41,812 nucleotides of DNA from Candidatus Poribacteria bacterium (GTDB lineage Bacteria > Poribacteria > WGA-4E > WGA-3G). Position numbers and translations under genes: made by a program. The first letter of the stretch is position 1, and every line of letters starts with the position of its first letter. The notes beneath the pieces are model-generated. The model worked only from the letters and a program-made list of their open reading frames with translations. It had not been told where the DNA came from and searched no databases. The stretch spans positions 1 through 41,812 of the forward strand of contig JAAXHO010000197.1 in assembly GCA_012270795.1 (NCBI GenBank), in the 5' to 3' direction. Below are positions 1-41,812 of this stretch, in pieces.

Positions 1-6
1 AAACCC

Positions 7-24
7 GACAATTGAATGCCTCTG
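7..24. mobile_element. Terminus of an inverted-repeat element (other end outside window)
   Basis: The 18-mer GACAATTGAATGCCTCTG is identical to the right terminal repeat of the complete small element at 21460-21620, where it ends exactly at a 10-bp target duplication. I read it as the right end of a second copy whose body lies left of the window. The target duplication cannot be verified here; if 10 bp long it would be bases 25-34. Confidence 0.6.
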
Positions 25-40
25 GGACAAACATTTTTTA

Positions 41-69
41 TTGACAAAAATTGCACAAAATGTTATAAT
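41..69 (+). promoter_or_regulatory. Sigma-70 type promoter
   Basis: A consensus -35 (TTGACA, 41-46) and a consensus -10 (TATAAT, 64-69) are separated by 17 bp. Transcription would start near 76, leaving a leader of about 180 nt before the ATG at 255. The promoter lies 16 bp to the right of the inverted-repeat terminus at 7-24, so the neighbouring element could have altered its upstream context. Confidence 0.8.
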
Positions 70-75
70 GCTGAT

Positions 76-254
76 AACGTCTAAAGAGGTGCCAATATGG
101 GTGCTCTTTCACTAAGATTATACTTTAGGGAGTGCTTTAGGCGGCAGGGATCCCACACTGCTTTAAAGAACTACCCCAACCGAAGCGCACGTATAGCATC
201 ACAACCAACAGACACCGCTACAAATGCAGTGTCCATCCTATAGGAAATAAACCG
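76..254 (+). promoter_or_regulatory. Long structured 5' leader, possible cis-regulatory RNA
   Basis: About 180 nt between the promoter and the first gene contain three hairpins: 83-88 with 104-109 (AAAGAG/CTCTTT); 135-139 with 164-168 (CTTTA/TAAAG) enclosing 144-147 with 158-161 (GCAG/CTGC); and 211-218 with 226-233 (GACACCGC/GCAGTGTC, one mismatch). The Shine-Dalgarno AGGA lies in the palindrome TCCTATAGGA at 236-245. I do not recognise a known riboswitch or 6S RNA. That it is a functional RNA is inference. Confidence 0.35.
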
Positions 255-892
255 ATGACGAAAAAACTTTATTGGGCAATAGCAATCATGATAGTCGGTT
301 TCGTCGCTTTGCAAATCTATTTGCACATAGACCTGAAAAACTTCAAGGAAGACATTGAAGCGACGAGAATAGAACCCGAAACCCCAACAACATCAGACGG
401 TGTTATGAGTGAGGAAAAACCTACAAAGGAAATAACCAAACATACAGAAGAAATAACCGAACCGATAGAAGTAAAAGAAGAACCAGAATTAGTTTCACCT
501 TTCGGGTTAGGGCCCTATCCAAAACTACCTGATGGATACCTTGACCCTGAAACTTTTTGGGGACAATGCAAAGACATTAATCATGAATTACTCAGACGTG
601 TTACTCAAAAAATGCGGCAAGATGGGACACGTGATAGATATAGCAGTGTCGGTGGAGCTTTTTTGAACGGCAAATTAGTTATTACACCGATTAAAAAGGG
701 AAGCATTCTTGTTGAATATATAACCGATATAAATGGCGAGAAAAAATAGTTAGCGCAAAAGGTGCACCTGATTTAGTGCCATACGGTGTAGTATATAGGG
801 ACGAAGGTGATGTTCCGTCACATATCAAAGTTGTTACTCTGGAAGAGATAGCAATTGATCCATATCAATATTTGGGTCTACAAGAACCTTAG
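255..892 (+). pseudogene. Membrane-anchored protein of unknown function, frameshifted
   Basis: The first 164 residues start with a short basic stretch and one hydrophobic segment (about residues 6-22), then an acidic, Pro/Glu/Thr-rich linker and a small domain around residues 80-160, suggesting a tethered periplasmic or surface domain. The frame stops at 747 just after a run of six A (741-746). Re-reading one base there (-1) opens 48 more codons to a TAG at 890-892, with coherent composition and the text DPYQYLGLQEP at the end. One A is probably missing from the run, either as a real mutation or as a homopolymer sequencing error; programmed slippage is less likely because the heptamer is not ideal. 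AGGA lies 9 nt before the ATG. No function is assigned. Confidence 0.6.
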
Positions 893-1209
893 GAGGTTTA
901 AAAGCGGAAGCTACAGGTCAACATTTAAAACACGATAGTGAAAATCATAGTGTGGAGTCGGTTGCACCGACAACCAAAACAGCGAGAGATTTATACATTG
1001 TTTGTTTTTCCTGTTATGATAGTGGTTGTGATGTATGCAATCGTTATAGAAGACATCCTTGGCAATAATCACTTTACCGTCAGAATAATGGACAGGCAGG
1101 TATCTTCATTAAGTATCTGCCTTTTCTTATTTAATTTGACTTAAAGGTGGAGTTGTCTTAGCATGGTAGAAATAAGTAATATTAATTGTTAATAGGTGAA
1201 TTATAATTC
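893..1209. other. Intergenic region without a convincing gene
   Basis: About 317 bp separate the frameshifted gene from the sulfatase-fold gene. A short open stretch follows in another frame (about 892-1067, ending with a Cys-rich segment), but it has no start codon near the AGGAGG at 891-896. It may be a further decayed piece of the upstream gene. The only clear signal is the terminator at 1094-1130. Confidence 0.4.
1094..1130 (+). terminator. Rho-independent terminator
   Basis: GGCAGGTAT (1095-1103) pairs with GTATCTGCC (1113-1121) as a 9-bp stem allowing two G-U pairs, around a 9-nt loop, followed by TTTTCTTATTTAATT. It lies between the frameshifted first gene and the sulfatase-fold gene. 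Confidence 0.65.
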
Positions 1210-2658
1210 ATGAAAAATATCGTCTTACTAATTACTGATACTTTCCGTCATGACAACCTCGGTGAACGGGCAGAAAAGCCGATCCGAACGCCGATGCTTG
1301 ATAAATTTGAAGCTGAATGTGCAACTGCCATAGATAAATTCTATATGAGCAGTTTTCCAACAATTCCACATCGTACGGATGTCGCCACCGGCACATTGGG
1401 ATGGCCACACTATGGATGGCAAGCGATTGACCTTAGTGGACCGAACCATATCGCAAAACTCTTAGCCGGACAGGGATATGCAACGCAGTTAATCTGTGAT
1501 TGTCCACATCTATTCAATGCACGGTTCCAACAAGGTTTTCAAGCTGCATTTCAACATCGCGGGCAGGAGGGGGACAAACCCCTGCTACATCTCAACGATG
1601 AAATACAGACCATCATGCCAGATGAAAAGACACGTCCAAACCCAGCTTTTAGAGGTAACACCTTACCGAATACGCACCGTTGGACAAACCGATATTATCA
1701 ATATGAGGCAGAGACGTTTTCTGGCAGAACATCACAAACCGCCATACGTTTCTTAGAAGAGAACTATCGTTCAGGACCTTTCTTCCTGTGGGTTGATTTT
1801 TTTGATCCTCACGAACCGTGGGATCCGCCTGAATACATCGTGAAACGTTATGACCCTGACTATACTGGACCACCGATGCTCCATCCAAACTATGGACGTT
1901 CCTCTATTTACACCGATGCAGAATTGCACAATCTATGGGCGCACTACGCTGGCGAATCAGAAATGGTTGACCGACATATCGGTCGCATCCTTGAAAAAGT
2001 GGAAGACCTTGAACTATGGGATGACACGATTGTAGTCGTGATGTCAGACCACGGCATGTCTATCGGTGAACATGAAAGGACAGGCAAATCTAACATTGAT
2101 TCAGAAGATCCGCTATATTGGCCCACATATCCCGAAATCAATCATCAAATGTTCCTAATAGCAGGGAGTAATATCCCACAAGGGCAACAGCTTGATATGA
2201 TTGCACAACCGATGGATATATTTCCATCTCTGTGCGATCTGGCAGGGGTTACACTTGACCCCCCGAAACCTTTTGAAGGTAGATCATTTGCCGAAGCACT
2301 TTTAAGCGGTGAAAGTCAACACAGAGAATACGCTGTAACGGGCACACATATAGGGGCTCGCAACGGCACTGTCCCGCGTAGAGCAACGACTCCGTTTCTT
2401 GTTACGGAACGATGGGGGTATGCCCCTGTTGGTGCTTATGGCACACCTGAGCTGTTTGACCTTACAGCTGACCCTATTGCTACGAACAATCTTGCTGATG
2501 ACAACACAGACCTTGTCACTGAATTGCATCAACTTTTTATGGCACATCTATTGGAACACAATGCCCCAGAACGTTTCCTTGCTTTATGGCAAGAACCCCC
2601 CACAGGAGATGGACGTGGGAAGTGGGCAATTGACTATCCAGATGAAGAAAAAGATTAG
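1210..2658 (+). CDS. Sulfatase-like hydrolase, alkaline phosphatase superfamily
   Basis: 482 aa, with no obvious signal peptide. The N-terminus carries the metal-binding ITD motif (Asp10). The second metal site is SDHGMSIGEH near residues 279-288. The region that in sulfatases reads C/S-x-P-x-R-x-x-x-x-T-G is here TIPHRTDVATG (residues 51-61), so the formylglycine precursor position holds Thr51. Formylglycine cannot be made from Thr, but related phosphatases and phosphodiesterases of this superfamily use a Thr nucleophile. The substrate may therefore be a phosphoester or phosphonate rather than a sulfate ester. The ATG is preceded by a weak TAGGTG. It stands alone, with a terminator upstream and a palindrome downstream. 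Confidence 0.85.
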   Translation: MKNIVLLITDTFRHDNLGERAEKPIRTPMLDKFEAECATAIDKFYMSSFPTIPHRTDVATGTLGWPHYGWQAIDLSGPNHIAKLLAGQGYATQLICDCPHLFNARFQQGFQAAFQHRGQEGDKPLLHLNDEIQTIMPDEKTRPNPAFRGNTLPNTHRWTNRYYQYEAETFSGRTSQTAIRFLEENYRSGPFFLWVDFFDPHEPWDPPEYIVKRYDPDYTGPPMLHPNYGRSSIYTDAELHNLWAHYAGESEMVDRHIGRILEKVEDLELWDDTIVVVMSDHGMSIGEHERTGKSNIDSEDPLYWPTYPEINHQMFLIAGSNIPQGQQLDMIAQPMDIFPSLCDLAGVTLDPPKPFEGRSFAEALLSGESQHREYAVTGTHIGARNGTVPRRATTPFLVTERWGYAPVGAYGTPELFDLTADPIATNNLADDNTDLVTELHQLFMAHLLEHNAPERFLALWQEPPTGDGRGKWAIDYPDEEKD

Positions 2659-2710
2659 TAGCAAACAATTTGCCTTATATAACCTAAGTTGCTACCTACT
2701 TTAGAATACT

Positions 2711-2785
2711 CTTGTTGGAGGGGTTTCTAACCCCGATTTTATGCCGTCCCCCTCTGCTATCGGGGTTAGAAACCCCTCCAACAAG
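2711..2785. repeat. Perfect 27-bp inverted repeat, possible bidirectional terminator
   Basis: The left arm at 2711-2737 is exactly complementary to 2759-2785, with a 21-nt loop. The arm core GGAGGGGTTTCTAACCCCGAT recurs at 32240-32260 and, with a shorter TTTTC centre, at 21494-21513, so it belongs to a dispersed palindrome family. It lies about 50 bp after the sulfatase-fold stop and could end transcription. Confidence 0.75.
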
Positions 2786-2825
2786 AGGAAAATGGGGCTG
2801 GGTAACCACTAAATTGACACCCGGG

Positions 2826-2843
2826 GAATGCCATAAGGCATTC
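2826..2843. repeat. GAATGCC-N4-GGCATTC palindrome
   Basis: Seven-bp arms around ATAA. The same module occurs at 6116-6133, 6140-6157 and 10917-10934, usually joined to CCGGG on one side and CATACC(GTTGATTT) on the other. It is a dispersed intergenic repeat of unknown function. Confidence 0.6.
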
Positions 2844-3026
2844 ATACCGTTGATTTATGGGTTTCGCATGCTCTACCCGCCCTACGAAAAATGGTATATT
2901 ATAAAATAGAAATAGTATTATTACCACATTCCTCCCACCCACAAAAAAATATTTTTCAAATTATGCAATTATCTTCCCCAGAATTGTGTCTATATATTTA
3001 AAGACTAATTTGTTTTGAGGTTTGCA

Positions 3027-6014
3027 ATGAAAAGCAATGATGCTGACTTGATTCAACAAACCATAAATGGTAATGATAAAGCTTTTACTGCACTTGTGGA
3101 AAAATACCAAAAACAGATACATGCATTAGCTTGGCAGAAAATTGGTGATTTCCACATTGCACAAGAAATTACGCAGGATACCTTCCTAACAGCATATCAA
3201 AAGTTAGAGACACTCAAGCACTACAATCGCTTTGCGGGTTGGCTTTATGTTATCGCTGCTAGAAAGTGTAAGAACTGGTTTCGCAAGAAAAAGCTAAATT
3301 TACAATCATTAGAAACGACTGATCCAGTTGAATTAGAGGAGGTGTACTACTCAGAATATATGACACAACAACGCGAAGATGCAGCAAACAAGGAAAGACG
3401 TGCAATCGTGCAGAAGTTGCTCAGTCAATTAAAAGAGAGTGAACGCACGGTAGTAAATCTTTACTACATTGCTGAAATGACATGTGAAGATATTGGAAAA
3501 TTTTTGGGTGTATCTCCTAACACAGTACGTAGTAGATTACACCGCGCACGCAATAGATTAAAGAAGGAGGAATCCATGATTAAAGAAAACTTGAGCAGTT
3601 TCCACCTGCCAACACAACTCACAGAAAACATCATGCAGCAAATTACCGAACTAAAACCAATTGTTCCATCAACAACCAAGCCACTTTTACCCATGGCAAT
3701 GTCAGCAGTATCGGCTATATTCGTGCTTTTGCTGTTCGGTATTGGGGCTAAAAACTTTTTTCATTTTCAAGAACCGTATAGTTTGAATGCACAAACTGCA
3801 CCAACAATTGAAATTACTGATACTCAACTTGTCATAGACATTCCAGAAAAACCGACAGTACAAGCACAGAGTAGAAACTTAACTAAAATAGGACAGGGTA
3901 ACGGTACTGATCAGAATTCAGACAAAACACTTTTTGCAGCACAATCCAATAAAGACACAGCACATATAATAAAAGGGGATTGGGTTCAAACAAATGGACC
4001 AGAAGGAGGTCCTGTCAGATTACTTTTCTATTCAGCACAAGATGAACTATATGCATGTACTGATTTCGATCTCTACAAACTGTCAATAAATGAACAAAGG
4101 TGGAATTTAATCAGTTCCAACTTGCCATTTAAGGGGATATTGCATATTTTAGAACGTGAGGATACCTTTTTTGCGGTCTCTCATAAAGAAATATTTTCTT
4201 CCGTTGATAAAGGTAGGACCTGGAATTCATTAGGTGCACGTCCAGAAGGAAAGTTTGCTGGTATGGCTATAACTGATAAAGCCTTTTATTTAGCGTTGGA
4301 AAAAAGTGTATATCAATCCAAAGATAGTGGAAAAACATGGAATATTGTGATCAAGGAATTGAAAGACAAGAAAATTCGCTCAATCACAGCGATAGATAAC
4401 ACTGTATTTATTGGGGGTGATTCTGGACTCTATAGACTAAAGTCAGAGACATGGCAACTAATACCGGTAGATTGGAAAGTCAATAATATTCGTTCCGTGG
4501 CAAGCGCGGATGACAAACTCTATGTGGTTGAAGGTGTAAAAGAAAAGAATAGAGTAATTTCAGAATTCATGCAAATGATGACGACTGCACAACCCCCCTT
4601 GTCGTTATATAGTTCCACGGATTTAGGCGATACATGGGAAAAAATTGAGTTAGAGAAAAGAACTTTGAAGAACCCAAGAGGAAGTAGTTTTTCAGTATCA
4701 AGCGACACAGTTACAGAAGTATCTCCAACTCTCAAAACAACATCATATCAAAACAATCTTTTGGTTTGTGAATCGGTATACGGGTATTATATAAAAGATG
4801 GTAAAGGAAACTTGTTTAATTTCCCTGCAAGTTTAGCTGACACAAATACAACTCCTGCAATTGCAATGCTTAATGATAACCTAATCTATTCTGCAGGAAA
4901 AGATGGTGTATACAGAACCAACAATGCCGGAAAAACATGGCAACAATTCAATACAGGTATGGCAAATAGTAATGTGATAAATTTGGTTGCAGTCAATGAT
5001 TCTCTGTATGCAAACATTGGTAATCAACTGGTAACATCTTCAGATGGTGGAGAATCGTGGTCACCTATACACGGAAAAACAGGTCAGATCATAGATTTAG
5101 TTGAATCTAACGGTATTTTATATGCGAAAGGAACAAGAAATATTGCCCCTCACTTATATCGCAAACGCAGCGAAGAAAACCGTATGAGTTCTGTCCCTGA
5201 CATACCTGCTTTTAGTGTTCCTGACTTTGATAATGAGTTAAGCGAAAAAATAAGTAAAGCACTTCTTGAAACAGTTCAGGAAGATGGTAAGAAAAATCTT
5301 GAGAATGAAAAAAAGATTGATCCGAAGCATTTCAATGCAGAAAGGTTCAATGAAATATACAACAGAATAATGACAGAAAGTCTAAATGATTCTATAAAAT
5401 ATCTGATAGGAAATTTCGCTATAGAAAATTCAACAGTTTATATAGAATTCAGCAAGGCACTCTTAAGATGGAAACCGGGCGAATCTAAATGGCACAATAC
5501 GCAACTGATAGATAAAGCTGACTATGATATATTTAATGATCACAACATTAATCCATATTCAAGTGGTTTCAAAATTGCTGTTTCGGGTAAGACTGTTTAT
5601 GTCGGCAAACGAGATGGAAACCTTATGCTATCCTTTGATGAAGGAGACAACTGGAACAATGTTACCTCAAAACTGCCTTATGCAGATGTTCAATACAATG
5701 ATATTACCATTGCTGGAAATACCGTCTACGTTGCAACTGATAAAGGTGTTGTGAGATCCCAAAACGGAATTGATTGGCAGATTATCACAGACACAGAGGG
5801 GGTTTCTCTCATTGTAGAAAGGTTTGCTGTTGAAGACTCAAAGGTATACGGTCAAGTTGGAAAGTTAATATATCAAATAGAAGAAAAAACAGGTAAATGG
5901 AAGCAGGTTACACCAGAGATTCCATATCAAATTGCCTGCTTTGATGTTGATGGTCAAACACTATATGTTGGAACATTCGGTGGCGGTGTACATCGATTTA
6001 CACTTGAAGAATAG
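3027..6014 (+). CDS. ECF-type sigma factor fused through a TM helix to a BNR/Asp-box beta-propeller
   Basis: 995 aa from the ATG at 3027, preceded by GAGG with a 6-nt spacer; a TTG 12 bases upstream is in frame but has no ribosome site. Residues about 5-75 match sigma region 2 and residues about 125-185 match region 4 with its helix-turn-helix (CEDIGKFLGVSPNTVRSRLH). A hydrophobic segment at about residues 219-243 is followed by some 750 residues with repeated Asp-box motifs such as SKDSGKTW, SSTDLGDTW, TNNAGKTW, SSDGGESW and SFDEGDNW. The architecture predicts a cytoplasmic sigma factor tied to a large extracytoplasmic propeller. No separate anti-sigma gene is adjacent. How the sigma part would be released or act from the membrane is unknown. 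Confidence 0.85.
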   Translation: MKSNDADLIQQTINGNDKAFTALVEKYQKQIHALAWQKIGDFHIAQEITQDTFLTAYQKLETLKHYNRFAGWLYVIAARKCKNWFRKKKLNLQSLETTDPVELEEVYYSEYMTQQREDAANKERRAIVQKLLSQLKESERTVVNLYYIAEMTCEDIGKFLGVSPNTVRSRLHRARNRLKKEESMIKENLSSFHLPTQLTENIMQQITELKPIVPSTTKPLLPMAMSAVSAIFVLLLFGIGAKNFFHFQEPYSLNAQTAPTIEITDTQLVIDIPEKPTVQAQSRNLTKIGQGNGTDQNSDKTLFAAQSNKDTAHIIKGDWVQTNGPEGGPVRLLFYSAQDELYACTDFDLYKLSINEQRWNLISSNLPFKGILHILEREDTFFAVSHKEIFSSVDKGRTWNSLGARPEGKFAGMAITDKAFYLALEKSVYQSKDSGKTWNIVIKELKDKKIRSITAIDNTVFIGGDSGLYRLKSETWQLIPVDWKVNNIRSVASADDKLYVVEGVKEKNRVISEFMQMMTTAQPPLSLYSSTDLGDTWEKIELEKRTLKNPRGSSFSVSSDTVTEVSPTLKTTSYQNNLLVCESVYGYYIKDGKGNLFNFPASLADTNTTPAIAMLNDNLIYSAGKDGVYRTNNAGKTWQQFNTGMANSNVINLVAVNDSLYANIGNQLVTSSDGGESWSPIHGKTGQIIDLVESNGILYAKGTRNIAPHLYRKRSEENRMSSVPDIPAFSVPDFDNELSEKISKALLETVQEDGKKNLENEKKIDPKHFNAERFNEIYNRIMTESLNDSIKYLIGNFAIENSTVYIEFSKALLRWKPGESKWHNTQLIDKADYDIFNDHNINPYSSGFKIAVSGKTVYVGKRDGNLMLSFDEGDNWNNVTSKLPYADVQYNDITIAGNTVYVATDKGVVRSQNGIDWQIITDTEGVSLIVERFAVEDSKVYGQVGKLIYQIEEKTGKWKQVTPEIPYQIACFDVDGQTLYVGTFGGGVHRFTLEE

Positions 6015-6063
6015 TAACCGTTTCAATTATGGTGAAATATGAAAATAATTGGACCCTTTCACA

Positions 6064-6090
6064 GGTAGGAGCGACCTCCCGGTCGCGACC
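6064..6090. repeat. GGTAGGAGCGACC...GGTCGCGACC palindrome
   Basis: It is a member of a dispersed palindromic family also found at 10885-10912, 10947-10962 and 21530-21569. The GGTCGC/GCGACC core gives the hairpin. Confidence 0.55.
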
Positions 6091-6167
6091 TGCAAATCAA
6101 GAAATCAAAGGTATGAATGCTATAGAGCATTCCCCGGGTATGAATGCCTTATGGCATTCCCCGGATT

Positions 6168-6418
6168 TCACGGTGTGCTTCAGAATCACGGAATTCGCGG
6201 AAAACACGGAATACACGGAAAAGACACCCACAATAAAACGTCTTGATAAGGGTAATGGTTATTCTTAGCAAAAAATCATGATGCAGTGGTCATTCCGCGT
6301 CTTCTGTGTTTTCCGCGTTTTCCGCGATTCCGCACACACCCCGAAATCCGCGCTTCAGACAAAAAAGGTGACAAAAACTTTACTCCCAATTCATGCCAAA
6401 AACTTTACACACCCCAAG
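6168..6418. mobile_element. Partial copy of the GGGTGTGTA-ended element
   Basis: The stretch from CGGATTTCACGGTGTGCTTCAG through GTCTTGATAAGGGTAATGGTTATTC and the TTCCGCG arm to CTTTACACACC matches the order of segments in the element at 24250-24533. The right terminus is present (AAAAACTTTACACACC, near 6400-6414). The left terminus is replaced by GAATGCC palindromes. The small element at 6422-6610 has since landed at its right edge. Confidence 0.5.
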
Positions 6419-6619
6419 TTTCAGGGTTATTCAGTTTTGGTATTTTTTCAGATATTTATAACATTCGTGAATTAGATGCGTAGGTCGGGTAGAGCGTAGC
6501 GAAACCCGACAGGAAGGAAACGTGTCGGGTTTCGCTACGCTCTACCCGACCTACAATATAAACTAATAGTAACACAAATAAACGAAAACTCTTAAAACTG
6601 AATAACCCTGCCCAAGTTT
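6413..6619. mobile_element. Small inverted-repeat element with 9-bp target duplication
   Basis: The element is 6422-6610 (189 bp). The left terminus CAGGGTTATTCAGTTTT (6422-6438) and right terminus (6594-6610) are perfect 17-bp inverted repeats, flanked by identical 9-bp CCCAAGTTT copies at 6413-6421 and 6611-6619. Inside lies a long palindrome of the GTCGGGTAGAGCGTAGCGAA type (6481-6556). It has no coding capacity, so it is non-autonomous. The terminus resembles that of the element at 21460-21620 (shared pattern CAGRGKYATTCARTT), suggesting the same transposase family. The 9-10 bp duplications would fit an IS4-like enzyme, but that is inference. Confidence 0.85.
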
Positions 6620-6628
6620 AACACACTA

Positions 6629-6657
6629 TTGACATAAATAATGCTATATGATAACAT
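6629..6657 (+). promoter_or_regulatory. Sigma-70 type promoter of the LamG gene
   Basis: TTGACA (6629-6634) is followed by a 17-bp spacer and TAACAT (6652-6657) with TG just upstream of the -10. It begins 10 bp after the right target duplication of the element at 6422-6610. The leader is about 100 nt and contains small hairpins (GTATT/AATAC near 6670-6685; TGCC/GGCA near 6690-6708). Confidence 0.65.
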
Positions 6658-6763
6658 TAACAATATAAGCGTATTGTTTAAAATACGACATTGCCTAAAG
6701 TAAAGGCATGTTATGAAAATTGTAAATAATATTTGAATTTTTCAAAAAATAAAGGAGAAAATC

Positions 6764-7570
6764 ATGTTTGGTACAAAATTAAATAAAATCAGCATTGCGC
6801 AAATTTACATCATTGTAATTCCAGTTTTTCTTTTATCAAGTGTTATGTCAACAGATGCTGTTGTAGATGAAAACACTGTAGCAGTTTGGCTTTTTGAAGA
6901 GGGAAGCGGTCCCATTGTTAGAGATGCATCAGGTAATGGGCACGACGGAGAATTCACCGGTAGCCTAAATAGGGTTAAAACAAAATTTGGGGAAGGGATA
7001 CAATTCCCTGGTGACGACAGTGGATATATCGTTGTTGATTCTACCAGCAAACTGGAATTAGAAACTTTTTCCATAGAAGTCTTAGTCAAAATCACGGATC
7101 ATGCTGGGAAATGGCAAGGTATTGTGTGTAAACAACAACAGGGTTGTGTGAATCGAAACTACGGTATATGGGTGCATGTTGATCAAAGAGTCTTACATGG
7201 GCAGATAGGGGCAAATGGCAATTGCGCATTCAACATAAACGGCACTACAACCATTACAGACAGTGTATGGCACTATCTCGCGTTTACTTTTGATGGAAAA
7301 ACGGGACGTTTATATGTTGGCGGTGTATTGGAAACAGAACAGGAAAATTCCAACACCTTTCAAAGCAACGATCCAATTACCATAGGTGTACCGAATAAAG
7401 GAAATGCTGCCGGATTGATTGGAATTATTGAAGAGATACGGATTTCTAACATCGCAAGAAGCGAAACCGAAATAAAAGAAGTTATGTCGGTTGGTTTAGC
7501 TCAAATATTGAGTGTTGACCCTGAAAGTAAACTTACTACGCGATGGGGGTATATCAAACAGGTTCAATAG
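6764..7570 (+). CDS. Secreted LamG/concanavalin A-like lectin domain protein
   Basis: 268 aa with a typical signal peptide (basic start, hydrophobic residues about 13-30, ending SSVMSTDA). A LamG-type jelly-roll follows at about residues 40-235: AVWLFEEGSG, DASGNGHDGEFTG, the motif SIEVLVKITD, WHYLAFTFDGKTGRLYVGG and IGIIEEIRISNIARSETEI are characteristic of Laminin_G_3 proteins. It ends with KLTTRWGYIKQVQ, matching the C-terminus of the LamG protein at 31399-32190. AAAGGAG lies 7 nt before the ATG. Such proteins bind sugars or adhere, but the ligand is unknown. It precedes the serine hydrolases and may be co-transcribed unless the inverted repeat at 7577-7671 intervenes. Confidence 0.85.
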   Translation: MFGTKLNKISIAQIYIIVIPVFLLSSVMSTDAVVDENTVAVWLFEEGSGPIVRDASGNGHDGEFTGSLNRVKTKFGEGIQFPGDDSGYIVVDSTSKLELETFSIEVLVKITDHAGKWQGIVCKQQQGCVNRNYGIWVHVDQRVLHGQIGANGNCAFNINGTTTITDSVWHYLAFTFDGKTGRLYVGGVLETEQENSNTFQSNDPITIGVPNKGNAAGLIGIIEEIRISNIARSETEIKEVMSVGLAQILSVDPESKLTTRWGYIKQVQ

Positions 7571-7576
7571 AAAAAA

Positions 7577-7671
7577 CCGTTCATGTAAAAAGTGAGTGCT
7601 AACGGAAAATTTGAACCTGCATGGCAATTGTGTTCATTGAAAACAACAGAACACACTTTTTACATGAGCGG
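7577..7671. repeat. 18-bp inverted repeat between LamG and lipoprotein genes
   Basis: CCGTTCATGTAAAAAGTG (7577-7594) pairs with 7654-7671 with one mismatch. A second 7-bp pair (TGTGTTC/GAACACA) is nested inside. It sits 7 bp after the LamG stop and ends 10 bp before the next Shine-Dalgarno. It could be a processed or attenuating hairpin, or a very small element flanked by A-rich sequence. No tail of Ts follows, so it is not a classical terminator. Confidence 0.5.
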
Positions 7672-7693
7672 AAAAACATATAAGGAGAAGGGT

Positions 7694-8947
7694 TTGAAAA
7701 TTCCGAAGGTTTATTATTTACTGATTATTGGCATTCTGGTTCTTGCGTGTGGTAATTCTAAAGTTGTTCATGAACAGGGGCTACCGAAGGCGGCACCTGA
7801 GAACTTAGGACTTTCCACAGAGACACTTGATAAGATAGCACCTGCATTGCAAGAATATGTTGATAAAGGACAACTCCCCGGGTTCTTGACTGTCATTGCA
7901 AAAGATGGAAATATCGTGCATTTTAATCCGCTTGGTATGCGTGATGTTGAAAATCAGAAACCGGTCGAAACTGACACCATATTTCGCATCTATTCAATGT
8001 CAAAACCGATTACCAGTGTTGCTGTAATGATCCTATATCAAGATGGACATTTCAAACTTGACGACCCAGTTGAGAAATTTATTCCTGTCTTTAAGGACAT
8101 GAAGGTTTTCAACAAGGAACAAACAGAAACGCATGATGCAAAGAATAAAATGACCATCAAGCATCTTCTAACGCATACAGCAGGTTTGACTTATGGATGG
8201 GGAAACAATCCCATATCAAAACTATATGGTGAACTGAAGATTTTCAAATCAGACTCCACATTAGCAGAGATGGCAGAGAAGTTGGGGGATATTCCACTTG
8301 TTCACGAACCTGGTAAAAGATGGAATTATGGTGTTGCGACAGATGTTCTTGGATACCTTGTAGAAGTGGTATCCAACATGCCGTTTGAGGAGTTCCTTCA
8401 AACACGCCTCTTTGGACCGCTTGGCATGGTAGACACCGGTTTTTCTGTTCCAAAAGAGAAGGTGGATAGATACGCGGCACTTTATAGACCAAACGATAAG
8501 GGAGGACTTCGTCTTGTTGATAACGCGCCACTTGCTAACGACGAACTCAGTTTTTTCCCATCCGGTGGAGGCGGACTCGTCTCAACCGCAACGGATTATC
8601 TGCGATTTTGTCAGATGCTGCTCAACGGTGGTGAATTGGATGGCGTAAGGATCTTGTCAAAGCAAACAGTGGAACTGATGCGATATCCACACCATCAATA
8701 TAGACAAAATGCTGCTTTTGGACTCGGGTTTAATGTGGTAACAAAAGTTGGTGAAAACAATAAAGGCAGGGGAATAGGGACATACAGTTGGGCAGGTGCT
8801 GCCAGCACTGTTTTCTGGATTGATCCAGAAGAAAAACTTGTTGCTATTTTAATGACCCAACTGCTAAATAATCGATACGGGTTCGCAAGAGAATTCGAGA
8901 AGTTGGCATATCAGGCTATAAGAAATTCAGAAGCAAGTAGTAACTAA
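7694..8947 (+). CDS. Serine hydrolase (beta-lactamase/esterase family), predicted lipoprotein
   Basis: 417 aa from the TTG at 7694, chosen because AAGGAG lies 6 nt upstream and because the product then begins with a short lipoprotein signal: basic start, hydrophobic core and lipobox LVLAC with Cys19. Upstream GTG or ATG starts would bury this signal. The fold is that of class C beta-lactamases and DD-peptidases: S-x-x-K is S101-M-S-K104, followed by HLLTHTAGLTYG, a WNYG motif in the second catalytic position, and a HKTG-like region near the C-terminus that is weak. Likely an envelope esterase or amidase; substrate unknown. A paralogue follows immediately. Confidence 0.85.
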   Translation: MKIPKVYYLLIIGILVLACGNSKVVHEQGLPKAAPENLGLSTETLDKIAPALQEYVDKGQLPGFLTVIAKDGNIVHFNPLGMRDVENQKPVETDTIFRIYSMSKPITSVAVMILYQDGHFKLDDPVEKFIPVFKDMKVFNKEQTETHDAKNKMTIKHLLTHTAGLTYGWGNNPISKLYGELKIFKSDSTLAEMAEKLGDIPLVHEPGKRWNYGVATDVLGYLVEVVSNMPFEEFLQTRLFGPLGMVDTGFSVPKEKVDRYAALYRPNDKGGLRLVDNAPLANDELSFFPSGGGGLVSTATDYLRFCQMLLNGGELDGVRILSKQTVELMRYPHHQYRQNAAFGLGFNVVTKVGENNKGRGIGTYSWAGAASTVFWIDPEEKLVAILMTQLLNNRYGFAREFEKLAYQAIRNSEASSN

Positions 8948-8985
8948 CGGCATTCACTGCAGAAAGAAAAAGGAGAAAAACCACT

Positions 8986-10158
8986 ATGGACTATGGACTA
9001 CCGCGGGCAGAGGCTAAAGAGGTAGGCATGTCTGCAACGCGGTTAAATAGGATTGCTCCCGTCATGCGACGTTGGGTAGATAATGGAAAAATACCTGGTG
9101 TATTGACGATGATAGCCCGAGCTGGCAAACTCATACATTTTGAGAAAATCGGTTTGCAGGATGTCGCAACTGAGAAACCAATTGACTTTGATACCATTTT
9201 CAGAATCTATTCAATGACGAAACCGATTACAAGTGTCGCAATCATGATGCTATATGAGGAAGGACACTTTCAACTGAATTCCCCTGTGGCCGCGTTTATT
9301 CCTGCCTTCAAAGATATGAAGGTATATGCAAATCATGGGGATGCCATTATTGATGCAGAACGGGAGGTGACCTTCAAACATCTCCTCACACATACATCAG
9401 GTCTTATTTATGGTGGGGACTGGGTGCATCCGATCAATGATCGGTATAGGGAAGCAAACTTTTTCAAGGGCGGACTTGAAGATATGGTGAAAGAACTTGG
9501 GAATATTCCACTTTTACATCACCCAGGGGATGCATGGAATTACGGAATGTCTACAGATGTCCTCGGTTATCTTGTTGAAGTAGTATCGGGTATGCCGTTT
9601 GCAGAATTCCTGAAAAAACGGATTTTTGAACCGTTAGGGATGGTAGATACGGATTTTTCAGTACCAGAAGATAAGTCGGATCGATATGCATCTGTATATG
9701 AACCGACAGAAGATGGCGGTATTCAAGAAATTGCGAACCCGCCTGTGTCAAGTGGTCCGTTGAGTTTTTTCCATGCCGGTGGTGCTGGTTTACAGTCAAC
9801 TGCTGCCGATTACCTACGTTTCTGTCAAATGATGTTGCACAAGGGGGAATACAACGGAGAAAGGCTACTCGGACGAAAGACAGTTGAACTGATGACGATG
9901 AACCATATATCCGATGATTGGCAGCCCTTGTGGAGAACGGGATGCGGATTTGGTCTGGGTTTTGCTGTGGTCACTGATGTTGCTGAATCCAATACTCTCG
10001 GTTCTTTAGGCACGTTTAGTTGGGGTGGTCTTGCAAGTACAACATTCTGGATTGATCCTGCGGAGGAATTGGTGGCAATTTTGATGACACAATTAATCGG
10101 TGAAAATCCTTTTCATGCCCAATTTCGAGTGTTAACCTATCAAGCAATAGTTGATTAG
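8986..10158 (+). CDS. Serine hydrolase (beta-lactamase/esterase family), paralogue of the previous gene
   Basis: 390 aa, no signal peptide, so probably cytoplasmic. It shares long stretches with its upstream neighbour: FRIYSMTKPITSVAI with catalytic Ser76 and Lys79, HLLTHTSGL, WNYGMSTDVLGYLVEVVSG, GMVDTDFSVPEDKSDRYA and STTFWIDP. It begins 38 bp after the neighbour with AAAGGAG upstream of the ATG. The pair looks like a tandem duplication with the lipoprotein signal present in only one copy. It could hydrolyse the same kind of substrate in a different compartment; substrate unknown. Confidence 0.85.
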   Translation: MDYGLPRAEAKEVGMSATRLNRIAPVMRRWVDNGKIPGVLTMIARAGKLIHFEKIGLQDVATEKPIDFDTIFRIYSMTKPITSVAIMMLYEEGHFQLNSPVAAFIPAFKDMKVYANHGDAIIDAEREVTFKHLLTHTSGLIYGGDWVHPINDRYREANFFKGGLEDMVKELGNIPLLHHPGDAWNYGMSTDVLGYLVEVVSGMPFAEFLKKRIFEPLGMVDTDFSVPEDKSDRYASVYEPTEDGGIQEIANPPVSSGPLSFFHAGGAGLQSTAADYLRFCQMMLHKGEYNGERLLGRKTVELMTMNHISDDWQPLWRTGCGFGLGFAVVTDVAESNTLGSLGTFSWGGLASTTFWIDPAEELVAILMTQLIGENPFHAQFRVLTYQAIVD

Positions 10159-10203
10159 TTAAAATATCATAATAGTCATTTCCTTTAGGGGCGGTATAGA
10201 TAT

Positions 10204-10815
10204 ATGAACATTGCAGTTATAACTGGTGAACATGGGTTCCGAGAAAAAGATTTTGATGCGGTTTTTCAAAGTATGGTAGGAATCGAATTTGTTCGTGAAG
10301 ATATGGACGACTTTGTAGATGACCCTAAGCAACAAGATTATGATACCGTTGTATTTTACAACTTTCACCGACCATACCCAACAGAACCACAAGCACAAGC
10401 AATTCTGGATCTCTCTGTTCGTGGACAAGGAATTGTCATTTTACATCACGCCATTCTCGCGTATCCAGATTGGGATGTATATTCCGAGATATGTGGAATA
10501 TCTGACCGTGACGACTTTGACTACTTTCCCAAACAGACACTTCAAGTACAAGTTACAGACCCAACTCATCCTATCACTAAAGACTTATCAAATTGGGAAA
10601 TGGTTGACGAAACCTATACGATGAAATCCGCGGGTGAAGATAGCACTGTTTTACTCTCTGTAGATCATCCGAATAGCATGGATGTTATTGGATGGACACG
10701 CGAATATGGAAATTCACGAGTTTTCTGTCTACAGAGTGGACACGATAACAGAACCTATTCTCATCCGAATTTTCATGAAGTGTTACGGCGCGGTATTCTA
10801 TGGTGTGCAAAATAA
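10204..10815 (+). CDS. ThuA-like protein (class I glutamine-amidotransferase-like fold)
   Basis: 203 aa. It starts with NIAVITGEHGFREKDF and has YDTVVFYNFHRP, GQGIVILHHAILAYPDW and the late HDNRTYSHPNFHEVLRRGILW segment typical of ThuA, a family linked to trehalose and other sugar metabolism. The Cys of true glutamine amidotransferases is replaced by the HHAI segment, as usual in ThuA. It follows the hydrolases by 45 bp and has GGGG upstream of the ATG. The TAA stop ends on the first base of the inverted-repeat element at 10815. The enzymatic role of the family is not settled. Confidence 0.8.
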   Translation: MNIAVITGEHGFREKDFDAVFQSMVGIEFVREDMDDFVDDPKQQDYDTVVFYNFHRPYPTEPQAQAILDLSVRGQGIVILHHAILAYPDWDVYSEICGISDRDDFDYFPKQTLQVQVTDPTHPITKDLSNWEMVDETYTMKSAGEDSTVLLSVDHPNSMDVIGWTREYGNSRVFCLQSGHDNRTYSHPNFHEVLRRGILWCAK

Positions 10816-11005
10816 TACCAATTCTAAAAAATAATATCTCATTAAGGAATTCCACTGTTATTGCTGGATGGGGTGCCTCTCTTCGGTAGGAGCGACCTCC
10901 TGGTCGCGACCCGGGGAATGCCAAAAGGCATTCATACCGTTGATTTGGAGGTCGCTCCTACCAGATCTCTCCAACTAATGCGATATTATCAATTAGAAAT
11001 GGTAT
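10815..11005. mobile_element. Small inverted-repeat element with palindromic cargo
   Basis: The left end 10815-10838 and right end 10982-11005 are 24-bp inverted repeats with four mismatches (ATACCAATTCTAA.. and complement). If the ends are CCA...TGG, both are flanked by TA (10816-10817, 11003-11004), as for mariner/IS630-type insertion. The interior carries a 16-bp palindrome pair GGTAGGAGCGACCTCC (10885-10900, 10947-10962) and a GAATGCC palindrome (10917-10934). No ORF. It lies directly after the ThuA stop codon and could act as a transcription barrier. Confidence 0.6.
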
Positions 11006-11025
11006 AACCATTGAGAAAATAAAAG

Positions 11026-12069
11026 ATGAAGTATAATGTGAACACTCAAAAAGAGAAAACAGTGATGCAAACATTCTATTTAGCCAACAAAGCAATCCAT
11101 TCACATGACTATGACGTTTATTCCATAGAGCAAAAAGGGAAAGCAATTGCCAAGATCGTCCCAGAACTTGGAAATAACTGTTATTCGTTTAGAATTGCCG
11201 ATGGTAATACATCGTTAAACATTATAGACGAACCACCGGATCTGGAGACGCTAAAACAACGTCCAACCGCTTACGGTAATCCAATCCTATTTCCTTTTCC
11301 AAACCGAATTCGGGATGGTAAATGGGAATTTGAGGGTAAAACCTATCAATTCGACAAAACACCAGAATCCCCTACGACAATTCACGGATTGCTGTTAAAC
11401 CGACCCTATAAAGTTGACAAACATGAAGCAGATGAAAACGGTGCCGTGTTGGTATGCTCTCTGAATTCTCAAGACTTTCCTGATGTGGTTCGGCAATATC
11501 CTTTTCCGTTTGTTATTAAGATGACATATCTGCTAAAAGACTCAAGTCTGAATATGCATGTAGAAATAGAGAACATAGGCAATGGCAACATGCCTGTAGG
11601 GTTCGGAATTCATCCCTATTTTAATGTCAACCCAACTGGATTAGCTGATGCGTCCAAGGCATTGATAACAGTACCAGCAAACAAATATTGGGAATTGGAC
11701 GATGTTCTTGTTCCAACAGGTGAACGGCATGCTGTCCATGGCATACTTGACCTACGAAGTGGACAACCTTTTGAAAAACTGAAACTTGACCATGTCTTTA
11801 CAGATGCACAATTTGTGGGTGGCGTTAGTCGGTGTCTAATTGAGAATAAGGATATTGGATACGGCATGTTGATGGAATCGGATGCTGTATTTAGAGAACT
11901 TGTGGTGTATACCCCTCCAGAAAGAGAAACCATCTGCTTTGAGCCATATACATGTCCAACAGATGCAATCAATTTAGAGAAGCGAGGTGTTCCTGCAGGG
12001 GTGATTGTGTTACCACCACAAGGGACGTTTACTGCGTCTGTGCGTATAAGTGCTATAATACCGATGTAG
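11026..12069 (+). CDS. Aldose 1-epimerase family protein (mutarotase-like)
   Basis: 347 aa. Family landmarks: NPILFPFPNRIRDGKW, the first catalytic-type His in TIHGLLLNRPY, the GIHPYFNV segment carrying the second His, and CFEPYTCPTDAINL with the Glu. These match galactose-mutarotase-like enzymes that interconvert sugar anomers. The first ATG (11026) has a weak GAGAAAA upstream. The internal ATG at 11065 is a plausible alternative because conserved sequence begins at MQTFYL. It begins 21 bp after the right end of the element at 10815-11005, so its original promoter context may have been altered. It is last in the sugar-related + strand group. Confidence 0.8.
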   Translation: MKYNVNTQKEKTVMQTFYLANKAIHSHDYDVYSIEQKGKAIAKIVPELGNNCYSFRIADGNTSLNIIDEPPDLETLKQRPTAYGNPILFPFPNRIRDGKWEFEGKTYQFDKTPESPTTIHGLLLNRPYKVDKHEADENGAVLVCSLNSQDFPDVVRQYPFPFVIKMTYLLKDSSLNMHVEIENIGNGNMPVGFGIHPYFNVNPTGLADASKALITVPANKYWELDDVLVPTGERHAVHGILDLRSGQPFEKLKLDHVFTDAQFVGGVSRCLIENKDIGYGMLMESDAVFRELVVYTPPERETICFEPYTCPTDAINLEKRGVPAGVIVLPPQGTFTASVRISAIIPM

Positions 12070-12108
12070 CACAAACTAAATGAAGATTAATAAAATATTT
12101 CGGTAATT

Positions 12109-12282
12109 TCTTTAGTCCCGTAGGGACGATATGTTTATAGAAATGTGATAACCAATCTTTCTTTAGTTCCGTAGGAACGGCATATTTATTGTTGATGTGC
12201 TTTGAAACATATCGTCCCTACGGGACTAAAGAGGGTTGTCCGCCGTTTATCTATAAACATATCGTCCCTACGGGACTGAATA
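12109..12282. repeat. Four TCCCGTAGGGACGATATGTTTATAG-type repeats
   Basis: There are two direct copies (from about 12111, and a diverged one from about 12161) and two inverted copies (about 12209-12232 and 12251-12280), each centred on GTCCCGTAGGGAC. Spacing and orientation are irregular. This is a palindromic dispersed repeat array, not a CRISPR. Confidence 0.7.
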
Positions 12283-12356
12283 TGGCTAATCTCCATAATC
12301 ATGCGTATTTAGAGGTGTTTATAATAACATAGATTTTTTCTTAAATTGACGCTTAT

Positions 12357-12421
12357 GGTGCGGTTTCCTAACCAATGCAGAATACGCGTGTGGTATTCTG
12401 CATTGGTTAGGAAACCGCACC
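12357..12421. repeat. Perfect 28-bp inverted repeat (hairpin)
   Basis: The left arm 12357-12384 and right arm 12394-12421 are exactly complementary, with a 9-nt loop (CGCGTGTGG). Such a stem would be very stable in RNA. It lies about 290 bp after the epimerase gene and may limit read-through, though no T-tract follows. Confidence 0.7.
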
Positions 12422-12522
12422 TACCAGGGAGTGTGCACATATTTTTAGATTTCACTATAATATGCTAAAAAATGTAACTTCTTTTTGAAGGTGGCGTTAA
12501 AAAGACATATAGATAACCTTTA

Positions 12523-12630
12523 TACACTTAGAAAACATAATACACTTAGAAAACATAATACACTTAGAAAACATAATACACTTAGAAAACATAATACACT
12601 TAGAAAACATAATACACTTAGAAAACATAG
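12523..12630. repeat. Six tandem copies of an 18-bp unit
   Basis: The unit TACACTTAGAAAACATAA is repeated exactly five times from 12523 to 12612; the sixth copy (12613-12630) differs only at its last base. It ends 33 bp before the ATG of the 69-aa ORF. Each unit contains CATAAT across its junction, which resembles a -10 element, so the array could iterate promoter or regulator sites. Copy number is likely variable between strains. Confidence 0.85.
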
Positions 12631-12663
12631 GGCGGGATAACATTTACTCTTAGGGGGGTACCA

Positions 12664-12873
12664 ATGAAAAAAGAAACTAAACAATATACCGCTGAACACC
12701 AACCTTTAGACGATAAAAAAATCAGTTATTATGAATTAGCGGTGTATTTTGCAGCAGCAAAGGCACAAGAGGAAGAATTTCGGTGGGAAAACTTTATTGA
12801 TAACCTATCTTATATCTGTGATAAATATGCGTCTCATATTCAGGCGAACAACGCCTCTCACTTAGGGTTGTAA
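12664..12873 (+). CDS. Small hypothetical protein (69 aa)
   Basis: A small soluble charged protein with no signal or membrane segment and no family I recognise. The ATG has a strong GGGGGG 6 nt upstream and the ORF ends 46 bp before a terminator, supporting translation. Residues about 15-50 are predicted helical (SYYELAVYFAAAKAQEEEF). It sits directly downstream of the 18-bp tandem array and converges on yvcK. Confidence 0.55.
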   Translation: MKKETKQYTAEHQPLDDKKISYYELAVYFAAAKAQEEEFRWENFIDNLSYICDKYASHIQANNASHLGL

Positions 12874-12918
12874 CTACATAGCGACAATATAAGTGCCTCA
12901 AGTTCTATTTTTATCAAA

Positions 12919-12953
12919 GGGTAGTGTTTTTCGGAACCTACCCTATGTTTTTT
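12919..12953 (+). terminator. Rho-independent terminator between convergent genes
   Basis: GGGTAG (12919-12924) pairs with CTACCC (12938-12943), followed by TATGTTTTTT. It serves the small ORF at 12664-12873 and overlaps the stop codon of the convergent yvcK gene. Confidence 0.55.
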
Positions 12954-14196
12954 CAATCATGACATCCTTCAGTTTTGGATGATTTTTGAAGATATTTACC
13001 AAGCTCATCACTAACTTTTCAGGATCATGACGGATAACATTCATCTGAGCACCACCTAACCAAGTTCCAATCTCCGTAACAACCATGTCTCTGATTAAAT
13101 CTGCTTCAACAACAGTAATGCCTTCATCTTCAAGCCGCTCCTGTTCTCGGTTATAGGAAACCTGAACTTTTGATGCGTCAGCAACCTGCATGGTTTCAGC
13201 AGAGAGCGTTGAAATATCTTTTGCCAGGTCAAGTACCTCCATCAGATGTTCGGTATTTTCAGAAAGTTTCGAAAGCCCTTCTTCAGAGAGGGACCGAATC
13301 CGAGTAAGTTGTGAAACCAATTCATTGCGAACATATCCTTGCATGATTTCTTTCGGAGCGGGTTGATTGTTTACCAAAACGTAGTCTATGGGAATTTTGG
13401 CGTGGTCAAGAATAGCGTTAACATGGTCAGTGACTGCGTAACCATCCGTTTCCCCCGGTTGTGTCATTACATTGCAAACATAGATTTTCAGTGCGTTGGA
13501 GCGTTGAATTGCTTCTACGATACCTTTTACCACGAGATTTGGCATGATGCTGGTGTAGAGACTTCCTGGACCGATGATAATTGCATCAGCATTAACGAGT
13601 GCCTCCTTCGCTGTTTCGTGTGCTTGACATTCATAGTCTTCTGTAGTGACATGATTCGTTTTGCCGTTTTCTCTCGGTTCAAAAAAGACACGTTTGATAG
13701 GTTCCCTATTTTCGCGTATTGAAATGGTTGATTCACCACGGACGATTTCACCATTAGCAAGTTCAGCACAAAGCACAGTATAATCTAAGGTGACAGGGAT
13801 GATTTGTCCGCGTACGGAGAGGAGACGAGATGCAGCTTGAATCGCTCTTGGGAAGTTCCCCTGAATTTCTGTCAGTGCTGTTAACAAGAGATTCCCTATC
13901 GTATGTCCACCGAGATCACCATTGCTGGAAAAACGATATTCAAAAAGCCTGGCAAGTTCTTCAGCATCGGATAGCGTATACAAAAGTCTGCGAATATCGC
14001 CAGGTGGAAGTACATCAAATTCTTCTACAAGACGTCCTGAACTACCGCCATCGTCAGAAACAGTAACGATGGCTGCCAAACTATCCAGATTAATTATCTT
14101 TTCGCTATCTGCTTCAAGATCGGCATAGTACTTTAGTCCGCTGAGTAGTGCGGATAATCCACTTCCACCACCAATACAGGCAATTTTCAAAGACAT
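12943..14196 (-). CDS. yvcK: YvcK/CofD-like protein, UDP-GlcNAc-binding envelope regulator
   Basis: 417 aa from the ATG at 14196, chosen because GGAG lies 6 nt upstream; an in-frame ATG 33 bases earlier has no ribosome site. The N-terminal GGGSGLSALLSGLK loop, the VTVSDDGGSSGRLVEEFDVLPPGD segment, GDLGGHTIGNLLLTAL and AIIIGPGSLYTSIMPNL are diagnostic of YvcK. Family members bind UDP-GlcNAc and support peptidoglycan synthesis and growth on gluconeogenic carbon. It follows the phosphoglucosamine-mutase-type gene by 44 bp on the same strand, which joins a UDP-GlcNAc precursor enzyme with a UDP-GlcNAc-sensing protein. Confidence 0.9.
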   Translation of the reverse strand: MSLKIACIGGGSGLSALLSGLKYYADLEADSEKIINLDSLAAIVTVSDDGGSSGRLVEEFDVLPPGDIRRLLYTLSDAEELARLFEYRFSSNGDLGGHTIGNLLLTALTEIQGNFPRAIQAASRLLSVRGQIIPVTLDYTVLCAELANGEIVRGESTISIRENREPIKRVFFEPRENGKTNHVTTEDYECQAHETAKEALVNADAIIIGPGSLYTSIMPNLVVKGIVEAIQRSNALKIYVCNVMTQPGETDGYAVTDHVNAILDHAKIPIDYVLVNNQPAPKEIMQGYVRNELVSQLTRIRSLSEEGLSKLSENTEHLMEVLDLAKDISTLSAETMQVADASKVQVSYNREQERLEDEGITVVEADLIRDMVVTEIGTWLGGAQMNVIRHDPEKLVMSLVNIFKNHPKLKDVMIEKT

Positions 14197-14240
14197 AATT
14201 TCTCCAAAATTAAGGACAAGTTCTATCACAAAAAACGCAA

Positions 14241-15647
14241 TTAAAGACTTATCTGTTTCATTAACTTTTTCAAACTTTCAAGTGTTTCATTACAAAGAGC
14301 TTCGGCTTGTGATGCTGTAGGTGCTTCACTGAATACGCGAATTACTGGTTCTGTTCCAGATTTACGAATGTTTACCCATCTATCATTCCATACACGTTTG
14401 ATACCATCTGTTAACTCAAGATATGGTTCAGTTCTACTTGCTGTTTTATGTTCTTTCTTATATAAACTTAAGGCATTCTCAATGAGTTGTGTCGCTACTT
14501 TTTGCGATGGTATCTCCAGTTTTTTTCGACACATTTCGTATTTTGGCATTGCATCAACAAGTTCAGACACTGTTTTATTTGATTCCGCAATATATTGCAC
14601 AATCGCTGCGATAGAGGCGATGCCGTCTGTAGTATAGTTAAGAGACGGATAGATAACGCCACCAGTACCTTCACCACCAATGACAGCGTTGACTTCATGC
14701 ATCCTTTCTACCACCCATCCTACACCGACTTTTGTGCGATGTAGTTTTACACCGTGTTTAGCAGCAATATCATCCATCATACGACTTGTTGATACTGTGA
14801 CGACTACATCGCCAATTGTTTTATTTAAAATGAAATCGGCTACAAAAGCGATGGTCCATTCTCCGCTCAGTGGGACACCCTGATCAGTAACAACAACGAC
14901 TCTATCCGCATCGCCATCGTGTGCAAAACCGATATCTGCCTTTGAGACACATACCTCTTCACAAAGTTCTACTATAGCATCCGGTGTCGGTTCTGCGGAA
15001 CGACGAAAATTACCATCCGGGACACAATTAATTTCAATCGCTTCACATCCAAGTTCTTGCAATAGGTCTGAACTGATGACACACCCCGCACCATTACCGC
15101 AATCGAGTGTTACTTTCAATTTGGCATCTCGAATTAAATCTAAATCAATCCAAGGTGTACTGAGAATCTGTTTAAGGTGATGTGTCGTTGCGTTGTCTAA
15201 TTCTTCAAGTGTTCCCAGCTTGTCCCATGGTGCAAGGTCAAAATCTTCCGTTTCATATATCCGAGTCAATTCGTCTCGCTCGGAATGTGTCAGCAGTTTA
15301 CCAGACTCAGCAGCAAATTCTATGCCATTCCATTCAACTGGATTATGACTTGCAGTGACGGTGATACTACCTGCTGCCTTCAGAGACTTTGCCATCATCA
15401 ATACAGTAGGTGTCGGACATAAACCTACGTCTATCACATGGCAACCTGTAGCGAAGAGCCCGGCAAGTACTGCATGCCGTATCATCGGACTGGAGGTGCG
15501 CGAATCTCTCCCTATCACTACAGTTTTACCGCCAACAAAAGTGCCAAATGCAAGCGCGAACCGAGTAATGGTGCTTGCATCAAGTGAGATGCCAACCTGC
15601 CCGCGAACACCTGAAACGCTGATGATGGGGTCTTCTGTTTTTGCCAT
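14241..15647 (-). CDS. glmM: Phosphohexomutase, probably phosphoglucosamine mutase
   Basis: 468 aa from the ATG at 15647 (GAGAGA upstream); a GTG 24 bases earlier (15671) is an alternative start. Landmarks in order: SVSGVRGQVG, GRDSRTSSP, TASHNP with the phosphorylated Ser100, metal loop DGDADR, sugar-binding loop GEGTGG, and phosphate loop RKSGTEPVIRVF. The GEGTGG loop resembles archaeal-type phosphoglucosamine mutases rather than the GEQSGH form of most bacterial GlmM, so phosphomannomutase or phosphoglucomutase activity is possible. The yvcK neighbour favours glucosamine-6-P to glucosamine-1-P conversion. Confidence 0.85.
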   Translation of the reverse strand: MAKTEDPIISVSGVRGQVGISLDASTITRFALAFGTFVGGKTVVIGRDSRTSSPMIRHAVLAGLFATGCHVIDVGLCPTPTVLMMAKSLKAAGSITVTASHNPVEWNGIEFAAESGKLLTHSERDELTRIYETEDFDLAPWDKLGTLEELDNATTHHLKQILSTPWIDLDLIRDAKLKVTLDCGNGAGCVISSDLLQELGCEAIEINCVPDGNFRRSAEPTPDAIVELCEEVCVSKADIGFAHDGDADRVVVVTDQGVPLSGEWTIAFVADFILNKTIGDVVVTVSTSRMMDDIAAKHGVKLHRTKVGVGWVVERMHEVNAVIGGEGTGGVIYPSLNYTTDGIASIAAIVQYIAESNKTVSELVDAMPKYEMCRKKLEIPSQKVATQLIENALSLYKKEHKTASRTEPYLELTDGIKRVWNDRWVNIRKSGTEPVIRVFSEAPTASQAEALCNETLESLKKLMKQISL

Positions 15648-15674
15648 GAATCTCTCAGTATTTGTAGCCACATC

Positions 15675-16487
15675 TTATTGAATTGATGTATACTTATTGG
15701 ATTTAATCATATACCATGTCCACAAAAAACAACATCCGCCTATAGTAAATTGCCAAAAAGCGTTGAGATACCAAGGAGGATACGAGAAATCGTAATCCGT
15801 AATCGGTGTTTTATGATAGAGTAAAGGATTTCTAAAAATATCCAATCCATCAAAGATATTGCACACTGCAATCAGTGGATTTAAATGGAGTACCGGTTGA
15901 ATAATTGGTTGTATATTGTTAATATAACGTCCAAAAGGCGTAAGTAAAAACACATTTCCGATTAAAATACCCGATAAGACATAAGCAAGTTCTACGCCAA
16001 AGATAACGTCCTTTAATAACCTTGCTCCCCACATACCAACGGCACCAGTTGAGAAGCTATAAAATCCTAACACGACCAGCATTTTTAATGCTTTTCCTAT
16101 TGACGCATCAGTAACAAAAACTGCAAGACATGTTGACAGAAACACCCAACATAGCAGCGGAATCTGGCTTATTGCAAGTTTAAAAAAAAGGGATTTTCCA
16201 GAAGAAATTGAGGTGAGTGTTAGCTGCTGCGCGGAAGCAGTAGACTGTGACATACTACTTGCTGCCAAATAGGGGGAGACCAAAAGCACAACAAATACTT
16301 GTGCAAGTGCAAAACATTCCGCAGGTAAACCAAGTTTCGCGTGTGTCAACAAGTGAAAGGCCAACCACTGCAATAAACTTGCAATACCGATACAAACAAC
16401 TATCGTTTTCTTATTGTATTGCTTCGTCTCAATAACAGTATGCATTATTGGTCTCGAAGACGAATGTCGCATCTCTGATTCAACCAT
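15675..16487 (-). CDS. Multi-pass membrane protein, possibly ABC-2 permease-like
   Basis: 270 aa with about six hydrophobic segments: residues about 28-48, 58-78, 105-128, 132-158, 165-188 and 245-263. The loop HLNPLIAVCNIFDGLD before the last helix resembles ABC-2 type permease proteins, but no ATPase gene is next to it. It ends 27 bp before the chosen glmM ATG (3 bp before the alternative GTG), so the three genes to yvcK probably form one operon. The ATG at 16487 follows AGGTGGG, and a TTGATA/TAATAT pair lies just upstream. Function unknown. Confidence 0.6.
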   Translation of the reverse strand: MVESEMRHSSSRPIMHTVIETKQYNKKTIVVCIGIASLLQWLAFHLLTHAKLGLPAECFALAQVFVVLLVSPYLAASSMSQSTASAQQLTLTSISSGKSLFFKLAISQIPLLCWVFLSTCLAVFVTDASIGKALKMLVVLGFYSFSTGAVGMWGARLLKDVIFGVELAYVLSGILIGNVFLLTPFGRYINNIQPIIQPVLHLNPLIAVCNIFDGLDIFRNPLLYHKTPITDYDFSYPPWYLNAFWQFTIGGCCFLWTWYMIKSNKYTSIQ

Positions 16488-16583
16488 ATATTATCCCACC
16501 TAAACCTCTTATCAAGGGAACTTTAAGAAGAAAACTGACATTGTTTAAGGATTTGATATACTATATTTGATATTCATACCCAT

Positions 16584-17543
16584 CTATATATCAGAAATAA
16601 TTATTTCTGGTGATAGATGCTTATTTTCTAACATATCTAACAATGGTTTTTGAAAATATTCCCATCCGATTTTAGATATTGCAATAGTCTTGACTAATTT
16701 ACTTAAGTTGATTCTAATTGGGATACCGTTAGAGGGGACATCTTCCATTAAGTTAGTCGTGTTTGAACTAAAATATCGGAAATCTTCCGCAAAAAGTCTA
16801 TCGCTGTAAAAAGGTATTTCTGATGTATAGATTCGATCTAAGTGATTTTCAAATATAGATTCCATTGAAATAGCCGCTCGGACTTCATTTTCGTCATCAA
16901 AGACCTTTTTCTTGTGTAGAATAGGGGCATAAAATAATTTTAGAACATTTTCATGATTATTTAAGTTTTCTTTTTCAAAATTCTCGTATCCCTCAATATG
17001 TTCTTCACGATAATCTTTATATTTTACCTTGCCTATGTGAACATGATAGTCTGCATATTCTAAACTATCTATGAGGTCTCCAATAGTGGTTCGAAGTGCT
17101 ATAGATGAGGGGTGTCTTTTGTCTCCATATTCTCCCCACATTATATAACTTTCATGTTTTTTTCTAAACCAGCAGCTACAATACATGAGGTGGTTAGAAA
17201 AGTCTTTTAGCAATGTTGCGAACGAGTGTTGTGTATTTATTTTTTCTGTTAATTGCGCTTTAGTATGGGTTTTTTCGGTTTGTGCTATATATTCTTTTTG
17301 CTTAATGAATGCTTCATCTTGTTTTATGGGTGTATTCTCTTCATTAAGTAAATTTGTCTTATGGACTTCTTTTAAGGATTTATCTGAGAGTGTGCCTTCG
17401 TTTTTATCATTGAATTTGTAGATGTTAGGAAAATAGAGTGTTTGACTGCTCAGTATTAACATAAATTTGTCTATGGACATGTATCGCCAAATTGTGTCAC
17501 ATCGTGGCGGCGTGACAAAATATGGACTTTCTTGGTAGGGCAT
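16584..17543 (-). CDS. DUF2971-like protein
   Basis: 319 aa, very AT-rich and Lys/Asn-rich compared with its neighbours. The N-terminus RYMSIDKFMLILSSQTLYFPN, then KFNDKNEG, the segment CSCWFRKKHESYIMWGEYG, the phrase SSIALRTT and the later DENEVRAAI are the pattern of DUF2971 proteins. The family is of unknown biochemical function but is common in defence-type and variable loci. It lies 33 bp after the GIY-YIG gene on the same strand, and its base composition suggests acquisition. AAAGGA lies rather far (about 12 nt) from the ATG. An 18-bp perfect palindrome (16592-16609) overlaps its last codons. Confidence 0.7.
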   Translation of the reverse strand: MPYQESPYFVTPPRCDTIWRYMSIDKFMLILSSQTLYFPNIYKFNDKNEGTLSDKSLKEVHKTNLLNEENTPIKQDEAFIKQKEYIAQTEKTHTKAQLTEKINTQHSFATLLKDFSNHLMYCSCWFRKKHESYIMWGEYGDKRHPSSIALRTTIGDLIDSLEYADYHVHIGKVKYKDYREEHIEGYENFEKENLNNHENVLKLFYAPILHKKKVFDDENEVRAAISMESIFENHLDRIYTSEIPFYSDRLFAEDFRYFSSNTTNLMEDVPSNGIPIRINLSKLVKTIAISKIGWEYFQKPLLDMLENKHLSPEIIISDI

Positions 17544-17576
17544 ATCTGATTGTTTTCCTTTTTCTGATGATGTTGA

Positions 17577-17942
17577 TTACCAAGGTAGATTTATGGTAAA
17601 ATATGCATTTTTTGGAATTGGACGTTGTTTATTTTCTATGGGATATAGGTGCTGTATCAGATATGCTTCGGCATTTCGCTGATCGTTCTCAATAGGTATA
17701 TATGCCCATGTTACGCGTAGTGAACCTGTAGATTTCCTGCGTTCTCTCATTGGACTATATAAAGTATATTCTTTCAGTCTATCTTTTATTTGCCCGCTAC
17801 CAACATAATGAGCTATCGGGATGTTGTTATTGTTTGTAAAAACAACATATATCCCTTCAACACCAGCAATGATGTTATTTATCGTATCATCACGGAATAT
17901 GTACCAAGAACCATCTAAGTTTTTAGACCAAATTACGTTCAT
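17577..17942 (-). CDS. GIY-YIG nuclease-fold protein
   Basis: 121 aa. The fold landmarks are present: GIY at residues 30-32, YVG at 46-48, Arg55 in KDRLKEY, Glu92 in AEAYLIQHLYP and Asn104, matching the catalytic Tyr, Arg, Glu and Asn positions of GIY-YIG nucleases. It has no extra DNA-binding domain. AAGGAG lies 7 nt before the ATG. It is AT-rich and 33 bp upstream of the DUF2971 gene, and the two may form a small accessory or defence cassette. The activity and target are unknown. Confidence 0.75.
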   Translation of the reverse strand: MNVIWSKNLDGSWYIFRDDTINNIIAGVEGIYVVFTNNNNIPIAHYVGSGQIKDRLKEYTLYSPMRERRKSTGSLRVTWAYIPIENDQRNAEAYLIQHLYPIENKQRPIPKNAYFTINLPW

Positions 17943-17969
17943 TTTTTTCTCCTTAACGTAAGATATTAA

Positions 17970-18623
17970 TTATTCTTCTTGAATCTCGTGCCGAAGTTGT
18001 AAAATTGACTCAGCAATAGAGATAAGATTCGGATTGATAGTCAGTGCTTGTTTGTAAGCGTCAACAGCCTTATCTATTCTACCCAATCTCAAGTAAACGT
18101 GCCCCATGCCAGCATAAGCACCAAAATGATGAGGATTGAGTTCAATGGTCTGTTTACAATCTTCAAGAGCATTTTCCCACGCTTCCAACACAAAATATGC
18201 AATTGCCCGTTGGTTGTACCCTTCTGCAAAATTAGGTGCTGCTGCAATAACTGCCGTAAATTGTTCCACTGCTTCCGATATTTTCTCATTTTCTAAGTGT
18301 TTCTTTCCCTTATTGAGCATGGCATCAATGGCTTCATCACCGGAACGGGACCAAATTTCCCACAACGCAATTTCAGTATTTAAACAGGTACGAACATCGT
18401 CGTTCTTGAGGTTTGCCACCAACGCAGGAACAACATGCATACCCCCTATCGGTCCCAGCGCGGTGGCTGCTGCGCGCCCCACAAGCGGATCGTCATTTTT
18501 TAGATATGCAACAAGGTTATCTTCAGAATATTTTATTCTGAGAAGTTCTTTTAAACTCGCTTCATCTTCTGCATTTTTGAACATTAGTGTCGCTAATTCC
18601 GAATACCCGTTGCGTATAGGCAT
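17970..18623 (-). CDS. HEAT-repeat plus TPR protein
   Basis: 217 aa. The first 95 residues contain HEAT-like helices (LKNDDPLVGRAAATALGPIG and a following repeat), and residues about 100-205 contain three TPR units (EAVEQFTAVIAAAPNFAEGY, NALEDCKQTIELNPHHFGAY, KAVDAYKQALTINPNLIS). It has no signal peptide. It is probably a protein-interaction scaffold; no partner is evident. It precedes the GIY-YIG gene by 27 bp on the same strand. Another TPR gene occurs at the window's right edge. Confidence 0.75.
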   Translation of the reverse strand: MPIRNGYSELATLMFKNAEDEASLKELLRIKYSEDNLVAYLKNDDPLVGRAAATALGPIGGMHVVPALVANLKNDDVRTCLNTEIALWEIWSRSGDEAIDAMLNKGKKHLENEKISEAVEQFTAVIAAAPNFAEGYNQRAIAYFVLEAWENALEDCKQTIELNPHHFGAYAGMGHVYLRLGRIDKAVDAYKQALTINPNLISIAESILQLRHEIQEE

Positions 18624-18692
18624 GCAGTCACTTCCTTGTCTCTAATTTTCAACAGATTATACCATATCCATGTAGAATACAACAATCCAAGT

Positions 18693-19664
18693 CTATTCTA
18701 TTGATACCTTTGTTTTTTCCCTTGCCGATTCATACGTCGCTAACACAATGGCGACTGCGTGTTTGCCACCTCTACCATCAACCATCGGGGTTTTGTTGTC
18801 ACGGATACATTCAACAAAATGGGTGAGTTCACCGACGACGTGGCTCGGACCGGAACGGTCAGGGACGATCTCCTGCCAATCTCTTTCACCGCGTTTTTTC
18901 AGGTATGCGACATCCGCTGCCATATCAAGACGGAGCGACCCTTCAGTACCGTCAATAATCGTTTCGTTTGTACCGCGAGCACCAAGGAAACCACCCCACC
19001 GCAGGATACCAACCGTACCAGTATCATAACGTATAAGTGAGACGGTATAGTCTTCCCAATCGTCATGCCCGGAAAAACTACCTACTTCTGCAGCTACGGT
19101 GAGTGCAGTGCCACCAAACCAGTTGATTAGGTCGGACTTATGGATACCGTTTTCTAACAAACCACCGACAGTGCCATACCAACTCTCTGGTCGGTTGCGT
19201 GGCGCATTATAGGGCCCCGTATAGTCGGTCTCAATATAAACAACGTTCCCGATGTCGCCAGCATCTACCATTTTTTTGCCAAGGGCATGAACAGGATAGA
19301 AACGAAGCACTTGACCAACCATGGTATGTGTACCTGCCTTGTCCGAGGCTTCAATCATTTCGTCCGCTTCTTCAAGCGTTAAGGACAGTGGCTTTTCACA
19401 AAAAGCATGTATTCCTGCTTCTGCTGCATCAACGACAACTTTTGTATGCGCCACAGGCGGTGTCGCAACAACGACACCATCAACAAGTGGAAAGAGTTCT
19501 TGATAGTCTTGGAATGCAAGGATGTTGTGTCTTTCTGCTACGGCTTTTGCTGCATCAAGTCGCAGGTCCGCGACACCGACAAATTCACAGTTTTCTACGT
19601 TAGGAAGTGAGTTACAATGGGAATTGCCCATCCCTCCTACTCCGATAACACCTATTCGAATCAT
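18693..19664 (-). CDS. Gfo/Idh/MocA family NAD(P)-dependent oxidoreductase
   Basis: 323 aa. The N-terminal Rossmann motif GVGGMGNSH (residues about 7-15), then VVVATPPVAHTKVVVDAAEAG, the family signature FCEKPLSLTLEEADEM with the catalytic Lys, and a C-terminal beta-sheet domain with GGLLENGIHKSDLINWFGG place it clearly. Members oxidise or reduce sugars and inositols with NAD(P). The ATG has a GGGGGA ribosome site and a good promoter at 19707-19735. The exact substrate cannot be read from sequence. Confidence 0.85.
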   Translation of the reverse strand: MIRIGVIGVGGMGNSHCNSLPNVENCEFVGVADLRLDAAKAVAERHNILAFQDYQELFPLVDGVVVATPPVAHTKVVVDAAEAGIHAFCEKPLSLTLEEADEMIEASDKAGTHTMVGQVLRFYPVHALGKKMVDAGDIGNVVYIETDYTGPYNAPRNRPESWYGTVGGLLENGIHKSDLINWFGGTALTVAAEVGSFSGHDDWEDYTVSLIRYDTGTVGILRWGGFLGARGTNETIIDGTEGSLRLDMAADVAYLKKRGERDWQEIVPDRSGPSHVVGELTHFVECIRDNKTPMVDGRGGKHAVAIVLATYESAREKTKVSIE

Positions 19665-19706
19665 GAGATTATTCCCCCTTTATAGGTAAAGCGTTTTCTA
19701 CTTGAG

Positions 19707-19735
19707 AATTTACCTTAAATTGGAGTTAGTGTCAA
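19707..19735 (-). promoter_or_regulatory. Sigma-70 type promoter of the oxidoreductase gene
   Basis: On the - strand, TTGACA (19735-19730), a 17-bp spacer and TAAATT (19712-19707), 42 bp before the ATG at 19664. Confidence 0.6.
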
Positions 19736-19763
19736 TAGGTTTATTTTGATGCGGAACGAAAAC

Positions 19764-20738
19764 CTAATCTATGGTTTCATGCTTCTCTTCCTGCTGAATG
19801 GCACGAATCAATGCTTCACTCATACGGTCGCGGAGTGCTTGTTGTCTTTCGTCTGTCCATTGATAGAAACCTTTCCCAGATTTCACACCGAGTTGCCCCG
19901 TATCTACCATTTCTCTGAGAAGCGGATTGATTTCGAATGAACTGTTCAGGTCTTTGTAAAGCTCTTCAAAAGCAGCAAGGACTAAATCCCAACCTGCAAG
20001 CTCAAATACTTCAAATGGCCCCGCAACACTAAGCCTTCTACCGAAACTGTTTCGCACAACGAGGTCAACTGTCTCAGCACTTGCAATGCCCTGTTCCACG
20101 ATAGAAAATGCTTCCCAAATTAGTGCTGCTTGTAGTCTTGGTCCCACAAAACCGAGTGCCTCCTTTTCAATTACCGCTGGCGTTTTACCGATAGATGTCA
20201 AAAGATCGAACGTCACAGAAACAGTTTCATCAGATGTATGAGGACTACGTATGAGTTCTACGAGTGGTATTAGGTAAGGCGGATTAAAATAGTGCGTGTT
20301 AAGTATCTTATCTGTGCGTTTTGCATTTGCACCGATCTGGCTTGGCATCAATGCGGTTGTGTTGCTTGCTAAGATGGTATGTGATTGACACATACCATCT
20401 AATTTCGCAAATATCTGCTGTTTTAGCTGCAAATTCTCGGATACTGCTTCAACGACATAATCAACATCTTCTACAGCTGCATCCAAATGCGTTGTGGTTT
20501 GAATACCTTGTAGTATATCAGGGATGCTCGTTTTTTCAATGAGATCGTTTTCAGCAAGCAGCGTCAGATTTTTGCTAATCTGTGCGCGTGCGTTATTGAG
20601 TTGTTCTTCGGTAATATCGTGAAGATAGACGTTGTAGCCTGCGGATGCAAATTCTTGTGCAATGCCGTGTCCCATGAGTCCTGCACCAATGACAGCGATG
20701 TTTGTAATGTCCTTAATCTTGCTTTCTACCAATTTCAT
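19764..20738 (-). CDS. 3-hydroxyacyl-CoA dehydrogenase
   Basis: 324 aa. The NAD-binding GAGLMGHGIAQEFASAG (residues about 18-34) with acidic D in YLHDIT, VVEAVSENL, ASNTTALMPSQIG, the catalytic His in NTHYFNPPYLIPLVEL and the C-terminal GFVGPRLQAALIWEA are characteristic of 3-hydroxybutyryl-CoA dehydrogenase-type enzymes. They oxidise L-3-hydroxyacyl-CoA with NAD in fatty-acid or butyrate metabolism. No hydratase or thiolase is adjacent. Its ATG overlaps the rsmI stop (ATGA), so the two genes are translationally coupled. Confidence 0.85.
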   Translation of the reverse strand: MKLVESKIKDITNIAVIGAGLMGHGIAQEFASAGYNVYLHDITEEQLNNARAQISKNLTLLAENDLIEKTSIPDILQGIQTTTHLDAAVEDVDYVVEAVSENLQLKQQIFAKLDGMCQSHTILASNTTALMPSQIGANAKRTDKILNTHYFNPPYLIPLVELIRSPHTSDETVSVTFDLLTSIGKTPAVIEKEALGFVGPRLQAALIWEAFSIVEQGIASAETVDLVVRNSFGRRLSVAGPFEVFELAGWDLVLAAFEELYKDLNSSFEINPLLREMVDTGQLGVKSGKGFYQWTDERQQALRDRMSEALIRAIQQEEKHETID

Positions 20739-21415
20739 GCTCCAATAACAATAGTAAATTCCCCGCGAGGTTCAGTCTTTCGGAATTTCTCAAGTGCTTC
20801 ACTGATGTTACCCCGAAATATCTCTTCAAAGTGTTTGGTGAGTTCACGTGTGATGACAATATCGCGTTCTCCCATAACCTCAAGTGCATCTTCAAGAAAA
20901 CGACAGAGTCGGTGTGGAGATTCAAAGAGGATCAACGTCCGTTCCTCATTTGCCAGTTGTGTCAATTGCCGTTTCCGTTTACCCGATTTTGGTGAAAGGA
21001 ATCCTTCAAAGGTGAAGTTATGTAAGGGTAGACCTGAAACGGCAGCTGCAGTGAGGACTGCTGAAGCACCCGGTATCGGTACGATGGTTATGTCTTCAGC
21101 AATGCATTCCTGTAGCAGTGGGTATCCCGGATCGGAGATGATGGGAGTGCCAGCATTCGATACAAGGGCAATGGACTCGCCATCCTTCAGTCTTGCAACG
21201 ATTTTTTCAGTCTTCGTCCGTTGGTTGCCTTCAAAATAACTTGTGAGCGGTGTTTTGATTTCGTAATGTGTAAGGAGTCTGCGTGTTTTGCGTGTGTCTT
21301 CAGCGGCAATCAGGTCTACCTCTTTGAGGATACGTAAGGCGCGGCGTGTGATGTCCTCTAAATTCCCAATCGGTGTGCTGACAAGGTATAGGGTGCCGAG
21401 GTTGGTGTCGCGCAT
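20735..21415 (-). CDS. rsmI: 16S rRNA 2'-O-ribose methyltransferase RsmI
   Basis: 226 aa from the ATG at 21415; a TTG four codons upstream is also open and neither start has a clear ribosome site. The SAM methyltransferase (tetrapyrrole methylase) fold is obvious: LYLVSTPIGNLEDIT, AAEDTRKTRRLL, VSNAGTPIISDPGYPL, the loop PIPGASAVLTAAAVSGLP, and ILFESPHRL. RsmI methylates C1402 of 16S rRNA. The protein ends at about the catalytic domain (FTIVIGA), lacking the extra C-terminal region of roughly 50 residues in longer members such as that of E. coli. It overlaps the dehydrogenase gene by 4 bp. Confidence 0.9.
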   Translation of the reverse strand: MRDTNLGTLYLVSTPIGNLEDITRRALRILKEVDLIAAEDTRKTRRLLTHYEIKTPLTSYFEGNQRTKTEKIVARLKDGESIALVSNAGTPIISDPGYPLLQECIAEDITIVPIPGASAVLTAAAVSGLPLHNFTFEGFLSPKSGKRKRQLTQLANEERTLILFESPHRLCRFLEDALEVMGERDIVITRELTKHFEEIFRGNISEALEKFRKTEPRGEFTIVIGA

Positions 21416-21449
21416 TGATTTTGTCAACTATCAGTGTTAACCTTGCTCA

Positions 21450-21630
21450 CTAAATAGGACAGAGGCATTCAATTGTCAAATTTCGTTCTTGTAGGAGGGG
21501 TTTTCAACCCCGAATTTTCCCTATCTTCTGTAGGAGCGACCTTTGGTCGCGACCAGAGGTCGCTCCTACCTTAAGAACCTATGTTAGATTATGTGCTAAA
21601 TCGACAATTGAATGCCTCTGCTAAATAGGA
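21450..21630. mobile_element. Small inverted-repeat element with 10-bp target duplication at a stop codon
   Basis: The element is 21460-21620 (161 bp). CAGAGGCATTCAATTGTC (21460-21477) and its exact complement (21603-21620) are the termini, flanked by identical CTAAATAGGA copies (21450-21459, 21621-21630). The right copy contains the stop codon and last two codons of the NADAR gene, so insertion occurred at its stop without changing the protein. Inside are the GGGGTTTTCAACCCC palindrome (21497-21511) and a 13-bp-arm hairpin GTAGGAGCGACCT (21530-21542 with 21557-21569). No ORF. Before insertion, about 35 bp separated the NADAR stop from rsmI. Confidence 0.9.
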
Positions 21631-22325
21631 AGTTTGAGTTGATACGGTATTAATTCTGTTGGTGGAAGCAGGCCCTTATCCGTTATAAGTTCAAAGTAAT
21701 AATCCTTATCTTCAAATATTTGTTTATCAATTAATCCATTTCTTGATAGCGAAACAAATAAAGCTGCAGCACGTGCTTGACAATTTAACGAACGTTTCGG
21801 ATTGAAAACGATATCTGAAAAACCTTGAAATATTTCAAGTTGTTGTGTCAAATCTTTCTTTTTTTGATATAACGCAGTGATATATAGCCAGTCATAGAAA
21901 GCCGTTTTGGGTTCAATTGGAAAATCTTCTCCACAGAAGGCAAAGGCGACTATTTCCCCAGAATTCTGCAACCGTTCATCTGTCTTTGCCGACCTACTTG
22001 AAACTGAATATAGATCGTGGTACGGACCGCCATTTTCAAATACCTTACTTCCTTGATATGCACACTCCACACTCATCTTCTGTCCGTTTGACGTTTCTAA
22101 TGGCAGATTAAAGGCACTTAGCGAAACTCCCAGACGTGATTCCGATTTACGCGAGATTTCCAAAATCGGAGCGATCCCTTGTTTTGCGGCAGCTGCATGT
22201 AAAGATGCAATGGTTTTTTGCATCTGCGATTTTGCAAAACCCGTGTACCATTCGAACTCTATGTCTATTGTGTCAACATACGGAAATCTGCTAAACTCAG
22301 GGGTAAAAATTGGACGGTTTGCCAT
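21621..22325 (-). CDS. NADAR-domain antitoxin associated with DarT1
   Basis: 234 aa. The sequence pattern (start MANRPIFTPEF, then DIEFEWYTGFAKSQMQKTI, LEISRKSESRLGVSLSAFNL, SVECAYQGSKVFENGGPY, SRSAKTDERL and EPKTAFYDWLYITALY) is that of the DarT1-associated NADAR family, sometimes filed as DUF6977. In characterised systems NADAR removes ADP-ribose from guanine bases in DNA modified by DarT1. The gene lies 12 bp downstream of the DarT1-type gene, the order expected for toxin and cognate antitoxin. Its stop codon is within the target duplication of the element at 21460-21620. Confidence 0.85.
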   Translation of the reverse strand: MANRPIFTPEFSRFPYVDTIDIEFEWYTGFAKSQMQKTIASLHAAAAKQGIAPILEISRKSESRLGVSLSAFNLPLETSNGQKMSVECAYQGSKVFENGGPYHDLYSVSSRSAKTDERLQNSGEIVAFAFCGEDFPIEPKTAFYDWLYITALYQKKKDLTQQLEIFQGFSDIVFNPKRSLNCQARAAALFVSLSRNGLIDKQIFEDKDYYFELITDKGLLPPTELIPYQLKLPI

Positions 22326-22337
22326 TGTTTTAACTCC

Positions 22338-23384
22338 TTATTGAGATCTGTGTTTTTGCCATGCTTTATAATCACATCTAGGTCTGAAGTAAGATTCATT
22401 AGCACAAAACCTTTGGGGATAAGTTCCTGAGTTTTCTTCAAACCACGCTTTTAAAGCAGCTTCATTATAAAAATGGACTTCTTTGATGTACTCTGCTGAA
22501 ATTGAATCAAATACAAGAACTTCCGCTTCAGGATGTGTTGGGTAATTATCTGGTATTTGTTGACGCTGATAAGGCGATCCATCTGGGTGATAATCCGAAG
22601 ACGCGAACATCCTTTCTAACGATACGAGTCTTTTCCGATCCTGTAATGGAACACGGAGGACAGGTTCAAAGCGCGCATTTTGGTGGCAAAACGCGCAATC
22701 TAACTCCCATAATACCCTCACATCAAGCAGCAAGACAACCCATTCGTGTTGTTTAGTACGACCAGTCTTACTGAAAAACATCCTATAATTTGGAAAACTG
22801 ATGCTCAAGCAAATTGCCTCTTTGCATCCGTTACCTCGATCCTGATCAGTAAACTGTGGCCGATATTCTGCGGGAATTGACTCTAGAAAAAAACGACTGA
22901 GTAAGCCCCTTCTTTTATCTAAAATACTACGTAGACGGTCGATTCGGGTAAAATGGCAAAGTGTTTCTATATCACGTTCATGGCAAACCTGTTGTATTTC
23001 AGATAGTTTTACTTCGTTGACCCAAACTACGATTTGATTGTATCCTACTTTTTCGGTCGCCCACACTGGTCGTAAATTCCAGATTTCGCCAGTGAGGTTA
23101 ATCTCGTTACCCTTACGGTAGTATTTGTTGATAATCTCAGCTGTCTGACCGTATACTTTACAGTAGAAATGTTCAAACTCAATTCCTTGCCTGAGAACGT
23201 AAAGAGGAGGATCCCAGTTAGAATCCATTTTCTCAACGCCAAAGTCACAGGTGACCTTTCCGTTCGGCAGATACCTTAGGTTGGGATCGCGTGTAAGAAT
23301 TCCAGTTCCGATATAATCGGGTTCTGGTTTAGACTTTCCACTATTCAAAATAAATTGGTCTAAATCAATCCATTTGTGTCTCAA
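22338..23384 (-). CDS. darT1: DarT1-type DNA ADP-ribosyltransferase fused to an SSB-like OB-fold
   Basis: 348 aa. Residues about 24-128 look like a single-strand DNA-binding protein: GTGILTRDPNLRYLPNGK, then FEHFYCKVYGQTAEIIN and YYRKGNEINLTGEIWNL align in order with SSB cores. Residues about 135-310 are DarT: CHFTRIDRLRSIL (His144, Thr146 for NAD), DQDR (179-183) near the substrate site, AICLSISFPNYRMFF, WVVLLLDVRVLWELDCAFC, and catalytic-type Glu288 in PEAEVLVFDSI. DarT enzymes ADP-ribosylate bases of single-stranded DNA; the DarT1 branch is reported to act on guanine. A built-in SSB domain would bring the enzyme to its substrate. Two bp follow the PIN gene and the NADAR gene comes next. 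Confidence 0.85.
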   Translation of the reverse strand: MRHKWIDLDQFILNSGKSKPEPDYIGTGILTRDPNLRYLPNGKVTCDFGVEKMDSNWDPPLYVLRQGIEFEHFYCKVYGQTAEIINKYYRKGNEINLTGEIWNLRPVWATEKVGYNQIVVWVNEVKLSEIQQVCHERDIETLCHFTRIDRLRSILDKRRGLLSRFFLESIPAEYRPQFTDQDRGNGCKEAICLSISFPNYRMFFSKTGRTKQHEWVVLLLDVRVLWELDCAFCHQNARFEPVLRVPLQDRKRLVSLERMFASSDYHPDGSPYQRQQIPDNYPTHPEAEVLVFDSISAEYIKEVHFYNEAALKAWFEENSGTYPQRFCANESYFRPRCDYKAWQKHRSQ

Positions 23385-23386
23385 GT

Positions 23387-23896
23387 TTAGATGTTTTGTT
23401 TAGGTTCATCAAAAATCGCGGATATAGATCGAAATTTTAGAGAATCTTTTGTTTCAATTTCTGCCACCACCCTCCTCACATCAGGAACTGGCAAAATATT
23501 TAACTCCCAGAGTGATCTTAAAATTTCAGCAAGGTTGGTACAATGAATCCCATTTGTTTGGCAGTGATGCCTCACACGCCGTTCATTACTCGCCAAAAGT
23601 GCAGTAAGACGTTTACATATTGCCATAGATTCGCGTTCACCCATACCTAGTGTATCTGGAAGAGAACCCATGAATTTCTCGTCTACTGCTAACAGGTGAT
23701 ATGTTTGTAGTCTACCTTGTGTGTGCAATTCCATGATTGCATTTGCAAAAGGGAATCCCTTTGAGACACCTACCTTAATTTCATTTTCTACAGCATCGGA
23801 AATATTTAGTACTTCTTGATCAAAAACTGCAAACAGTAATGGTAAACGCTGAATTTTGGAGAAAATTGAAAGGACATCGGTATCAATAAATACCAA
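23387..23896 (-). CDS. PIN-domain protein, probable toxin of a UPF0175/PIN pair
   Basis: 169 aa. A PIN-like fold is suggested by IDTDVLSIF at the N-terminus (acidic residues 5 and 7) and by GMGERESMAICKRLTALLAS, where the central Glu lies. This resembles DUF3368 toxins. In that family the next motif is usually DD followed by Arg; here it is SNERR (about residues 103-107), so one acidic metal ligand may be displaced or lost. It is preceded by the antitoxin gene (5 bp gap) and followed by the DarT1 fusion gene (2 bp gap), indicating one transcript. Activity as an RNase is inferred from the family. Confidence 0.7.
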   Translation of the reverse strand: MVFIDTDVLSIFSKIQRLPLLFAVFDQEVLNISDAVENEIKVGVSKGFPFANAIMELHTQGRLQTYHLLAVDEKFMGSLPDTLGMGERESMAICKRLTALLASNERRVRHHCQTNGIHCTNLAEILRSLWELNILPVPDVRRVVAEIETKDSLKFRSISAIFDEPKQNI

Positions 23897-23901
23897 AACT
23901 A

Positions 23902-24174
23902 TTATTCCTCAGTTTGTTTTTTTTCTTTGTGAAAACTGTTGATGAGTGAAACACCTTCTTTCAACTCCGCTACCGAGTTTACCTCAACAATTTTCAAGAT
24001 ACCTTTTGCTTTTAAAACCGATTCAAATTCAAAACGGTGCATCCCCGCAAGTTCCGAAGCTCTTCCCAGTGTTACTTCTCCATCTTGATAGAGTTGAATT
24101 GCAACATCAAGGCGGGGTTTCTTTTTGTTACGCCCTTTCTTGGCAAGATCATCAACGATCAAGGTGTCTGTCAT
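23902..24174 (-). CDS. UPF0175-like antitoxin
   Basis: 90 aa. The central segment AIQLYQDGEVTLGRASELAG followed by M-H-R-F-E-F is the UPF0175 hallmark, a small helix-turn-helix-like DNA-binding protein usually encoded just upstream of a PIN toxin of the DUF3368 type. AGGAG is 10 nt before the ATG. It is the first gene of the four-gene unit and probably autoregulates the promoter at 24206-24235 through the palindrome AGTATACT. Confidence 0.75.
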   Translation of the reverse strand: MTDTLIVDDLAKKGRNKKKPRLDVAIQLYQDGEVTLGRASELAGMHRFEFESVLKAKGILKIVEVNSVAELKEGVSLINSFHKEKKQTEE

Positions 24175-24205
24175 GATGTGTATTCTCCTTAAAATGATAT
24201 AGTAA

Positions 24206-24235
24206 AGTATACTACATTATTACATAAGAATTCAA
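24206..24235 (-). promoter_or_regulatory. Promoter and possible operator of the toxin-antitoxin operon
   Basis: On the - strand TTGAAT (24235-24230), an 18-bp spacer and TATACT (24211-24206). The palindrome AGTATACT (24206-24213) covers the -10 and could be the binding site of the UPF0175-like protein. The element at 24250-24533 ends 15 bp upstream. Confidence 0.5.
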
Positions 24236-24242
24236 TCCGTTT

Positions 24243-24540
24243 TATTTCTGGGTGTGTACAGTTTTTGGCATGTGGCAATTCTGATAGGCACGGAATCTCG
24301 GATTTCACGGCGTGCTTCAGAATCTCGGAATGCGCGGAGTACACGGAAAACACGGAAAAGACCGCTGCCACGGATCGTCTTGATTAGTTATGGGTTATTC
24401 TTTAGCAATAAATGTTCATGAGGGTGCCTTTTCCGCGTCTTCCGTGTCCTCCGCGCATTCCGAGATTCCGCACACAAAGGAAATATAAAATTCCTAAATT
24501 GACACTTATATAAGGACAAAACTTTACACACCCTATTTCT
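24243..24540. mobile_element. Inverted-repeat element with GGGTGTGTA ends and 7-bp target duplication
   Basis: The element is 24250-24533 (284 bp). The left end GGGTGTGTACAGTTTT (24250-24265) matches the complement of the right end (24518-24533) with one mismatch. Identical TATTTCT copies flank it (24243-24249, 24534-24540). The body is a long imperfect palindrome of CACGGAA and TTCCGCG units around GTCTTGATTAG. A related, left-truncated copy lies at 6168-6418. The GGGTGT-type ends could fit an IS256-like transposase (inference). No ORF. With the flanking bases this fills most of the 398-bp gap 24175-24572. Confidence 0.7.
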
Positions 24541-24572
24541 TCAAGTATGTAGATTAATACTGATAACTTTTT

Positions 24573-25622
24573 TTACCAGTCCTCATCGTGGTGATGCTCT
24601 TGCAGAGGCGGTTTCACCGGGACATCAGGTTCAGGACGCTGGTCTAACCACCACGCAAACACGACCACCAAACACGCAAGCACAATTGCACTTATTGCCA
24701 TCGGAGTCCCCACAGTCTTTTCACCCTCTTCAATGCGTTCTGCTTGCATGCGTATCCTGAAAAGAGCAATAACACCAGACAAAACCGAAATAGCAGCCAA
24801 CACAAGATTTACCTGCCAGGGCACACGGAGTAACACGGTGATAAGTGAAATCACAGCACATGTCATACTTAATAACGCATACGTGTCATAAGGTGTTGTA
24901 TCTGTTTCCTCCATTTCGGTAGAATCGGTGTGTTGACGCGGTGGCACAGGAACTGGTGCATCGTCTTGATAGGTCATCTCAATGAGCCGTATGAATTCTG
25001 CTAACAACTTCTCCTGTTGAATCCAATCAAAAAGTTCTGGATATTCATGGCGGAGCAAAATAGTAAACTCTTGACGTTGCGCGCTATAATCCGTAAATTC
25101 CTCCCAGTCACTTTCTGCAACGGTTGTATACGGTTCGGGCCCAACGCGGAGTTCATAACCGTGTCCAGCAACGTAAACAACACTGCCAATACCTTCACTT
25201 TGTGCAAGGATCGTTTCACCAGAGTCAGTCCCCACTGTTTGGTCAGTATCCGATACAACTGTCATGTCGCGTTGCTTGAGTGCTTCAGCTGCCGCTTCAG
25301 ATTGCAACGTGATTTCGTTATCAGCAATAGCCACGTCAATTCGGCTCACCAGTTCCAGGGCAGTGATCTCATGTTCTGGTGCAACAAACAAGGCAGTTGT
25401 TCCTTCCTGTTTTATCTGCACGGGACGACAGCGAATCTGTTGCGCGCTTAAAGTCGCTTGGATCAGCTTAACTTCCCACTCATCGCTGGTTCGGTAAATC
25501 TCAATCCAATTAGAAGCGTCGCTAACCTCTTCGTTTATGAATTCAGATACCTGTTCCAATCTTCCTTGACTAATCTGTGATCCTTGTGTAGGATTAGGTT
25601 GTTTTCCTCTTTCCCCATCCAT
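24573..25622 (-). CDS. Membrane protein with N-terminal DUF2007-like domain
   Basis: 349 aa. Residues about 37-95 (WIEIYRTSDEWEVKLIQATL and ALFVAPEHEITALELVSRID) resemble DUF2007 'putative signal transducing' domains. The middle part is acidic and unassigned. Three hydrophobic segments lie at about residues 247-263, 267-285 and 308-326, followed by a Pro-rich, His/Asp-rich tail (EHHHDEDW). The tail could bind metal ions. AAAGGA precedes the ATG. It stands alone on the - strand, downstream of tsaE by 125 bp. Function unknown. Confidence 0.65.
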   Translation of the reverse strand: MDGERGKQPNPTQGSQISQGRLEQVSEFINEEVSDASNWIEIYRTSDEWEVKLIQATLSAQQIRCRPVQIKQEGTTALFVAPEHEITALELVSRIDVAIADNEITLQSEAAAEALKQRDMTVVSDTDQTVGTDSGETILAQSEGIGSVVYVAGHGYELRVGPEPYTTVAESDWEEFTDYSAQRQEFTILLRHEYPELFDWIQQEKLLAEFIRLIEMTYQDDAPVPVPPRQHTDSTEMEETDTTPYDTYALLSMTCAVISLITVLLRVPWQVNLVLAAISVLSGVIALFRIRMQAERIEEGEKTVGTPMAISAIVLACLVVVFAWWLDQRPEPDVPVKPPLQEHHHDEDW

Positions 25623-25704
25623 AGCAAATCCTTTGAAAAAGCATAGATATCAACATTTTGTTTGTTATTGAAATATATCCTAAATAATTACATGATATGT
25701 CGAG

Positions 25705-25724
25705 TTATCCACATGTTATCAACA
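25705..25724. promoter_or_regulatory. DnaA-box-like pair
   Basis: A perfect TTATCCACA (25705-25713) is followed by TTATCAACA (25716-25724, one mismatch), 11 bp apart, in the AT-rich gap between tsaE and the DUF2007-like gene. One perfect 9-mer is not surprising in 42 kb, so regulatory or titration function is only a possibility. No replication genes are nearby. Confidence 0.25.
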
Positions 25725-25747
25725 TTCTGTCAATAACTAACATACCA

Positions 25748-26179
25748 TCAAACTTTTGGGTGTTGTATTTTGATGTAACGTGTGTTTTCATCTTCCCATG
25801 TAATGTGAATTTTGATACAGGTATCGGGTAATCCTTCTGCCATCCGTTCTGCCCACTCTATAATGCAGATGCCATATCCTTCAATATACTCACTTAATCC
25901 AAGTTCTGCTATTTCAGTAGCAGATTCAAGTCTATACAGATCAATATGATAAATAGGAATCTTCCCGTTATATTCATTGATGAGAATATAAGAAGGGCTG
26001 CTGACAACTTCATCTGGTGCAAGACCAACACCGCGTGCGATGCCCTGTGTTAAGCACGTCTTTCCTGTACCGAGGGCACCAATGAGCGCAATAACATCAC
26101 CGGATTGCAACGTTTTACCAAGTTTCTCTCCGAGAGTTTGTGTTTCCTCGGGACTCTCTGTCCGAAATACCTTTTCCAT
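25748..26179 (-). CDS. tsaE: tRNA threonylcarbamoyladenosine biosynthesis ATPase TsaE
   Basis: 143 aa from the ATG at 26179, which overlaps the stop of the upstream ABC gene (TAATG) and has AGGA upstream; an ATG six codons earlier is an alternative. Walker A is GALGTGKT, followed by TQGIARGVGLAPDEVVSSPS, then YHIDLYRLESATEIAELGL and ICIIEWAERM, all characteristic. TsaE supports t6A formation at tRNA position 37 with TsaB, TsaC and TsaD, none of which is in the window. Translational coupling to the ABC gene looks incidental to function. Confidence 0.9.
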   Translation of the reverse strand: MEKVFRTESPEETQTLGEKLGKTLQSGDVIALIGALGTGKTCLTQGIARGVGLAPDEVVSSPSYILINEYNGKIPIYHIDLYRLESATEIAELGLSEYIEGYGICIIEWAERMAEGLPDTCIKIHITWEDENTRYIKIQHPKV

Positions 26180-27708
26180 TACGTTCCTGCTGCACACCGC
26201 AATATATCCTCTTGCGTCAAATTTTCATTCACAAATTCACCAGTAATTCTACCTTCATGTAATACCAAAATCCTATCACTCATACCCAAAATCTCTGGTA
26301 ACTCAGAAGATACCAAAACAATAGCAACACCTGCATCAGCAAGCTGAGCGGTTAAGGCATGTATTTCTGCTTTTGCCCCCACATCAATTCCACGTGTCGG
26401 TTCATCAAGAAAAAGCACTTTCGGACGCGTCATGAGCCATTTTCCTAAAACGACCTTTTGCTGATTACCACCACTTAACTGCCTAACAGGAGCATAAAGC
26501 GAAGCTGCCTTAATATGGAGTGTATCCACTGAATGTGCACTTTTTTTATACTCCATCCTTTTGTTAATCACACCGTACGATGTAATATCTTCTGTGGTGT
26601 TGAGGCTTGCAAGCGTCATGTTCCAAGCAACATCATTTTCCAAAATGAGTCCATATCGTTTCCTATCTTCACTGACCAATGCTATTCCTTGACATATTGC
26701 ATCACGCGGCGAACGAATCTGTACCGCTTTTCCATCTCTATAAACCTTGCCGCTCCACCGACCTGAATATGCACCAAAGATTGTGCTTATCAATTCTGTT
26801 CTACCTGCCCCCATCAGTCCCGCGATCCCAAGGATTTCTCCGCGTCGCACCTCAAAATTGATATTCTCAAGTTGGGGTGGTTCGGATGGATAGGTCGATA
26901 AATCTTCAACTTGTAATGCGGGTTCAGTTTCCACAGACGATTGCACAAAGTGGTCGCGAGTCGGAAATAAGGTAGTTAACTCACGTCCGACCATCTGGGA
27001 AATTAGTATATCTTCGGTGCAACCTTCTACTGCTTGCGTTGCCACTGTTTTACCATCGCGAAGTACAGTTACACGGTCTGCAATCTGAAATACCTCTTTG
27101 AGTTTGTGGGTAATATAGATGCAGGCAACCCCTCTGTTGCGTAGTTGTGTCAAAATATGGTGGAGTATCTCAACTTCACTTTTTGTCAACGCTGCTGTCG
27201 GTTCATCAAGTACAAGCAACCGCGCCTCACGGGATAACGCCTTTACGATCTCAACAAGCTGCTGCTGTCCAATACCGAGTTGATTGACCTGACCGTGCAA
27301 TGGGATATCCAAACCAAACTGTGATAGCAACTGTCCCGCATTTTGATATAAACGCGATTTATCAATTATACCGAAACGTCTAGGTTCTCTACCTAAAAAG
27401 ATATTCTCCCCAACCGTCATCTCAGGAATCAGTGCTAATTCCTGATGTATCACAGCAATGCCAGCGTGTTCTGCATCACGCACATTACGAAAACGTTGTT
27501 CAGCACCGTTGATATGCAGCTGCCCCTCATAAGTGCCATACGGATGCACCGCACCGAGTATCTTTATCAACGTTGATTTACCTGCACCGTTCTCACCACA
27601 AAGTGCATGTATTTCTCCAGAACGCACCTCAAAATTTACGTCATCTAATGCACGCACACCGGGAAAATCTTTCGTGATAGCCTGCATGCTGAGAAGTGGT
27701 CCTGCCAT
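26179..27708 (-). CDS. Sugar-type ABC transporter ATP-binding protein (two ABC domains)
   Basis: 509 aa with two tandem ATPase domains as in RbsA, MglA and XylG. Domain 1: Walker A GENGAGKST, signature-like LGIGQQQLVEIVKALS, Walker B LLVLDEPTAAL. Domain 2: degenerate Walker A GLMGAGRTEL, signature LSGGNQQKVVLGKWL, Walker B VLFLDEPTRGID. Such proteins energise monosaccharide import with a permease dimer and a binding protein; neither is adjacent, so they may be encoded elsewhere. A TTGAGA/TATAAT promoter lies upstream at 27741-27769. The gene is divergent from the restriction-modification pair. Confidence 0.85.
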   Translation of the reverse strand: MAGPLLSMQAITKDFPGVRALDDVNFEVRSGEIHALCGENGAGKSTLIKILGAVHPYGTYEGQLHINGAEQRFRNVRDAEHAGIAVIHQELALIPEMTVGENIFLGREPRRFGIIDKSRLYQNAGQLLSQFGLDIPLHGQVNQLGIGQQQLVEIVKALSREARLLVLDEPTAALTKSEVEILHHILTQLRNRGVACIYITHKLKEVFQIADRVTVLRDGKTVATQAVEGCTEDILISQMVGRELTTLFPTRDHFVQSSVETEPALQVEDLSTYPSEPPQLENINFEVRRGEILGIAGLMGAGRTELISTIFGAYSGRWSGKVYRDGKAVQIRSPRDAICQGIALVSEDRKRYGLILENDVAWNMTLASLNTTEDITSYGVINKRMEYKKSAHSVDTLHIKAASLYAPVRQLSGGNQQKVVLGKWLMTRPKVLFLDEPTRGIDVGAKAEIHALTAQLADAGVAIVLVSSELPEILGMSDRILVLHEGRITGEFVNENLTQEDILRCAAGT

Positions 27709-27740
27709 TTCGTTGATACCCCGATACAGAGATTTCCGTT

Positions 27741-27769
27741 ATTATAACAGAAACAGGTGTGCTTCTCAA
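27741..27769 (-). promoter_or_regulatory. Sigma-70 type promoter of the ABC ATPase gene
   Basis: On the - strand, TTGAGA (27769-27764), a 17-bp spacer and consensus TATAAT (27746-27741), 33 bp before the ATG at 27708. It diverges from the promoter at 27801-27829. Confidence 0.7.
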
Positions 27770-27800
27770 GTTTTTTATAATCACTATACACGTGTTAATC

Positions 27801-27829
27801 TTGACTTTTCTGTTCTGTTGATATATAAT
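27801..27829 (+). promoter_or_regulatory. Sigma-70 type promoter of the restriction-modification operon
   Basis: TTGACT (27801-27806), a 17-bp spacer and consensus TATAAT (27824-27829). The predicted start near 27836 coincides with an in-frame ATG, so a leaderless start there is possible besides the ATG at 27893. Confidence 0.7.
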
Positions 27830-27892
27830 ACCTTTATGATACAAGAATGTGCCTCATTACTAATAAACACGATTAGGAGTGATGTTCTAAAA

Positions 27893-29293
27893 ATGTTAAC
27901 CAAAACCGACATTAAACATGAGAAATTAAATCAAGAATCTCCATTTTTCAGAGCATCCCTTGCACCGACCAATGAGGATCAACACCTGCTTTTCACGTTG
28001 AAACACCTCGGAAAGCTGCCAAAAGGGTTTGATGGACAATTGCTTGTACCTTTATTAGAACACCGTAATCCGAAAATCCGTTGTCTGGCTATAAAGAATG
28101 TGGGCAAATTAAAAGATGAACGTTATTTAAAGAAACTCGTAGAATTTGCTAAAAACGAGAAAGACACATTTGCACGTCGCGAAGCAGTTTCTGCAATAGG
28201 CAGACTCAAATCGGAAAATGCGATTCCAATTTTGACCCAGTTTATCGCAGACACTGACCCAAAAGTTGTCATGCAAGCCTTGCGCGGATTACTTTACTTC
28301 AAAGAACATCACGATGTAAAAACAACATTAACTACCCTTTCTGAACATCCCAATGAATTGATCAAAGAACAAATCAACCGAGAACTACATTCACATGACC
28401 AACCACGTGCATCTAAAATACCAAATCACCCTACAAGTCTACACGCGCTAAGAAACGTGATGGTGTGTGCCAATGTTCAGGATGTACTAAAGGTAATTCC
28501 TGACGAATCTGTGCATTTAACATTTACCTCACCGCCTTATTATAACGCACGCGACTATACCATTTTCCCGAGTTATGAAGCATATCTCGATTTTCTGACT
28601 GCTGTGTTTAAAGAGACACATCGCATTACTAAAGATGGGCGGTTTTTTGTCTTGAACACCTCACCTGTGATCGTTCCACGGATTAGTCGTGCACATTCCA
28701 GCAGGCGATATGCAATTCCTTATGACATTCACCCACGCCTCACCGAAATCGGATGGGAGTTTATTGACGACATTGTATGGATGAAGCCAGAATACGCTGC
28801 GAAGAACAGAAACGGTGGATTTTTCCAGCATCGTAAACCCCTTGCGTATAAGACAAATTCAGTTACTGAATGCGTCATGGTGTATCGCAAAAAAACTGAT
28901 AAATTGATTGACTGGAACATCCGACAGTATGACGACGAGACTATTGCTGCAAGCAAAGTTATGGGTGAATATGAAAAAACGAATGTTTGGCAAATCAACC
29001 CATCTACAGACAAAGTACATCCTGCAGTTTTTCCAAATGAATTGGCTGAACGCGTTATCCAGTTTTATTCATTTAAAGGTGATCTTGTTTTTGATCCATT
29101 TAGTGGTAGTGGGACTGTAGGACAGGTTGCCCTTGCCCAAGACAGATATTATTTCCTCTGTGAGAAAGAAGCGGTATATGTTGAACGGGCAAAACAGATA
29201 CTTGAGACATCATTATTCTCAGGTGTAAATCCAAGATTCCTTACACTAAATGAATTGCATTCAGATATTGCGGTGGAGGTACCCAGCCTGTGA
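27893..29293 (+). CDS. Type II DNA methyltransferase with N-terminal HEAT repeats
   Basis: 466 aa from the ATG at 27893 (AGGAG 13 nt upstream); an in-frame ATG at 27836 would add 19 residues. Residues about 45-165 form HEAT-like helices (LVPLLEHRNPKIRCLAIKNV, FARREAVSAIGRLKSENAIP, DPKVVMQALRGLLYF). The catalytic domain follows: TSPPYYNARDY (motif IV, residues 212-222) and, near the C-terminus, FDPFSGSGT (motif I, residues 400-408). Motif IV before motif I is the beta class of amino-methyltransferases, and the SPPY form often means N4-cytosine, although N6-adenine cannot be excluded. It overlaps the endonuclease gene by GTGA. Confidence 0.85.
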   Translation: MLTKTDIKHEKLNQESPFFRASLAPTNEDQHLLFTLKHLGKLPKGFDGQLLVPLLEHRNPKIRCLAIKNVGKLKDERYLKKLVEFAKNEKDTFARREAVSAIGRLKSENAIPILTQFIADTDPKVVMQALRGLLYFKEHHDVKTTLTTLSEHPNELIKEQINRELHSHDQPRASKIPNHPTSLHALRNVMVCANVQDVLKVIPDESVHLTFTSPPYYNARDYTIFPSYEAYLDFLTAVFKETHRITKDGRFFVLNTSPVIVPRISRAHSSRRYAIPYDIHPRLTEIGWEFIDDIVWMKPEYAAKNRNGGFFQHRKPLAYKTNSVTECVMVYRKKTDKLIDWNIRQYDDETIAASKVMGEYEKTNVWQINPSTDKVHPAVFPNELAERVIQFYSFKGDLVFDPFSGSGTVGQVALAQDRYYFLCEKEAVYVERAKQILETSLFSGVNPRFLTLNELHSDIAVEVPSL

Positions 29294-30282
29294 CTATTAC
29301 GGGGGCAGTAATCAAAAATATCATTCAAAAACTTCTCACAGGGGAGGATCACCGCTCCGAAATCCTTGCGTTAATTAATGCGGAGTTTTTGCAATATGCT
29401 GTTGACTTTTTTAAACGCGTTGCTTGTGCTAAGTTAGATAATAAAACTGTGACGGTTAATTGGTACAAAAAGGAATTCCTTAATTCAGATTCATTTTCAC
29501 CACAAGATATCGCTATACATTCGGGACTAAATAAGAAAACTATTACAAATACATACAATTCAGCAAGCAAAAAAATTGTCTTAGAAGCATCTCTAAAACA
29601 TTACGATACTCTCTATCAAGCCATTAACAGTTTAACTGAACAGGATGAACTTGATGTGTCTCTCACTATAAAATTTCGAGATGTCAGTGTTGACTTGAAC
29701 ATCAATGAGAGTTTAATCGTTATTAACACACTGGCCGTCAAACGATCTGCACTCCGTGGCGCATATTGGAGCACATCGGGAAAACAGGTGGAAAAACCTT
29801 TAATGGTGACACTCTGTGCACTTTTTCAAGTTCCAATAAAATGTTATGATCAGAAGAATCTCCCAGAATCGGAACGCGAATCAGATTTCTATCTGTTTGA
29901 TGAAACTGGAAAGGATTATCCTTGTGAGGTTAAGTTAATGGGTAAAGGCAATCCTGAAAGTGCAGATGCAGTATTTGCGCGCGGTGGACGCGTTCTTGTC
30001 GCAAATAAACTTTCTGATACCAACAAACAACAGATGAATAGAGATAATATCCTTTGGGTGGAACTCCAAACTAAAAACGGATATAAACGTTTTGAACAAG
30101 TCCTGAAATCTTTATCAATTCCGTACCAACCTTTTAATGATGATCTACAAGATGCTTTAGAAAAAATCTTTGCCATTATTCTTTCTGATGATGTTCAAGC
30201 TTCTGTGACTCCAGAATTGCATTTACAAGAGAATTTGTTTAGTAAAAATACCGATTTAGACTTACTAATTGAATTTGACTGA
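29290..30282 (+). CDS. Type II restriction endonuclease, possibly CfrBI family
   Basis: 330 aa starting at GTG, overlapping the methyltransferase stop by 4 bp, with GGAGG upstream. A PD-(D/E)xK-type site is visible: Asp199 in ESDFYLFDETG and Glu213-Val-Lys215 in YPCEVKLMGKG, followed by GNPESADAVFARGGRVLVANKL. The N-terminal part (IINAEFLQYAV-like, KKTITNTYNSASKKIV) is helical. The general layout reminds me of CfrBI-type enzymes, which pair with an N4-cytosine methyltransferase (CCWWGG), but that assignment is from memory of the family. Cutting specificity is unknown. Confidence 0.75.
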   Translation: MTITGAVIKNIIQKLLTGEDHRSEILALINAEFLQYAVDFFKRVACAKLDNKTVTVNWYKKEFLNSDSFSPQDIAIHSGLNKKTITNTYNSASKKIVLEASLKHYDTLYQAINSLTEQDELDVSLTIKFRDVSVDLNINESLIVINTLAVKRSALRGAYWSTSGKQVEKPLMVTLCALFQVPIKCYDQKNLPESERESDFYLFDETGKDYPCEVKLMGKGNPESADAVFARGGRVLVANKLSDTNKQQMNRDNILWVELQTKNGYKRFEQVLKSLSIPYQPFNDDLQDALEKIFAIILSDDVQASVTPELHLQENLFSKNTDLDLLIEFD

Positions 30283-30460
30283 AAATCTTAGGTATTGATA
30301 TTTCAAGTTTCTTTGAATGTAATTCATAAAACCAGCAAAACATAGTTGCAGAATATTCCCTCAATATGCAAGTCATTACAACCCATCCCGGCCTGGAGAA
30401 GTAGAACGCGTATTCTGATTACACAAAAAATGATTTTCTATTAACGAATGTAAACATTCC

Positions 30461-30489
30461 TTGGCGTTAACTGTAAAAAATGATATACT
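30461..30489 (+). promoter_or_regulatory. Sigma-70 type promoter
   Basis: TTGGCG (30461-30466), a 17-bp spacer and TATACT (30484-30489), 40 bp before the ATG at 30529. The palindrome GAATG-TAAA-CATTC (30446-30459) lies just upstream of the -35 and could be an operator. Confidence 0.5.
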
Positions 30490-30528
30490 AATAGAATAAC
30501 ATTGAAGAATAATGGAGAATACATTACC

Positions 30529-31374
30529 ATGTCTGAAGAAAAAAACAATGAAATCGTTCATGTAGCAACAGAAGTAGATGACATTGACCAAATTGACGAT
30601 CAAACAATTGTTGAAATGATGACAGGACAGACGATTCAGGATTACGTCTACTCTTACAAACACGGTGGGCGCGTTGTTGAAGGGTTAACGTTGGCAGGGA
30701 TTAACGAAGCAGCGAACCGTCGCGGCGGCATTCAGGTAGAAGAACTCAATTATGAAGAACAAGAAAACTCCTGGATTGCGACTGTCAAAGCAGTAGATAC
30801 GATTACAGGTAATTCTCGTTGGGGGGCGTATGAGCAAGCGAAAATGAACGGTAGCCGACCCGACCCCTATGCGTTCACGAAAGCAGTACATAAAGCACAA
30901 AGGAATGCAATCAAACAGTTGCTACCTGTTCCTGTGATACGCGAAGTCCTTAACTACTATTTGCATAGAAAAGCAGGAGGGGGCAATCCGCGTCAACTAC
31001 AGCAGCCTCAAAAAGCTAACGATAATATCACGAATGCCCAAAAAGCCGCTTTCGCAATTGCTAACAAACTGTCAGAACCACTTGCAAAAAAAGGTATTGA
31101 AAAAGACGGTCTTTGGACCTATATCAAACGCAAATACAGTGTTGAATCCCGAAACGACATGACAGAACAACAATGGACACAACTCTCAGCTGAACTCAAA
31201 GCTGCAGAAACCACGCCAGCATTACTTGATGAACTGTGTAAACGCATTCAGCAATTAACCGCAGCAACCGAAGTAAGTGAAGTACCAACCGTGAAGGAAA
31301 CTGAAGATTCAGAAACTGAATATAAAACTGATACTGAAACTAAGGACAAAGAAGCAAGTAAAGTACCCTTTTAG
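30529..31374 (+). CDS. Possible single-strand annealing-type protein (ERF/Rad52-like), uncertain
   Basis: 281 aa from the ATG at 30529 (GGAG upstream); a TTG nine codons earlier is less likely. Residues about 35-165 contain TIQDYVYSYKHGGRVVEGL, LAGINEAANRRGGIQV, a beta-rich WIATVKAVDTITGNSRWGAY and KAVHKAQRNAIKQLLPVPVI, a pattern seen in phage-type recombination and annealing proteins. A linker is followed by a helical domain (about 175-240) and an acidic tail ending KVPF, reminiscent of the -PF tip of SSB proteins. I do not recognise the family with certainty. It lies downstream of the R-M pair and 24 bp before the LamG gene. Confidence 0.5.
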   Translation: MSEEKNNEIVHVATEVDDIDQIDDQTIVEMMTGQTIQDYVYSYKHGGRVVEGLTLAGINEAANRRGGIQVEELNYEEQENSWIATVKAVDTITGNSRWGAYEQAKMNGSRPDPYAFTKAVHKAQRNAIKQLLPVPVIREVLNYYLHRKAGGGNPRQLQQPQKANDNITNAQKAAFAIANKLSEPLAKKGIEKDGLWTYIKRKYSVESRNDMTEQQWTQLSAELKAAETTPALLDELCKRIQQLTAATEVSEVPTVKETEDSETEYKTDTETKDKEASKVPF

Positions 31375-31398
31375 TCCTATTTTAATAAGGAGATCATA

Positions 31399-32190
31399 AT
31401 GAAAAAAGTATTTGTAACTATTGCCGTGATTAGTATGTTTATAGGTATTCCATTTCAGAGTGATGCTAACCCTACGAATGGATTAGTCTTACATCTGAGT
31501 TTTGATGAAAACACTATACAAGGCGATACCGTAATGGACCAGTCGGGAAATAACAATCATGGAACGATTAACGGTGGCGCAACTACCGTCACAGGAAAGC
31601 ATGGGGAAGCGTTGGAATTTGACGGTGTGGATGACTTTGTTGAAGTTCCATTAGTAGATTCTATTACTTTTTCCACTGGCAATTCGCTCACCGTCCAAGC
31701 GTGGGTGAAAACAGACGACGAACCATCAAGAAACGATGGGATTGTTGGGAACTATCGTACAGGTACTAATGCACTTTGGATGCTATCTATCAGTGGCGAC
31801 GACGCGGCACTCCGCGGTAAGATGGGTTTTAGCGTCCGGGATCTGGCACGTGTCAGTGCTGGAGTCCGGTCTGAGAACTTCCTGAATGATAACGAATGGC
31901 ATGTTATTACCGGAGTCCGGGACCAAGACGCAAAAAAACTAAGGTTCTATGTAGATAATGAGTTGATTGGGGAAGTTGATGATAATTCACAAGACATCAA
32001 CAGCGGACAGTCAATCTGGATTGGTGAGCATCTAAACCGATTTTACAAGGGATTAATTGATGAAGTAAAAGTATGGAATATCGCTCTGACCGCTGCGGAA
32101 ATTGACCAATCAGGACAGGTACCATCCTCCGTTGATGCCGCTGGAAAACTCACAACAACATGGGGAAACATCAAAGCGATGTCCCAATAA
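31399..32190 (+). CDS. Secreted LamG/concanavalin A-like lectin domain protein
   Basis: 263 aa with a clear signal peptide (MKKVFVTIAVISMFIGIPF, ending near SDANP). The LamG jelly-roll covers about residues 28-235: LVLHLSFDEN, DQSGNNNHGTINGGATTV, ALEFDGVDDFVEVP, LTVQAWVKTDD, EWHVITGVRDQDAKKLRFYV and YKGLIDEVKVWNIALTAAEI. The C-terminus KLTTTWGNIKAMSQ parallels the KLTTRWGYIKQVQ end of the LamG protein at 6764-7570. AAGGAG lies 7 nt before the ATG. It probably acts as a sugar-binding or adhesion protein outside the cell; ligand unknown. Confidence 0.85.
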   Translation: MKKVFVTIAVISMFIGIPFQSDANPTNGLVLHLSFDENTIQGDTVMDQSGNNNHGTINGGATTVTGKHGEALEFDGVDDFVEVPLVDSITFSTGNSLTVQAWVKTDDEPSRNDGIVGNYRTGTNALWMLSISGDDAALRGKMGFSVRDLARVSAGVRSENFLNDNEWHVITGVRDQDAKKLRFYVDNELIGEVDDNSQDINSGQSIWIGEHLNRFYKGLIDEVKVWNIALTAAEIDQSGQVPSSVDAAGKLTTTWGNIKAMSQ

Positions 32191-32216
32191 AACCATGGGC
32201 ACAGGACCTTATAAAC

Positions 32217-32318
32217 TACAACGTATCTCACAAATCATAGGAGGGGTTTCTAACCCCGATTTGCCGGACACGCAATTCAGTGAATTTAGACAAAATTGCA
32301 TTTATGAGATACGTTGTA
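32217..32318. mobile_element. Small inverted-repeat element (TACAACGTATCTCA ends)
   Basis: TACAACGTATCTCACAAAT (32217-32235) pairs with 32300-32318 with one mismatch. If the outermost TA is the target duplication, this is another mariner/IS630-type non-autonomous element of about 100 bp. Its interior carries the GGAGGGGTTTCTAACCCCGAT palindrome (32240-32260) also found at 2711-2785. No ORF. Confidence 0.55.
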
Positions 32319-32339
32319 AAGGTTTCCTTTTACATTCGT

Positions 32340-32370
32340 GCGGGGCATCTGTGCCCCGTCTCTGTTTTTC
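32340..32370 (+). terminator. Rho-independent terminator
   Basis: CGGGGCA (32341-32347) pairs with TGCCCCG (32352-32358) around TCTG, followed by TCTCTGTTTTTC. It would end the transcript of the LamG gene. Confidence 0.65.
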
Positions 32371-32459
32371 TGAATCGTTCTACAACACATACAGAAAATC
32401 TACTATTTCTCTTTGACGGTCCAAAAATCTAACAACCCAATTTCTGAGAGAGAAATCTA

Positions 32460-33167
32460 ATGCATGTATTGATTACCTCAGCCAGTTCTGAATTAGCACG
32501 CAGATTGGCAACCGCCACCTCTGAATCGCATACAATACGACTAACAGAACTTGAACCTGTTGATACCAACTTTGAATTCATTCAATCTGAGCTAGGACAC
32601 GACGAATCAACGAATGACTTGGTGAAAGATATAGACACAATTGTCCACATTGCTGAAATACCACCTGACTTTTTAACGAAAACTTGCGGACCAGAGAGCT
32701 TTGAGATTGACTATCAAACACGATGCACCTACAACTTATTGATGGCAGCATCTACAGAAGGTGTCAAACACTTTATCTATGCCAGCACACTCCGATTGTT
32801 TGAACAGCACGATGAAGATTGGACCGTCAAAGAGAATTGGAGGCCGTGTCCCAGTACAGACACTTTTGTACTCTCAAAACATCTCGGAGAGTTTACGTGT
32901 CGTGAATTCGCTCGCGAAGGAAAAATCAATGTAACATGTCTTCGCCTCGGTGCTATTACTACGACTGAAGAAGCTGCTAATGCAGAGCTCAACTCTATGT
33001 GGCTGGAAATAAACGATGCAGTCACAGCATTTCAAGGGGCAATTCATGCACCGTCAAGATGGGGCATTTTTCATGTTCAGTCAGAATTCCCTGGTTCCCG
33101 TTTCACTATAGGTAAAGCAAAGGGACACCTGAAATTCAACCCACAATTTGTCCCACCGACAAAATAA
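32460..33167 (+). CDS. NAD-dependent epimerase/dehydratase-like SDR protein, degenerate
   Basis: 235 aa. The extended-SDR framework is visible (IVHIAEIPPDF, YQTRCTYNLLMAASTEGVKHFIYASTLRLF, LSKHLGEFTCREFA), but the N-terminal GxxGxxG is altered to SASSELARR, and the catalytic Y-x-x-x-K appears as F-V-L-S-K. The protein may be non-catalytic or bind cofactor differently. AGAGAG lies upstream of the ATG. It sits 42 bp before a second, intact SDR gene, so the two may form a heterodimer or a duplicated pair with one decayed member. Confidence 0.75.
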   Translation: MHVLITSASSELARRLATATSESHTIRLTELEPVDTNFEFIQSELGHDESTNDLVKDIDTIVHIAEIPPDFLTKTCGPESFEIDYQTRCTYNLLMAASTEGVKHFIYASTLRLFEQHDEDWTVKENWRPCPSTDTFVLSKHLGEFTCREFAREGKINVTCLRLGAITTTEEAANAELNSMWLEINDAVTAFQGAIHAPSRWGIFHVQSEFPGSRFTIGKAKGHLKFNPQFVPPTK

Positions 33168-33209
33168 CAGACACAACGTGTGCTGAACACAAACACTAAG
33201 GAAATAACA

Positions 33210-33935
33210 ATGAAAGTTCTCATTTTAGGCGGTAACGGGTTTCTCGGACCACACGTAGTCAAAGCATTAGAACCTTACTACACTTTGCGCGTTACGGACA
33301 TCAACGAGATTAAAACTAAGCATGAATCCTTACATGTTGACGTTAGTTCATTAGAACAGGTGATGAAAGCAGCTGAAGGGATGGACACAATTATCAACTG
33401 CTCAGTACTTCGCCATGACCGACAGTTGGCATTTGATGTGAGTACACGTGGTGCTTATAATACGATGCGTGCTGCTGTTGAACACGGAATCCGCCGCGTC
33501 ATCAACACCGGTCCACACTTCACCATCCAAGGCGATGCCTACACCAGTTGGGATTACGAGATTAACCCTGATGTGCCACCCAAAACAAGCACAGGTCTCT
33601 ATCCACTAACTAAAGGACTCGGACAGGAAATCTGTAAAGTTTTTACTGAACACTACGATATTTATGTCCTCTGCTACCTTTTTCTCAGTTTTCAGGAACT
33701 CAATTATGAGAAAGAAGGGACTGATCTCAACCCATTTTCTGTCAGTTGGCGAGATGCAGGAGAAGCGTTTCGATTAGGATTAGAAATTGATCTGGCAGAT
33801 TTACCATCAAGGTGTGAGATTTTCAACATCTTTGCTGACTTGCCGCACCAACAGTTCTCAAATGAAAAAACGAAACGCATTTTAGGATTTCAACCTCAGG
33901 ATAATTTTGAATGGATGTGGCATAAGAAAAAATGA
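33210..33935 (+). CDS. NAD-dependent epimerase/dehydratase family protein (SDR)
   Basis: 241 aa from the ATG at 33210 (AAGGA upstream). The cofactor loop GGNGFLGPHV is intact, followed by DTIINCSVLRHDR, STRGAYNTMRAAVEHGIRRV and the catalytic Y-P-L-T-K (TGLYPLTKGLGQEICK). It is shorter than most extended SDR sugar epimerases and lacks much of the substrate domain. The neighbouring SDR gene upstream suggests joint action on a nucleotide sugar or similar substrate, which I cannot identify. Confidence 0.8.
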   Translation: MKVLILGGNGFLGPHVVKALEPYYTLRVTDINEIKTKHESLHVDVSSLEQVMKAAEGMDTIINCSVLRHDRQLAFDVSTRGAYNTMRAAVEHGIRRVINTGPHFTIQGDAYTSWDYEINPDVPPKTSTGLYPLTKGLGQEICKVFTEHYDIYVLCYLFLSFQELNYEKEGTDLNPFSVSWRDAGEAFRLGLEIDLADLPSRCEIFNIFADLPHQQFSNEKTKRILGFQPQDNFEWMWHKKK

Positions 33936-33964
33936 TGTGAGATATAACTTCAGGAGGAGAAAAA

Positions 33965-34435
33965 ATGGTAAGCATAGAAAACCTGTCAGAACTTACAGTT
34001 GATCGTCTACTACAAAATGTCAAAAAGTTATCACCTGTGGAATTGGATGAATTCACACAAAAACTAACTGCATGGCAGGAACGAAAAGACATATCTATAG
34101 ACGAGGAACTTGATGCTGATGCCTCAGATGACGAGGTAATTGCATACATCAAAAAGAACTTAAAATTGACTGAGAAGGAGAATCATCGTTATTGGGAATT
34201 GCGACTTAAGCGAGAGGATACAGATTTATCTGATGACGAAACAGTTGAATATGGAAACTTTATAGCAAAATTGGAAATGATGAATATTAAACGGCTTGAA
34301 GCACTCTGCATCTTAGTACACCGTTGGAAAAAACCAGCAATTGAAATTCTATCAGAATATGGTCTACTAATTTCCCAATTTGATGAACCCGATTATTATG
34401 AATCTATTTCTCAAATGAATCAATCAAGGACCTAA
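33965..34435 (+). CDS. Hypothetical protein paired with an HNH nuclease
   Basis: 156 aa, strongly acidic and predicted almost fully helical. The segments LTVDRLLQNVKKLSPVELDE, LTEKENHRYWELRLKRED and NIKRLEALCILVHRWKKP resemble short coiled-coil proteins often encoded immediately upstream of small HNH nucleases. It has a very strong AGGAGG ribosome site and lies 20 bp before the HNH gene. An antitoxin or partner role is inferred only from this arrangement. Confidence 0.6.
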   Translation: MVSIENLSELTVDRLLQNVKKLSPVELDEFTQKLTAWQERKDISIDEELDADASDDEVIAYIKKNLKLTEKENHRYWELRLKREDTDLSDDETVEYGNFIAKLEMMNIKRLEALCILVHRWKKPAIEILSEYGLLISQFDEPDYYESISQMNQSRT

Positions 34436-34455
34436 AGGCAGGAATATAGAAAAGG

Positions 34456-34889
34456 ATGATGTCTACTGATCGTATTTCTGCTCGTATACGCCGACAAGTT
34501 CAAGTACGTGCGAAAGGTTTATGTGAATATTGCAGATCACCAGACAATTTTGCCACCTCTCCGTTTCATTGTGAGCATATCATTCCCAAAAGGATAGGCG
34601 GCACTAATGCAATGGATAATTTAGCGTGGGCGTGTCCGCGTTGTAATAACCACAAACATGCTAAAATACACGCACAGGATCCGCAGACAGGTCAACGCGT
34701 GCCGCTTTTCAATCCTCGTGAAAAACAGTAGCAAGACATTTTATGTGGAGTAAAGATTTTCTATATATAATTGGACGCACGCGGACAGGTAGAGCAACAG
34801 TTGAGGCATTGAATATGAATCTACCACAGCGGGTAAATTTACGTAGAGCATTGCTTAGTTTTGGAGAGCATCCTGCAGAAATTGTATGA
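34456..34889 (+). pseudogene. HNH endonuclease, frameshifted
   Basis: The intact first part (91 codons) has the zinc-type HNH core: CEYC, HCEHIIPKRIGGTNAMDNL, then CPRCNNHK, ending in PLFNPREKQ and a TAG at 34729-34731. In the -1 frame from the five-A run (34721-34725) the sequence continues as coherent protein, RHFMWSKDFLYIIGRTRTG, then ATVEALNMNLPQRVNLRR to a TGA at 34887-34889, matching the usual C-terminal part of this nuclease family. One base is therefore missing, by mutation or by a homopolymer sequencing error. The full product would be about 144 aa. Confidence 0.8.
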
Positions 34890-34899
34890 CTTATTGACT

Positions 34900-35673
34900 A
34901 TGAACACTAAACTCTTTGCACACCGCGGCGGTATGGCGCGTGCACCCGAAAACACACTCGCTTCCTTTAAACAAGCACTCACAGATGGTGCTGATGGATT
35001 TGAATGTGATGTCTGCCTCACACAAGATAAGCAACCTGTGTTAATCCACATTGGTTTCAACCGAGATGATATTCGCAAAGCCACTGGATGTCCAACACCT
35101 CCCAATCAACTAAAATGGGAAGATGTCCAGCAACTAAAAATGGTAAACTCAGACGAACCTATCGCACACCTTGATGACGCACTCAGATTCGTAGAAGAAA
35201 ACCAATTTCCCTGCTTTATTGAACCAAAAACCGATGCCCCCGAAATTCTTCCAATTATCATAGAAAGGATAACTCACTTTGATATCGTTCACCGCGTTAA
35301 TATACTCACCTTTTACCTTCACAAACAATTACTTGTTGATGTGAAAAAATTAGAGCCGCGGCTCCACACGAGTGTAATCTTGATTAACCCATTAGCAAAC
35401 TACCTTAAGGCTGCGAAAAAAATCGATGCAAATCGTATCATTCTCGGTTGGAACAAAATTAATCATTTTGGGATCTACAATTCATTAACCCGTTCTGTTC
35501 CACGACAAGTAAAGGAACTTCATACCAATAATATCATTGTTGAAGCAGGATTTATTCTGACTGACAGAGATGTGAACTGGGCAATAAAAAACGGTATTGA
35601 TGGGTTGTGGGTAGACGATGTACCTTACATCAGAAACTGTGTTAAACAAATTACTAAGCAAATTGGAACATAA
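34900..35673 (+). CDS. Glycerophosphodiester phosphodiesterase family protein
   Basis: 257 aa from the ATG at 34900; the longer TTG start at 34861 lies inside the frameshifted HNH gene. The TIM-barrel signature is present: HRGG, APENTLASFKQAL, GADGFECDVCLTQDKQPVLIH, then a family Glu/Lys pair in CFIEPKTD, and late IDGLWVDDVPY. The usual H-D after VLI is H-I (VLIHIGFNRDD), so a conserved acidic residue of the active site is shifted or lost. The family splits glycerophosphodiesters to glycerol-3-phosphate and an alcohol. No signal peptide. It is followed 8 bp later by the deacetylase-fold gene. Confidence 0.75.
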   Translation: MNTKLFAHRGGMARAPENTLASFKQALTDGADGFECDVCLTQDKQPVLIHIGFNRDDIRKATGCPTPPNQLKWEDVQQLKMVNSDEPIAHLDDALRFVEENQFPCFIEPKTDAPEILPIIIERITHFDIVHRVNILTFYLHKQLLVDVKKLEPRLHTSVILINPLANYLKAAKKIDANRIILGWNKINHFGIYNSLTRSVPRQVKELHTNNIIVEAGFILTDRDVNWAIKNGIDGLWVDDVPYIRNCVKQITKQIGT

Positions 35674-35681
35674 CATAAAAA

Positions 35682-36956
35682 ATGAATGTTACCGTCTGTA
35701 ACCCCCTACTCAGAACCCCTCTCTCCCTTATTGTTGACGATTCGTGTCCTGTAATCAATCTCACCTATTTTTGGATACAGCAAAGGCACGCATGGAAAGC
35801 TCTACACCAACCGAATACCCCTCCGGATCGGTGGGAAGGTGATGCAGCACAACACAAAAATATGCCACAAACAATTCCCGCAGATTTCGCATGGGAGTGG
35901 GCAGAATGGTGCTGGGAAAACGGCGTGAAAGGGAAATTTAGCCTTATTCCTTATCCCGCTGGAATAGGACGCGTTGATGAAGGATTCCCAGATTTCCCAA
36001 CACACGAATATCAGTCATGGCTACGAATCTATCGTGAAATTATATGGCCAAACTTTGATTTAACACCTGAAATGCTAACACATACCGCAGTCGTTGATTT
36101 GGAAACACTCACACTAACTGAGAAATGGGAACAGGTTGAGTGGGTAGACCCTCCTGTTGATAACAGTTTGACAGATTATATTATAACCGCAATGAAGATG
36201 CTCAATAATGTCGGCATCCCGTGTGAAGGTGTCACGAGCCCGGGAGCGTTCGGTAAACGCCAAGAAACAGCGTATGCAAAAGCAGTATTAACAGCATCTC
36301 AGGAGGTTAATAACGATCCACGCCCCTTCTATTTCCTTTGGTTGAAACATGATGAACTTCCCGATGTACCTATCTGGCACGCTGAAAAGGAAAAGGGGAT
36401 CGCTATCGCAAGCATCGTTTCATGTGCAGGAGATTGGTTTGGTGGATGGACTGGTTACGATTTGGGCAATGCGGATCGATTCATCACGGAAGATGGACAA
36501 GGCGGACGATTGCCACCTATCCTTGACCAAGAACTGCCGTGTGTGCTTGTTGGACATTGGCCCGGTTTTTATTTTAACGGAGATAAATATGGATTTGATG
36601 TGCTGAAAACCGTCAAAACAAGATTGGATGAGTACGACCCCGATGGAACAAAAACACGCTGGATGAAAACTTCAGAAATTGCACACTACTGGATGGCGCG
36701 CGAATTTGCTGATATTACAGTGGTTGAAGAAAACAAGCAGATCAACATCGTCACACAATTCCCGACTGCAAACTTCACCTTAGCTATTGACGCGCCTATA
36801 CGGAATATACAAGGCAACGGGTGGCACCTCCGAGAGGTACATTCGCGCCGCAATTTTCAGAAAGATACGTTTATCTGTGAAGGTAAACAGACATTCGTTG
36901 CCTTTGACCTGGAAATTGGAGAAACAAATCTATTCGTTACGGCAACGGAGATATAA
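35682..36956 (+). CDS. Polysaccharide deacetylase-fold protein (probable)
   Basis: 424 aa. The N-terminus has SLIVDDSCPVIN, where the acidic pair lies in the position of the metal-binding motif of NodB-type deacetylases, followed by WENGVKGKFSLIPYPAGIG and THTAVVDLETL. The middle part (ITAMKMLNNVGIPCEGVTSP, GAFGKRQETAYAKAVL) also fits this barrel. The C-terminal 80 residues look like a beta-rich accessory domain. I recognise the fold but not the substrate. Start context is weak (AAAAA before the ATG). It follows GDPD by 8 bp and precedes the ArsA-like gene by 69 bp. Confidence 0.6.
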   Translation: MNVTVCNPLLRTPLSLIVDDSCPVINLTYFWIQQRHAWKALHQPNTPPDRWEGDAAQHKNMPQTIPADFAWEWAEWCWENGVKGKFSLIPYPAGIGRVDEGFPDFPTHEYQSWLRIYREIIWPNFDLTPEMLTHTAVVDLETLTLTEKWEQVEWVDPPVDNSLTDYIITAMKMLNNVGIPCEGVTSPGAFGKRQETAYAKAVLTASQEVNNDPRPFYFLWLKHDELPDVPIWHAEKEKGIAIASIVSCAGDWFGGWTGYDLGNADRFITEDGQGGRLPPILDQELPCVLVGHWPGFYFNGDKYGFDVLKTVKTRLDEYDPDGTKTRWMKTSEIAHYWMAREFADITVVEENKQINIVTQFPTANFTLAIDAPIRNIQGNGWHLREVHSRRNFQKDTFICEGKQTFVAFDLEIGETNLFVTATEI

Positions 36957-37025
36957 AGACGTACTTGCATATTCTGACCTTTTAGGATATACTTAAACAA
37001 CTCTAAACTAAGTAGGACTCGAATA

Positions 37026-38204
37026 GTGCGTATCATATTGTACACAGGAAAAGGGGGTGTCGGCAAAACCACCATTTCTGCAGCAACAGGAATGAAGTTG
37101 GCATCCCTCGGATATAAGACGATTGTAATCTCGCTTGACGTGGCACATTCGCTCCGAGATTCCTATAATAATACCGAACAACTCATCGCGGAGTCTACCG
37201 AAAAACAGGTACAAATCCATGAAAACCTCTGGATACAGGAGGTCAACGTTCAGGAAGCCATTGTTGAATATTGGGACGAGGTCTACAACTACATACGCTC
37301 TTTGTTAAACCGTTCCGGTTTGGAGAGTCTTATAGCAGAAGAGATTGCCGTGTTTCCGGGTATGGAGGAAATCTGCGCGCTGCTTTATATCAATCAGTAT
37401 GTCCGCGAAAAAACCTATGATGTGATTATCCTCGACTGTGCCCCTACTGGTGAATCGTTGCGGTTCGTTAGCATCCCTACCACCCTTGAATGGTATATGC
37501 ACCGAATTTTCAAATTAGAACGAAACCTTGCAAAAATCGCAGGACCTGTAATAGAAAAGGTCAGTTCTGTCCCTTTACCAAAGGATGCATACTTCCAAAA
37601 CATTCAAAACCTATTTGACAAACTGGAAGGTATTGATAGGGTACTCACAGACCCGAAAATCACAACAGTCCGATTGGTAACAAACCCAGAAAAAATCGTC
37701 ATCAAAGAAACACAACGGGCATTTATGTATTTTTGCCTCTATGGCTTATGTATTGATGCCGTCATTATCAACCGTATCTTCCCTGATGGCTTGGAAGAAA
37801 AGTTTTTTGAAATCTGGAAACAGACACAACAACAATATATAGCAGAAGCAGAGAGCTATTTCTCGGATGTGCCAATCTGGAAGGTAAACCTCTTTGACAA
37901 TCAAATTGTAGGCGAAAAGGGACTCCAGGAATTAGGAGATATGCTATACGCCAACATTGATCCAGCAGATAGGTTCTCTGAAAAAAGGTCATATCAATTC
38001 CGAAAAATTGAAGATGTCTATCAACTTACAATGCAATTACCATTTTTGGCAAAACAGGATGTGGACCTGTCTAAACATGGGGATGAGTTAATAGTTACCA
38101 TCGGCGGCTTTAAGCGGCATATTGCTCTACCACGAAGCCTCGCAAACACTAAAGCTACAGGCGCAAAACTGACAGGAAAACAACTAATCATCTCCTTCCA
38201 GTAA
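37026..38204 (+). CDS. ArsA/GET3-family ATPase with C-terminal HSP20-like domain
   Basis: 392 aa starting at GTG (AGGAC upstream). The deviant Walker A is GKGGVGKTTISAATG at the N-terminus; VISLDVAHSLRD carries the switch I Asp; VIILDCAPTGESLRFV is switch II; and VTNPEK with MNR-like VIINRIFP completes the family pattern. The last 75 residues (YQLTMQLPFLAKQDVDLSKH, then ELIVTIGGFKRHIALPR) form a small-heat-shock-like domain found in many bacterial ArsA homologues. The Cys residues of arsenite-binding ArsA are not evident, so arsenite transport is unlikely; a role with membrane proteins is possible. Confidence 0.85.
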   Translation: MRIILYTGKGGVGKTTISAATGMKLASLGYKTIVISLDVAHSLRDSYNNTEQLIAESTEKQVQIHENLWIQEVNVQEAIVEYWDEVYNYIRSLLNRSGLESLIAEEIAVFPGMEEICALLYINQYVREKTYDVIILDCAPTGESLRFVSIPTTLEWYMHRIFKLERNLAKIAGPVIEKVSSVPLPKDAYFQNIQNLFDKLEGIDRVLTDPKITTVRLVTNPEKIVIKETQRAFMYFCLYGLCIDAVIINRIFPDGLEEKFFEIWKQTQQQYIAEAESYFSDVPIWKVNLFDNQIVGEKGLQELGDMLYANIDPADRFSEKRSYQFRKIEDVYQLTMQLPFLAKQDVDLSKHGDELIVTIGGFKRHIALPRSLANTKATGAKLTGKQLIISFQ

Positions 38205-38252
38205 ACTTTTTGTAAAATCAAACGTCTCAAATTGTGCTTATGAAAAAACAAT

Positions 38253-38954
38253 ATGGAGCTAAAAACAGATAAACCCGTATTCACTGTAGCCTTAACAACA
38301 TTTTTAACGTTCTTATTACTGTTTTTACTGCCGAGAAAATCGTTAGGAATTGATGCTATCTGGTGGCTTTATCCCAACCTACTATTTGCAATCGGATGGT
38401 TCGGTTTTCTCATTCACTCACATCGTAATATAACGGAAGATGAATCGTCTCAACTGCTTTCAAGTTGTGTGTTATTTGGGTTTGCAGCGACAGCAATATA
38501 CCTGCCAATGGACAGATTGTTCTCAAGACATGGGAAATTGCAGTTTATCGTCTATCACAGCTCAGATTTTTTGGTGAATGTAACGACCCCTATTGGATTA
38601 ATATTGACATGGGTGCTTTTTGCAACGTTAACCGTATACCTATACCATCGTCTCAAAATGTTCGGGCTGCAACCTTTCGTTGCTTCAGGAATAACAGGGA
38701 TGGCAGCAGGAATCGGAAGCGTTGCTATTTATATGCTTGGTAAAGAATTATGGGTATGGAACCCGCTGCGTGTTGACAATATACCAAATATCGCATCAGT
38801 GCCTATCTTTATGCCAATAACTTATGTGCTTACCTTTACACTATGTCCTTACTATTTTCACCGTGAACAACATGCCTTAATTGCAGGGGCAAGGTGCGGC
38901 CTCTTTATGGGTGTGATAATGTTCTTGAGTTTTCTGCTTTTTTGGATGCAGTAA
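38253..38954 (+). CDS. Multi-pass membrane protein of unknown function
   Basis: 233 aa with about six hydrophobic helices (residues about 10-27, 34-53, 67-86, 105-127, 142-162, 185-203 and 213-232, one of them doubtful). Charged loops contain SHRNITEDESSQ and HREQHALIAG. I recognise no family. It follows the ArsA-like gene by 48 bp and precedes hslV by 112 bp; a weak start with no clear ribosome site lowers confidence in the exact ATG. Confidence 0.6.
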   Translation: MELKTDKPVFTVALTTFLTFLLLFLLPRKSLGIDAIWWLYPNLLFAIGWFGFLIHSHRNITEDESSQLLSSCVLFGFAATAIYLPMDRLFSRHGKLQFIVYHSSDFLVNVTTPIGLILTWVLFATLTVYLYHRLKMFGLQPFVASGITGMAAGIGSVAIYMLGKELWVWNPLRVDNIPNIASVPIFMPITYVLTFTLCPYYFHREQHALIAGARCGLFMGVIMFLSFLLFWMQ

Positions 38955-39066
38955 TACAACATAAAACAAGGTATGAACAACGATTAAAACATCATAGATT
39001 GAGCACGATTGTAAATCTTACACGTTTTAGAAATATCTGTGTGAATATTAAACTATTAGGAAAAAC

Positions 39067-39630
39067 ATGACTGACTTACTTGAAAAGAAAAGAATACGTT
39101 CAACAACAATATTGGCTGTTCGCCGAAATGGAGAAATCGCAATCGGCGGAGATGGACAAGTTACATTAGGCAATACGGCTATTAAACACAGTGCTCGGAA
39201 AATACGTAAGATATATCAAGACCGTGTTCTCATAGGGTTCGCGGGCTCCGCTTCCGATGCACTCACCCTTTACGAAAATTTAGAAAAAAAACTGGAACAG
39301 TACCGTGGCAACTTGCAAAAAGCTGCAGTGGAACTCGCAAGAGATTGGCGGAGTGATCGCATTCTTAGACGTGTAGACGCTTTGATGATTGCAATCAATG
39401 AAAACGATAGTTACTTGATCTCTGGCACTGGCGATCTCATCATACCCGATGATAACGTACTCGCTATCGGTTCGGGAGGTTCCATCGCACTCGCTGCTGC
39501 CAGAGCACTTCTCAAATACTCAGAACTTACCGCAGCTGAGGTTGTCGCTGAAGCCTTAAGGATTACAAGTGAAATATGCATCTACACAAATGCAAAAATA
39601 GAAATTGAATCAATAAAAACTGAAAAATAA
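39067..39630 (+). CDS. hslV: ATP-dependent protease peptidase subunit HslV
   Basis: 187 aa. The catalytic subunit of Hsl[78 protein letters not shown] and [18 protein letters not shown] are canonical. The Thr nucleophile normally follows the initiator Met; here it is Thr13, after a 12-residue leader [12 protein letters not shown], so the proenzyme would need cleavage before Thr13. TTAGGA precedes the ATG. It is followed 65 bp later by hslU. Confidence 0.93.
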
Positions 39631-39695
39631 GAAAATATCTGTTATCTTGGTTATGGCACAACGTTAGATGCCTACCATATTTTAGGAGGGTTACA

Positions 39696-41198
39696 TTGGA
39701 GAAATCAAATGTTGAAACAAAAGTCTTAGCAGACGCATTAACCCCGCGGCAAATTGTTGAAGAACTTGATAAGTATATTATCGGACAATTTGAAGCAAAA
39801 CGAAGTGTTGCAATTGCTTTGCGAAATCGCGCACGCCGACAAATGCTCGCAGAAGAGATGCAAGACGAAGTCTCACCGAAAAATATCATCATGATCGGAT
39901 CAACAGGTGTCGGGAAAACAGAAATTGCCCGTAGACTTGCACGTCTCGTCGATGCCCCTTTCATAAAAGTGGAAGCTTCCAAATATACTGAAATCGGTTA
40001 TGTCGGTCGAGACGTGGAATCAATGATCCGTGACCTAACGGAACTCTCGGTCAGCAAAGTGAAAGCAGAACAAACGTCAGCTGTTGAAGAAGATGCATTA
40101 GAATTGGCTGAAGAAAAACTATTGGATTGCCTGTTACCGCTGCCTCGGTCTTTGAAAAGCCAACGCACCAAAGAACCAGAAGATGATTTTGAAATAGAAG
40201 ATATAGACGGAGATGTTGACACCGATGAAGAAGATGATGATGACATCCCTTTTCCATTCGACCTATTAGAAGCCGCTGATGAGCAAAATGAAACATTAGA
40301 AAAACAACGAGAACGACACGAAAAAACTCGTGAAAAATTAAGACAGCGGTTGAAGAATGGAGATTTTGAAGATAAACCGGTGGAAATCAATATGAAAAGT
40401 CGCAGTATGCCATTTGTGGAAATATTTTCTCCAGGCGGCATTGAGGAAATGGATATCAACTTCAAAGATATGTTCAACAACATCCTCCCGAATCAGACGA
40501 AAAAACGACGTGTAAAGGTCTCTGAAGCCCGACAAATCCTGATGCAAGAGGAAGCAGAAAAACTGATTGACATGGACGCTGTCATCAGCGACGCAATCGA
40601 ACGCGTAGAAAACTCCGGTATCGTCTTTTTAGATGAAATCGACAAAATCGCGGGACGTGAATCTCGCCAAGGACCAGATGTTTCACGAGAAGGTGTACAA
40701 CGCGACATTCTACCCATCATTGAAGGAAGCACAGTCGCAACGAAATATGGAGCTGTTCGCACACACCATATCCTGTTCATCGCTGCAGGTGCATTTCACG
40801 TCTCAAACCCATCAGACCTGATCCCAGAACTACAAGGAAGATTCCCAATCCGAGTTGAACTCAAAAGCCTAAACCAAAGCGACTTTAAGTCTATCCTAAC
40901 AGAACCGAAGAATGCCTTAGTCAAGCAATACACAGCCCTACTCCAAACGGAGGGGATAGAGGCAACTATCACCAAAGAGGCAATTGAGGAAATTGCTGCC
41001 CTCGCATTTCAGGTGAACGAGTCTGTAGAAGATATCGGGGCAAGACGACTGCACACCATCATGGAAAAACTATTTGAAAACCTATTCTTTGACGCACCTG
41101 ATCTTGAAGATGATAGTGTTACGATAAATGCAGATTATGTCACTGGAGAATTGGAAGCGATCGTTAAAGATCAGGATTTAAGTAAGTATATCCTATAG
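39696..41198 (+). CDS. hslU: ATP-dependent protease ATPase subunit HslU
   Basis: 500 aa. It starts at TTG (39696), supported by AGGAGGG six bases upstream; no nearby ATG has such a site. [21 protein letters not shown], Walker [18 protein letters not shown], the pore GYVGRD, the acidic I-domain (about residues 150-215), Walker [15 protein letters not shown], sensor and the C-terminal box ending DLSKYIL are canonical. The unfoldase hexamer feeds proteins to HslV. Its I-domain is longer and more acidic than usual. It converges on the TPR gene, with 10 bp between stop codons. Confidence 0.93.
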
Positions 41199-41208
41199 GC
41201 GGCACAAC

Positions 41209-41812
41209 TTACCTATCTCCCGAAGACTGACGCATCTGCTTTGCAGAAAGGTACTGTTCTTCAAAGTGTGGTATACCCGCAGCTTTTTCAAGAAACGTAT
41301 CCAAATAGCGATTCATCATAAGATGATCACCGAGTTTCTGGTATGCAAGCGCAAGACGATAGTAAGCCTCTAATTCAGTGGCATCCAAAGACACACCTTT
41401 TTCATACGATTGGATAGCACTCAGTAATTCGCCAGTTTCTTGATATGCAAGACCGAGGTTAAAATAGACCGTAGCATCACCACCATCTATCTCTATACCT
41501 GCTTTATAATACCGAATCGCTTCAGCATAAGATTCTTTATTTAGATACGCATCAGCGAGGTTGTAGTAGGTATCCACAAATGTTGGGTCAGATGTGAGCG
41601 CGTTTTGATATGCCTCAAGTGCTTCTTCAAACCTAGCGGACATGTCGTAAGCATAACCGAGGTTATTGTAAAAGGCAGGATTCTCCGGCTCAATTTCAAG
41701 TGCAGCTCTAAACATCTCTATCGCAAGAAGAAACAAACGAAGATCAATATAAACTAAACCCAAGTTGTTATAAGCATGCTGATACTTTTCATCAAGAGAC
41801 AGGGCAGTTTGA
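41209..41812 (-). CDS. TPR-repeat protein, partial (5' end outside window)
   Basis: The frame is open to the window's right edge, so the start is outside. At least 200 codons are present. Five TPR units are visible: AYNNLGLVYIDLRLFLLAIE, AFYNNLGYAYDMSARFEEAL, VDTYYNLADAYLNKESYAEA, ATVYFNLGLAYQETGELLSA and LEAYYRLALAYQKLGDH. It ends with a charged helix (EEQYLSAKQMRQSSGDR). The upstream sequence (SLDEKYQHAYNN) continues the repeat pattern, so several more units are likely. Function unknown; probably a scaffold. Confidence 0.85.
   Translation of the reverse strand, partial: QTALSLDEKYQHAYNNLGLVYIDLRLFLLAIEMFRAALEIEPENPAFYNNLGYAYDMSARFEEALEAYQNALTSDPTFVDTYYNLADAYLNKESYAEAIRYYKAGIEIDGGDATVYFNLGLAYQETGELLSAIQSYEKGVSLDATELEAYYRLALAYQKLGDHLMMNRYLDTFLEKAAGIPHFEEQYLSAKQMRQSSGDR

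What the first reader, a model, noticed from the sequence alone, without database searches (positions are those of the whole stretch)
22338..23384. DarT1-type toxin fused to an SSB-like single-strand DNA-binding domain
The N-terminal 125 residues align in order with SSB cores (TRDPNLRYLPNGK; FEHFYCKVYGQTAE; YYRKGNEINLTGE), and the rest is a complete DarT with His144, Thr146, DQDR and Glu288. DarT acts on single-stranded DNA, so a fused ssDNA-binding domain could target it to replication forks, repair gaps or incoming phage ssDNA. I do not know of a described DarT with this architecture; whether it is new needs a search.
Basis: partly seen in the sequence, partly recalled or inferred. Interest (0 to 1): 0.9.

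Follow-up and report, generated by a model that had tools for sequence, protein, structure and literature searches.

The report
SSB-fused DarT1 DNA-modifying toxin
A sponge-associated bacterium (Candidatus Poribacteria) carries a toxin that chemically tags DNA, fused to the domain that bacteria use to coat single-stranded DNA; relatives of this toxin instead end in the short tail with which that coating protein recruits partners, so this toxin family appears wired into the cell's single-stranded DNA machinery.

Summary
The gene is on the minus strand (22338-23384, TTG start, 348 aa): SSB OB-fold (Pfam PF00436, residues 27-102) followed by DarT (PF14487, 143-311), both above Pfam cut-offs. Catalytic residues match E. 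coli C7 DarT1 (R183, M202, N236, E288), so it is DarT1-type, predicted to modify guanine. The next gene is its cognate NADAR antitoxin (PF22397, E 2.8e-86): a DarTG1 operon. No other SSB-DarT was found in 83-85 Poribacteria genomes, 71 DarT1 loci from 84,980 species, plasmids, phages or viral contigs.

Beyond the finding: the operon sits at a chromosomal locus where relatives carry DarT1 with other N-terminal parts (mostly WD40). Nine of twelve other Poribacterial DarT1s, plus three outside the phylum, end in the SSB C-terminal tip (DDDIPF-like), as true SSBs do; among 1,331 other ORFs one did. The window protein lacks the tip but has the SSB fold. One Zoogloeaceae MAG has an ssb-darT1-nadar gene string.

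Best reading: a DarTG1 toxin brought to single-stranded DNA by a captured SSB domain. Targeting is inferred, not shown. New variant of a known kind; the recurring SSB link is the more interesting result.

The parts
22338..23384 (-). SSB-DarT1 fusion toxin, 348 aa, TTG start at 23384, stop at 22338-22340
23001..23384 (-). SSB-like OB-fold domain (residues 1-128; Pfam core 27-102). Aromatic positions facing E. coli SSB W54, F60 and W88 are F70, Y78 and W108; W57 lies one residue from the W40 position; no C-terminal tip
   Evidence: Pfam PF00436, phmmer alignment to 1sru, alignments A2 and A6, AF2 and Foldseek
22341..23000 (-). DarT1 guanine-type DNA ADP-ribosyltransferase domain (residues 129-348) with R183, M202, N236, E288
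21621..22325 (-). NADAR antitoxin (DarG1), 234 aa, starts 12 bases after the toxin stop codon
   Evidence: PF22397 NADAR-DarT1, 288.8 bits, E 2.8e-86; 72-79% identical to the NADARs of other Poribacterial DarT1 operons
23387..23896 (-). PIN-like toxin-candidate gene (PADLOC PDC-S70 match) directly upstream, stop 2 bases before the fusion's TTG start; neighbour, not part of DarTG1
23902..24174 (-). UPF0175 antitoxin-candidate gene, partner of the PIN-like gene; conserved at this locus in sister genomes
   Evidence: PF03683, 48.5 bits
24573..25622 (-). Single-copy gene with a weak DUF2007 match that marks the locus; X-DarT1-NADAR lies downstream of it in seven other Poribacteria

Best explanation
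A DarTG1 toxin-antitoxin operon in Candidatus Poribacteria whose toxin has an SSB-type OB-fold joined to the N-terminus of a complete DarT1. The OB domain most likely binds single-stranded DNA (alone or by joining host SSB assemblies) and holds the ART domain on its substrate at forks, gaps or replicating phage DNA, so that guanines there are ADP-ribosylated and replication stops; the neighbouring NADAR removes the adducts and keeps the uninfected cell alive. Shown by sequence or modelling: both domains, the catalytic residues, the antitoxin gene, the locus. Taken from characterised relatives: guanine ADP-ribosylation and its reversal. Inferred: ssDNA binding by the OB domain, targeting, and a role in phage defence or dormancy.
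For: Domains above curated cut-offs and NADAR at E 2.8e-86; structure matches; catalytic set conserved. DarT1-NADAR is a characterised guanine-specific TA pair and E. coli C7 DarTG1 a phage-defence model (PMC11543638). OB-fold aromatics kept at three of four E. coli stacking positions (alignment; their role is known from E. coli SSB literature, my knowledge). An independent SSB link: 9 of 12 other Poribacterial DarT1s and 3 of 59 from elsewhere end in an SSB-type tip, against 1 of 1,331 other ORFs, and true Poribacterial SSBs end the same way. A Zoogloeaceae MAG has SSB, DarT1 and NADAR genes in a row on one strand (L096).
Against: Only one genome, a draft assembly, has the fusion. DarT1 N-termini vary widely (WD40, macro, zinc ribbon, membrane-like segments, none), so a swap need not mean ssDNA targeting. 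The SSB domain is divergent (about 30% identity to Poribacterial SSBs), modelled with moderate confidence, and not modelled in the full-length run. No experiment.
Confidence: 0.6

Rival explanations
1. Domain shuffling without ssDNA targeting: DarT1 is a cassette that picks up whatever coding sequence lies upstream, and the OB domain only stabilises or regulates the toxin.
For: N-terminal parts at the same locus or in the same clade include WD40, macro, CT398 coiled coil plus zinc ribbon, sigma-70 at the C-terminus, or nothing; outside the phylum they are as varied.
Against: The captured domain here acts on the same substrate as the toxin, and the SSB tip of relatives points to the same machinery from the other end of the protein.
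Confidence: 0.2
2. The OB domain is a sensor or lock: it covers the ART cleft or holds NADAR until ssDNA or a phage SSB or recombination protein engages it, which unleashes the toxin during infection.
For: Phage ssDNA-binding proteins trigger several defence systems, AbpAB, Retron-Eco8 and Hachiman among them (PMC10732053). SSB domains self-associate (my knowledge), so a phage SSB could be read.
Against: No viral relative of this SSB domain was found; the full-length model, with its OB part unfolded, gives no information on domain contacts; NADAR resets the modification without needing a lock (PMC11543638).
Confidence: 0.13
3. Assembly or binning artefact joining an ssb fragment to darT1.
For: Single occurrence in one draft genome of 298 contigs.
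Against: Open frame over 348 codons; complete OB-fold including the last strand; the SSB part is only 31% identical to the genome's own SSB, so it is not a stray copy; locus and flanks are ancestral, since the sister genome G038 keeps the UPF0175 gene, a PIN 5' fragment and the flank before rsmI around a deletion.
Confidence: 0.04

Closest known systems
DarTG1 (DarT1-NADAR) of E. coli C7 and Geobacter lovleyi
   Same: DarT1 fold (8baq, TMt 0.85), catalytic R/M/N/E set, NADAR antitoxin encoded next door
   Different: E. coli C7 DarT1 is a single domain of about 208 residues without SSB part; this one has an N-terminal SSB OB-fold
Poribacterial WD40-DarT1-NADAR operons (L034, L035, L036, L051, L053, L056, found here)
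   Same: Same locus in several genomes; where compared, DarT1 about 45-50% and NADAR 75-79% identical
   Different: WD40 propeller instead of SSB, and an SSB-type C-terminal tip that the window protein lacks
Bacterial SSB (E. coli Ssb, Poribacterial SSBs)
   Same: OB-fold core, RDPxLRYLPNG motif, most ssDNA-stacking aromatics
   Different: No disordered linker and no DDDIPF tip; followed by a toxin domain; about 30% identity
DarTG2 (DarT2-DarG macrodomain)
   Same: DNA ADP-ribosyltransferase toxin with a reversing antitoxin, similar fold (7omv, E 1.4e-8)
   Different: DarT2 modifies thymine and pairs with a macrodomain DarG; here the base-contact residue is Asn (N236) and the antitoxin is NADAR

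Membership tests
DarTG1 toxin-antitoxin system | DarT ART domain of the DarT1 subfamily | tested here: met
   PF14487 57.7 bits; best structure and sequence match 8baq DarT1, ahead of DarT2
DarTG1 toxin-antitoxin system | Catalytic residues R52, M71, N104, E152 | tested here: met
   R183, M202, N236, E288; numbering shifted by one in the PDB chain, which carries Ala at the E152 position
DarTG1 toxin-antitoxin system | Adjacent NADAR antitoxin | tested here: met
   PF22397 288.8 bits at 21621-22325, same strand, 12-base gap
DarTG1 toxin-antitoxin system | Guanine ADP-ribosylation of ssDNA, reversed by NADAR | not testable with these tools
   Needs biochemistry
DarTG1 toxin-antitoxin system | Toxicity neutralised by the antitoxin; phage defence | not testable with these tools
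   Needs expression and infection assays
SSB family (OB-fold core) | SSB profile match and OB-fold | tested here: met
   PF00436 39.9 bits; all listed Foldseek hits are SSBs. The NCBIfam TIGR00621 cut-off is not reached: 33.3 against 53.95
SSB family (OB-fold core) | Acidic C-terminal tip (DDDIPF-like) | tested here: not met
   Protein ends YKAWQKHRSQ; the genome's own SSB ends TEDNIPF. So it contains an SSB domain but is not a full SSB
SSB family (OB-fold core) | ssDNA binding and tetramerisation | not testable with these tools
   Aromatic positions largely kept, oligomer state unknown
DarTG2 | Macrodomain DarG antitoxin next door | tested here: not met
   The neighbour is NADAR, no macro domain

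The most novel reading that the evidence does not exclude
A branch of DarT1 toxins is built into the bacterial SSB hub: most carry a copy of the SSB C-terminal tip, one has the SSB OB-fold, and one sits in a gene string behind ssb. These would be replication-fork-directed DNA ADP-ribosyltransferases, or would occupy SSB partners such as RecO and so hinder repair of their own lesions.
Probability: 0.5. Interest if true: 0.85.

Novelty: new variant of a known kind. Interest (0 to 1): 0.72.

Why it matters
How DarT toxins find their single-stranded target in a cell where SSB coats it is, to my knowledge, unanswered. A DarT1 with a built-in SSB fold, and relatives with the exact SSB tip, suggest a direct route and make it testable: remove the fold or the tip and ask whether toxicity, fork association or phage protection is lost. 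In E. coli, DarT lesions are handled by RecF-mediated recombination and excision repair (PMC7003065, title and abstract), and RecO binds the SSB tip (PMC10018359, abstract), so a tip on the toxin could also hinder repair of its own lesions.

Tried and rejected
Plasmid tblastn: 15 DarT1 hits, none with the SSB part. Phages: no match. Viral contigs: four DarT1, no SSB part and no tip; no relative of the fused SSB domain. Surveys in Chloroflexota, Pseudomonadota, Bacillota and the order of G088 gave about 15 further DarT1s; of the six proteins read out, none matches the SSB profile. An alignment of the whole fusion with SSBs and DarTs together misplaced the SSBs, so each domain was aligned and folded with its own relatives. 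The full-length model without SSB relatives did not fold the OB part and is not used for domain contacts. No paper on DarT fused to SSB or WD40 was found, but the library holds no preprints and few subscription papers. The tree does not resolve the exact sister of the window DarT1.

Full report
Observation. The ORF at 22338-23384 lies on the minus strand. It codes for 348 residues from a TTG codon two bases after the stop of the gene upstream. Pfam places SSB at residues 27-102 and DarT at 143-311, both above the curated cut-offs. Against the PDB, residues 130-310 match E. coli C7 DarT1 (8baq, E 9.6e-25) and residues 26-108 match E. coli SSB (E 3.5e-6). The NCBIfam SSB model matches below its cut-off (33.3 of 53.95 bits), so the SSB part is divergent.

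Structure. AF2 of residues 1-132 with 30 SSB relatives gives an OB-like arrangement of strands (mean pLDDT 67, core strands 80-93); Foldseek returns 145 PDB matches at E 0.001 or better and all 50 listed are bacterial SSBs. Full-length AF2 with DarT1 relatives models the DarT part mostly above pLDDT 90; best PDB match 8baq (TMt 0.85), then DarT2 structures. The SSB part was not folded in that run for lack of aligned relatives.

Catalysis. In E. coli C7 DarT1, R52, M71, N104 and E152 are essential, and N104 corresponds to the His of DarT2 at the target base (PMC11543638). They correspond to R183, M202, N236 and E288 here. In 30 aligned DarT1s R183, N236 and E288 are invariant and M202 is M in 22 and L in 8. 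The next gene, 21621-22325, is a NADAR-DarT1 antitoxin. By sequence this is a DarTG1 operon, with predicted guanine specificity.

Neighbourhood and origin. The genome belongs to Candidatus Poribacteria (the titles of relatives). Upstream come a PIN-like gene, a UPF0175 gene (both match the PADLOC candidate PDC-S70) and a gene with a weak DUF2007 match, single-copy in nearly all genomes. That gene is found in 78 of 83 genomes of the phylum. Downstream of it, seven other genomes carry X-DarT1-NADAR: G029, G036, G039, G044, G053, G063, G082. There X is mostly WD40; in G036 the WD40 part is a separate frame, and in G053 no Pfam domain was found. In G044 the UPF0175 gene stands just before WD40-DarT1-NADAR, as it stands before PIN and SSB-DarT1-NADAR in the window. 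The nearest genome, G038 (90% identity in the marker gene), has UPF0175, a short PIN 5' remnant and then the flank before rsmI: a deletion. So the locus is old and its flanks are sound, which speaks against an assembly join, though the junction itself is seen in one assembly only.

Uniqueness. A scan of 84,980 species genomes returned 71 DarT1 loci. Their N-terminal parts vary greatly and none matches an SSB profile. Elsewhere in the phylum the DarT1 parts are WD40, macro domain with NADAR fused behind, CT398 coiled coil with zinc ribbon, two DarT1 followed by a sigma-70 factor, or none. Plasmids, phages and viral contigs gave no SSB fusion. The peptide pattern used misses divergent DarT1s, so absence elsewhere is not proven.

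An SSB tip on DarT1. Nine of the twelve other Poribacterial DarT1 proteins end in SSB-type tips such as DDDIPF, DDDDIPF, DDDNIPF and DDDMPF. The three without it are fused to NADAR at the C-terminus, fused to a sigma factor, or end in FNSDGVPLS. Three of 59 DarT1s from elsewhere have one too: a Campylobacterota MAG (EEIPF), an Anaerolineaceae MAG (EDDIPF) and Roseovarius gaetbuli (ESEIPF). Among 817 distinct ORFs of at least 150 residues in the loci then held, 30 matched the tip pattern and each was an SSB or a DarT1 (some genes counted twice through overlapping loci). In a larger set, 11 of 75 DarT1-motif ORFs matched against 1 of 1,331 ORFs that are neither DarT1 nor SSB (a second hit in that group is an SSB that the motif missed). 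True SSBs of the phylum end in DDDIPF or EDDIPF, and this genome's own in EDNIPF. In E. coli this hexapeptide is the docking site for more than a dozen partners, with a proposed salt bridge to the carboxylate of the final Phe (PMC5872125). The window protein has the OB-fold and no tip, its relatives the tip and no OB-fold. In L096 (Zoogloeaceae) SSB, DarT1 and NADAR genes follow one another on one strand; a single case of this kind is weak evidence alone.

Mechanism. The most economical reading is targeting: the OB-fold, with aromatics at three of four stacking positions, keeps the ART on ssDNA, and relatives reach the same place through partners of the SSB tip. Guanine adducts then block replication and NADAR removes them. 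Binding, targeting and any defence role are inferences. Alternatives are a neutral domain swap, a sensor or lock, and, for the tip, interference with RecO-dependent repair.

Verdict. A real gene and a DarTG1 member by every feature testable here, with an architecture that I could not find described. The wider pattern that ties DarT1 to SSB deserves more attention than the single fusion.

Noticed in passing
L032:3325-6219 (+), genome G014: One frame of 965 aa with two DarT1 domains followed by a sigma-70 factor (regions 1.2 to 4), with the NADAR gene upstream instead of downstream.
   Followed up: partly
L033:2242-4488 (-), genome G029: Single frame of a WD40 remnant, macro domain, DarT1 and NADAR: toxin and antitoxin fused, with a second WD40-DarT1 plus NADAR operon next to it.
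   Followed up: partly
L010:577-2175 (+), genome G049: DarT1 fused behind a CT398-like coiled coil and C4 zinc ribbon protein.
   Followed up: no
L096:3035-5300 (+), Zoogloeaceae MAG: ssb, darT1 and nadar genes in a row on one strand; this SSB keeps its tip (WAKDIPF).
   Followed up: partly
window 23387-24174 (-): UPF0175 and PIN-like pair (PADLOC PDC-S70) directly upstream, a second toxin-antitoxin candidate; in sister genome G038 it is cut down to UPF0175 and a PIN 5' remnant.
   Followed up: partly
L041:584-3121 (+), Deinococcus sp. QL22 plasmid: DarT1 at the end of an 846 aa protein directly behind an N-6 DNA methylase gene; the N-terminal 650 residues match no Pfam family.
   Followed up: no
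L106, L066 (Roseovarius, Methylophaga), L118: DarT1s with an N-terminal hydrophobic, membrane-like segment, which suggests that some DarT1s are membrane-anchored.
   Followed up: no
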